A DNA stretch of 38,221 nucleotides from a virus. Shown in pieces: positions 1 through 38,221 of this stretch. A program made the translations under genes and the position numbers. The notes beneath the pieces are model-generated. The model was not told the DNA's origin. It ran no database searches and was given only the letters and a program-made list of their open reading frames with translations. Position 1 is the first letter of the stretch. Every line of letters begins with the position of its first letter. The stretch covers positions 1-38,221 of the IMG/VR virus record IMGVR_UViG_3300043410_000775; one strand, written 5' to 3'.

Positions 1-3
1 TTT

Positions 4-210
4 TTACGATATCATCAATCTGACGACATGACAACATGGGTCGCCCCCTGCGTCCCACTCTTCTAACTCTTCCTCACCCATATATTCGTATCCACCGTCA
101 TGTGTATTGCAATATGGAGGAGTAATCCAACCACGATCAATACCGCTTGAAAGCCAAATACCAAACTCTTGCTCCTCTTGAGACAAGTCTTCTTCATGTG
201 AATGATTCAT
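4..210 (-). CDS. Small acidic Cys/His-containing protein, unknown function
   Basis: This 68-residue protein is strongly acidic (runs such as GEEELEEWD). It carries two local Cys/His groups: PPYCNTHDG in the middle and DPCCHVVRL near the C-terminus. That arrangement could bind a metal, but this is inference. The ATG lies 12 nt past the stop of the DUF885 peptidase gene, so it is probably the next gene in the same transcript. A GGAAG about 14 nt upstream of the ATG is a weak ribosome binding site. I recall similar short C-THD...GGDPC-H proteins among phage hypotheticals, but no function is known to me. It ends in TAA at the window edge. Confidence 0.6.
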   Translation of the reverse strand: MNHSHEEDLSQEEQEFGIWLSSGIDRGWITPPYCNTHDGGYEYMGEEELEEWDAGGDPCCHVVRLMIS

Positions 211-222
211 ATACTAATTCTA

Positions 223-1869
223 CTACTTCCCATTCCACTTGTCAAGTTCTGCTTTAAGAATATCCAATCCCATTGGGCCAAGTTTGAGAGCATGCATATG
301 AAATTTCTTAAGATCAAATTTGTCGCCAAGTCTTTGTTTGGCACTTTCTCGTGCCTCTAGCCAAACCTTTTCACCTAGTTTATAAGTAATTGCCTGACCT
401 GCCCATGAGATATATCTATTTATTTCACTAACAGCATAACTGTGGTTAAGCAATGCTCGTTCTTTCATAAATTCCGTGGCAGATTCTGGAGTCCAAATGT
501 TACCATTGGGGTCATCATACCCAAGATGTAGTCCAACATCAACCACCAATCTTGCTGCTCTCATTGCTTGACAAAGAAGGTACCCCATTTTATATCCTGG
601 GTCATCAAAATATCCAAGTTCATCCATTAATCTTTCTGAATATAATGCCCAACCTTCGCCGTATCCAGAATTCCAACCAGACTCTCTTTGATATACACTT
701 AGTGTATCTTTGTTTAATGTTGCTGTAGCAATTTGCATGTGGTGTCCAGGAACAGACTCGTGGAACCATGTTGAATAGTTTTCCCAAGTTGTATATTGTT
801 CTCTACCCAAAGTAGGATAGTAAGTTCTTCCTGGACGAGTTAAGTCATCTGATGGACCCTTATAGTATGGTGATTCATCAATAGTATCCTCATCCATAAC
901 AACTTCACATTTTTTAATTGCAGTAGGTAGTGTAAAATATTTTCCATTCATTTCAGAAATAGCCATAGCAGTTACGCCCTCAAGAAATTTCTTAAAATTG
1001 TCTTTGCCATGCACTATGTATCGTGAATCATTGTTTAATGTTTCTGAAAAGTCTGTTAACTTCGTAGCACTAGGATTGATTTGCTTACCAATCTCCCACA
1101 TTTGGGCATTAATTGAATCTAGTTCTTTAAGTCCCCAATTATAAATATCTTTTGGAACAATTGTTAAACCAGTTTGTTGTCTAACAGTTTTAATATATCT
1201 TTCTTTGCCAACTCTCCAATTATCATCAGCAACAGGACTGTATTTAACTTCTAGCCATGAGGCAATTTGTTCAAATGCAATTTCTGCTTCTTTGGCAGCC
1301 TTCAATAATCGCTTATTAGTTTGATCAATGTCAGTTACAAATTTAGTGAGTTTGCCATCTGCATAATTATTAAGATTGTCTATTGTAAACTTTACTCTCA
1401 ACTTAGAATTCATGCTTCCCAAAACATGCATATCTTTTAGTGATGATGCCCACTGATTAAGGGCAACAGGAATTTTCTCTAAACGCTTTATAATGTTTAA
1501 AATATCTTTTTTAGTTTCTTTTGGCATTACTTCAAACACTTCAAAGATAGTTTGTGGTTCTGAAAATACAGATCCAAAATAGACATAAGTCCATAAATCA
1601 TCATGATTATCTATATAATCATTAATGTCATTTAAAATAATGGCTTTTGCTAATTCATCATAGCGATCTATTGGCTCTGCTAGTTCTAACTTCTTTTTAT
1701 ATGACTTAGCCACCCTTAGAAATGGGTCGGTGGGATGATAAGAATAGTCGTTCCAATAATTATTATGGTCAGGATTGTTGGCATAAGTTGCTTCAATAGC
1801 ATCATGTTCTAAATTTTTATGATAATATTCTTCGCACAGCCTAAATATTGATGAACGATGTTTAGTCAC
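223..1869 (-). CDS. DUF885-family zinc metallopeptidase-like protein
   Basis: This 548-residue protein has the hallmarks of the bacterial DUF885 family, predicted zinc peptidases. A FHESVPGHHMQ motif (about residues 369-379) matches the family HExxPGHHxQ signature. A YGEGWALYSE motif follows at about 403-412 and would supply the third metal ligand. Length is near that of cellular members (about 550-600), so it looks complete. It has no signal peptide or membrane segment, so a cytoplasmic enzyme is expected. The start is GTG at 1869, with AAAGG 6 nt upstream. A consensus-like promoter lies about 50 nt upstream. DUF885 is unusual phage cargo; the substrate is unknown. It could act on host peptides or proteins, but nothing in the sequence decides this. 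It follows the RsmI-like gene and precedes a small acidic ORF. Confidence 0.85.
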   Translation of the reverse strand: MTKHRSSIFRLCEEYYHKNLEHDAIEATYANNPDHNNYWNDYSYHPTDPFLRVAKSYKKKLELAEPIDRYDELAKAIILNDINDYIDNHDDLWTYVYFGSVFSEPQTIFEVFEVMPKETKKDILNIIKRLEKIPVALNQWASSLKDMHVLGSMNSKLRVKFTIDNLNNYADGKLTKFVTDIDQTNKRLLKAAKEAEIAFEQIASWLEVKYSPVADDNWRVGKERYIKTVRQQTGLTIVPKDIYNWGLKELDSINAQMWEIGKQINPSATKLTDFSETLNNDSRYIVHGKDNFKKFLEGVTAMAISEMNGKYFTLPTAIKKCEVVMDEDTIDESPYYKGPSDDLTRPGRTYYPTLGREQYTTWENYSTWFHESVPGHHMQIATATLNKDTLSVYQRESGWNSGYGEGWALYSERLMDELGYFDDPGYKMGYLLCQAMRAARLVVDVGLHLGYDDPNGNIWTPESATEFMKERALLNHSYAVSEINRYISWAGQAITYKLGEKVWLEARESAKQRLGDKFDLKKFHMHALKLGPMGLDILKAELDKWNGK

Positions 1870-1890
1870 TTGAAGCCTTTCAAAACCCAG

Positions 1891-1904
1891 GGGACAGTAG
1901 TCCC
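1891..1904 (-). promoter_or_regulatory. Short hairpin in the DUF885 leader
   Basis: On the minus strand this reads GGGAC-TACT-GTCCC: a perfect 5-bp GC-rich stem with a 4-nt loop. It lies between the predicted transcription start (about 1913) and the GTG start at 1869. It sits about 13 nt above the AAAGG ribosome binding site, so it does not cover it. No T-run follows, so it is not a terminator. It may stabilise the 5' end of the message or affect initiation; this is inference. Confidence 0.4.
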
Positions 1905-1919
1905 AGAATACACACTACC

Positions 1920-1948
1920 AGTATACCATCAATCAACCCTAAAGTCAA
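1920..1948 (-). promoter_or_regulatory. Sigma70-type promoter for the DUF885 gene
   Basis: On the minus strand there is TTGACT (1948-1943), a 17-nt spacer, then TATACT (1925-1920). The -10 is preceded by TGG, giving an extended -10. The predicted start is near 1913, leaving about 44 nt of leader before the GTG at 1869. This is the only promoter found here with both a good -35 and a good -10. It lies wholly in the gap between the RsmI-like gene stop (1952) and the peptidase start. Confidence 0.75.
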
Positions 1949-1951
1949 CAA

Positions 1952-2788
1952 CTAATACTCATAAGGTTGCATTTCTCTCTGGGGATCATATATTTTTTCC
2001 ACAGGCGGAGAAATTAAAAATGCATATCGATTATTTTCATTTTCATTAAAATAATTAAACTCAGATGGATTTTGTTGAACATAATCCAACACCTCTAAAG
2101 AAGAGCCACGAATAACCTTTTCATTTTTTCTAGTTAAATTAATAAACAATTCAGCGTAGTATTCGTTACCAAAATATTTATGAAAATCTACCAGAGAATC
2201 TTTAAGTGTTTCTGGATTTGTTGTAAAGATAATTGGACAACTTAAATTCTTTAAACCAGAAAAATACTTTTCTTTTTCTTTTTCATCTAATAATTCTGTA
2301 TCTATACTAAATGCAAAATTTCCTACTGGACTATGTGCACTAGTAATTGCTGCAATAATTGAATTTGGCCCAGGTAATGTTTTGTATGCAATATTTTTTT
2401 CAATACAATAATATTTTAAAAATGATCCAGGATCTAAAAAGTTAGAGCATCCCTCATCTGAAACAACAAGAATTTTTTTATTTTTATTAAAGGCCTCATC
2501 AAGCAAAAATGCATTCATGTGTTCAATATGATCTCGTTGATCTCTTAAATTATATACATAAATTGTTGCATGTGGTTCAATTTGAACGCCAGTTTGAACC
2601 CTATTAAAATAATCTCTAAGACCAGATATCAATCTAGAAAACTGACTAACTGTTTCAACAACTATAATATCTGCAGCATTTAAATGACGTAAAAGATTAA
2701 ATGATGTATCTGCTGGATTTCCTAGCGGTACTGTTCCAAACACTATATTTTCTTGAAACAGACTGTCTTGTGGTTCGTATATAGACAA
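1952..2788 (-). CDS. Divergent RsmI-like SAM-dependent methyltransferase
   Basis: This 278-residue protein aligns by eye along its whole length with RsmI, which 2'-O-methylates C1402 of 16S rRNA (tetrapyrrole-methylase fold). Near the N-terminus VPLGNPADTSFNLLRHL corresponds to the family GTPLGNxxDxxxRAL. Further on VSDEGCSNFLDPG matches SDAGTPxxSDPG, and LPGPNSIIAAI matches LPGPSA. In the C-terminal half FTTNPETLKDSL and NLTRKNEKVIRG match ESPHRL and ELTKxxEExxRG. Several conserved positions differ (SDEGC for SDAGTP, TTNPET for ESPHR), so specificity may have changed. Translation starts at TTG 2788 with AGGAGA 6 nt upstream, and that site lies in a hairpin. A rRNA methyltransferase on a phage suggests tuning of host translation or a changed substrate; this is inference. 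The name rsmI is withheld because of the divergence. Confidence 0.8.
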   Translation of the reverse strand: MSIYEPQDSLFQENIVFGTVPLGNPADTSFNLLRHLNAADIIVVETVSQFSRLISGLRDYFNRVQTGVQIEPHATIYVYNLRDQRDHIEHMNAFLLDEAFNKNKKILVVSDEGCSNFLDPGSFLKYYCIEKNIAYKTLPGPNSIIAAITSAHSPVGNFAFSIDTELLDEKEKEKYFSGLKNLSCPIIFTTNPETLKDSLVDFHKYFGNEYYAELFINLTRKNEKVIRGSSLEVLDYVQQNPSEFNYFNENENNRYAFLISPPVEKIYDPQREMQPYEY

Positions 2789-2792
2789 AAAT

Positions 2793-2838
2793 ATTCTCCT
2801 AATGTATAGATTTTAAGTATACCATACATCAGGAGAAT
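2793..2838 (-). promoter_or_regulatory. Inverted repeat sequestering the RsmI-like ribosome binding site
   Basis: Two 17-nt arms (2838-2822 and 2809-2793) pair with only two G-T wobbles around a 12-nt loop. The 3' arm contains the AGGAGA Shine-Dalgarno sequence (2800-2795) of the RsmI-like gene. RNA read through from the holin-like genes upstream would fold and hide that site, or terminate weakly at the T-rich stretch just after it. The first six nt of the loop are a -10 element, TATACT. RNA started there would lack the 5' arm and leave the site open. Phage T4 gene e uses the same logic. Confidence 0.7.
2816..2824 (-). promoter_or_regulatory. Extended -10 promoter in the hairpin loop, for the RsmI-like gene
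   Basis: On the minus strand it reads TGG TATACT, preceded by TA, within the shared motif ATGGTATA(A/C)T. There is no recognisable -35 at 16-18 nt. The predicted start is near 2809, the first base of the 3' arm of the surrounding hairpin. The leader would be only about 20 nt and would expose the AGGAGA site. Confidence 0.55.
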
Positions 2839-2845
2839 ACATTTT

Positions 2846-3142
2846 TTACGCCTTTGATTTTGCTCTACGCTTTTCAACTACCATATCTTCTACAGTTACT
2901 GCATTTTTGTCTGTTGTAGAGAATGCTGAATTAATCTCATCTGCTGTAAGTCTACCATCGTCCATAAATGCACGAGCCAACTTTTCTATCACTGCTGCTA
3001 CTGCTGTAAGTCCAGCAACTGTAATAGCCTTTACTGTTGATATACCTGCGATGGCACCAGCACCAATAACTGCTAGTCCGTTAGCAGCAAATACTGCAAC
3101 AATACGCATGAGGATGTTCCAAATATTTTTTACACCATTCAT
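2846..3142 (-). CDS. Holin-like membrane protein
   Basis: This 98-residue protein has two hydrophobic segments: RIVAVFAANGLAVIGAGAIAG and, after a short turn, a segment around AITVAGLTAVAAVI. A charged C-terminal tail rich in Lys/Arg follows. The layout and the GAGA-rich first helix resemble the small two-helix holins (r1t-like) of Gram-positive and actinobacterial phages, which open the membrane for lysis. After the second helix, DDGRLTADEI resembles half an EF-hand, a feature I recall in some phage holins. AAGGAGG lies 7 nt before the ATG. It follows the 66-residue membrane protein by 2 nt, and together they look like a lysis cassette. No endolysin is adjacent, so the assignment rests on topology and position. 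Confidence 0.65.
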   Translation of the reverse strand: MNGVKNIWNILMRIVAVFAANGLAVIGAGAIAGISTVKAITVAGLTAVAAVIEKLARAFMDDGRLTADEINSAFSTTDKNAVTVEDMVVEKRRAKSKA

Positions 3143-3144
3143 AT

Positions 3145-3345
3145 TTATTCCTCCTTATCTTTTGGATTTCTTAATCTTAGTGTAAGTATCCACACTAAAA
3201 ATGATACTAAAGTTACATTTCCAATAACTGTTTTGGCTGATCCAGTAAGAACGAGCCATGCTGAGAATAACCCAACAAATGTCCAGATCTCACTGAAAAA
3301 ATCTGCTGAAATATCTTTAAAAAACTCCCATATTGCTTTCATCAT
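3145..3345 (-). CDS. Small two-helix membrane protein, second holin or antiholin candidate
   Basis: This 66-residue protein has two hydrophobic stretches (about 17-36, IWTFVGLFSAWLVLTG, and 40-57, VIGNVTLVSFLVWILTL) and a charged C-terminus RLRNPKDKEE. The ATG at 3345 overlaps the stop of the large secreted protein (ATGA). A strong AAGGAGG lies 8 nt upstream. The holin-like gene follows 2 nt later. Pairs of small membrane proteins like this often act as holin and antiholin, but nothing proves which is which. Confidence 0.6.
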   Translation of the reverse strand: MMKAIWEFFKDISADFFSEIWTFVGLFSAWLVLTGSAKTVIGNVTLVSFLVWILTLRLRNPKDKEE

Positions 3346-5915
3346 TGTCCGAACCTCCTTCTTAGTACTGGACCTGCAATTATTGTTGCGATCAGTACTT
3401 TCTTTGCTTTCTTTCTTGTAATAGGACTCATATCATTTCCGATATTAGCCAATGCTGCGAATGCCTCACTAACTGCCTGAACCGCTGCACCTGCACCTGG
3501 AATAGCATCAAGTGCTGCTGGAAGATATGTACACTGCTCAATTGGATGTTCATTTCCATCTAAGTCAACATGTACCATTGTTCCATCTTCTTTTGTAATA
3601 TCTTTACACACATATGTAACTAATACTGGCACTGCAATATCTGGTGCATTAAATGTTGTGCCTCCAGGTTGCCCTATAAATGTATCCTGCGTTGTAATCG
3701 CATCTGGTGGAATTGGTAGGCCTGATCCTGGAGGCGGAGCGGGTGGTGTAAGTTTTCCATCTTCCCCCACAACTTGAGGTGCTGATTTTGTTCCAAAGAA
3801 TTGTATTCCGCCATTTTCTATTCCTGGCTTATCCTGTTGTATGTGTGGAACTAGCACTTCTTTTGGTGCTTCTTTTACTACTGTATCTGAAAGTTGATCT
3901 GGGCTATTTGGCTTTAAGCCAGTCTCTGCCTCTTTTGCTTTATCTGCTTCCGCTTTAGCAGCATCTGCTTTTTCTTGTGCATCTTTAGCAGCCTGGTCTT
4001 TTGCTGCCTGTTCTGCTGCTGCTTTATCTGCTTCTGCCTTAGCATCAGCCTCTGCTTGGGCTTTGGCTTCCGCTTTTGCTTTAGCATTTGCTTCTTCTTG
4101 AGCCTTAGCCTCTGCTTCTGCTTTTGCTTGTGCTTCTGCCTGTGCCTTAGCCTCTGCTTCTGCTGCTAACTTTTCAGCCTCAGCCTGTGCAGCAGCATCT
4201 GCCTCTGCTTTTGCTTTTGCTTCCGCTTCTGCTGCTGCTTGTTCTGCAGCAATACGATCAGCCTCAGCCTTGACTGCTGCTTCTGCTGCTGCCTTTGCTT
4301 CTGCCTCTGCCTTGGCTGCTGCTTCTGCAGCGGCTTTAGCCTGAGCCTCTGCTTGGGCTGCTGCCTGTGCTGCTGCTTGGGCTGCTGCTTCTGCTGCTGC
4401 AGCCTCTCTTGCAGCCTGTGCTGCTATTGCTGCTTGTCGTGCTGCTTCTGCCTCTGCAGCAATTCTAGCATTTTCTGCTGCTATTCTTTGTTGCTCTGCA
4501 TAATAATTTGTAGTAACTTGAGCAGCATTTGTCATTGCTGTTACTGCTTCATTTACTTTTGTTGTTGCTGTATTTGCCAAAGAATCTGCTGTTTGAATAG
4601 CAGTTGTTAGGTTTTGATTTGCAGTTGTTAGGTTTTGCTGTTCTGTTGTTAGGTTTTCTTGAGCCGTTGTTAGGTTTTGTTCTGCTTCAACTTTTGCCGT
4701 TGTTAAAATTTCTAAGGTTGACTGATCATTAGTCAAAGTTGTTTGAGCGGTAGCAAGAGTTTGAGTAGCGCTTTCAATGAGGGCTGTCTTTTGGGTATTA
4801 TCTAAAACAGGTACCACAGTTAGCACATTGTCTTGACGAACACCAGTTCTTGGACCACCGTAAACATCTGTGTTTCCAGTCATAGTTCCTGCGCCAGTCC
4901 ACTCACCAGTTTCTGGATTAACTGTCATATCCCAGGTAATATAGGTAAGGGGGCCGTTGTTGTCTCCAAAACGGTGAAGAGTCCAGTCAATACTCAAGGT
5001 AGTTTCTGTAGTAGTTACAGTTATAGATGCACCATTTCCTGCACTCATGTAATCAGACTGAAATACATAAATTCCATCCTGAGTCATATTTGGCCAATCC
5101 CAATATGTGTAATCTGCACCACCAAACGAGATGGTTGCTTTCGAACTTACATAAATTTGACTGTTGGTTCCTTGACCATTAAAAACAGTATCTCCCATTT
5201 TTACATCAAATGGTGTTTGAATCTGTGTAGCAGCATCCCACATAGCGGGAAGAGTTGTTGTGGTAACAGTTGGAGTTTCTGGAGTAACAGGTGCTACATA
5301 CCCAGAAGTTGTATAGGTCATGGCGCTAGGTGGCAGTGCAACTGCTGCATCTAAGGCTGTTTGAGAATTTGATACGGCAGTAATGTCCGCAGCAACTACA
5401 GCGGTTTGTAATTCAACAGCAGTTGTAGCAACTTCTACTGTTGCCGTAGCAGACTCAACTGTTGCTGTAGCCTCAGCAACAATGGCTGTTTGAGACTCAA
5501 CATTAGCCTGTGCTATTGTTGCAACGGAAATTGCTGTCTCTGCTGACTGAATTGCTGTATTAGCATCTTGAACCTTTGTTGTTGCCTCAGATATAGCGGT
5601 GGCAATTGGCTCTGTTGTAGTGGCTATCTGAATGGCTGTTTGAGTATCTACCGTTGGATTATTGGACACTACTGTATTTATAATGGCTGTAGATTGTGCC
5701 TGAGCCTCTGTATTTAAGGTTGCTACTGCTGTCTCCACTTTAGCCTCTACAGTTTCTATTGTAATCTGTACAGTGCTTGTATCTGAAATAGGGGTAGTTG
5801 AAGGACTTACTTGAACAGTAACCTCGTCAGCATGAGCCCTTTCTGCTGGAGAAAAGATCATCCATAGTGTTAGAAGTAATCCTATAAAACTTGTTTTTAG
5901 TAAAAATGACTTTAT
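3342..5915 (-). CDS. Large secreted rod-like coiled-coil protein (non-AUG start proposed)
   Basis: From the first ATG (5861) the protein is 839 residues. The frame stays open upstream and encodes a classical Sec signal peptide: KSFLLK, then FIGLLLTLWMIF, then a cleavage site after AHA. No ATG, GTG or TTG occurs in that extension. The best-placed start is AUA at 5915, 3 nt after GGGGGAAGG, giving 857 residues. In order it has a Thr/Ala-rich coiled-coil, a Trp/Tyr-rich beta domain of about 150 residues (YWDWPNMT), and a heptad repeat of NLTTAxx. Then comes a rod of about 190 Ala/Glu/Lys residues like the middle of TolA, and a Pro-rich stretch. The C-terminal part has two Cys and a short hydrophobic end followed by RRRFGQ. 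It probably spans or coats the host envelope. It is translationally coupled (ATGA) to the membrane/holin genes. It could be a lysis aid, an exclusion factor or an adhesin; a virion fibre is less likely given the signal peptide. Confidence 0.75.
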   Translation of the reverse strand: MKSFLLKTSFIGLLLTLWMIFSPAERAHADEVTVQVSPSTTPISDTSTVQITIETVEAKVETAVATLNTEAQAQSTAIINTVVSNNPTVDTQTAIQIATTTEPIATAISEATTKVQDANTAIQSAETAISVATIAQANVESQTAIVAEATATVESATATVEVATTAVELQTAVVAADITAVSNSQTALDAAVALPPSAMTYTTSGYVAPVTPETPTVTTTTLPAMWDAATQIQTPFDVKMGDTVFNGQGTNSQIYVSSKATISFGGADYTYWDWPNMTQDGIYVFQSDYMSAGNGASITVTTTETTLSIDWTLHRFGDNNGPLTYITWDMTVNPETGEWTGAGTMTGNTDVYGGPRTGVRQDNVLTVVPVLDNTQKTALIESATQTLATAQTTLTNDQSTLEILTTAKVEAEQNLTTAQENLTTEQQNLTTANQNLTTAIQTADSLANTATTKVNEAVTAMTNAAQVTTNYYAEQQRIAAENARIAAEAEAARQAAIAAQAAREAAAAEAAAQAAAQAAAQAEAQAKAAAEAAAKAEAEAKAAAEAAVKAEADRIAAEQAAAEAEAKAKAEADAAAQAEAEKLAAEAEAKAQAEAQAKAEAEAKAQEEANAKAKAEAKAQAEADAKAEADKAAAEQAAKDQAAKDAQEKADAAKAEADKAKEAETGLKPNSPDQLSDTVVKEAPKEVLVPHIQQDKPGIENGGIQFFGTKSAPQVVGEDGKLTPPAPPPGSGLPIPPDAITTQDTFIGQPGGTTFNAPDIAVPVLVTYVCKDITKEDGTMVHVDLDGNEHPIEQCTYLPAALDAIPGAGAAVQAVSEAFAALANIGNDMSPITRKKAKKVLIATIIAGPVLRRRFGQ
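4603..4686 (-). repeat. Four tandem 21-bp repeats encoding a heptad repeat
   Basis: The + strand core GTTGTTAGGTTTT begins at 4603, 4624, 4645 and 4666, an exact 21-nt period. It encodes four NLTTA-x-x heptads in the secreted rod protein. The period equals one coiled-coil heptad, so copy number can change without breaking the frame or the helix register. Confidence 0.85.
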
Positions 5916-5954
5916 TTTCCTTCCCCCTTAGCAGACCAGATGTCTGATAAGGCT

Positions 5955-5963
5955 ATTATACCA
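5955..5963 (-). promoter_or_regulatory. Extended -10 promoter for the secreted rod protein and holin-like genes
   Basis: On the minus strand it reads TGG TATAAT, preceded by A, matching the motif shared by several promoters here. It lies just after the terminator of the 357-residue secreted protein gene. The -35 position is only a T-run, and a second TATAAT at 5973-5968 could contribute. The leader would be about 30 nt. It includes a small inverted repeat (CAGAC-ATCTG-GTCTG) and the GGGGGAAGG ribosome binding site. Confidence 0.6.
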
Positions 5964-5972
5964 TTTTATTAT

Positions 5973-6008
5973 AAAAGAAAAAGGACTAGCACTTCTGTAC
6001 TAGCCCTT
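5973..6008 (-). terminator. Rho-independent terminator after the 357-residue secreted protein
   Basis: On the minus strand GGGCTAGTAC and GTGCTAGTCC form a 10-bp stem with two G-T wobbles and an AGAA loop. It is extended by two A-T pairs and followed by TTTTTCTTTT. It starts 18 nt past the stop codon at 6026. It separates the terminase/secreted-protein transcript from the next unit, whose promoter begins about 10 nt further on. Confidence 0.88.
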
Positions 6009-6025
6009 AATCTTTTAAGTTTTAA

Positions 6026-7099
6026 TTACTTAAGTGTGGCAACCTTAGACTTTGGATTAGCCTTGTTCCACTTTGCAGCAAGCGCATTAAATGCCTTCTT
6101 TACTGCAGCAAGTGCAGCAGCATTATCAGCATTAGCCTTAGCAAGTGCAGCATTTGCAATTGCAAGATCTGCAACAGCCTTAGCAGTTTCTGCCTTAGAC
6201 TTTGCTAGTTCTGCATCGGCAAGTGCCTTTGCATCGGCAAGTGCCTTTACTCCTGCAGCCTTTTCAGCAGCAAGTTGTGCAATTGCTGTAGCAAGTTCAG
6301 CATTCTTTGCAGTTAGTTCTGCAGCAAGATCACGAACTGTGGCAGTCTTAACAATAACACCAAGTGGTGCTGCAAGACCTGTAACTGCAGATGCAACTGT
6401 TGCTGTGGCAACAAGTGTCACTGATCCAGATGCTGGAAGTGTTACATCCTGTGTCTTTGAGCCAAGAGTTGCTGTTGCTGTATCAGTTGTTAGTGAGTAT
6501 GTTGTTGAAGCAGATGGAGTAATGTACTGAAGGCTGATTGATGCTCCGCCCTTAGCATTTCCAAATACGTCATAGCCACGAACTGTTGCTGTGTATGTTG
6601 TACCAGCAGCACCTGATGTTGCTCCTTCAAGAGCAATCGTATTAAGTGCTCCTGCTGTACCAGCAAAATAGTATGTTGTTACATTTCCACCAATAGTTAC
6701 AGATACAGTACCTGGAGCAGTTGTAGTTGTGAAAACATAAAAATCAGCAGTAGTACCTGTACCAGTGCTGACTGATGCTGATGATGAACCAGCAGATGCT
6801 GTAACTGGTGCTGCTGATGTAGCAAGAGCAGTTACGATCTTTCCATTGGTTGCGACTGCAGAAACAACTGTACCTGTATCAAGGCCAGTCAGTGCAATCT
6901 TAAGAGCATCCGCAGAATCTACAGAGTTATCTGCAGGAACTGGAAGTGCAATTGCAGTTGCTGTTGTTGTACCAGCAGTTGCAGGTGATGATCCGCCAAC
7001 CGTGAGGGTTGTGGTAGCAGCACTTGCAGGTGTTGCAACAAGTGTGCTCACGGTGATGGCTGCAACCATACCTAGAGCGATTTTCTTAAATGAATTCAT
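6026..7099 (-). CDS. Secreted surface protein with Ig-like region and C-terminal coiled coil
   Basis: This 357-residue protein has a clear signal peptide: MNSFKK, a hydrophobic core, and cleavage after TPASA. The mature part is a Thr/Ala/Ser/Gly-rich beta region. It includes VRGYDVFGNAKGGASISL, typical of bacterial Ig-like (Big/invasin) repeats. An Ala/Lys coiled coil follows at about 255-340, then a basic end NKANPKSK. The composition resembles exported S-layer-like or surface proteins of Actinobacteria, so it may derive from or mimic a host surface protein. Its bases are visibly more GC-rich than the neighbours, largely because of Ala codons. AGAGGA lies about 7 nt before the ATG. It follows the large terminase gene and ends at a strong terminator. 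Whether it coats the host or the virion is unknown. Confidence 0.75.
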   Translation of the reverse strand: MNSFKKIALGMVAAITVSTLVATPASAATTTLTVGGSSPATAGTTTATAIALPVPADNSVDSADALKIALTGLDTGTVVSAVATNGKIVTALATSAAPVTASAGSSSASVSTGTGTTADFYVFTTTTAPGTVSVTIGGNVTTYYFAGTAGALNTIALEGATSGAAGTTYTATVRGYDVFGNAKGGASISLQYITPSASTTYSLTTDTATATLGSKTQDVTLPASGSVTLVATATVASAVTGLAAPLGVIVKTATVRDLAAELTAKNAELATAIAQLAAEKAAGVKALADAKALADAELAKSKAETAKAVADLAIANAALAKANADNAAALAAVKKAFNALAAKWNKANPKSKVATLK

Positions 7100-7119
7100 T
7101 CATTTCCTCTTTTCATTTT

Positions 7120-8898
7120 TTATATTAGTTTTAATCTATCCAAGTAGTCTTTGACTTCTTTTGGCATAGGTTTATATTGTATCACATTGTCTTTAGGGGT
7201 GTCAAATTCTGTCTTTGGACGATCCCTGAAAGTATGAACCTCTACCTCCTGTAGATTGTTTTTAGGTGTATAAGAAATAGCACCAAAAATCGCACCACAA
7301 ACAGCATCGGCCAAGTCTTTAGATAATTTTCTTGGGTGGTCTACATTTTTACCATTTTTTGTAATTTTTAACTCTGTTAACTCTTCAAACAAAAGTTCGA
7401 TTGCTGGCATGGCCAATCGTTCTTCGTATACAAGCATTGCCATATCCTCATAGTGCTTTTTAGCAACAGAAACAGTATCAGTTCTCATGCCAATTTGTTT
7501 CAATTCATTTTGAATATCAAAAGATTGCCAACGGTCAAAAGTGACCATCCCAATATTAAAACCAAGTCTTCTGAGATTTTGAATCCATTGTTTAACTTCA
7601 GAAAGGTCTACTGGTCCTTCTACCTTTGGTTCCCAGTATGCGACTGCATCTACCACTACAATTGGAGCCACCTGTTCATAGTTATTAATAACCTGAATGT
7701 TTACCCACTTGTCAACGTGTGCAATTGCTACCGCACATTTGTCATGTTTTTGTGCAAGGTCAGCATGTACATAATAAACTTTATCTGGATCTGGCTTAAA
7801 CGATTCGTCAAAGCGTCTAAACTGATCTAATGGATTTCTAACTGTCATTGATGCACGAACTTTTTCACGTTGTTTAAAAAACGCATCTGACATATATGTT
7901 GGTACACATGCAAAGCGCTGCATGGCATCTCCCATATCTGTAAAGAATGCAATTTTAAAATCATTAATTTTTCTTGTTGGGTTTACTTCCCATGTTGGTT
8001 TCTTTAATGCAAATACTCCTGGATATTTATAAGAAATAATCTCATCTTCTTCCCACTCAATTTCTAATGAGTTACCCTCTTGGTTTTCTGGCAAATCTGG
8101 ATTTAATATAAATTTATGTGTCTTTTGCACAGTTTGTTTTTCTGCAATAACCTCATCATATCTTGTTGAAATGAAGTCACCTGGAAAACGTGGAAATGAT
8201 AGTAATGCAACCTTTCCTAAATCTGGAAAACGAGAATCTACAGATGCACGGAATGCTTTATAAATATTGTCTGCAGTCTTTCCCTGATCATTGCCACTTG
8301 TAATTTCAGTAGCAAAGCCAGAAATCTCATCAAGTACTGCTATAAGCAAGTTCAATCCCTCATGAGATTCTCTTTCTGAGTGTCCAGAATAAACAGTTAC
8401 AGACTTGTCAAACTCAATAGACTCTGCCTTTGCATTGTATTTTCCAGCAAACCATGGAGACTTTTCAATCTTTGTTTTAAATCCTTTAAAGAAAACGTTC
8501 TTTGCCTGTTGAGCATTAATAGCAACGTTAATAATATCTATAGCATCTCCTGGTGGTTTTCCGAAGTATCTTGCAGGATCTTTAAGACATAATAACTTAT
8601 AAACGGCATAAGCACAACCCACAGTAGAAGTGTGGTCTTTACCACTACCTTTGCCCAATTGAAGAATGATTTCGTTTTTAGTGTATTTTGCATAATGTCG
8701 TGCCCCCTCTTCTGCACCCATCAAATATTGAAGATCTTCTTTTCGATAAATCTGACTCATTGCTTCCACAATGTCATACTGAACTGCAGATAATGGTGGT
8801 TGATTTAAAAAGTCTTCACCCTCTACAAACGCTTTGACGTCAACTGGACGCTCTGCAAAATGATCATCTTTTAATGCATCTAAAAAATCATCAAACAT
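7120..8898 (-). CDS. terL: Terminase large subunit
   Basis: This 592-residue protein is the packaging motor: an ATPase plus a headful-type nuclease. The Walker A region is LGKGSGKDHT (about 81-90), with Asp where Ser/Thr usually follows the Lys. Walker B is LLIAVLDE (D190/E191). The RNase-H-like nuclease half begins near 370 and shows YVHADLA (D380), VTFDRWQ and a late DLADAV, the expected acidic residues. Length is usual for the family. It overlaps the putative small terminase gene by 8 nt. Next downstream is the secreted surface protein, not the portal. Capsid and portal genes therefore probably lie elsewhere, upstream of the tape measure gene. Confidence 0.93.
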   Translation of the reverse strand: MFDDFLDALKDDHFAERPVDVKAFVEGEDFLNQPPLSAVQYDIVEAMSQIYRKEDLQYLMGAEEGARHYAKYTKNEIILQLGKGSGKDHTSTVGCAYAVYKLLCLKDPARYFGKPPGDAIDIINVAINAQQAKNVFFKGFKTKIEKSPWFAGKYNAKAESIEFDKSVTVYSGHSERESHEGLNLLIAVLDEISGFATEITSGNDQGKTADNIYKAFRASVDSRFPDLGKVALLSFPRFPGDFISTRYDEVIAEKQTVQKTHKFILNPDLPENQEGNSLEIEWEEDEIISYKYPGVFALKKPTWEVNPTRKINDFKIAFFTDMGDAMQRFACVPTYMSDAFFKQREKVRASMTVRNPLDQFRRFDESFKPDPDKVYYVHADLAQKHDKCAVAIAHVDKWVNIQVINNYEQVAPIVVVDAVAYWEPKVEGPVDLSEVKQWIQNLRRLGFNIGMVTFDRWQSFDIQNELKQIGMRTDTVSVAKKHYEDMAMLVYEERLAMPAIELLFEELTELKITKNGKNVDHPRKLSKDLADAVCGAIFGAISYTPKNNLQEVEVHTFRDRPKTEFDTPKDNVIQYKPMPKEVKDYLDRLKLI

Positions 8899-9427
8899 TT
8901 GAACTCACCACTGTAATAACTTCTTCTTCTTTTGCAATTGAAGAAAGTCTACGCATAATTTCATCTCTAATTTCTGGATATTCGGCAGCGATATCTTTAA
9001 GAATAAGAACTAAAACTTCCTGTCGTTTTTCAATTTCAAGCATTTCCTCTGCTAACTCTTTGTTTTCGAGAAGCCCCGCTTTTTGTAGCATGTCAATTCT
9101 TTTAGACTCAATATCCATTACAAGTTTAATCGCAGCAGTTTTTGCACTAAGATTATTAGTCATTGATGCTTCATCTATGACCTCATATGATTTTGAAATG
9201 AGTTTACTGTAATGTGTATCTGCCCCAACCAATGCTTCTTTTGCTCTAGCACGAATTGCAGCATTATCAGAAGCCATGCGCTTCCACTCATCAATGTGAG
9301 CAACGACTCTTTGTCTTGGAATTGCTAGTTGTTTAGAAATTATTGTTGGATCATTCCCCTTTAGGTATTCTTCAACAACTGTATTTACTTGGTCAAGATG
9401 TTTAACAAGATCTTCTTCAGTTGTCAT
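8891..9427 (-). CDS. Probable terminase small subunit
   Basis: This 178-residue, mostly helical protein has an N-terminal helix-turn-helix-like part (about 28-52: TIISKQLAIPRQRVVAHIDEW). Long charged helices follow (about 60-165) that could form a coiled coil for oligomerisation. Small terminases have this architecture and sit directly upstream of the large subunit, as here (8-nt overlap). AGAGGG precedes the ATG, which overlaps the end of the DUF3310 gene. There is no strong sequence signature, so the call rests on position and fold. A DNA-binding regulator is the alternative. Confidence 0.65.
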   Translation of the reverse strand: MTTEEDLVKHLDQVNTVVEEYLKGNDPTIISKQLAIPRQRVVAHIDEWKRMASDNAAIRARAKEALVGADTHYSKLISKSYEVIDEASMTNNLSAKTAAIKLVMDIESKRIDMLQKAGLLENKELAEEMLEIEKRQEVLVLILKDIAAEYPEIRDEIMRRLSSIAKEEEVITVVSSNV

Positions 9428-9659
9428 ACTTTCCCTCTAATCTATTAATCTCATCTTGAATATAAAAAATTGCTTTCTGTAAATCTTCAATTTGTTTTTG
9501 GTCGTCCTTGATTCCCGCTCTCCATAAATATTTAAAAGCGTTACCAATATTAAAATTTCGATGTCTAGTGATCTGAATACATTCAATTCCAGAAGGATCA
9601 CTTGTATAGTGAGATGGATGGTTGACCTGATCAACCGTTATATTAAACTTATCACTCAT
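9417..9659 (-). CDS. DUF3310 family protein
   Basis: This 80-residue protein matches the phage DUF3310 family: VNHPSHYTS near the N-terminus, then GIECIQITRH, then FNIGNAFKYLWRAGIKDD, then an acidic helix EDLQKAIFYIQDEI. Family members are widespread in phages, often near nucleotide metabolism or replication genes. Their biochemical role is not established. The ATG at 9659 overlaps the stop of the small helix-turn-helix gene by 4 nt (ATGA), and its end overlaps the small terminase gene. Confidence 0.88.
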   Translation of the reverse strand: MSDKFNITVDQVNHPSHYTSDPSGIECIQITRHRNFNIGNAFKYLWRAGIKDDQKQIEDLQKAIFYIQDEINRLEGKYDN

Positions 9660-9811
9660 CTTTTAGACTTCCTCAATCCAAATTTGGCAAGGTATACATA
9701 AATGGTCTCCACGCTGGCACCACATTCTTTTGCAATGTCTTGTGGACTCTTTTTATCCATCAAAAACCTCTTTCTTAGCCAAGCCTCATTAGTATATAGT
9801 TTAGCAGCCAT
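9656..9811 (-). CDS. 51-residue helix-turn-helix protein
   Basis: The minus strand from ATG 9811 to TGA 9656 encodes 51 residues beginning MAAKLYTNEAWLRKRF. The middle SPQDIAKECGASVETIYVYL is a clean helix-turn-helix of the kind found in small resolvase-like or sigma-factor-like DNA-binding domains. A basic end GLRKSKR follows. It fills the gap between the RuvC-like gene (ending 9816) and DUF3310, with a 4-nt ATGA overlap into the latter. It may be a transcription regulator or a DNA-recognition accessory for packaging. There is no strong ribosome binding site, so translation probably depends on coupling. Confidence 0.75.
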   Translation of the reverse strand: MAAKLYTNEAWLRKRFLMDKKSPQDIAKECGASVETIYVYLAKFGLRKSKR

Positions 9812-9815
9812 AGTG

Positions 9816-10412
9816 TTATTTGTCAACTCCAATAGCCTTATTCCAATTATTCATAGCCCAATGCCCAATTCCGCAAGCATCTGCAACATCATTATCTTCA
9901 ATATGCCTATCATAAATAGTATTAATAAACTTAATTGTTCTTTCTTTTCTAAGATTTCTTTCAAAGTTTTTATACCATGATACTGATTTGCCAGGATTTT
10001 GTGTTCTAATATAGAACTGTTCTTCCTTTGATAACTTCTTATTTCCTATATAGTTCTGCCATGTAATAGGAGATACCTTGCCAATAACTTTAGTCCCCGC
10101 TTGTCCTGCTGCCCCAAGAATAGCCCCCTGAACTAATGCAAGATCTGCAGCAGTCTTAGGGCTATTCATGAAGACAGTATGCTCAATTACTATTGCCTCA
10201 AACCCACCATAGTAATCAAAAACTGCTTTAACTTTTTTACCAGCATCCATTATTTTTTCATAAACATTATTTCCTTCAAAAGAAATTTTTCCAATAAATC
10301 CAAGATTTTCATCCTCTGTATTAAATAGCGCAAACGCAAGGCTATTAGTACTTGCATCAATCGCACATATTGTTGTTGGAGGTTTTCCAGAAACAATCTC
10401 TTTAAGACTCAT
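9816..10412 (-). CDS. RuvC-fold Holliday junction resolvase-like nuclease
   Basis: This 198-residue protein has the acidic residues of the RuvC/RNase H fold: D19 in CAIDAST, E78 in IVIEH, and D175/D178 in NDVADACGIG. RuvC enzymes resolve four-way junctions using such a metal site. VQGAILGAAGQAG in the middle resembles the RuvC dimer helix. It lies next to a Cas4-like nuclease and a zinc-finger protein, and upstream of the terminase genes. A role in resolving branched DNA before packaging fits. It overlaps the preceding gene by 4 nt (ATGA). A PD-(D/E)XK resolvase candidate lies at 14372-14659, so the phage seems to carry two. Confidence 0.8.
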   Translation of the reverse strand: MSLKEIVSGKPPTTICAIDASTNSLAFALFNTEDENLGFIGKISFEGNNVYEKIMDAGKKVKAVFDYYGGFEAIVIEHTVFMNSPKTAADLALVQGAILGAAGQAGTKVIGKVSPITWQNYIGNKKLSKEEQFYIRTQNPGKSVSWYKNFERNLRKERTIKFINTIYDRHIEDNDVADACGIGHWAMNNWNKAIGVDK

Positions 10413-10684
10413 TTAAAAAAATCCTTCATCTCTTTTAATGCTTTATTTACTTCTTTTGGATTAACTTCGCAAAAATAACAAAGTACGTCGTCGTTATATA
10501 TGGATAACTCTTCTCCACAAGACTTACATTTGCGAACTTTTCCAACTCTTTTTTGCCTTCTTGTTATCAAATATCTAGCAGCAATTTTTTCTTTTGTTGC
10601 TGCATCTCTACATTCTACAGAACAGTAAATTTGATAACTGATGTTTGATTCAAAGTTATGATCACACCATTGGCAAGTCTTCAT
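10409..10684 (-). CDS. Double zinc-finger protein
   Basis: This 91-residue protein has two four-Cys knuckles. The first is CQWC...YCSVEC near the N-terminus; the second is CKSCGEEL...CYFC in the C-terminal half. They are joined by a basic linker with RYLITRRQKRVGKVRK that could contact nucleic acid. It overlaps the Cas4-like gene by 23 nt and the RuvC-like gene by 4 nt, so all three are co-translated. A nucleic-acid-binding helper for these nucleases is plausible; no specific family is recognised. Confidence 0.7.
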   Translation of the reverse strand: MKTCQWCDHNFESNISYQIYCSVECRDAATKEKIAARYLITRRQKRVGKVRKCKSCGEELSIYNDDVLCYFCEVNPKEVNKALKEMKDFFK

Positions 10685-11468
10685 TCAGTGGCTCCAAAGG
10701 ACTAAGTTTGATAGTTCCCTCTCCAGCCGAAGCACATGCCTTTTGTACTGGACATGTCTTACATATCTTTGAGTTGGACCTATAATGTTTAATTGGCAAT
10801 GTCTTATTCATCCATGCCTTACGAACTTCTCTCATCCACTCAAATGCTTGGTCTACCCACCGAACATAATAATCGTTAACCTCAACAGGAAGTACTAACA
10901 ATTCATGATTATTTTTATTTTCATAAATAAAGATAGCATTTCTCTTCTTGAGGATTTTCATATAAATAAGCAATTGAATTAGGTGACCAGTTTTTGGTTT
11001 ACCCGCAGCCTTTCTATATTCAAATGCTTCATTCATCATTGTTTTAATTTCGCCAAGGAGTTCTTCTCCTTGCCAATTCAAAAGAACATCGCCATATCCA
11101 AAGATTGGAGGATCAGCATATGTTACTTTAAATTCATCATCAATGAGGATACCTGCATCTCTCATTGCTGTCTGAATTCTTCCATGCGATAAAGTTCCAG
11201 ATGTCATATTTGCAACACCATGTGCATCTGAGTTATCCTCAAAATCTGCACCCTCAAATGCTATGTACCAATATCTTGGACACTCTCCATGAGAGTAAGC
11301 AAGTGTAGATGGGGCAAATGTTTTTTTTGTTTGAAACTTTGTGCCTCTAGATGCAACATATCCAGCCTCAATAGCCTTCACAAGGCCTTGGGGGTCAATA
11401 GGATGAACCTCTGCCTTCTTTCTGTTTTCACCTTTAAGCATAACCTGTTGTAGTAAACTTTTTGTCAT
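10662..11468 (-). CDS. Cas4-like / RecB-family Fe-S exonuclease
   Basis: This 268-residue protein has the full motif set of Cas4/RecB-like nucleases: C63, H95 (GTLSHGR), D127 (GYGDVLL), E140-x-K142 (GEIKT) and QLLIYM (Q165...Y169). A terminal C236-x2-C239-x5-C245 completes, with C63, the ligands of a 4Fe-4S cluster. No CRISPR array or other cas gene is present. As in many phages, it most likely resects DNA ends for recombination with the RecA encoded nearby. An extended -10 promoter (TGC TATACT) lies about 25 nt upstream of the ATG. The ribosome binding site is weak (GAGAAAC). Confidence 0.88.
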   Translation of the reverse strand: MTKSLLQQVMLKGENRKKAEVHPIDPQGLVKAIEAGYVASRGTKFQTKKTFAPSTLAYSHGECPRYWYIAFEGADFEDNSDAHGVANMTSGTLSHGRIQTAMRDAGILIDDEFKVTYADPPIFGYGDVLLNWQGEELLGEIKTMMNEAFEYRKAAGKPKTGHLIQLLIYMKILKKRNAIFIYENKNNHELLVLPVEVNDYYVRWVDQAFEWMREVRKAWMNKTLPIKHYRSNSKICKTCPVQKACASAGEGTIKLSPLEPLNEDLPMV

Positions 11469-11493
11469 TTGTTTCTCGTTTCTGTTGTATATA

Positions 11494-11502
11494 AGTATAG
11501 CA
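11494..11502 (-). promoter_or_regulatory. Extended -10 promoter for the Cas4-like gene
   Basis: On the minus strand it reads TGC TATACT in the 36-nt gap before the Cas4-like gene. No -35 stands out at 17 nt. The predicted start near 11487 leaves about 19 nt of leader. It is a variant of the TGG-TATA(A/C)T promoters elsewhere in the window. Confidence 0.45.
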
Positions 11503-11504
11503 GA

Positions 11505-11807
11505 CTATCGTGTGATGTATTTTAATGCTGAGACCAAATTATTAATTGACTCTGCTGCTGTATAGTATAGGTTTTTCTTTCCACGGTCAGACTTATCTAC
11601 GTTTGCCATCCAAGTTGCTTTAAAGGCCATCTTTGCAGCAATTGCCTGCAATCTTACGATTTCTACAGTTGCCACATTGAGAGGAATGTCTGGCTTAATA
11701 ATTACCTTTGCAATAAAGGTAAGAGCCTGTGTTAACTCTTCATCTTCCATATAGTCTGCAATTTCAGACAGACCATTTACCATTTCTATTGTTGTTTCAT
11801 TGTTCAT
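11505..11807 (-). CDS. Helical protein of unknown function
   Basis: This 100-residue protein is predicted all-helical, with an acidic N-terminal third (EIADYMEDEEL) and a basic middle (NVDKSDRGKKNLYY). It has no motif I recognise. I recall similar short helical ORFs in actinophage replication regions. It overlaps the last oxygenase-like gene by 11 nt and ends just before the promoter of the Cas4-like gene, so it closes the oxygenase transcript. AGAGAAAA precedes the ATG. Confidence 0.65.
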   Translation of the reverse strand: MNNETTIEMVNGLSEIADYMEDEELTQALTFIAKVIIKPDIPLNVATVEIVRLQAIAAKMAFKATWMANVDKSDRGKKNLYYTAAESINNLVSALKYITR

Positions 11808-12339
11808 TTTGTTTTCTCTTTTCTATAAATTGAAAAAAAATATTTTCTACATATTCATTGTCACTAAATATTCTACCAGGTCTTCCATGTTTTTGCTCTG
11901 TTCCTATAAATGTAAGCGCCTCATTATTACTTAAAACGAAAATATCATCTTCTACTGAAATTCCCCAATCAACGTTTGCCTTATATTGGTAGTCAATAGT
12001 ATATTTTTTTAAAGTGCCACCATCTTTATGTGGATCAAGTTTTGGAACAAAGCCAAAGTCATTACAATACTTAATTATAATAATATCAAAGATTTCTAAA
12101 TCCTTGACATCGAAATGTTCTTCTGCAAACCTTTGTGTCTTCAATAAAAGATCTTCTGGAAAATTGCCAATGCACACTGCAGTATTCCACACATCTTTAA
12201 TAACACCATAATATCTGCCCAACTCATACTCTTTTGTATAATTAAAAGAATGCCTTGCAACCTTTTCTATATACTCAGATAGTGCTTGATATTCTGTATC
12301 TGTATAAAAGTTTTTAAATACCTGATTGATCTTCTTCAT
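11797..12339 (-). CDS. 2OG-Fe(II) oxygenase-like protein D
   Basis: Fourth and most divergent member of a tandem family. Starting at ATG 12339 (GGAAAC upstream) it is 180 residues. A start at 12441 would extend it 102 nt into the neighbour and is less likely. It has FYTDTEYQAL at the N-terminus, as in oxygenases of this class. The metal set is H104-x-D106 (DPHKD) and H151 (QKHGRP), 47 residues apart from first to last His. The usual HWR is replaced by HGR. Fe(II)/2-oxoglutarate oxygenases hydroxylate nucleic acids, proteins or small molecules; the substrate here is unknown. It overlaps gene C by 26 nt. Confidence 0.6.
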   Translation of the reverse strand: MKKINQVFKNFYTDTEYQALSEYIEKVARHSFNYTKEYELGRYYGVIKDVWNTAVCIGNFPEDLLLKTQRFAEEHFDVKDLEIFDIIIIKYCNDFGFVPKLDPHKDGGTLKKYTIDYQYKANVDWGISVEDDIFVLSNNEALTFIGTEQKHGRPGRIFSDNEYVENIFFQFIEKRKQNEQ

Positions 12340-13078
12340 ACTGTTTCCATGCAGCAATAGACTTAGGATGTCTTTGTACGGCCTCGGTATGTGATCTTCT
12401 TGCTTCTGGGAAAAGTATCGGATCAATTGGATTAGATTCACCTGTAAATCTGTAATTAGTTACAGGACAATAATCTACACTAAGTATCTCTAAATATTCT
12501 CCATCCTTAAACTTTCTCTTTGGTCGCCAGTGTACTTGATTAATAGCAGCAAAGATAATGGTTTGTCCAGGATATAAAGAATACCTAACCCCATCAATAT
12601 ACAAATCCCAATCAATATTAGAACTAATATTAGTATTTAGTGTGACTAAATTTTCATCTCCATCTAAATGTGGAGGTAGGATTGGATCATTGCCATCTCC
12701 GTACTTTAAGTTATACTCAATATAGTTATAATGACATAAAGCAATATCGCCATTGTAAACTGGTTTAGCAATCTTATCTAGTTTAGCCTCAATATGCTTT
12801 GGCATATCAAATTCAAGAAGGAGTCTTGACATATTTTTAATATGTTTTGGTCTATATCTTGTATTTAAATCTGGTTGCTCTGTATCATGTTTTTCATTTG
12901 GACCATATGCTATTGGCTTAAGTTCCAAGTTTTTGTTCCAAATTGCACGTAATTCTTTTAAGTCCTCATCTGAATATACGTCTTCTACATAAAATGGAAT
13001 TGGAACATTATATTTTTCAAATCCAGTCAGAAACTCATGCATCTTAGCAACTTTATGAATATTTTCACTCTGATTCAT
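12314..13078 (-). CDS. 2OG-Fe(II) oxygenase-like protein C
   Basis: Third member of the tandem family: 254 residues from ATG 13078, with GGTGGG 7 nt upstream. A TTG at 13099 is the alternative start. The N-terminus has YVEDVYSDEDLKEL. The facial-triad candidates are H137-x-D139 (PPHLDGD) and H183 (QVHWRP), 46 residues apart. They sit within the expected beta barrel (NIDWDLYIDG, LYPGQTIIFAAINQ). The second half of the HWR region has Glu where family A has Arg, so 2OG binding may differ. It has an extra basic C-terminal tail (about 225-254) absent from the others. Confidence 0.62.
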   Translation of the reverse strand: MNQSENIHKVAKMHEFLTGFEKYNVPIPFYVEDVYSDEDLKELRAIWNKNLELKPIAYGPNEKHDTEQPDLNTRYRPKHIKNMSRLLLEFDMPKHIEAKLDKIAKPVYNGDIALCHYNYIEYNLKYGDGNDPILPPHLDGDENLVTLNTNISSNIDWDLYIDGVRYSLYPGQTIIFAAINQVHWRPKRKFKDGEYLEILSVDYCPVTNYRFTGESNPIDPILFPEARRSHTEAVQRHPKSIAAWKQYEEDQSGI

Positions 13079-13682
13079 TTGTAAACCCACCATTGGCAAA
13101 AAATTGTCTCTTATATTTTATACTTTGTGCTTTTACTAATTCATTATCCATATCTGATTTTTGAGGTTCCGAAGGATCTGTTAAATGACAGAACAGCATT
13201 TCTACGTACTGATCATCTTCAAAATAGACAGGCTCTCTCCAGTGAATCTGATTTGTACCTGAAAAAGTTAATGCCTGGTTATTCTTAAGAACAAACTTAG
13301 TGTCTGGAGCAACAACTAATGGCCATTCAATATTAGCATTTAACTGTATATCAAAAGTAAATCTTGGTTCTTTAAATGTTTCATCGTAATGTGGAAATAG
13401 AGATGGCTTAAAATGAAATTTACCACAATTACTAGTAACATTTTGATATCGAGAATGACAATATTCTGTCAACACTAAATTATCATTTCCAGAAATATCT
13501 CTTGCATATTTTTCAATTTTTTCTACAATCGCATCTGGCAACTTAATAAATGTATTTGCCTGTGCGTGAGGTTGAATAAATTCACCACCAGAATTATTTC
13601 CCACCGCTTGATAAACCTGATTTATCTCATTTTGTGTAAATACATTTTCAACAACTGTGTTTGGTGTTTCAAAGTAGTTCAT
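13065..13682 (-). CDS. 2OG-Fe(II) oxygenase-like protein B
   Basis: Second member of the tandem family, 205 residues. It is the closest to A: ENVFTQNEINQVY near the start, FPHYDET (H98-x-D100), PRFTFDIQLN, NNQALTFSGTNQIHWRE (H147) and YVEMLFCHL. AGGAAA lies 7 nt before the ATG, which overlaps the end of A by 14 nt. Strong local identity to A suggests gene duplication. Catalytic geometry (HxD to distal His, 49 residues) suits a 2-oxoglutarate oxygenase. Substrate unknown. Confidence 0.65.
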   Translation of the reverse strand: MNYFETPNTVVENVFTQNEINQVYQAVGNNSGGEFIQPHAQANTFIKLPDAIVEKIEKYARDISGNDNLVLTEYCHSRYQNVTSNCGKFHFKPSLFPHYDETFKEPRFTFDIQLNANIEWPLVVAPDTKFVLKNNQALTFSGTNQIHWREPVYFEDDQYVEMLFCHLTDPSEPQKSDMDNELVKAQSIKYKRQFFANGGFTNESE

Positions 13683-14364
13683 TTATTTTCCTATCTGCCA
13701 ATACTGGCGTATCTTCAATTTTATACTTATTTTTTAAAAACATTGCCCTGTTTTCAGTCACATCTTTGTGACTTTCATGAAATAATCTATTATCTTTAAA
13801 TTCAAAATTACAGAATAGCATATCTATTCTTGTATGAGGACTTAAAGTTTTATCTTCTCTCCAATGAACTTGATTAGTTCCAGAAAAGAAAAGTGCTTGA
13901 TTGTCTTCTAGGTGATAAGTTGTTTCTTCTACAACAAGTCCCCAGGATTCATCTGTCTTTAGTTGAATATCAAGCAAGAATCTCGGTTTCGGTCTTAAAT
14001 CAGAATGGGGGAATAGTTTTGGTTTATATCCAAATTCACTACTGTATCTAGCAAATGAATAGTCCATTTGTAATTCAATTTCATCTCCAAATAAATGAAA
14101 TCCAATTTCATTAATTCTTTCAGTGATATCTGAATCAAAATGTGTTTTGAGCCAAGCACACTGTCCTCCCCAAGGACCTACCTTAAGGTCTGAAAGAGGG
14201 GTGTTGAGAACAACCTTGTAAATACGATCAATCTGATCTTTTGTAAATACGTTAGCAATAATTTGTGGATTATAATTTTGAAACTCTAATTGTGCAGTAT
14301 TGTCAACCAAATCTTGGTATTCTTTACTTCTACTCAGTGGGTGTGTTTCAATAACTTCTACCAT
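13669..14364 (-). CDS. 2OG-Fe(II) oxygenase-like protein A
   Basis: First member of the tandem family, 231 residues from ATG 14364. A longer reading from 14388 starts inside the promoter and is rejected. It has ANVFTKDQIDRIY at the N-terminus, H120-x-D122 (FPHSDLR), PRFLLDIQLK, DNQALFFSGTNQVHWRE (H167) and R179 in HTRIDMLF. H-D-H plus a following Arg is the classic set for Fe(II) and 2-oxoglutarate. A TATAAT sits exactly 6 nt upstream of the ATG and there is no close ribosome binding site, so the mRNA is probably leaderless. It is the head of a five-gene run (A-D plus the helical protein). Confidence 0.68.
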   Translation of the reverse strand: MVEVIETHPLSRSKEYQDLVDNTAQLEFQNYNPQIIANVFTKDQIDRIYKVVLNTPLSDLKVGPWGGQCAWLKTHFDSDITERINEIGFHLFGDEIELQMDYSFARYSSEFGYKPKLFPHSDLRPKPRFLLDIQLKTDESWGLVVEETTYHLEDNQALFFSGTNQVHWREDKTLSPHTRIDMLFCNFEFKDNRLFHESHKDVTENRAMFLKNKYKIEDTPVLADRKINELL

Positions 14365-14370
14365 ATTAAA

Positions 14371-14379
14371 ATTATACCA
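14371..14379 (-). promoter_or_regulatory. Leaderless-type extended -10 promoter for the oxygenase array
   Basis: On the minus strand ATGG TATAAT TTTAAT ATG: an extended -10, six nt, then the start codon of gene A. Transcription starts about 7 nt past a -10, which is the A of the ATG. The TATAAT also contains the TAA stop of the resolvase-like gene just upstream, so the promoter overlaps that gene's last codons (ATG GTA TAA). No clear -35. Confidence 0.6.
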
Positions 14380-14659
14380 TACCCTCAATTATTTGCTCTA
14401 GCAGATCAAATTCCATAATAGCAAGTCTTACTTTTGTATTTCCATTTCCTAGTACCAACAAAATCATTGGATCATTATTATTTTTAAGTGCATCAGTGAC
14501 TGCTTTAGCCCATACATCTTTGTTAATTGCAAAAGATTTAGAGCATTCTTTGAAATCAACAGTAAAGTTTTGCCATGTGGCATCACCCTTTTTGCTATTC
14601 CTACCAGAATTTTTGTGCTGCTTAGCACCAATTCTTTTACTCTCGTTCTTCTCGCTCAT
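14372..14659 (-). CDS. PD-(D/E)XK Holliday junction resolvase-like protein
   Basis: Starting at ATG 14659 (AAGGA just upstream) it is 95 residues. An earlier ATG at 14737 would add 26 residues read through the zinc-ribbon gene. The pattern HKNSGRNSKKGDA (D26), then VDFKE (D35-x-K37), then SFAINKDVWAKAVTDAL and DPMILLVLG matches small phage/archaeal Hjc-like nucleases. In those, a basic SGR-x-KGD loop leads into a D-x-K core and a helix and strand follow. The usual N-terminal Glu is Gln here (AKQH), so activity is uncertain. It follows RecA and the zinc ribbon. It overlaps the ribbon gene by 23 nt. Confidence 0.58.
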   Translation of the reverse strand: MSEKNESKRIGAKQHKNSGRNSKKGDATWQNFTVDFKECSKSFAINKDVWAKAVTDALKNNNDPMILLVLGNGNTKVRLAIMEFDLLEQIIEGMV

Positions 14660-14819
14660 AATCCTTCTTTTTCTTTGTGGCAAATGAAACTTTTGACAAG
14701 TGCTTATCTTTACACATCCATGTAGCCTCCATAGCATTTGCGTATAATCTTAATGTGCCCACTTCTTTTTTACATACTTGGCAAAGAAACTTTCCTTCAT
14801 AGACAGTATAACTAGCCAT
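14637..14819 (-). CDS. Zinc-ribbon protein downstream of RecA
   Basis: This 60-residue protein has FLCQVCKKEVG and WMCKDKH, a C-x2-C...C-x3-H zinc ribbon, followed by a Lys/Arg/Glu-rich tail. The ATG overlaps the RecA stop by 8 nt, so translation is coupled. Such ribbons in phage replication blocks may bind nucleic acid or polymerase. The function is not known. Confidence 0.7.
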   Translation of the reverse strand: MASYTVYEGKFLCQVCKKEVGTLRLYANAMEATWMCKDKHLSKVSFATKKKKDYEREERE

Positions 14820-15825
14820 TAAGTTTATTCTTAATCATATCTTGTAGATCAAGGTCCTCTCTTACTCTTGCAATAAATGCTTCTCGTCCCTGAATTTTTG
14901 TTCCATCTTCTAACTGATACCAGGCTCCAGTACGATTTATGATGCCAAGTGATTCAGCAGTATCAACCAAATCACCGATACTGTCAACCCCAACACTATC
15001 ACCTCTAAAATAGAAATCATATTCACCAGACTGAAAAGCAGGAGAAGTTTTGGAAAACTGTAATTCCCATCGTACTTTTCTACCAACTTTTTCTTCAATA
15101 AGTTTGTCACCAACATGTATTTTTCCTTTCAATGCTTGGTTGTCAGATTCTGACGAAAATAGTTTAATAACCGTAGAGGAATAAAACTTAGTAGCCTGAC
15201 CACCAGTAGGCTGCTGGCTAGTATACATAGCATTAATATTATTACGAGACTGGCTAATAAGGATAAAGAGAGTAGGCTTAACTTTATTGTTAGCATAGTT
15301 AAGCATTTTCCATGCATTGCTAAAGTCTCTAGACTCCGCTCCAATCTGCTTGGTATTCTCAAGTTGCTTAAGTTCATCTGAATCCTTTTCAAAGTAAATT
15401 GCTGGAAGAAGTGACGTAATTGAATCTACTACAATTAGATCAACTCCTGCCTCCATCAATTGTACACCCACATCTACCATCTCATTAATTGTTCGTACTG
15501 TAGACACAATCAACTTAGAAGTGTCTACACCTAAACTTGCTGCCCAATTTTTATCATACGACATTTCGGCATCAATCCAGGCACAGATCTTTCCTTCCTG
15601 TTGAGCCAAAGCAATTGTCTGTAAACATACGGAAGACTTTGCACTAGACTTGCTTCCCCAGATTAGAACCTGTCTGCCATATGGAAGCCCTCCATTAAGT
15701 GCACGGTTTAGCCCAAAACTAGGAGTTTTAGCATATTCAGTTTGTGGAACAGCATCTCCAGACATAATGCTTTTACGTAGTTTTGGATTTAGTTGTGCCA
15801 AAACATCTTCTACTGTAACTGTCAT
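14812..15825 (-). CDS. recA: RecA-like recombinase
   Basis: This 337-residue protein has the RecA core: IDAEMSYD (after the P-loop), LIVVDSITSLLP (Walker B and start of L1), and SQSRNNINAMYTSQQPTGGQATKFYSS (L2, quoted in part as TGGQATKFYSS). The C-terminal part (VGVDSIGDLVDTAESLGI) matches the RecA end. It lacks the long acidic C-tail. The P-loop reads GSKSSAKSS (57-65): the Gly before the Lys is Ala, unlike GPESSGKT. It is joined to MazG by TAATG and to the zinc ribbon by an 8-nt overlap. GGGGTGAG precedes the ATG. Role: strand exchange during phage replication, with the Cas4-like nuclease and resolvases. Confidence 0.92.
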   Translation of the reverse strand: MTVTVEDVLAQLNPKLRKSIMSGDAVPQTEYAKTPSFGLNRALNGGLPYGRQVLIWGSKSSAKSSVCLQTIALAQQEGKICAWIDAEMSYDKNWAASLGVDTSKLIVSTVRTINEMVDVGVQLMEAGVDLIVVDSITSLLPAIYFEKDSDELKQLENTKQIGAESRDFSNAWKMLNYANNKVKPTLFILISQSRNNINAMYTSQQPTGGQATKFYSSTVIKLFSSESDNQALKGKIHVGDKLIEEKVGRKVRWELQFSKTSPAFQSGEYDFYFRGDSVGVDSIGDLVDTAESLGIINRTGAWYQLEDGTKIQGREAFIARVREDLDLQDMIKNKLNG

Positions 15826-16142
15826 TAGAATCTCACCCCATGCTTTTGTGGCCTATCTTTGTTGATATTTGCCTTTTCTTGCAGAGCATAATCTAAAGAA
15901 ATAGTCGTGTATCCCGCCTCAACTAAACCTGCATACAGGTCCAAGGTTCTAATAAAGATATCTGCTGTTTCTAAAGCAATCTCTTCTTCACCTTTATCTT
16001 TTCTAATAGCCTCCATCAACTCTGTCACTTCAGATACTATCATCATACATTGTTTTGCAATAAAGATATCATCTGTTTCTTCAGGCCAAAAGCCTTTTTC
16101 TACAGCAGTCTTATGTAACTGCTCTGCTAGATCATCAAGCAT
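15825..16142 (-). CDS. MazG-like nucleotide pyrophosphohydrolase
   Basis: This 105-residue protein has SEVTELMEAIRK (ExxE-like helix) followed by ALETADIFIRTLDL (ExxD), the metal motifs of the MazG/all-alpha NTP-PPase fold. Members hydrolyse NTPs or dNTPs to monophosphates. Phage versions may clean the nucleotide pool or change host alarmones. It overlaps the DnaE end by 8 nt, with GGAGG just before the ATG, and is joined to RecA by a 1-nt overlap. Confidence 0.8.
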   Translation of the reverse strand: MLDDLAEQLHKTAVEKGFWPEETDDIFIAKQCMMIVSEVTELMEAIRKDKGEEEIALETADIFIRTLDLYAGLVEAGYTTISLDYALQEKANINKDRPQKHGVRF

Positions 16143-19100
16143 TTATATCCTCCAATATAACTGTACCGTCTTTTGTCTTGCCAAAACTAAACTTGTAAAC
16201 ACTTCCCTCTTCAATTTTCATATATGCTTTTGCAAATGCTGTAGGGAATACTGTCACGGAATGCAAATCTCTAGATGCATCTGCAACTGTTAAAGATGCC
16301 ATTTTCTTTCCAGCCTTTGTAACTCTTGGCTTAAAAGAAACAACAAACATTTCATCATCTTTATATGGTAGCATACGGTAATTTAAAAACTTTACTAATG
16401 CATGACTAGATGTTTTTAATTCATCGATTGGTACTGCAGAAACTATACGATTATCATTTGCTAACAATAGATATGTTTTTCCTGCTTCAATAGATGACTG
16501 CTCCTCATCAAAGATTCCAACACTACCAGTTTTATCTAGAAGTTCAACTCTAGACCAACCAGTACCTCTCTTTATCCCCTTGATCATTCCCATCATGATA
16601 AACGATCCTTTTTCTTCATAATCCTCTGCAGGAGTAATGAATGCATAATAGTGAGATGGAACTGTAAGATTAAACTCTGGAAGATTTAAGTACTCATAAA
16701 GATTTTCTTTAATCTCTTCATCATTTCTTGGATTATCTAAGAATGTTGCTGCACCAGTGACTCGTAGTGCCTGAAGAGCACGAGAGTTAACCCCATTTCC
16801 TTTTGTAAAAGTAAACTCTTCAAGTTCAGCATACGACTTAAAAGGACGCCCTGCAATGTATCTTTCAGCAATCTTGTCTGAAATAAATTTAATTGCTGAC
16901 AAACCAAATCTAATACCTTTGCCCTCAATCTTAAAATCAATATCTGAGTCATTGATATGAGGAAGTTTAATGCTAATGCCCATTCTTTTTGCTTCAATAA
17001 GGTATTCAGTACGTGCATCTTTGTCCTTTTCATTTTTTAATAGTGAGTACATAAACTCTAGTGGATAGTGGTACTTTAGCCATGCTGTCCAGTATGATAA
17101 AGTGGAGTAGGCAACGGCGTGGGATTTATTAAAAGAGTATCCTGCATGCGCTTCAAAGTCAGACCACAGATCACGAGCAGTATTAGGAGCAACAAAGCGA
17201 CTTGCACCTTCAACGAACTTATCTTTAAAGATGTCAAATTCCTTAGCATCTTTTTTCTTTCCAATGATTTTTCTAACTTTATCTGCTTCCGACATGGACA
17301 TACCGCCAAGCGATACGCATGCTTGCATAACTTGTTCCTGGTAAAGAATACAACCATAGGTTTCCTCCGTAAACTCCTTCAATACTTGGTGTGTATAGCC
17401 AATATTCTGACGACCATGCTTACGTTCAATGTAGTCTTTACCAATTGTGTTCATTGCTCCTGGACGAACTAGAGCATTTGATGCAGCAAGTTCTGAAAGA
17501 TTTTTAACACCCATCTTAATTAGCAAGTTTGTATATGGTGTTGCTTCACACTGAAACACACCCTTTGTATAACCATCAGAAAGCATCTGGTATACATTTT
17601 TGTCATCCATATCGATATTGAGAAGATCAATTTTCTTGCCTTCTCTTTCTTCAATAATAGTTAGGGCATCTTTAAGCACACTTAAAGTTTTAAGTCCAAG
17701 TGCGTCGATTTTGATGAGACCAATCTTTTCAGCCTCTTCCATATCCACCGCAACAACAGGAATACGGTCATCGCTACCAGGAGAAGTACGTGTTTCCATT
17801 GGTGCGTATTTAAAAATAGGATGCTTACTAGTGACAACGCCAGCAGCGTGAATGCCAGTACCTCTAATACGACCACGTAATTGTTCACCATAAATTTCTA
17901 CCTCTGGATATTTCTCACGGAATTCCCGTGTTGTTTTTGATGTACAGTACTCATCCCAAGTATCTACAAGTTTAAGAACCTTATTTACATCTGTTAATGG
18001 AATATTTAAAACTCGTGCAACATCTCGTACAACACCCTTGTCTTTAAAAGAAAGGAATGTGGCAATCGATGCAACATGTCGATACTGTCTAACAAGATAG
18101 TCCTTAACCTCTTCACGACGGGAATCCTGAATATCTGTATCAATATCTGGAAAGTCATTACGTTCTGGGTTAATAAAACGGAAGAAAAGAAGTTTATGTT
18201 TAATTGGATCAATATCTGTAATTCTTAGTGCATAGCACAACAGGGAACCTGCAGCAGAACCACGACCTGGGCCAACCATAATACCTTCTTTCTTTGCCCA
18301 CGTAATCATGTTACGTACAACAAGAAAGTAAGGACCAAACTTCTTATCCTTAATAACTTTTAATTCTTCGTCTAATCTATCTAGGTATTCCTGATTTTCA
18401 TGAAGTCCTCGTTCTTTTAGTCCTTCGAGGGCAAGTTCTTTTAATTCTTTATCTGGATTCTTATACTGTACTGGAAGAAGGTCTATGCCCTCTTGAATAC
18501 CATAATCTGTAACCTTGTCAGCAATCTCAAGGGTATTGGCATAGATATCTGGTCTATCAACTCCCTGAGCCTCCATTGCAGACTTCATTTCCTCATAGGA
18601 AAGCAAATGAATATCGAATTCGTTAAAAGTAATTTGACGATCATGCCCATAGAGATAGTCTAGGCGTTCCATCATATTAGTATACTTTTTTGATTTTTCA
18701 AAGGTATGCTCTTTATCAATCTTAACATGTGTGTTAAGCAATAACTTAAATTCCTGAATTTCTTTTTGTTCTTCTGAACTATGGTGACAGTCTGGGGTTA
18801 CTACAACTTTAATATCAAATTCGTCTGCTAAGGCAATAAGTTGCTTATTAATTTCTGCAGGATTGTGTGGCATTACCTCAATGTAATAATCATCATTAAA
18901 TACTCTTTTAAACCATTCAATGTGCTTTTTAGCAACTGCAAACTCATTATTCTCTAATGCCTTAACAAGTACACTACTTGGACACGCAGAAGTAACAATA
19001 ATTCCTTCTGAATACTTTTCAAGAATTTCAAAGTCAAATCTTGGCTTCTTGAAATATCCTTCTGTCCAGGCAATTTCATTAATCTTATTAAGATTTTCTA

Positions 19101-19407
19101 AACCAACTTGGTTCTTGGCGAGAAGAACTATATGGTTGTAGACTAGATCTAGATCTCCGTCTCTTTCAGACTTGTCTCTAGTATCAAATCTATCTTGACA
19201 CATATAGCCTTCTACACCAAGTATAGGCTTAATACCCTTCGCTTTTGCAATACGGTGCAGTTCCCTATGCCCAGATAAAGTACCGTGGTCAGTGATGGCA
19301 ATTGCTGGCATCCCTAACTCAACTGCACGGTCAATGTATTCTTCTGGAGTAGCGATTCCGTCAAAGAGGGAATAGTGGGTATGTACGTGTAAGCCTACGT
19401 AAGACAT
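16135..19407 (-). CDS. dnaE: DNA polymerase III alpha subunit (family C)
   Basis: This 1,090-residue protein is a near full-length DnaE. The N-terminal PHP domain keeps its metal ligands: H7/H9 and D16 (LHVHTHYSLFDG), H41 (TDHG), E66 (GVEGY), H92, C142, D206/H208. That set matches DnaE proteins whose PHP domain proofreads. The palm has GPGRGSAAGSLL (about 379-390), FPDIDTDI with D421/D423 as catalytic pair, and KIDALGLKTL with the third Asp. The finger motifs YGCILYQEQVMQ and SFNKSHAVAYS follow. An OB-like C-terminal region starts near 950. It begins 3 nt after the SSB stop with no ribosome binding site, suggesting reinitiation. No separate 3'-5' exonuclease is in the window, so PHP proofreading is likely. 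This replaces the host polymerase for phage replication. Confidence 0.96.
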   Translation of the reverse strand: MSYVGLHVHTHYSLFDGIATPEEYIDRAVELGMPAIAITDHGTLSGHRELHRIAKAKGIKPILGVEGYMCQDRFDTRDKSERDGDLDLVYNHIVLLAKNQVGLENLNKINEIAWTEGYFKKPRFDFEILEKYSEGIIVTSACPSSVLVKALENNEFAVAKKHIEWFKRVFNDDYYIEVMPHNPAEINKQLIALADEFDIKVVVTPDCHHSSEEQKEIQEFKLLLNTHVKIDKEHTFEKSKKYTNMMERLDYLYGHDRQITFNEFDIHLLSYEEMKSAMEAQGVDRPDIYANTLEIADKVTDYGIQEGIDLLPVQYKNPDKELKELALEGLKERGLHENQEYLDRLDEELKVIKDKKFGPYFLVVRNMITWAKKEGIMVGPGRGSAAGSLLCYALRITDIDPIKHKLLFFRFINPERNDFPDIDTDIQDSRREEVKDYLVRQYRHVASIATFLSFKDKGVVRDVARVLNIPLTDVNKVLKLVDTWDEYCTSKTTREFREKYPEVEIYGEQLRGRIRGTGIHAAGVVTSKHPIFKYAPMETRTSPGSDDRIPVVAVDMEEAEKIGLIKIDALGLKTLSVLKDALTIIEEREGKKIDLLNIDMDDKNVYQMLSDGYTKGVFQCEATPYTNLLIKMGVKNLSELAASNALVRPGAMNTIGKDYIERKHGRQNIGYTHQVLKEFTEETYGCILYQEQVMQACVSLGGMSMSEADKVRKIIGKKKDAKEFDIFKDKFVEGASRFVAPNTARDLWSDFEAHAGYSFNKSHAVAYSTLSYWTAWLKYHYPLEFMYSLLKNEKDKDARTEYLIEAKRMGISIKLPHINDSDIDFKIEGKGIRFGLSAIKFISDKIAERYIAGRPFKSYAELEEFTFTKGNGVNSRALQALRVTGAATFLDNPRNDEEIKENLYEYLNLPEFNLTVPSHYYAFITPAEDYEEKGSFIMMGMIKGIKRGTGWSRVELLDKTGSVGIFDEEQSSIEAGKTYLLLANDNRIVSAVPIDELKTSSHALVKFLNYRMLPYKDDEMFVVSFKPRVTKAGKKMASLTVADASRDLHSVTVFPTAFAKAYMKIEEGSVYKFSFGKTKDGTVILEDINA

Positions 19408-19410
19408 CTA

Positions 19411-20064
19411 TTACCAGTCGATGTTTGTGCTGGTAACGGATGGAGTATCAAATCCAAAGTAGAATGCTTCCTGCTCTGGATATGGAACTTCACGAACAAC
19501 CTTCTCTAGGTTGAAGTATTCAAAACCATCCCAATTGAATGGTTCTGCATCTGGCTTGCTTGGAAGAAGTGTGTAATTGGTTTCAGTTCCCTGACCATTA
19601 CGCTTCAACTTCCATTCAAGATTTGAAATGCTACCTGTGTCAAGTGCATATTCACGAATGTTGTTAAATGCTGACTGCTTTGAAATGCCTTGTGACCAAA
19701 CAGCAATGTATGGATCTTCAAGTCCATCGCTCATAAGAACGTTGCAGTAGAAGCGCAAACGTGCTCTCCATCCGCTCTTAGGTTCCTTCTTTGCCATTTC
19801 ACAACCGAAGCAACGACCTTCTGATTCCATTGTGCATGCAGCCTTACGCTTATAATCCTTTGGATTTGTGTGTTCTGAAACTACAACAGAAAGACCTCGT
19901 GCTTCTGAATAGTTTGCTGAGTCAGCATCTAGTTCTTCTACAAAACGAACCTTTGCTGATTGACCGTCCGCTAACTTTACCCAGCGAACCTTTTGTCCTG
20001 TGCTTTCATACTTTGGCTTGTCGAGCAGGGCATTGATGTCTTTGAGTCCCTTAATTACGCTCAT
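19411..20064 (-). CDS. gp32-like zinc ssDNA-binding protein
   Basis: This 217-residue protein sits between primase and polymerase genes. It has an early LADGQSAKVRFVEEL strand and a zinc group H65, C77, C85, C88 (SEHT...AACTME...RCFGCEM). T4 gp32 uses H64, C77, C87, C90, so spacing is nearly the same. Aromatic residues YC, WDGFEYF and FYFGFD could stack on ssDNA. Unlike gp32 it lacks a clear acidic C-tail and is shorter. AAGGAG before the ATG is strong, as expected for an abundant protein. Probable role: coating ssDNA at the fork and during recombination. Confidence 0.7.
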   Translation of the reverse strand: MSVIKGLKDINALLDKPKYESTGQKVRWVKLADGQSAKVRFVEELDADSANYSEARGLSVVVSEHTNPKDYKRKAACTMESEGRCFGCEMAKKEPKSGWRARLRFYCNVLMSDGLEDPYIAVWSQGISKQSAFNNIREYALDTGSISNLEWKLKRNGQGTETNYTLLPSKPDAEPFNWDGFEYFNLEKVVREVPYPEQEAFYFGFDTPSVTSTNIDW

Positions 20065-20089
20065 ATGTTTCTCCTTTGTTATTGTTATA

Positions 20090-21034
20090 TTAGTTTAGCA
20101 TAGAAGATATGGATTTGTCAAATCTAAACTCAAGGTTTTTAATTGCATCGTCATCCATGTCACCTATGTCTTTGTATTTTTTATCTAGTTGTATTACAGA
20201 AACACGAGATCCAAGTTTTTCAATTATCTTAGTTCTCATGTTACTGCCTGCTTCATCGTTATCTGCAATGATAATGATATCATTAAAATACTTTTGAAGC
20301 AAATCTATTTGTGCATTTGAAAGTGTTGCACCTAATGTGGCTACCGCAGCAAAGCCTACCTGATCAAGTCTGATGGCATCGAACGATGATTCTACAACAT
20401 AGACACGACTTGATGTTTTAACTCTGTTTAAATTAAATAATGTTTTACTTTTTGGAAGTCCTGGTGTATTTTTAAATTCTTTACCCTCAATGGATCTTCC
20501 AACAAAGCCTATGGTAATTCCATCTGGACTATGGACTGGAACAGTAACCATGTCTTGTTTTTCTGAATAACCCAAACTAAATTTACTACATGACTGAGAA
20601 GTAATCTTTCTATAATTAAAGTAAGCCTTGCCTCTTTCTGAAGCCAAGAGATTGTTGTGTAGTCTTTTAATAATTAATTCATCAAATGGTGTGAATTCTG
20701 GCTTTGTATAAAGAGCCTTATTAATATCTTGCTCCAGATTACCTTCTACCTCTTTGCTTTTAATAAATCTAATTGATTCAAAGTAGGTTCTGCCAGTCAT
20801 ATGCATAATGAATTCAACTAAGTCTGCAATTTTGTGGCATGCAAAACAAAAAAATGTTCCATTAGTTTTGTCAATTTCTCCAGCAGGCGTTCTTGTGTTA
20901 TTGTGAAAAGGACAGAAGATAATATAGTCTGAGTCTACCTCAGCCTCTATAGTTACCCCCGCTCCCGTGATAACTCTTTGGACTTGCTCTTTTGTGTATA
21001 AATTGGCTTGCTTACGTCTATCCCTAATATCCAT
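20090..21034 (-). CDS. DnaG-like primase
   Basis: This 314-residue protein has an N-terminal CHC2 zinc finger (C41-PFH44...C63-FAC66) and a Toprim centre with E215 (VVESSFDAI) and D258/D260 (ADNDEAGS). It lacks the C-terminal helicase-binding domain of cellular DnaG. It therefore must contact the phage DnaB another way, or act alone. It overlaps the upstream 108-residue gene by 82 nt in another frame. GAAGAAAAG lies before the ATG. Role: RNA primers for the phage DnaE. Confidence 0.9.
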   Translation of the reverse strand: MDIRDRRKQANLYTKEQVQRVITGAGVTIEAEVDSDYIIFCPFHNNTRTPAGEIDKTNGTFFCFACHKIADLVEFIMHMTGRTYFESIRFIKSKEVEGNLEQDINKALYTKPEFTPFDELIIKRLHNNLLASERGKAYFNYRKITSQSCSKFSLGYSEKQDMVTVPVHSPDGITIGFVGRSIEGKEFKNTPGLPKSKTLFNLNRVKTSSRVYVVESSFDAIRLDQVGFAAVATLGATLSNAQIDLLQKYFNDIIIIADNDEAGSNMRTKIIEKLGSRVSVIQLDKKYKDIGDMDDDAIKNLEFRFDKSISSMLN

Positions 21035-21279
21035 TCGCTTTTCTTCTTTCCTGCATATACTCCATGTAGTGATATTTCAAATTCAAAATATTGCTTACTC
21101 TCATTATAGTCTATAGTAAAGTCTGGGTCAATATCAATTCTTGGCACATACCCACAGATACGCATCTCTGAGGTAAGTAGCCTAATATATTCCTGCTTAA
21201 GTCTTCCCAATGACGATTCATCTTGGATAATCCCGCTGAGATTAAACCTTTTGATCGACTTATGGTGAAAATTTTCCAT
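20953..21279 (-). CDS. Unknown protein between helicase and primase
   Basis: This 108-residue protein starts 6 nt after the DnaB stop and ends 82 nt inside the primase gene. It contains FTIDYNESKQYFEFEISLHGVYAG, a likely beta-hairpin pair, and a basic C-terminus (QKSKSKELSRERG) lying over the primase start. No known motif. Position suggests a replication accessory. A TATAAT lies 5 nt upstream of the ATG, but it lacks the TG of the other promoters. Confidence 0.6.
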   Translation of the reverse strand: MENFHHKSIKRFNLSGIIQDESSLGRLKQEYIRLLTSEMRICGYVPRIDIDPDFTIDYNESKQYFEFEISLHGVYAGKKKSEWILGIDVSKPIYTQKSKSKELSRERG

Positions 21280-21285
21280 ACCATA

Positions 21286-22512
21286 TTATAACGGCTTATC
21301 TTCATAATCTTTATATCTGTAGTATCCCTTGTCAAAATCAACCTGTACCAAGAAATCTCCCATAAATCCATTACGGTTCTTTCTAAAGGCACATTCAATA
21401 ATATCTGAGTTAGCGCCACGACCCAGAGCAATTACCCAGTCAGCATCGTAGGCAATCTGCTTGGACCACGCTGTTTGTCCTAGTGTAGGAACCGCTGAAA
21501 GATCGTTAGAGTCATCAGGTGTAGCGGATGAGATAGCAATGATAGGAACCTCTTCGCCAATAGCCATAAGTTTAAGTTCTCGTGAAAGGTTTTTCATTCG
21601 TACTGTTTCGTTATCGGACTTCTGATTTGGACTCATTAACTGAAGATAGTCTACAATAACAAAGTCTGGCTTGTACTGATCAATCTTTCCACGAAGTACT
21701 GAAGGATTGATCTCTCCACCTGAATCATTAGAGATGATATGAAATTCTGGCTTACCCTGCAGATGCTTTGCATGCCACATTTTTAAAGTATCTAGTTCAA
21801 CATCTCCACTACTTAACTTACGATGTGACCAAAGACCTTCGCCCATAATTGTAAATACACGGTTACGAACTTCTGTCTCAGACATTTCAAGTGAGATGAC
21901 TAATGGTGACTTTCCCTGCTTCCATGCCTGCACTGCAAAATAAAGAGCCAACCAAGATTTTCCAATTCCAGGGTATGCAAGGAATACTCCTAATTGACCT
22001 GGCATAATTCCAGCAGGAAGATAATTATCAAAACCTGGAAGACCAGTTTTAATACCAACCAGTCCAAGTTCTTGCTGCTTCTTTACATTTTCAAAATAAG
22101 CCAATGCTGAGTCAAGATCTGTTACATCAATATCACGAATTGCAGATGTGTTCTTTTTTAGTTCAGATGTCTGTGTGATCAGATTATCCAAAGCCTTTGT
22201 TCCATTGCCAGACTGAACATCTCCCGCTGCATTGCGAAGAATGTCTTTTAAATTATCTGTTAAATATTCTGTCTGTAATTCTTCTAAATGATGCTTTGTT
22301 GCGCCTACGCCATCGATTGGGTGAAAATCTCTGAATCTTTCAACGACAAGCGATACTGGTGGTACCGCACTATTATGTTCAAAATAATTACGAATAAATT
22401 CCCAAACATCATTATGAGTTCTAAGCAGGTTATCAACATTGGCCTGTAACAGTACATGAACTTGCTTATCTTCTAATACTGCTGATATTACTTTTGCCTC
22501 TGTGTTATTCAC
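21286..22512 (-). CDS. DnaB-like replicative helicase
   Basis: This 408-residue protein has a small N-terminal helical domain and a RecA-like motor: GIKTGLPGFDNYL, Walker A AYPGIGKSWLAL (K185), VISLEMSE, PDFVIVDYLQLM (Walker B) and AWSKQIAYDADWVIALGR, matching the conserved DnaB end motif. It unwinds DNA at the fork. It overlaps the 102-residue gene by 8 nt and precedes the primase. The usual SQLNR of motif H4 is altered to ISSATPDD. Confidence 0.93.
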   Translation of the reverse strand: MNNTEAKVISAVLEDKQVHVLLQANVDNLLRTHNDVWEFIRNYFEHNSAVPPVSLVVERFRDFHPIDGVGATKHHLEELQTEYLTDNLKDILRNAAGDVQSGNGTKALDNLITQTSELKKNTSAIRDIDVTDLDSALAYFENVKKQQELGLVGIKTGLPGFDNYLPAGIMPGQLGVFLAYPGIGKSWLALYFAVQAWKQGKSPLVISLEMSETEVRNRVFTIMGEGLWSHRKLSSGDVELDTLKMWHAKHLQGKPEFHIISNDSGGEINPSVLRGKIDQYKPDFVIVDYLQLMSPNQKSDNETVRMKNLSRELKLMAIGEEVPIIAISSATPDDSNDLSAVPTLGQTAWSKQIAYDADWVIALGRGANSDIIECAFRKNRNGFMGDFLVQVDFDKGYYRYKDYEDKPL

Positions 22513-22813
22513 TCAACCACTCCTTAGCCTTTTTGCGACGTTCTGCTCGTTCCTGTATATCTTTTTCTTTTTCTAGTTTTGCCTGAAGTATTTTCTCCGT
22601 ATTGTACGAAAAGTAATTCCAAGAAGGAGACTGAGCGATATTAAAATAATACTCAAGTAAATCATAACACTGTCCTATTCCGTATGACTCAATGAGGGCA
22701 TCTGCTGCCCATTGTTCCACATTTAGATTTAAGGATGGCTTTTGCTCATACTTTGCAGTATGGTATTTGCTGTAGCGTGAAAGCAAAGCCATTCGGTCTT
22801 TGCGTTCTGCCAC
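22505..22813 (-). CDS. Helical protein upstream of helicase, possible loader
   Basis: This 102-residue protein is mostly helical, with an aromatic centre (YDLLEYYFNIAQSPSWNYFSYN) and a basic/charged C-terminal helix. Its place directly before DnaB, with 8-nt overlap, and its small size are typical of phage helicase loaders. There is no ATPase motif, so it would be of the non-AAA type. The function is inferred from position only. It overlaps the preceding gene by 1 nt. Confidence 0.6.
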   Translation of the reverse strand: MAERKDRMALLSRYSKYHTAKYEQKPSLNLNVEQWAADALIESYGIGQCYDLLEYYFNIAQSPSWNYFSYNTEKILQAKLEKEKDIQERAERRKKAKEWLSE

Positions 22814-23019
22814 TATTCGTTCATTTCTGCTTTGGCTTCATTAATTTTTTCAGTTAGTTTGTCTTCAACAAACTTATAAACACGCTCAAAGGCCTGCTCT
22901 GTATTTTCTCCATCACGCTTTGAATCAATGACTCCAAGATCAAGTCTAAGTGATTGAAAGTTTCCAAGGTTGAGCGTATATCCCAAGGTTACATTAACCT
23001 TTGTTGTTTCGTTTTCCAT
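22813..23019 (-). CDS. Small conserved-looking phage protein, unknown function
   Basis: This 68-residue protein has a beta-rich start (KVNVTLGYTLNLGNFQSLRLDLGV) and an acidic helical end (AFERVYKFVEDKLTEKINEA). I recall similar short proteins beside actinophage replication genes, but no function. AGAAGGG precedes the ATG. It is joined to the next gene by a 1-nt overlap. Confidence 0.65.
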   Translation of the reverse strand: MENETTKVNVTLGYTLNLGNFQSLRLDLGVIDSKRDGENTEQAFERVYKFVEDKLTEKINEAKAEMNE

Positions 23020-23035
23020 TTCATACCCTTCTATT

Positions 23036-23578
23036 TTAAATAGACTCAGACCAGATTGGAATGAATCTACCGTCTTCAGTTCTTGTATATGTAAGTATAC
23101 CCTCTCCCATACGCCTTGTCAACTCTTGGCGTGAGGGAGTAATATCATTTGTTATTAAATTATCTTTTCGTGGTCTACCAATATGGTATGTAGCAAGTAT
23201 ATCACGGATCTCATAAACCTGCGATTGCGAATAATATGATCTAACACGAAATCCTCTTGCACCACCTTTTTGAGAACCCATAGGAAATGGAATAACTCCA
23301 CGTTTCATTAGGCTTGGCATATATTTTTTATGTCTATTAACAAGTTCTGCTGTTTCTCCAACAGTATATGCCTTCTCTCTTTTATTTTTAAAATCATTGA
23401 TTAAACAACTTTCAATCTGATCTTTTGTAATATTATAAACAGACATAATTCCATTTGACTTGTTTAGGTGATGTACCCTAACAAGATCACCATTTAAAAA
23501 CCAAACCTTTTTGTTGCCAGGAATTATAGGTGCGTTATTGTAGCCTTCGCTCTCAATTGTTCCTTTTTTAACAGCCAT
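23036..23578 (-). CDS. MerR-like helix-turn-helix DNA-binding protein
   Basis: From ATG 23578 (AGAGGGA upstream) it is 180 residues. The earlier ATG at 23638 is less likely because it reads through the zinc-ribbon gene. The centre YTVGETAELVNRHKKYMPSL followed by YYSQSQVYEIRDIL is a winged-helix/MerR-type unit. An AT-hook-like HIGRPRKDN follows. It sits at the border of tail and replication genes, so it may be a transcription switch. It overlaps the zinc-ribbon gene by 55 nt. Confidence 0.72.
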   Translation of the reverse strand: MAVKKGTIESEGYNNAPIIPGNKKVWFLNGDLVRVHHLNKSNGIMSVYNITKDQIESCLINDFKNKREKAYTVGETAELVNRHKKYMPSLMKRGVIPFPMGSQKGGARGFRVRSYYSQSQVYEIRDILATYHIGRPRKDNLITNDITPSRQELTRRMGEGILTYTRTEDGRFIPIWSESI

Positions 23579-23715
23579 AGTCCCTCTTCTGAATCCTCTG
23601 GCGGATGATAAAATTTTCGTGATCCGCAAGCCAAACAATATGTTTCTAGATGTCCTGGCTCACTAAACCTTCTATCTATAAACATTCTTTTATTGCATTT
23701 AGAACACTTTAGCAT
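23524..23715 (-). CDS. Zinc-ribbon protein
   Basis: This 63-residue protein has C-x2-C (LKCSKCNKR) and C-x2-C (YCLACGSR), a classical zinc ribbon, then an acidic linker and a helix ending in ITHL. It is joined to the upstream gene by TAATG and overlaps the MerR-like gene. Both are probably transcription-related, but this is inference. Confidence 0.7.
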   Translation of the reverse strand: MLKCSKCNKRMFIDRRFSEPGHLETYCLACGSRKFYHPPEDSEEGLWLLKKEQLRAKATITHL

Positions 23716-24158
23716 TAGTTAGGTATACCGATCACAATAATGTTAACAGCAACTGACAAATCTCCAGTTGAATTAAATCTAACAATACCCTCTACCTTAG
23801 AGGTTGTGACAGTTTTCAAAACTACCGTAACATTTTTACCAGCATCAGTTCCACCAACGTTAATAGGAGTTGCGGTTGCTATAGGGGCATACTTAAAGTC
23901 TGCTGGAAAGTCATACGAAAACGCTACTTCATTTCCAGCCGATTTAGTAGAACTTGATACAACATCTATATACCCACCCAAAATTCGTGCCTCTGAAGCC
24001 TTTACGCTCTGTTTTCCGACCCCAGGAGTGTCTACTGTAACATACTTATACATCGCTGGTGAAACCTGTGATGATAGGTCGTTAATGGCATTTGCCATTT
24101 CATATAGGTAAGCAACGTCTAGCGGTTGCCCTCTTTCTGGTAGTGGAATCTTAGCCAT
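23715..24158 (-). CDS. Small structural-looking protein, possible tail accessory
   Basis: This 147-residue protein has a short helical start (DVAYLYEMANAINDLSSQV) and a beta-rich rest (FSYDFPADFKYAPIATATPI, VTVVLKTVTTSKVEGIVRFN). It looks like a receptor- or host-facing tail accessory at the end of the tail genes. There is no ribosome binding site; TATAAT is exactly 6 nt before the ATG, so the message is probably leaderless. It has TAATG coupling to the zinc ribbon. Confidence 0.6.
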   Translation of the reverse strand: MAKIPLPERGQPLDVAYLYEMANAINDLSSQVSPAMYKYVTVDTPGVGKQSVKASEARILGGYIDVVSSSTKSAGNEVAFSYDFPADFKYAPIATATPINVGGTDAGKNVTVVLKTVTTSKVEGIVRFNSTGDLSVAVNIIVIGIPN

Positions 24159-24164
24159 TATTCT

Positions 24165-24173
24165 ATTATACCA
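24165..24173 (-). promoter_or_regulatory. Leaderless-type extended -10 promoter at the tail/replication border
   Basis: On the minus strand ATGG TATAAT AGAATA ATG, the same layout as at 14371: extended -10, 6 nt, start codon. It lies in the only gap of the tail gene run (24159-24173). It would drive the small tail accessory, zinc ribbon, MerR-like regulator and the replication genes. No -35 seen. Confidence 0.6.
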
Positions 24174-24611
24174 TTAAAGTTCTGTAATTTCGGTCTCAAA
24201 CAAAGTAGAGGTAGAAAATCTACTTTTAGGAAATGTTGGAACCTGTACAGCAAATTTAAAACTAGATGCATTAGTTTTAATTAAACCAGTATAGTTATTA
24301 GTTATTGTAGACCCAGCAAATTCCCAGGAACCGCCATTCCATTGTACATAAATATCAAAATCTGAGACATTTTCTACTTTTTCCCAAACTAATCTTACAA
24401 CACTTACATCCTGTTCAACAATTACTGAATAATTAATTGCAGAAATTGCTGGGGCAGAAACTTTATATTGTGCAGACCAGTGAGAAAATCTATTTCTATC
24501 TTCAGAAATAACTCGATATCTAACAATATATTTATGATCAGAACCAAATATTGCTGGCAAAGATTTTTTTGGAATAATTACTTTTTTTATTCCTGAGTCT
24601 GGAGTTGGCAT
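24174..24611 (-). CDS. Tail protein with fibronectin-like fold
   Basis: This 145-residue protein is beta-rich: YIVRYRVISEDRNRFSHWS and VVRLVWEKVENVSDFDIYVQW have the Trp/Tyr spacing of fibronectin type III domains, common as decoration on phage tail tips. It is joined to the upstream fibre-like gene by TAATG. Confidence 0.6.
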   Translation of the reverse strand: MPTPDSGIKKVIIPKKSLPAIFGSDHKYIVRYRVISEDRNRFSHWSAQYKVSAPAISAINYSVIVEQDVSVVRLVWEKVENVSDFDIYVQWNGGSWEFAGSTITNNYTGLIKTNASSFKFAVQVPTFPKSRFSTSTLFETEITEL

Positions 24612-25738
24612 TATTGTACATCCATTGCAAATCGAAATTCTACATAGTTTGTAGTATTTGCAATTTTTACAATTGGCGCTGCATTTAGATTTTTAATTAC
24701 AGAATACCCAGTCATACCATATAAAGAGTTTGCTGTATTAGTGTTTTCAAATCTAATTGCATCCATACAGACATAAAAGTCAGATGAAGGTTCTCCGTTG
24801 TCAATAACAGAAACAAATATTTGAACAACGTCTACGTTAGCCCAAGTAAATCCATTACTTTTAATTAGTTCTTCTAGTTTACGAGTAATAACAAAATATC
24901 TATTGTTTTCAAAATCGTAGTCAGAAGCATTTAAAACTGCCTCGAACTTTGCATACTCTCCAGTACCATAAACATCTGTAGATGAAAAGTTAATTAAAAC
25001 TCTTATAGATTCTGGAATTGCAGTAGACTGACCATCCTTGTTAGCAACAGAAAATGCAAATTTTAATTCATCAGTTGGAGCATTTTTATTGAAATCTAAG
25101 ATTGCTCCAGTTAGGTGAATATGATCTGATGTATCAGTATCTACAACAATGTGTCCATCTTGAACAGTAAGATTTCCAGAATCTCCAGCCATCATAACAA
25201 CGTTGTTAAAAAATCTACAACGTTCATATCTGGCAACTCTATCAGGGTTAGTAAAAATTTTATTATCTGCATTTGTTTGTAAAACAGAGTATGTCTGATG
25301 TATAACGTTGTCGCTGTCTGATCCATCTAACGGTTCGTATACAATCGGAATTGAGGTTGCTGTCTGTGTAGAAATATTATGATGTTCCCAATTTTCATCT
25401 TGTGTAAAAGCATAAATAGTTTTACTGTCATAGGCTCCTGCAACTGGATTTGATCCAGCAGAATATACTCCTACCTCTGTTACTTCGTATCGTTCTTCAG
25501 TTGGAAGTTCAGCAGTGAGAACAATCTTTGCAACGCCCCCCTCATTTACATACCCTCGTGAAACAATCGGAACTCTAAACATTTCAAAATCTAGAGACTT
25601 TTTGGCTGAGTAATCTCCCAGAGTAGCGTCGGTATTAACTGGTCTAGCGCCACAACCAATGGCAATGTGTGAAGCATAAGCGGGTGCTTGCCCAATTAGA
25701 TATTTTGCTAAGATATTTTTACCAGTATTAGTTATCAT
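24611..25738 (-). CDS. Tail fibre / minor tail protein
   Basis: This 375-residue protein begins with TNTGKNILAKYLIGQAPAYASHIAIGCG and continues to RYEVTEVGVYS. That resembles the N-terminal attachment domain of tail-collar fibres (DUF3751-like). The rest is beta-rich with Asn/Asp-rich loops and probably faces the host. TAATG overlaps join it at both ends. Confidence 0.65.
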   Translation of the reverse strand: MITNTGKNILAKYLIGQAPAYASHIAIGCGARPVNTDATLGDYSAKKSLDFEMFRVPIVSRGYVNEGGVAKIVLTAELPTEERYEVTEVGVYSAGSNPVAGAYDSKTIYAFTQDENWEHHNISTQTATSIPIVYEPLDGSDSDNVIHQTYSVLQTNADNKIFTNPDRVARYERCRFFNNVVMMAGDSGNLTVQDGHIVVDTDTSDHIHLTGAILDFNKNAPTDELKFAFSVANKDGQSTAIPESIRVLINFSSTDVYGTGEYAKFEAVLNASDYDFENNRYFVITRKLEELIKSNGFTWANVDVVQIFVSVIDNGEPSSDFYVCMDAIRFENTNTANSLYGMTGYSVIKNLNAAPIVKIANTTNYVEFRFAMDVQ

Positions 25739-26226
25739 TATTCCACCTCATATATTGTATCATTAAATATGGTCCCACCGTTAAGAACTTGAACCTCGAC
25801 CTGTTCATCATTATTTAAATTAATAACATTAATCACTAAATCTCCAGAGTCTGGATCGATATAAACTGTCTCACCATTTGGACCAGTCCCAACATCTGGG
25901 ATTGTATTTTCTAGTTTAATAGAAAACTTATTAAAATATGAATCCGCTGTATCCTGAAGCCCTAAAATATTTTGAGGGTTATATTGAAATGCCAAACTAG
26001 TTAAATTTTTAATTGGCTGATAGATGACCTTCTGTCCATTCACTAAATCATTTCTTGCAATATTAATTATTTCTTGCCCACCAATATCTTCAAAAATTAA
26101 ATCAGACATTACCTCGATTGGAGTAGATTCATCGTTATACAGGATGATATCTGTGGTTGGAATTTTTACCCCAGAAGATGAGGTTGATGGAGTTGACGAT
26201 GGTGTGTTTGGTGTAGAACTAACCAT
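25738..26226 (-). CDS. Minor tail protein, unknown
   Basis: This 162-residue protein starts with a Ser/Thr/Pro-rich tail (VSSTPNTPSSTPSTSSSG). It continues into a beta domain with acidic turns (GPNGETVYIDPDSGDLVINV). It lies between the large tail-tip protein and the fibre-like protein, joined to both by TAATG, so it is probably a tail-tip part. Confidence 0.6.
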   Translation of the reverse strand: MVSSTPNTPSSTPSTSSSGVKIPTTDIILYNDESTPIEVMSDLIFEDIGGQEIINIARNDLVNGQKVIYQPIKNLTSLAFQYNPQNILGLQDTADSYFNKFSIKLENTIPDVGTGPNGETVYIDPDSGDLVINVINLNNDEQVEVQVLNGGTIFNDTIYEVE

Positions 26227-29200
26227 TACGCCACCTCGCTAAGATAAATTGACATGTCTGGACCACTTGCATTTTTTGCATACTCAATATTATACACAAC
26301 ATATCGTGTAGACTCAGGAGTTATCTGATCAATACCGTCGGAGTTCTTATACACAATATTCACAATGTCCCCCAACTGAATAGTCGATAAACCAAAAACC
26401 TTTAATCCAACAGATTTTCTTGGCTTAGATACTTTTGATATTACCCACGACAAAAGATTTTCTGCGTCATCTCGTGTCTGAATGTATGGGGTATCTAGTG
26501 TAAAATCTTTTTTACCATAAGTAATTCTACTAACCTTAATGTCTTCGTACTCTTGAGATGCCTTGGTTGGAGATTTAACAAAATCAACACCAGCAAAATC
26601 TGGATTAGTGAAGTCCCCTGTTTTTTGATAATAGGCATCAACAGTTAATTCATTTTGGGATTGTTGTGTAAATGTAATTCCCTGAATTCTTAAATAGTTT
26701 CCAGTTGTTTCATCCAAACTTAGTGCTGTATCCGTTGCATTAAAAATTAGGAACTCTGCTCCGTATGATCCAGCCCTAAATCCAGAAACGGCATATCCCT
26801 TAATTCTATTAAATGTGGGAGAGAGTTTTGCATATAATGCTGGATAAGCCTTATCATATCGAACATTAAAGTAAGAAGCCTCTCTCATAATTGTTCCAAA
26901 TTCTTCAAAGTACATATTATATTTAGGTGGCTCTGCTGGACTAATGCCAGAAAGATAGGTTGACTGAATAATTCCACTCATTGCATATTTTGAAAAAGAT
27001 TCATTTGCAGATATTTCGGAATCATTAATTGCAGATAGTGTTGGAGTATCTAGGGCGAAAGTTGTATTCTGAGCATAGTTGTTTGCCAAAGCATAAATAT
27101 TTTCAAACATGCATCTTGTATTGCCTCTTGTAAATAAAGCCATATTATTATAGACAGGAAGCGGATTATTATCATCAACCGTAGTAATTAATTTATTATT
27201 AATGTATAGGTAAAATCTTCTTAAAGATCCAATATCCTGATATTCTACTGCTAAGTCATAAACGGTTGGGTTAGTTTCTCCAGTCATTCTATATTGGCCA
27301 GTAAATTTACCATCATCAACTAGAATGTTAGATAGTCCTCCCCACAATTTAACTGGAATAGCCTCAGAGGATGTAGGGCTTTTCCCAATCTTATAAAAGA
27401 TAATATTGTGAAGTGTGTCTGGAGCACTTGAATAATTTTCAATATTATTTTCTGTCAGTGCTACGATCTCAAAATAGTAACCGTTATTGGTTTCTGGATT
27501 AAGCATGACTGCCAAACCACCAGAACCACCACCAATATTAATATTTTGATTTGGCTGAGAGCCAGTAACTACATAATAGGTAACACTGCCAATAGGAGTT
27601 TGACCACGTGTCTCATTATTTTCAATCTTACCCACAATTCTCATACGTGTTCCAAAATGCTTAAACTTATTTGTAAGAGGTTTGTGAACATAAGATATAA
27701 AGTCGATTGATTTTTCAGTTGTGCTAAAAGATGGGCCTTCTAGAATCAGAGCAGATGACTGAATTGTTCCTGGTCTAGGAGAGGTATACCCATTTACATC
27801 TGCTTCTGAAATATAGGTATTAGATAAAAAGTTTTTAATAATGCCATTTCTAGTTGATCTTTTTGCAAGCGTGTTATTGACTCCTGCTGCGCCAACCACA
27901 TAAGGCGTACTTCCTGTAGACTGACTGTTAAGGCTAAACAGGTATTCTGAACTCATTGTGCATCCTCTAACAGTATTGCTGTCAGACCAGTACGAACTGA
28001 TTCCCGCATTATGTACTACTGAAGTTGTGCCAAACTGTCCACGTCCATGTTTTGCCACTGGTCCATTTGTTAGAACATATTTATCATTTATAATTTCCCA
28101 ATTTGGCTCAGCATAAATACGTATTAAACCAGTTGGATAAATTTTTCCATTGAATCCAATTTTTGAAAAATAGTTTTGATATTCTTGTGCATTTTTTATC
28201 CAAACATTTCCAATTCCACTAACGCTATATTGAACAGCATCATATTTTATAATTTCAGCATTTGCATAGAAATATCCAGAATTACGAGTCAGCCAATAAA
28301 CCCCTTCTCCCAAATCAATGGTATTATTCTGAATCTGATTATTTGCAACATATGGAACAACATCTGTCAATGTTGAGTTTAATGGAATTGCTCCAAGAAC
28401 ATAACTTGATTGCGAAGATATCTGATCATTAGAAGACTTGGTAGAATCTGTTCCTACTGCCTCCCAAAGCAAAACAGGCTTATAGATCCATGTCTTATCC
28501 TTATCAATCATGCTTGCCTGCTTTAATGAACCAAATGTCTTTTGGATGTATCTAGTTGTATAATTAATCTTTCCATCGTTATATACAGAATTTTCTTGTG
28601 AAGAAACTTCAATGATATTGGAAATTCTAGAGGTCGATAAATTTTCTCTTACGCCATCATCATACATACCGTCCGAACCATATAGAGTGATATCTGTTGA
28701 TCTATCCTCTATGCTTGGCATTAAATATTCTTTGCTCATAAGAACAAAATTATTATACTCATCGAAAAACATTGCTGTTTGTGTTGATATAGCAAGATCA
28801 TTTAGAATTTCTGCTACAGTCTTATCTGGTGGAATAAAGAAATATGGAATGACAAGTTCTGGCTCATTGGGAATTCTTTTAAATACGTAATTAGAATATC
28901 CAATAGAGTCAAGCAATAAAGATATTGCGTAACTAAGTGATGCACTGGTCGCCAAGGTTTGAGGCGCAATAATAGATTCTAAGTAAAAGAACATATCTCT
29001 GAGTGATAGCGTAATAGTTTTGTTACCAACACTGACTTCTGGAAAACCTTCTGAGTACATGGTTTTTACTGGAATAAAATAATCATATCCGTTGACATCA
29101 ACAACAATGTCATAGAACTTAATTTGAATATTATTATTTGCATAATTAGCGATAATGCTGTTAGAGTTGTTTGGATTAAAAGAATCATCATAATCAAAAA

Positions 29201-30524
29201 TAGTCATGTTGCCTGTAGCAGCAAGTAGTTGCCCTACTGGTAAACCATTGCTTCCAATATCTCCAGCAGTTTTTGTAACAGTAAAATCCATAGTTTTTCC
29301 AGATAAATCAACTGTAAGTCTAGGAGATAATTCAATCAAATCAAAGGACGAGTCTACCTTATTCATTGTATCTACAACAACTCTTAGTCCATTGATATAA
29401 GAAAACTCTCTATATTCTTTCTTGCCACTAGAAGAACTTGTATACTGACTTGGTGAAGTTAGATCTGTAACAAAGTTTGTTAATCTATCTACAGTTTCTT
29501 CTTGAAGGTACCATCCATATTGAGGAGTAAAAGTTTCATAATGTCCGTTTGTCCAAATATAGTATGTTCCCACCTCATCTTCGTTTGCCCTAATAAGATA
29601 TGCGTATCCGTCCAATGCCTCTTCAGGTAACAAAACAATATTTGCAAATTCTTCGGCTTTAATAAAAATATCTGAATATCTGTCTGGAACAATAAGTCCA
29701 TAGGCTAATTCTACATAGCCATCTTCCTTAATAACCTTTGTACCGTCTTTTCGCTTAGAGGCACCATTAAAGGCTATCATGTTGACCCAATTATTACTAT
29801 CATTCAAATACTGAATCTTCCAATTTATTGGTGTTGTCTGATTTGCTGTACCATAAAGTGGGTCAGAAATAGATCCTGTTGGTCCTGTAAAAGGTCCTAG
29901 ATCAATTGACCCAACATTAGTTTGCATTTTTACCACTACTCTATTTGCTGGCACCTGCTTCTTATATACAATATATGGCGCTACATCATCTATAAAATAT
30001 TGTCCATTAGATAGTTTATTTGCAATACCTCGTTCTTTACCGTCTTCTGTTCTGTAAGAAGTCCAATACTTAAATACATCATTTTTATCAGACATATAAT
30101 ATCTTGGTCTTTGAGCCATATCAATATTGGAGTGATGAATATGCTTAGTATTAAAATAATTTATCTTATTGATACCAGATCGTGGTCTAAATCTATTAAA
30201 GCAATCCTCCAAAGAATAAAGCATTTTAACTTTATCTTTATTTGATGTTAATAGAATTGGTTGATCTGAATCATCGATACCGCCATCAATTACAATGTCA
30301 GCATCTGTGGCACCAGTATAATAATTTCCTGCATCATTAATATCGAAAGTTGCTGGAATAGTTTTATATTTTGTGCCAGCATCATCTAATGGCCTATATC
30401 TGTAGTTTCCAACTTGCTTAATATTTGTTGCAATATTCATATTCCATTCAGCAATGACTGCCGATTGGCTTCTTATAGTAGATGACGTTTCAAGAAACTG
30501 TTGAAGTTCTTCATTGACAAACAT
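26226..30524 (-). CDS. Large tail-tip / minor tail protein
   Basis: From ATG 30524 (GGAAGAAG just before it, TAATG overlap with the upstream stop) it is 1,432 residues. A start at 30557 overlaps needlessly. It is a long beta-rich protein. The region near FYLYINNKLITTVDD...CMFENIYALA looks like a lectin/LamG-type sandwich. Its end (STIQLGDIVNIVYKNSDG) is typical of siphophage tail-tip proteins that carry the fibres. It probably forms the tip complex and contacts the host surface. Confidence 0.75.
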   Translation of the reverse strand: MFVNEELQQFLETSSTIRSQSAVIAEWNMNIATNIKQVGNYRYRPLDDAGTKYKTIPATFDINDAGNYYTGATDADIVIDGGIDDSDQPILLTSNKDKVKMLYSLEDCFNRFRPRSGINKINYFNTKHIHHSNIDMAQRPRYYMSDKNDVFKYWTSYRTEDGKERGIANKLSNGQYFIDDVAPYIVYKKQVPANRVVVKMQTNVGSIDLGPFTGPTGSISDPLYGTANQTTPINWKIQYLNDSNNWVNMIAFNGASKRKDGTKVIKEDGYVELAYGLIVPDRYSDIFIKAEEFANIVLLPEEALDGYAYLIRANEDEVGTYYIWTNGHYETFTPQYGWYLQEETVDRLTNFVTDLTSPSQYTSSSSGKKEYREFSYINGLRVVVDTMNKVDSSFDLIELSPRLTVDLSGKTMDFTVTKTAGDIGSNGLPVGQLLAATGNMTIFDYDDSFNPNNSNSIIANYANNNIQIKFYDIVVDVNGYDYFIPVKTMYSEGFPEVSVGNKTITLSLRDMFFYLESIIAPQTLATSASLSYAISLLLDSIGYSNYVFKRIPNEPELVIPYFFIPPDKTVAEILNDLAISTQTAMFFDEYNNFVLMSKEYLMPSIEDRSTDITLYGSDGMYDDGVRENLSTSRISNIIEVSSQENSVYNDGKINYTTRYIQKTFGSLKQASMIDKDKTWIYKPVLLWEAVGTDSTKSSNDQISSQSSYVLGAIPLNSTLTDVVPYVANNQIQNNTIDLGEGVYWLTRNSGYFYANAEIIKYDAVQYSVSGIGNVWIKNAQEYQNYFSKIGFNGKIYPTGLIRIYAEPNWEIINDKYVLTNGPVAKHGRGQFGTTSVVHNAGISSYWSDSNTVRGCTMSSEYLFSLNSQSTGSTPYVVGAAGVNNTLAKRSTRNGIIKNFLSNTYISEADVNGYTSPRPGTIQSSALILEGPSFSTTEKSIDFISYVHKPLTNKFKHFGTRMRIVGKIENNETRGQTPIGSVTYYVVTGSQPNQNINIGGGSGGLAVMLNPETNNGYYFEIVALTENNIENYSSAPDTLHNIIFYKIGKSPTSSEAIPVKLWGGLSNILVDDGKFTGQYRMTGETNPTVYDLAVEYQDIGSLRRFYLYINNKLITTVDDNNPLPVYNNMALFTRGNTRCMFENIYALANNYAQNTTFALDTPTLSAINDSEISANESFSKYAMSGIIQSTYLSGISPAEPPKYNMYFEEFGTIMREASYFNVRYDKAYPALYAKLSPTFNRIKGYAVSGFRAGSYGAEFLIFNATDTALSLDETTGNYLRIQGITFTQQSQNELTVDAYYQKTGDFTNPDFAGVDFVKSPTKASQEYEDIKVSRITYGKKDFTLDTPYIQTRDDAENLLSWVISKVSKPRKSVGLKVFGLSTIQLGDIVNIVYKNSDGIDQITPESTRYVVYNIEYAKNASGPDMSIYLSEVA

Positions 30525-31165
30525 TATACTTCTTCCAAAGAGACCGAAATATTCCAAAGATCAAAATTGGTTGTGCCTCTTTTTTCAACTGAATATGAAA
30601 AATCTGTAAAAAACATTTCTACAATTTGGTTATACTGACTTAAATGTCCATAGGCCTCGTCGTCTTTTCCAAAATTAGAATACTTATCATATGCTAGGTA
30701 TACCCAGAATGATCCTTTATGTTTTTCATACCAATCCAAAAGTTCAACTCCGCCTGCGCCACCATCTGTTGTATGTTCAGCCAATCGATTATTGTTCATC
30801 GATGACTTACCTGTTGTCAAACCAAATTGAGGATCTGTGTAGTATGCTCTAGATGGTAGTAAGTTCCATGATGTTGATAATGTTAACTTATCTGCAATGT
30901 GAGTAGACCTCATTCGTCCATTAATCATTCTTTCACGCTTTTCAATTCTTGTTGGCGTCATAGATATTGGTGCACGATTATTATCTGAAAGGATTAAAAA
31001 CTGATCAAACAAACTGGAGTCTTGTTCAAGACCTGTATCTCCGCCAACTTCATATCCATTAGGAACATACAGGCCATCTACCAATGTTCCAGGATTGTCT
31101 GCCCATAACATTGCCTGTGGTCTAGCATATTGCTTTCTACCAAGCATATAGGATGATGTTGCCAT
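30524..31165 (-). CDS. Distal-tail-like minor tail protein
   Basis: This 213-residue protein directly follows the tape measure gene (TAATG) and precedes the large tip protein, the usual place of Dit. Its C-terminal strand pattern (FFTDFSYSVEKRGTTNFDLW then SVSLEEV) fits such ring proteins. Its sequence is not otherwise diagnostic, so it is called on position. Confidence 0.65.
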   Translation of the reverse strand: MATSSYMLGRKQYARPQAMLWADNPGTLVDGLYVPNGYEVGGDTGLEQDSSLFDQFLILSDNNRAPISMTPTRIEKRERMINGRMRSTHIADKLTLSTSWNLLPSRAYYTDPQFGLTTGKSSMNNNRLAEHTTDGGAGGVELLDWYEKHKGSFWVYLAYDKYSNFGKDDEAYGHLSQYNQIVEMFFTDFSYSVEKRGTTNFDLWNISVSLEEV

Positions 31166-34100
31166 TATTGTCTTACTCCTCTAAGTTTTTGAGCATCAAT
31201 TTGTCTAATTTGAGACATTACTGTTCTTGCAATATCATCAGGATTGGCGTCAGATTTTGCATTAACGGTTATACTATAATTATACATTGAATTGCCAATT
31301 GATTCTCCAGAATTTATTGCTCTCATTTTATCAATACCGTGTGATTGAACAGCGTACTTATTCATAACAAACTCTCCAGGAGTTAACATAGCAGGAACTG
31401 TATCAGAACCTCTTGCTGCAAAACCTCCAACTGAGAAATACTTAGGAACAAGTCCACCAGAACTTAAGTATCCAAGAATTTGTTTTCTTGCAGCAACAAC
31501 TTGTGCAGAACCAAGTTGGGTTCCAGCAATACTTGTATTGGCATCAACTTTTTGTGCTTTTGCAAGATCTGCCATAGCCTGTACAGCAATCTGTTCTGCT
31601 TTAGCATCATTACCAACTAAAAATGCTTCTGCAGCAGCATCGCCTGCTTTATCAATAATAGTCTGCTGTGTAGATGTAAAGGTAGTAAGTTCTGGATGCT
31701 TTGATGGGTCTACCCAGCCATTACCGCCTCCGCCACCAGCGCCACCGCCACCGCCAGCGCCACCTGCTGCTGCGAGTTGATTTGCTAATTTAATTGCTGC
31801 AATTACTTTTTGCCAAGCGGCTTCTATAGATAAAACTCCTGAAGCAACATCATCCATAATGCCAAGCATATGTGCATCGCCAAGCCATTCTGTAACTGTT
31901 TCAACAGCAGTTTGTACCGTATCCCATTCTGCTTTAGTTTGACCAGTTGAATTAGTAATATTTTGAATAGCAACGTTCATCTCTTTGTTATACTTATCGA
32001 TAATCGCTTGCATATTCTTGAGTTCAAGTTGTTGCTTATCTAATTTATCCTGAGCACTCTTTAATGATCCCTGTTCGATTCCATAAATCTCATCTTGTCT
32101 TTTAAGAATTTCATCTTGTATTTGAGTACGAGTATAAAGTTTTCCATTGACCATTTGTGTAAGAGAGTCGAGGTCTTTTTGCTTTTGCACTTCGAGTGCT
32201 TTCTTACGATTACCCAAATTATCAATAAGTGCTTGCTGTGAATTTTGAGAAGATGATGCTCTCATTTCTTGAGCAATCTTTGCAGCAGCACCAATATCTC
32301 CAGAAGACAATGCTCCTGCTAAATCTGTTTGTTGTTTTTGTTGATCAAGTAATTGTTGATTAATCTTTTTAACATCTTCAAGTGCAGAAATTTGATCATC
32401 AATAGCCTTTGTTCTTTCTTCATAAGCCTGATTGATCTTTTCTTCATCCCTGCTCATCAAGTCTGCTGCTCTATTAAATAGATTAACTTCTTCTTGTATT
32501 AAGTCAATCTTCTTTTGTTCTTTATCAACATCTTCTTGAGCCTTATCGACAAGTTCTTGTTTTGCATCAATTTGTTGTTGATAAGCCTCTACACTCATTC
32601 CTTGATCAGCCTTGAATTTATTTCTTGCATTAAGTCTAGCAATTGCCTCTTGTGCAGCAAAATATTGATTCATTACATCTGCTGCTGTTTCTTGTTCCTG
32701 TGCAGCATTAAATGCATTTATCTTTAATATTTTACCCAATTCTTTAACACTAGACTCTGCTGCCTTGGCACCCTTAATAAAGTTAGACCAATCTGCACTT
32801 GTCATATCTTCGGCAGCAATTGCTGTTGTAAGAGCAGCATTGCCTAAGAGTTCTGTAATCTTAGTAGCAGACAAACCAGCAGAAGTTAATTTTGTATATG
32901 CAGTCATCTGCTCTTGAGAGTTTGTAACTACTTGTTGTTGTTGATCAGCAAATGTGCCAAGTTCAATTTCTTTAGTAAACTTAAGTATTGCCTGACCAAG
33001 ATCGCCAAACACGACCTTTCCATCCTTAGCAATTGTAAATAGTCTACCCACCTTACCATTTACTTGATCAAATGTTTTTGCATCTAAACCACTTACAATA
33101 TCGATAAATCCTTGTGTGGCTTTTGCTGATCTAAGAATTTCATTTGTTCCATTGAATCCTGATAGATCCCCCTTGAGTGCTGCTATAAATCCGCTTACAC
33201 CCTTAGTCGCATCAATAGAATACTTTCTAAAATCCTTTAATTTCTTAAGCAGGTCGTCAATAAAAGCATTAGGATTTGTGCCTGATCCACTACCATCAAT
33301 TCCAGTTTTTCCTGGTGGTGTTGGGGAATCCTTGGTTGCTTTTCCACCCTCTTCAATTGCCTTATTTAATGCTTCAACTTCTTTTCTTGCTTGAGCAGCA
33401 CGGTATGCATATCCTCCAATTGCCTTACCACCCTTTGCTTTGGCTGCATCATATTCTTTTTGAGCCTGTAGTGCCTTCTCCATTGCAATCTGTAACTTTA
33501 GGACATTCATGACAGAATCTGTAATTCCAGTTAAATCTGCAACGAACTTAATCTTTTGTTCTAATGTCTTGCCTTGCATATCCTTAATTAATGTTTGAAT
33601 TTGTAAAATATCTTGTGGCTGCAAACTTCCTTGTGCATAAGCAATTAAAATACTTGTCTGTAGTTTTTTAGGAATTCCACTAGTAATAGTTTTCTTAAGA
33701 AGTGCAGCAAGTTTCTTATTTGTTTTCTCTAATGATGCAAATGCTTGGTCTGCAAAATCTGAAATTGCAGCAGCGGATGCTTTGCCAGTAGGATCAAACT
33801 TATCTAGAGCAATAACAAGATCATCTGCAACCTTTTTAATATTTTCAAAATTTTGCATCTGTGCTGCGTATGCTGCATTGTATTGTTCTACAGAAATCTT
33901 TCCATCTACGTACTGTGCATTTAGAATTGCCAAAGAATTTTTCTGTTCTTCCATTGCTAGATTTAAAGAAACTGTTGCAAACTTTGTATTTCTAATTTGA
34001 GTTTCTTGTGCTTTTTGTTTTGCTATTGTCAAAGTTGCTGATGCTGCCCATGCAGTAGATGCATCTGTAACACCACTTGTATTGATTGTTGGCTGAACAA

Positions 34101-37100
34101 TTTCACCAATCTTACGTTGAATAATAGAGAGACCACTTTGGGATGTTTTGCTTAAATAGTTAATCTTAGCATCAATAGTGAGTGGTTCTTTTGTAATATC
34201 TTTTCCATCTTTTCCAACTAGGAGTTCTTGAATTTTACCCTTAAGTTGGATCTCATTTACTCCAGCAAGTTCTGCTGCTGCCTTAATATTTGCTGCAATA
34301 TCTGCAGGTGATAGTCCAAATGTTGCTGCTCTTACTGCTACATCTTTGGCAGCAACATCCATTGCATTACTTTTACCAATTCTAGATGTAAGTCTTGTAG
34401 CATCTGCTTTACCTGCAGTATTATAATAATTTCTAAAGTTTGCAGCCTTAGCAAGATCTGCACTAATAAATCTTGCATCTCCAACTCTATTGAATTGTCT
34501 TTCAGAAGGAAGTGCTTTATCTCCAATATATTTAGAATAAGCATTGATTGAATTAACACTACCAAATCTTGCTTCTGCTTCTTTTTTACCCTGCTCTTCA
34601 AGTGCCTTGATGTGTTCCTCTTGCTTCTTTCTAAGCCACATAAATCCTGCTGCAACTGCTGCAATACCCGCTACAGTGGCTCCAATAGGGTTTGTAAGCA
34701 TTGGTAGAGCCATTGCAAGAGATTGTAGTCCCATAACTGCTGGGGCTGCTGCTTGGGCAATTTGACCAATAGGGCCTGGCATCATTGATCCTGCTAATAC
34801 CGCACCAGAAGCAACCATGCCATACTTCATTGCACCGCCAGAGACCATACCTGCCTTTGCTCTTAATGATTGTGATTTAAAGTTTTTATATCCAGAAGAA
34901 AGTTTTTGTCTAAATGATTTCTTAGGGAAACTTGGCATTCCAAGGAATGTGCTTTGTCCACCACCAGTATCTCCTGTAGATGCTGCGCCAGTTTCAGAAA
35001 CAAATATTGGCTTTCCATTTTTATCAAGGAGTCCTGTGTTTCTCATTCCAACAATTGCTTGGTTTGCAACTCTTTCTGCTGCAGCCTTAACTAATGGTGC
35101 ATTTTGTTCCATACCAACAATCAAGCCATTATCAATTTCTTGTCCTACATCTTGTGTGGCATCTGATGGTGAATTAACTTGTGCGCCTTGCTTAATAGCA
35201 TTAACAGTTTTAATTCCAACTGTCATACCGACTTTTTCTGCAATAGCAGATAGTCTAACTCCAGCACCCTTAATATAAGAAGACATCTTTGCTTCAAGTT
35301 CTTGAACAGTTGCTGTAATAGAAGGAGCGATGTGTGCCATCGTTGCAGTTACAAATGAATCTCCACCAATATCCTTCATTCTAAATAAATTCTTAAATCC
35401 ACTCTTTGAAGATCCACTAGGAACAATCTGCTTTTGGAATACATCAGGATTGACAGTAGATGCAAATTTTTGTGCAGCACCTGCAACATTCTTGTAAGAT
35501 CCTGGCATTGCAACTCTTCCCACAGGAGATGCAGAACCAACACCAACCATACCAACAGTGCGAATTTCTTCAACTGCTCTATCAAATGCAGCAGCAATAT
35601 TTTCTCCACCGACCTGTAAAGTTTTTGCTGCATTTCTCATTGCTGGAACAACAGTTGTTTCAAAATCTATATCCTTAACAAATTCTTTTCCAGTTCCTTG
35701 TAATGCAGCAACTGCTGCTCCAATAAGTCTGTCACCTATAATTTGGAAATCTTTAAAGTTTGCAGGATTGTTTAATGGCTTCATTAAGTCTCTTGCAATA
35801 ACTGCAAGAAGTGGAGATGCTGCAGCACCACCAGACTGATTTAAAGATCCAAGAACATCTGACATTTTTGCACCAGGACCAGTAGTAGACCCCATCATAG
35901 TGTTTAGCCACTCTTGAAGATAAATAGTTGCATTTCCATAACCCTTTAGGGTTGACACTCCACCAACAACACTACCTGGATTTGCTGCATATCCAGGAAC
36001 TTGAATCTTACGACCTTGAAGTAGGCCAGCAATAATTCCTGGATTCTTTTTAACTGTGTCAACTGATAATACAACTTCTCCATTTGAAAGATTTGCTGGA
36101 ACCATATCATCTTTTGGTCCTCCTGGACCTGATACTACAATTCCACCTTCTGCAAAATTCTTAGATTGACGCATACCTGGAAGCATCATTCCTGGATTAT
36201 TAAATGCAAATGAACTTGCTGCAGCGGTTGCACCAAGATATGCATTCTTCAAATTATTGACAGCATTTGCCTCAATAGTAAATCTTTGTGTAAGTCTAGC
36301 ATGCACCTGATCAAGTGAGTGTGCTACAGCCTCCGCTTGCATTTGTTCACTTGTTAAATATTGTGTCTGTTCTCCAAGATACTTAGATTGACCAGTTAAT
36401 TTTAAATACCCGTTTCGAATTAATCCAAATAGTTTTAGCATCTGTCCACCAAAGTTAGCAATAAGACCAACGAGCATAAGTACAACTGGACCAACACCAG
36501 CAAATAATGCAATGAGTGTTGTCACAACCTTCTTGCTACCATCTGACAAATTATTAAACTTATCTGCAACTTTGGTAAAGAATTCCACAACAGGAGTTAC
36601 TACCTTGAGGAATGCTTCTCCTACAGGAGCAATAGATGCTCTTAATGACTCTACCGCTGCCTTAAACTTTGTCATAGAGTTTTCTTCAATTGCCCCTAAT
36701 TCCTTATTTGCAATTGCTGCTAAATCTTGAGAGGACATTTTTACTAATTCTAGTGCTTGTGATGCCTGCGATCCAGATCGTGCAATATTATCAAAGAGTG
36801 CTGATACTCTTGCAAATTGGAACTTTCCAAAAAGTTGTTCGAGGATGCGCTGTCTTGCAAGTGGTGTCAAGGTTTTCATTGCATCTGCAAGGTCAAGTAC
36901 AGTACGCATAATGTTTCCTTCATTTCTAGAAACAATTGTATTGAGATCAATTCCTACACCCTTGAGCATTTCTCTTGCAGCCTTAGTAGGGTTGATCATA
37001 GATGCGAGTGCTGACTTTAATCCGTTTGCTGCTTCTGATGCATTAACACCACCTTCTTGCATTGCTGCAAGGAATACTGACATGTCTTTAATGTCTCCGC

Positions 37101-38154
37101 CAAGACCTTGAATAACTGGCGCAACCTTTGGAATAGCATCTGTCAAATTTTGAAGACTTACAACAGATTGGTTTTCTACTGCGTTAAGGAAGTTAATTGA
37201 TTCTGCTAATTGATCTGAATTCATTTTAAAAGCACTTTGAATTGCAATAGTTGCTTGCAATGCTTGTTGCTTATCTACCTCACCTAAAACAGAAAGTCTT
37301 GTTGCAGCCTTAACTTGTTCTGCTAACTTTTGTCCTTGGAAGCCTGCTGCTGCTGCGTCTGCAGCAATTGACATAGTGTCAGCAATTGCTACACCATACT
37401 TTGTAAACTCTTCTGCCAAAGTCTTAACAACTTGTAGGTTTGCCTGAGTTTCTGATGGCAGTGTAAAGATATCGCCATAAACTCTCTTGAATCTAATTAC
37501 TTGCTTTTCAAGATCCATAAATACCTTGGATGCTGTAGTTCCAAAAATAGATAACGGAACTGTAAAACCAACCATCAACTGGCGACCAGCCCACTGAGTG
37601 TTCTTACCAAAATTAACTAAATTGGTCGTTCCTTGTGCAAGTAATTGATTAAACAATTGCTGACGCTGAGCAGCAATCATTGTCTTTGTGCCAAGATTTT
37701 CCATATCCAAAGCAAGTGGTGTTACGGCAATTGCCTTCATTGCTCCAGAGGCATCTCTGCCCATCTTAATATATTGTGTCTGTAACTTTCTTACACGTTC
37801 TTCAGCAACCTTATTGATTGTTTCAAATTCTGTTTGAAACACTTTACCAAATGATTTAGATGCTGCAACACCATATCTAAAGTATTCACGCATTGAGAAC
37901 TTGTTCTTCTCAAGTGATGTCGTGAATGATTCTGCAGATGTTTTAATTGTCTGCATACGGGCAGCAAACTGACCTGTAGCATTAATTGAATTAACAAGTT
38001 CTTGCTGCAGGTTTCGTTGTGCGATAACAGCGGATGCCGAAGATTTTGCAATCTGGCTATGGAATTGTGAGATTTGCCTTTGTAGATTTTTTAATTCACC
38101 TAGGGCTGCAGACGTGTCAATACTAACGCTGATATTAGCATTAACATCTGACAT
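31165..38154 (-). CDS. Tail tape measure protein
   Basis: This 2,329-residue protein sets tail length. The conserved phage tape-measure core lies near residues 250-420 (FAARMQ earlier; QATIAIQSAFKMN, FLAAMQEGGVNASEAANGLK, MLKGVGIDL). Hydrophobic stretches near 560-590 and 1,140-1,200 are as expected for a protein ejected into the host. It has long coiled-coil repeats (about 1,880-2,080). A copy of the GGP-x-DDMVPAxLSxGE motif lies near 690, with a second version (RGSDTVPAMLTPGEFVMNK) near the C-terminus. A Gly-rich linker is at + 31725-31770. GAGGTGAG precedes the ATG. At about 0.15 nm per residue the tail would be near 350 nm long. Confidence 0.95.
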   Translation of the reverse strand: MSDVNANISVSIDTSAALGELKNLQRQISQFHSQIAKSSASAVIAQRNLQQELVNSINATGQFAARMQTIKTSAESFTTSLEKNKFSMREYFRYGVAASKSFGKVFQTEFETINKVAEERVRKLQTQYIKMGRDASGAMKAIAVTPLALDMENLGTKTMIAAQRQQLFNQLLAQGTTNLVNFGKNTQWAGRQLMVGFTVPLSIFGTTASKVFMDLEKQVIRFKRVYGDIFTLPSETQANLQVVKTLAEEFTKYGVAIADTMSIAADAAAAGFQGQKLAEQVKAATRLSVLGEVDKQQALQATIAIQSAFKMNSDQLAESINFLNAVENQSVVSLQNLTDAIPKVAPVIQGLGGDIKDMSVFLAAMQEGGVNASEAANGLKSALASMINPTKAAREMLKGVGIDLNTIVSRNEGNIMRTVLDLADAMKTLTPLARQRILEQLFGKFQFARVSALFDNIARSGSQASQALELVKMSSQDLAAIANKELGAIEENSMTKFKAAVESLRASIAPVGEAFLKVVTPVVEFFTKVADKFNNLSDGSKKVVTTLIALFAGVGPVVLMLVGLIANFGGQMLKLFGLIRNGYLKLTGQSKYLGEQTQYLTSEQMQAEAVAHSLDQVHARLTQRFTIEANAVNNLKNAYLGATAAASSFAFNNPGMMLPGMRQSKNFAEGGIVVSGPGGPKDDMVPANLSNGEVVLSVDTVKKNPGIIAGLLQGRKIQVPGYAANPGSVVGGVSTLKGYGNATIYLQEWLNTMMGSTTGPGAKMSDVLGSLNQSGGAAASPLLAVIARDLMKPLNNPANFKDFQIIGDRLIGAAVAALQGTGKEFVKDIDFETTVVPAMRNAAKTLQVGGENIAAAFDRAVEEIRTVGMVGVGSASPVGRVAMPGSYKNVAGAAQKFASTVNPDVFQKQIVPSGSSKSGFKNLFRMKDIGGDSFVTATMAHIAPSITATVQELEAKMSSYIKGAGVRLSAIAEKVGMTVGIKTVNAIKQGAQVNSPSDATQDVGQEIDNGLIVGMEQNAPLVKAAAERVANQAIVGMRNTGLLDKNGKPIFVSETGAASTGDTGGGQSTFLGMPSFPKKSFRQKLSSGYKNFKSQSLRAKAGMVSGGAMKYGMVASGAVLAGSMMPGPIGQIAQAAAPAVMGLQSLAMALPMLTNPIGATVAGIAAVAAGFMWLRKKQEEHIKALEEQGKKEAEARFGSVNSINAYSKYIGDKALPSERQFNRVGDARFISADLAKAANFRNYYNTAGKADATRLTSRIGKSNAMDVAAKDVAVRAATFGLSPADIAANIKAAAELAGVNEIQLKGKIQELLVGKDGKDITKEPLTIDAKINYLSKTSQSGLSIIQRKIGEIVQPTINTSGVTDASTAWAASATLTIAKQKAQETQIRNTKFATVSLNLAMEEQKNSLAILNAQYVDGKISVEQYNAAYAAQMQNFENIKKVADDLVIALDKFDPTGKASAAAISDFADQAFASLEKTNKKLAALLKKTITSGIPKKLQTSILIAYAQGSLQPQDILQIQTLIKDMQGKTLEQKIKFVADLTGITDSVMNVLKLQIAMEKALQAQKEYDAAKAKGGKAIGGYAYRAAQARKEVEALNKAIEEGGKATKDSPTPPGKTGIDGSGSGTNPNAFIDDLLKKLKDFRKYSIDATKGVSGFIAALKGDLSGFNGTNEILRSAKATQGFIDIVSGLDAKTFDQVNGKVGRLFTIAKDGKVVFGDLGQAILKFTKEIELGTFADQQQQVVTNSQEQMTAYTKLTSAGLSATKITELLGNAALTTAIAAEDMTSADWSNFIKGAKAAESSVKELGKILKINAFNAAQEQETAADVMNQYFAAQEAIARLNARNKFKADQGMSVEAYQQQIDAKQELVDKAQEDVDKEQKKIDLIQEEVNLFNRAADLMSRDEEKINQAYEERTKAIDDQISALEDVKKINQQLLDQQKQQTDLAGALSSGDIGAAAKIAQEMRASSSQNSQQALIDNLGNRKKALEVQKQKDLDSLTQMVNGKLYTRTQIQDEILKRQDEIYGIEQGSLKSAQDKLDKQQLELKNMQAIIDKYNKEMNVAIQNITNSTGQTKAEWDTVQTAVETVTEWLGDAHMLGIMDDVASGVLSIEAAWQKVIAAIKLANQLAAAGGAGGGGGAGGGGGNGWVDPSKHPELTTFTSTQQTIIDKAGDAAAEAFLVGNDAKAEQIAVQAMADLAKAQKVDANTSIAGTQLGSAQVVAARKQILGYLSSGGLVPKYFSVGGFAARGSDTVPAMLTPGEFVMNKYAVQSHGIDKMRAINSGESIGNSMYNYSITVNAKSDANPDDIARTVMSQIRQIDAQKLRGVRQ

Positions 38155-38180
38155 TCATTCTCACCTCTTTATTTAATTAT

Positions 38181-38221
38181 TTAGGCATCAGCAGAGACAA
38201 GGGCATTATTTAGAAATGAGT
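38181..38221 (-). CDS. C-terminal end of the gene upstream of the tape measure (partial)
   Basis: One minus-strand frame reads SFLNNALVSADA then TAA (38183-38181), 26 nt before the tape measure start. The other two frames stop sooner. It is probably the end of a tail assembly chaperone, the usual neighbour, but only 13 codons are visible. Confidence 0.45.
   Translation of the reverse strand, partial: SFLNNALVSADA

Follow-up and report, generated by a model that had tools for sequence, protein, structure and literature searches.

The annotation of cyanophage and pelagiphage genomes already includes tandem 2-oxoglutarate (2OG) oxygenases; 2OG metabolism or DNA repair has been proposed for the cyanophage enzymes, and what the many 2OG oxygenases of phages infecting aquatic bacteria are for has been debated from 2010 or earlier (PMC3037559). 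Structural surveys report many EGLN3-like oxygenases in phages (PMC12774648). Among other viruses, mimivirus L230 is a collagen lysyl hydroxylase and glucosyltransferase that acts on viral collagen-like proteins (PMC9546862), and in the Skp1 pathway of Dictyostelium the prolyl hydroxylase PhyA is followed by the GlcNAc transferase Gnt1 (PMC3515798). We found no report of phage fibre hydroxylation in the open-access papers searched.

The window analysed here is a whole virus record of 38,221 bases; the phage is tailed, and its DnaE and RecA have their nearest counterparts in Streptomyces phages. Four oxygenase-like genes, A to D, lie in it among genes of recombination and replication:

9816–10412, minus strand: RuvC-like Holliday junction resolvase
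10662–11468, minus strand: Cas4-like (PD-(D/E)XK) exonuclease, the anchor of our survey of kin phages
11505–11807, minus strand: phrog_9818, highly conserved, function unassigned; downstream border of the slot
11797–12339, minus strand: oxygenase D, 180 aa from the ATG at 12339; HKD ... QKHGRP
12314–13078, minus strand: oxygenase C, 254 aa, clade C; HLD ... QVHWRP; always present alongside B in kin phages
13065–13682, minus strand: oxygenase B, 205 aa, clade B; HYD ... QIHWRE
13669–14364, minus strand: oxygenase A, 231 aa, clade A; HSD ... QVHWRE
14372–14737, minus strand: phrog_2002, annotated as a Holliday junction resolvase; upstream border of the slot
14812–15825, minus strand: RecA-like recombinase, closest to Streptomyces phages (~49% identity)
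16135–19407, minus strand: DnaE-like DNA polymerase III alpha

The four consecutive open reading frames span 11797–14364 and overlap by 14 nt (A/B), 14 nt (B/C) and 26 nt (C/D, with the D ATG at 12339), while the distance from the HxD motif to the distal His is 47, 49, 46 and 47 residues in A, B, C and D, respectively. Both sets of figures agree exactly with those given in an earlier, sequence-only reading of this DNA. A GTG at 12441 would extend D to 214 aa, but the ATG is favoured because the 34 residues that this extension adds at the N-terminus are modelled with low confidence. Common to all four are an N-terminal motif (NVFTKDQI, NVFTQNEI, DVYSDEDL and NFYTDTEY) and an (S/A)GT(N/E)Q-like strand. 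That the genes are paralogs, as had been proposed, is certain because a tblastn search of the window with A recovers B (E = 3e-26), D (1.5e-16) and C (2e-8). A promoter belonging to the array had also been proposed, a claim we set aside as unsupported: the ATG of A lies 7 nt below the stop of the upstream gene, and promoter-like matches are no more frequent than in shuffled sequence (18 found against 20 ± 5 expected).

A family search seeded with an alignment of all four paralogs recovered 61 viral loci which, with the window included, contain 187 family ORFs, 119 of them distinct. HxD retains its His and Asp in 117/117 aligned members, and the distal His, together with an Arg at +2 (HWR or HGR), is found in 118/118, such that the metal triad recognised in A–D is intact there and conserved throughout. 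Oxygenases of this class usually, although not universally, bind 2OG via a basic residue some 9–13 positions past the distal His. As a conserved feature this canonical Arg/Lys is absent from the family, each of the positions +9 to +13 being basic in 0–16% of members. The suggestion that A has the 2OG-binding Arg while B–D vary is misleading, because the residue in question (at +12) occurs in just 7 of the 119 members and varies even among A orthologs, whereas the Arg at +2 is invariant. Since no position from +9 to +13 is commonly basic, the +2 Arg becomes a candidate 2OG ligand, and use of 2OG by the family is putative. Aligning the family profile to two canonical oxygenases from locus L056 gave too weak a match to show where the missing Arg would lie.

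No Pfam family matches A–D; PF13640 (P4Hc-type) gave no match to them, and does not figure in the leading families listed for 92 members of the family. Judged by their sequences, A–D are members of a phage-specific family without a Pfam model and with the signature HxD ... GTxQxHWR. In a comparison with PHROG, the one meaningful link was to the phrog_2954 group (labelled 'ferrochelatase'), weakly matched by A, B and C over the core only (E = 2.5e-3 to 1.3e-4), with no match for D. Profile comparison gave E values of ~1e-7 to 3e-8 for phrog_2954 and 1e-7 to 5e-9 over the core for the cyanophage and pelagiphage 'ferrochelatase' family as a whole. The family appears, on this measure, to be distantly related to the cyanophage genes that carry the label. 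Neither a single-protein search of viral contigs nor tblastn of A against phage records returned family relatives, and a sequence search of the PDB gave no meaningful match. The 92-row family alignment was too diverse for a genome scan and a 12-row alignment was used instead; a pattern search of GTDB species genomes with it returned no relative, and hence no cellular source was found by that search.

AlphaFold predicts confident jelly-rolls for B (pLDDT 95.7, pTM 0.91) and D (pLDDT 88.8, pTM 0.80), in line with the 2OG-Fe(II)-type fold that had been anticipated; the double-stranded beta-helix is thus taken from models for B and D and from homology for A and C. OGFOD1 is the best PDB match of the B model, whose listed matches also include PHD2 and Tpa1 entries, and the closest folds to D are NMAD-1 and AlkB. 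TM scores for OGFOD1, NMAD-1, AlkB and PHD2 are ~0.5–0.6, with a value of ~0.55 for the likeness to prolyl hydroxylases, and the best PDB matches of both models all fall within the Fe(II)/2OG-dependent oxygenase superfamily. Among viral structures, the best matches come from uncultured phages and from a 'ferrochelatase' of a Synechococcus phage. We are highly confident that A–D have an active-type oxygenase fold, and their enzyme class (2OG-Fe(II)-type oxygenase) is well supported.

The array lies in the gene order DnaE-RecA-phrog_2002-[oxygenases]-phrog_9818-Cas4-RuvC-TerL, and, within the extent of each contig, 55 of the 61 loci have one to five oxygenase copies in the same slot (loci L056, L057 and L062–L065 fall outside the pattern). 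We also surveyed kin phages using Cas4 as an anchor, taking the best 80 of more than 500 loci, which is not a random sample; 67 of these had both slot borders. Family members, one to four in number, were present in 17/67 slots, and the remaining 50/67 intact slots lacked the family: in 40 the borders touch or are at most 28 nt apart, and in 10 there is another ORF, which by eye from its sequence is a DnaQ-like exonuclease. A, B, C and D form separate ortholog groups in the tree, and classification of the arrays reveals a fixed order of A/X, B, C, D/E. The array sought in related phages is therefore a real and conserved one, and A–D almost certainly constitute an ordered accessory cassette in one fixed slot. 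The earlier placing of the array inside a recombination block holds for its position, but it is an accessory insert that is absent from most of the kin phages surveyed, and these keep their recombination genes.

The position of the slot, with resolvase genes on both sides and with RecA and the Cas4-like exonuclease close by, would fit a role for A–D in modifying DNA or nucleotides through AlkB- or TET-like repair or hypermodification. It would also fit that the slot can be filled by the DnaQ-like exonuclease (assigned by reading the sequence) and that D and B resemble the NMAD-1/AlkB structures, given that some such proteins act on nucleic acids. However, a Foldseek TM of ~0.5 does not discriminate between AlkB and prolyl hydroxylases, members of the family at other sites adjoin fibre genes, and a C5-DNA-methylase (PF00145) was found in 0/34 kin records; the companion gene for a TET/JBP system is therefore missing, which argues against TET-like oxidation of 5mC. 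With no methylase partner found, and with the recombination block retained in cassette-free kin (50/67 slots empty or otherwise filled), DNA modification is the less favoured explanation and we consider it unlikely.

Within the cassette, B is accompanied by C in 36/36 distinct B-bearing arrays, and in the order B-C in 35 of them. An active domain is fused to a degenerate sister domain in L015, L047 and L049, stand-alone degenerate ORFs are present in L045, and a degenerate half in the kin record G005 still matches the family (E = 3.6e-8). The fixed order, the obligate B-C pairing and the active-degenerate fusions lend indirect support to the idea of a heteromer or stepwise pathway put forward in the sequence-only reading. 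The array might then form one hetero-oligomeric enzyme with a B-C core joined by A/X and D/E, but the metal triad is intact in all four proteins and single-copy arrays exist (clades A and E), leaving this rather doubtful; such an assembly would be compatible with the peptidyl hydroxylation discussed below.

Values of dN/dS are ~0.075 for B and ~0.071 for C, compared with ~0.04 for the controls RecA and Cas4 and 0.04–0.07 for core genes (these come from a stricter set, an earlier one with dS up to 1.5 being saturated and replaced). B and C are under purifying selection. The values for A and E (0.18 and 0.51) derive from few pairs. If genuine, the faster change of A and E is that expected of adapting targets, and might indicate that A–D modify host proteins (ribosome, RNA polymerase or defence proteins), one target each, much as OGFOD1/Tpa1 act on a ribosomal protein. 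OGFOD1 is indeed the best solved-structure match, but relatives at other sites adjoin virion genes and host targets seem to us an unlikely explanation for the cassette.

We examined the genome context in 34 longer records, of which 21 carry the cassette and 13 do not, counting PF13640 above its curated cut-off. Oxygenases of this type occur elsewhere in 20/21 cassette-bearing but 1/13 cassette-free records (Fisher p = 3e-7). Because the cassette-free records are shorter on average, the comparison was also made for records of at least 50 kb, giving 20/21 versus 1/7 (p = 1e-4); both p values are optimistic since related records are not independent. Members of the HWR family also occur outside the slot in kin records, and G001 has ~13 and G005 ~14 distinct oxygenase ORFs in ~100 kb. 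PF11397, the Pfam family of the Dictyostelium Gnt1 transferase, is present in 6/21 cassette-bearing and 0/13 cassette-free records (p = 0.06), while GT2 glycosyltransferases do not track with the cassette. There is no PF11397 gene in the window.

Pairs of canonical oxygenases are found within gene clusters in G014 and G002, and the G014 cluster also includes a carbamoyltransferase and two PF11397 genes. Clustering of the G014 oxygenases with carbamoyltransferase and glycosyltransferase genes would suit enzymes acting on small molecules or sugars; alternatively, A–D might burn 2OG, altering host nitrogen and carbon signalling, as has been proposed for cyanophage oxygenases (PMC3037559). Four to fourteen divergent and separately conserved paralogs suggest distinct and specific substrates as opposed to bulk 2OG consumption, and we regard these roles as improbable.

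The kin phages contain a conserved collagen-like gene which is a tail fibre by PHROG. Close to it are genes encoding proline repeats, including PTPTP with a PASTA domain in G001 and PVVPP in G005; other proline-repeat genes encode PAPAP and PTP (G017), PTPTT (G021), PTPVAP (G003) and PTPVA/PTPA (G019). In six records a proline-repeat gene is followed, 6 nt to ~1.1 kb on, by an HWR-type or canonical oxygenase gene, and in four of them (G001, G003, G017 and G021) a PF11397 GlcNAc transferase gene on the same strand directly adjoins or overlaps that oxygenase gene. This fibre-region sample is biased, because the regions were picked near collagen genes or repeat matches. Pattern searches of whole records showed that those with the longest repeats (G001, G005, G017 and G019) all have a neighbouring oxygenase; shorter repeats occur without an adjacent oxygenase in G002, G013, G014 and others. 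A (TP)n repeat exclusive to cassette-bearing phages is ruled out as a marker by G026, which has a PTP repeat gene but no oxygenase at all. Likewise, the collagen-like gene is unsupported as a specific partner, being present both with and without the cassette, and the proximity of oxygenases to it is not significant (rotation test p = 0.07). The fibre region of the window's own phage falls outside the 38 kb fragment.

Because family members adjoin proline-repeat genes and PF11397 genes, peptidyl hydroxylation of virion proteins is the best single reading for the family. For A–D themselves, the best reading is that they are sequence-specific peptidyl (probably prolyl) hydroxylases acting on phage virion or fibre proteins, which we advance tentatively and at somewhat less than an even chance; hydroxylation of virion proteins by A–D, taken by itself, is a shade more tentative still. 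Catalytic activity, 2OG use and prolyl specificity are properties that we infer for the four proteins, which would also share a substrate class with their relatives behind fibre genes. The fibre-side clues to substrate come from paralogs that kin phages carry at other sites, and the slot of A–D itself lies among recombination genes. Under peptidyl hydroxylation, each of A–D would have its own target sequence and, together with the oxygenases encoded elsewhere, would hydroxylate virion or fibre proteins with abundant proline or collagen-like repeats. In some phages a neighbouring PF11397 transferase might then glycosylate the new hydroxyl, and the outcome could be altered fibre stability or surface chemistry (adsorption or masking). 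A broader hydroxylation-glycosylation programme running in this lineage, in which up to fourteen oxygenases (A–D included) act on proline-repeat and collagen-like fibre proteins and hydroxyproline-type GlcNAc transferases then yield hydroxyproline-rich glycoprotein fibres, is possible but doubtful.

What is new here is an HWR family without a Pfam model and an ordered four-paralog cassette that is present or absent at one slot in an actinophage-like lineage, together with the strong co-occurrence of the cassette with other oxygenases and the linkage of proline repeats to PF11397. Close kin that either have or lack the cassette at this exact slot provide a natural contrast, and the fibre-gene and hydroxyproline-type glycosyltransferase neighbours give the loose notion of an 'auxiliary metabolic gene' a testable form, modification of the virion.

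Of the known systems, the 'ferrochelatase' genes of cyanophages and pelagiphages (T4-GC 615, phrog_2954; S-SSM5, HTVC008M) share the HxD ... G(M/T)EL-HWRE core with A–D and also stand in runs with canonical 2OG oxygenases. Identity is below 35%, the core alone aligns, and the phage lineage and genomic place are different; those phages also lack an ordered set of paralogs from that family. The HWR-type 'ferrochelatase' of S-SSM5 and a 2OG oxygenase have a carbamoyltransferase as neighbour. In S-SCSM2R, glycosyltransferases, one of them from family 25, lie next to a protein that combines an HWR-type and a canonical-looking (P4H-type) domain. The label 'ferrochelatase' looks wrong for the cyanophage HWR genes, and this suggests that an oxygenase is concealed under a widespread annotation, one used also in studies of seasonal enrichment (PMC11561400).

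The oxygenase runs of T4-like cyanophages and HTVC008M (T4-GC 412, 155, 101, 240 and 619) resemble A–D in that the genes are side by side, with up to five in tandem beside the neck genes of HTVC008M. The premise that phages are known for single oxygenases, making four together unusual, does not survive this comparison. Those runs mostly combine different canonical families, whereas A–D, in their slot between RecA and Cas4, are four paralogs from a single HWR family. The closest solved folds, the prolyl hydroxylases OGFOD1/Tpa1 and PHD2, are 10–14% identical to the family, which lacks their 2OG Arg at +9 to +12. Tpa1 pairs an active jelly-roll with an inactive one, and the active-degenerate fusions in L015, L047 and L049 resemble this pairing. 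Mimivirus L230 is similar in that collagen-like proteins of the virus itself are hydroxylated and subsequently glycosylated, but it is a fused enzyme with a lysyl target in a eukaryotic giant virus, whereas the phage case is one of genomic association. The Skp1 pathway modifies a single host target, and its parallel in phages is the pairing of oxygenase and PF11397 genes in the kin records.

Two viral loci carry genes annotated as 'ferrochelatase', both with the motif HxD ... HWRE:

L066:5821-6411, cyanophage S-SSM5
L068:3629-4270, HTVC008M

Both can be aligned with the HWR oxygenase family of genes A-D, and the annotation in cyanophages and a pelagiphage is probably wrong; the same label is also in use in ecological enrichment studies. 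Elsewhere, active oxygenase domains occur in fusion with degenerate sister domains or have such domains on either side. The sister domains no longer carry the metal triad and are possibly pseudo-enzyme partners:

L015:7866-9032
L047:7580-8770
L049:7082-8284
L045:4755-5210 and 5906-6385

The slot between phrog_2002 and phrog_9818 can also hold a gene of 200-244 aa (L074, L087, L106, L129, L138, L142 and L143), which reads as a DnaQ-like 3'-5' exonuclease by its motifs LDIETTP ... NSAxFD. It is either the sole occupant or placed ahead of oxygenases, and the slot is therefore a cargo hotspot.

The left end of the window holds two host-like genes, neither with a PHROG match, which are possibly auxiliary genes or a host-derived end:

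223-1869, DUF885 protein (E 1e-121)
1952-2788, tetrapyrrole-methylase-type protein, RsmI-like

Two long Ala/Thr/Val-rich proteins, neither with a family match, look surface-bound or secreted, which is unusual for neighbours of a terminase:

3342-5861, with an Ala/Glu/Lys coiled stretch
6026-7099, with a clearly signal-peptide-like N-terminal start (MNSFKKIALGMVAAITVSTLVATPASAA)

Other phage loci encode proteins in which PTP, PVVPP or PAPAP repeats are long:

L153:11530-13041, with a PASTA domain and a weak C-terminal match to an intein-splicing domain
L154:9945-11354
L163:6221-8227
L164:4005-5258
L165:8478-9338

One kin phage record contains a gene cluster that includes oxygenases:

G014 62000-81000 (L169), two 2OG oxygenases, a carbamoyltransferase and two PF11397 glycosyltransferases

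It further holds repeated unassigned genes of ~280 aa and a weak GDSL match. A carbamoyltransferase likewise adjoins oxygenases in cyanophage S-SSM5.
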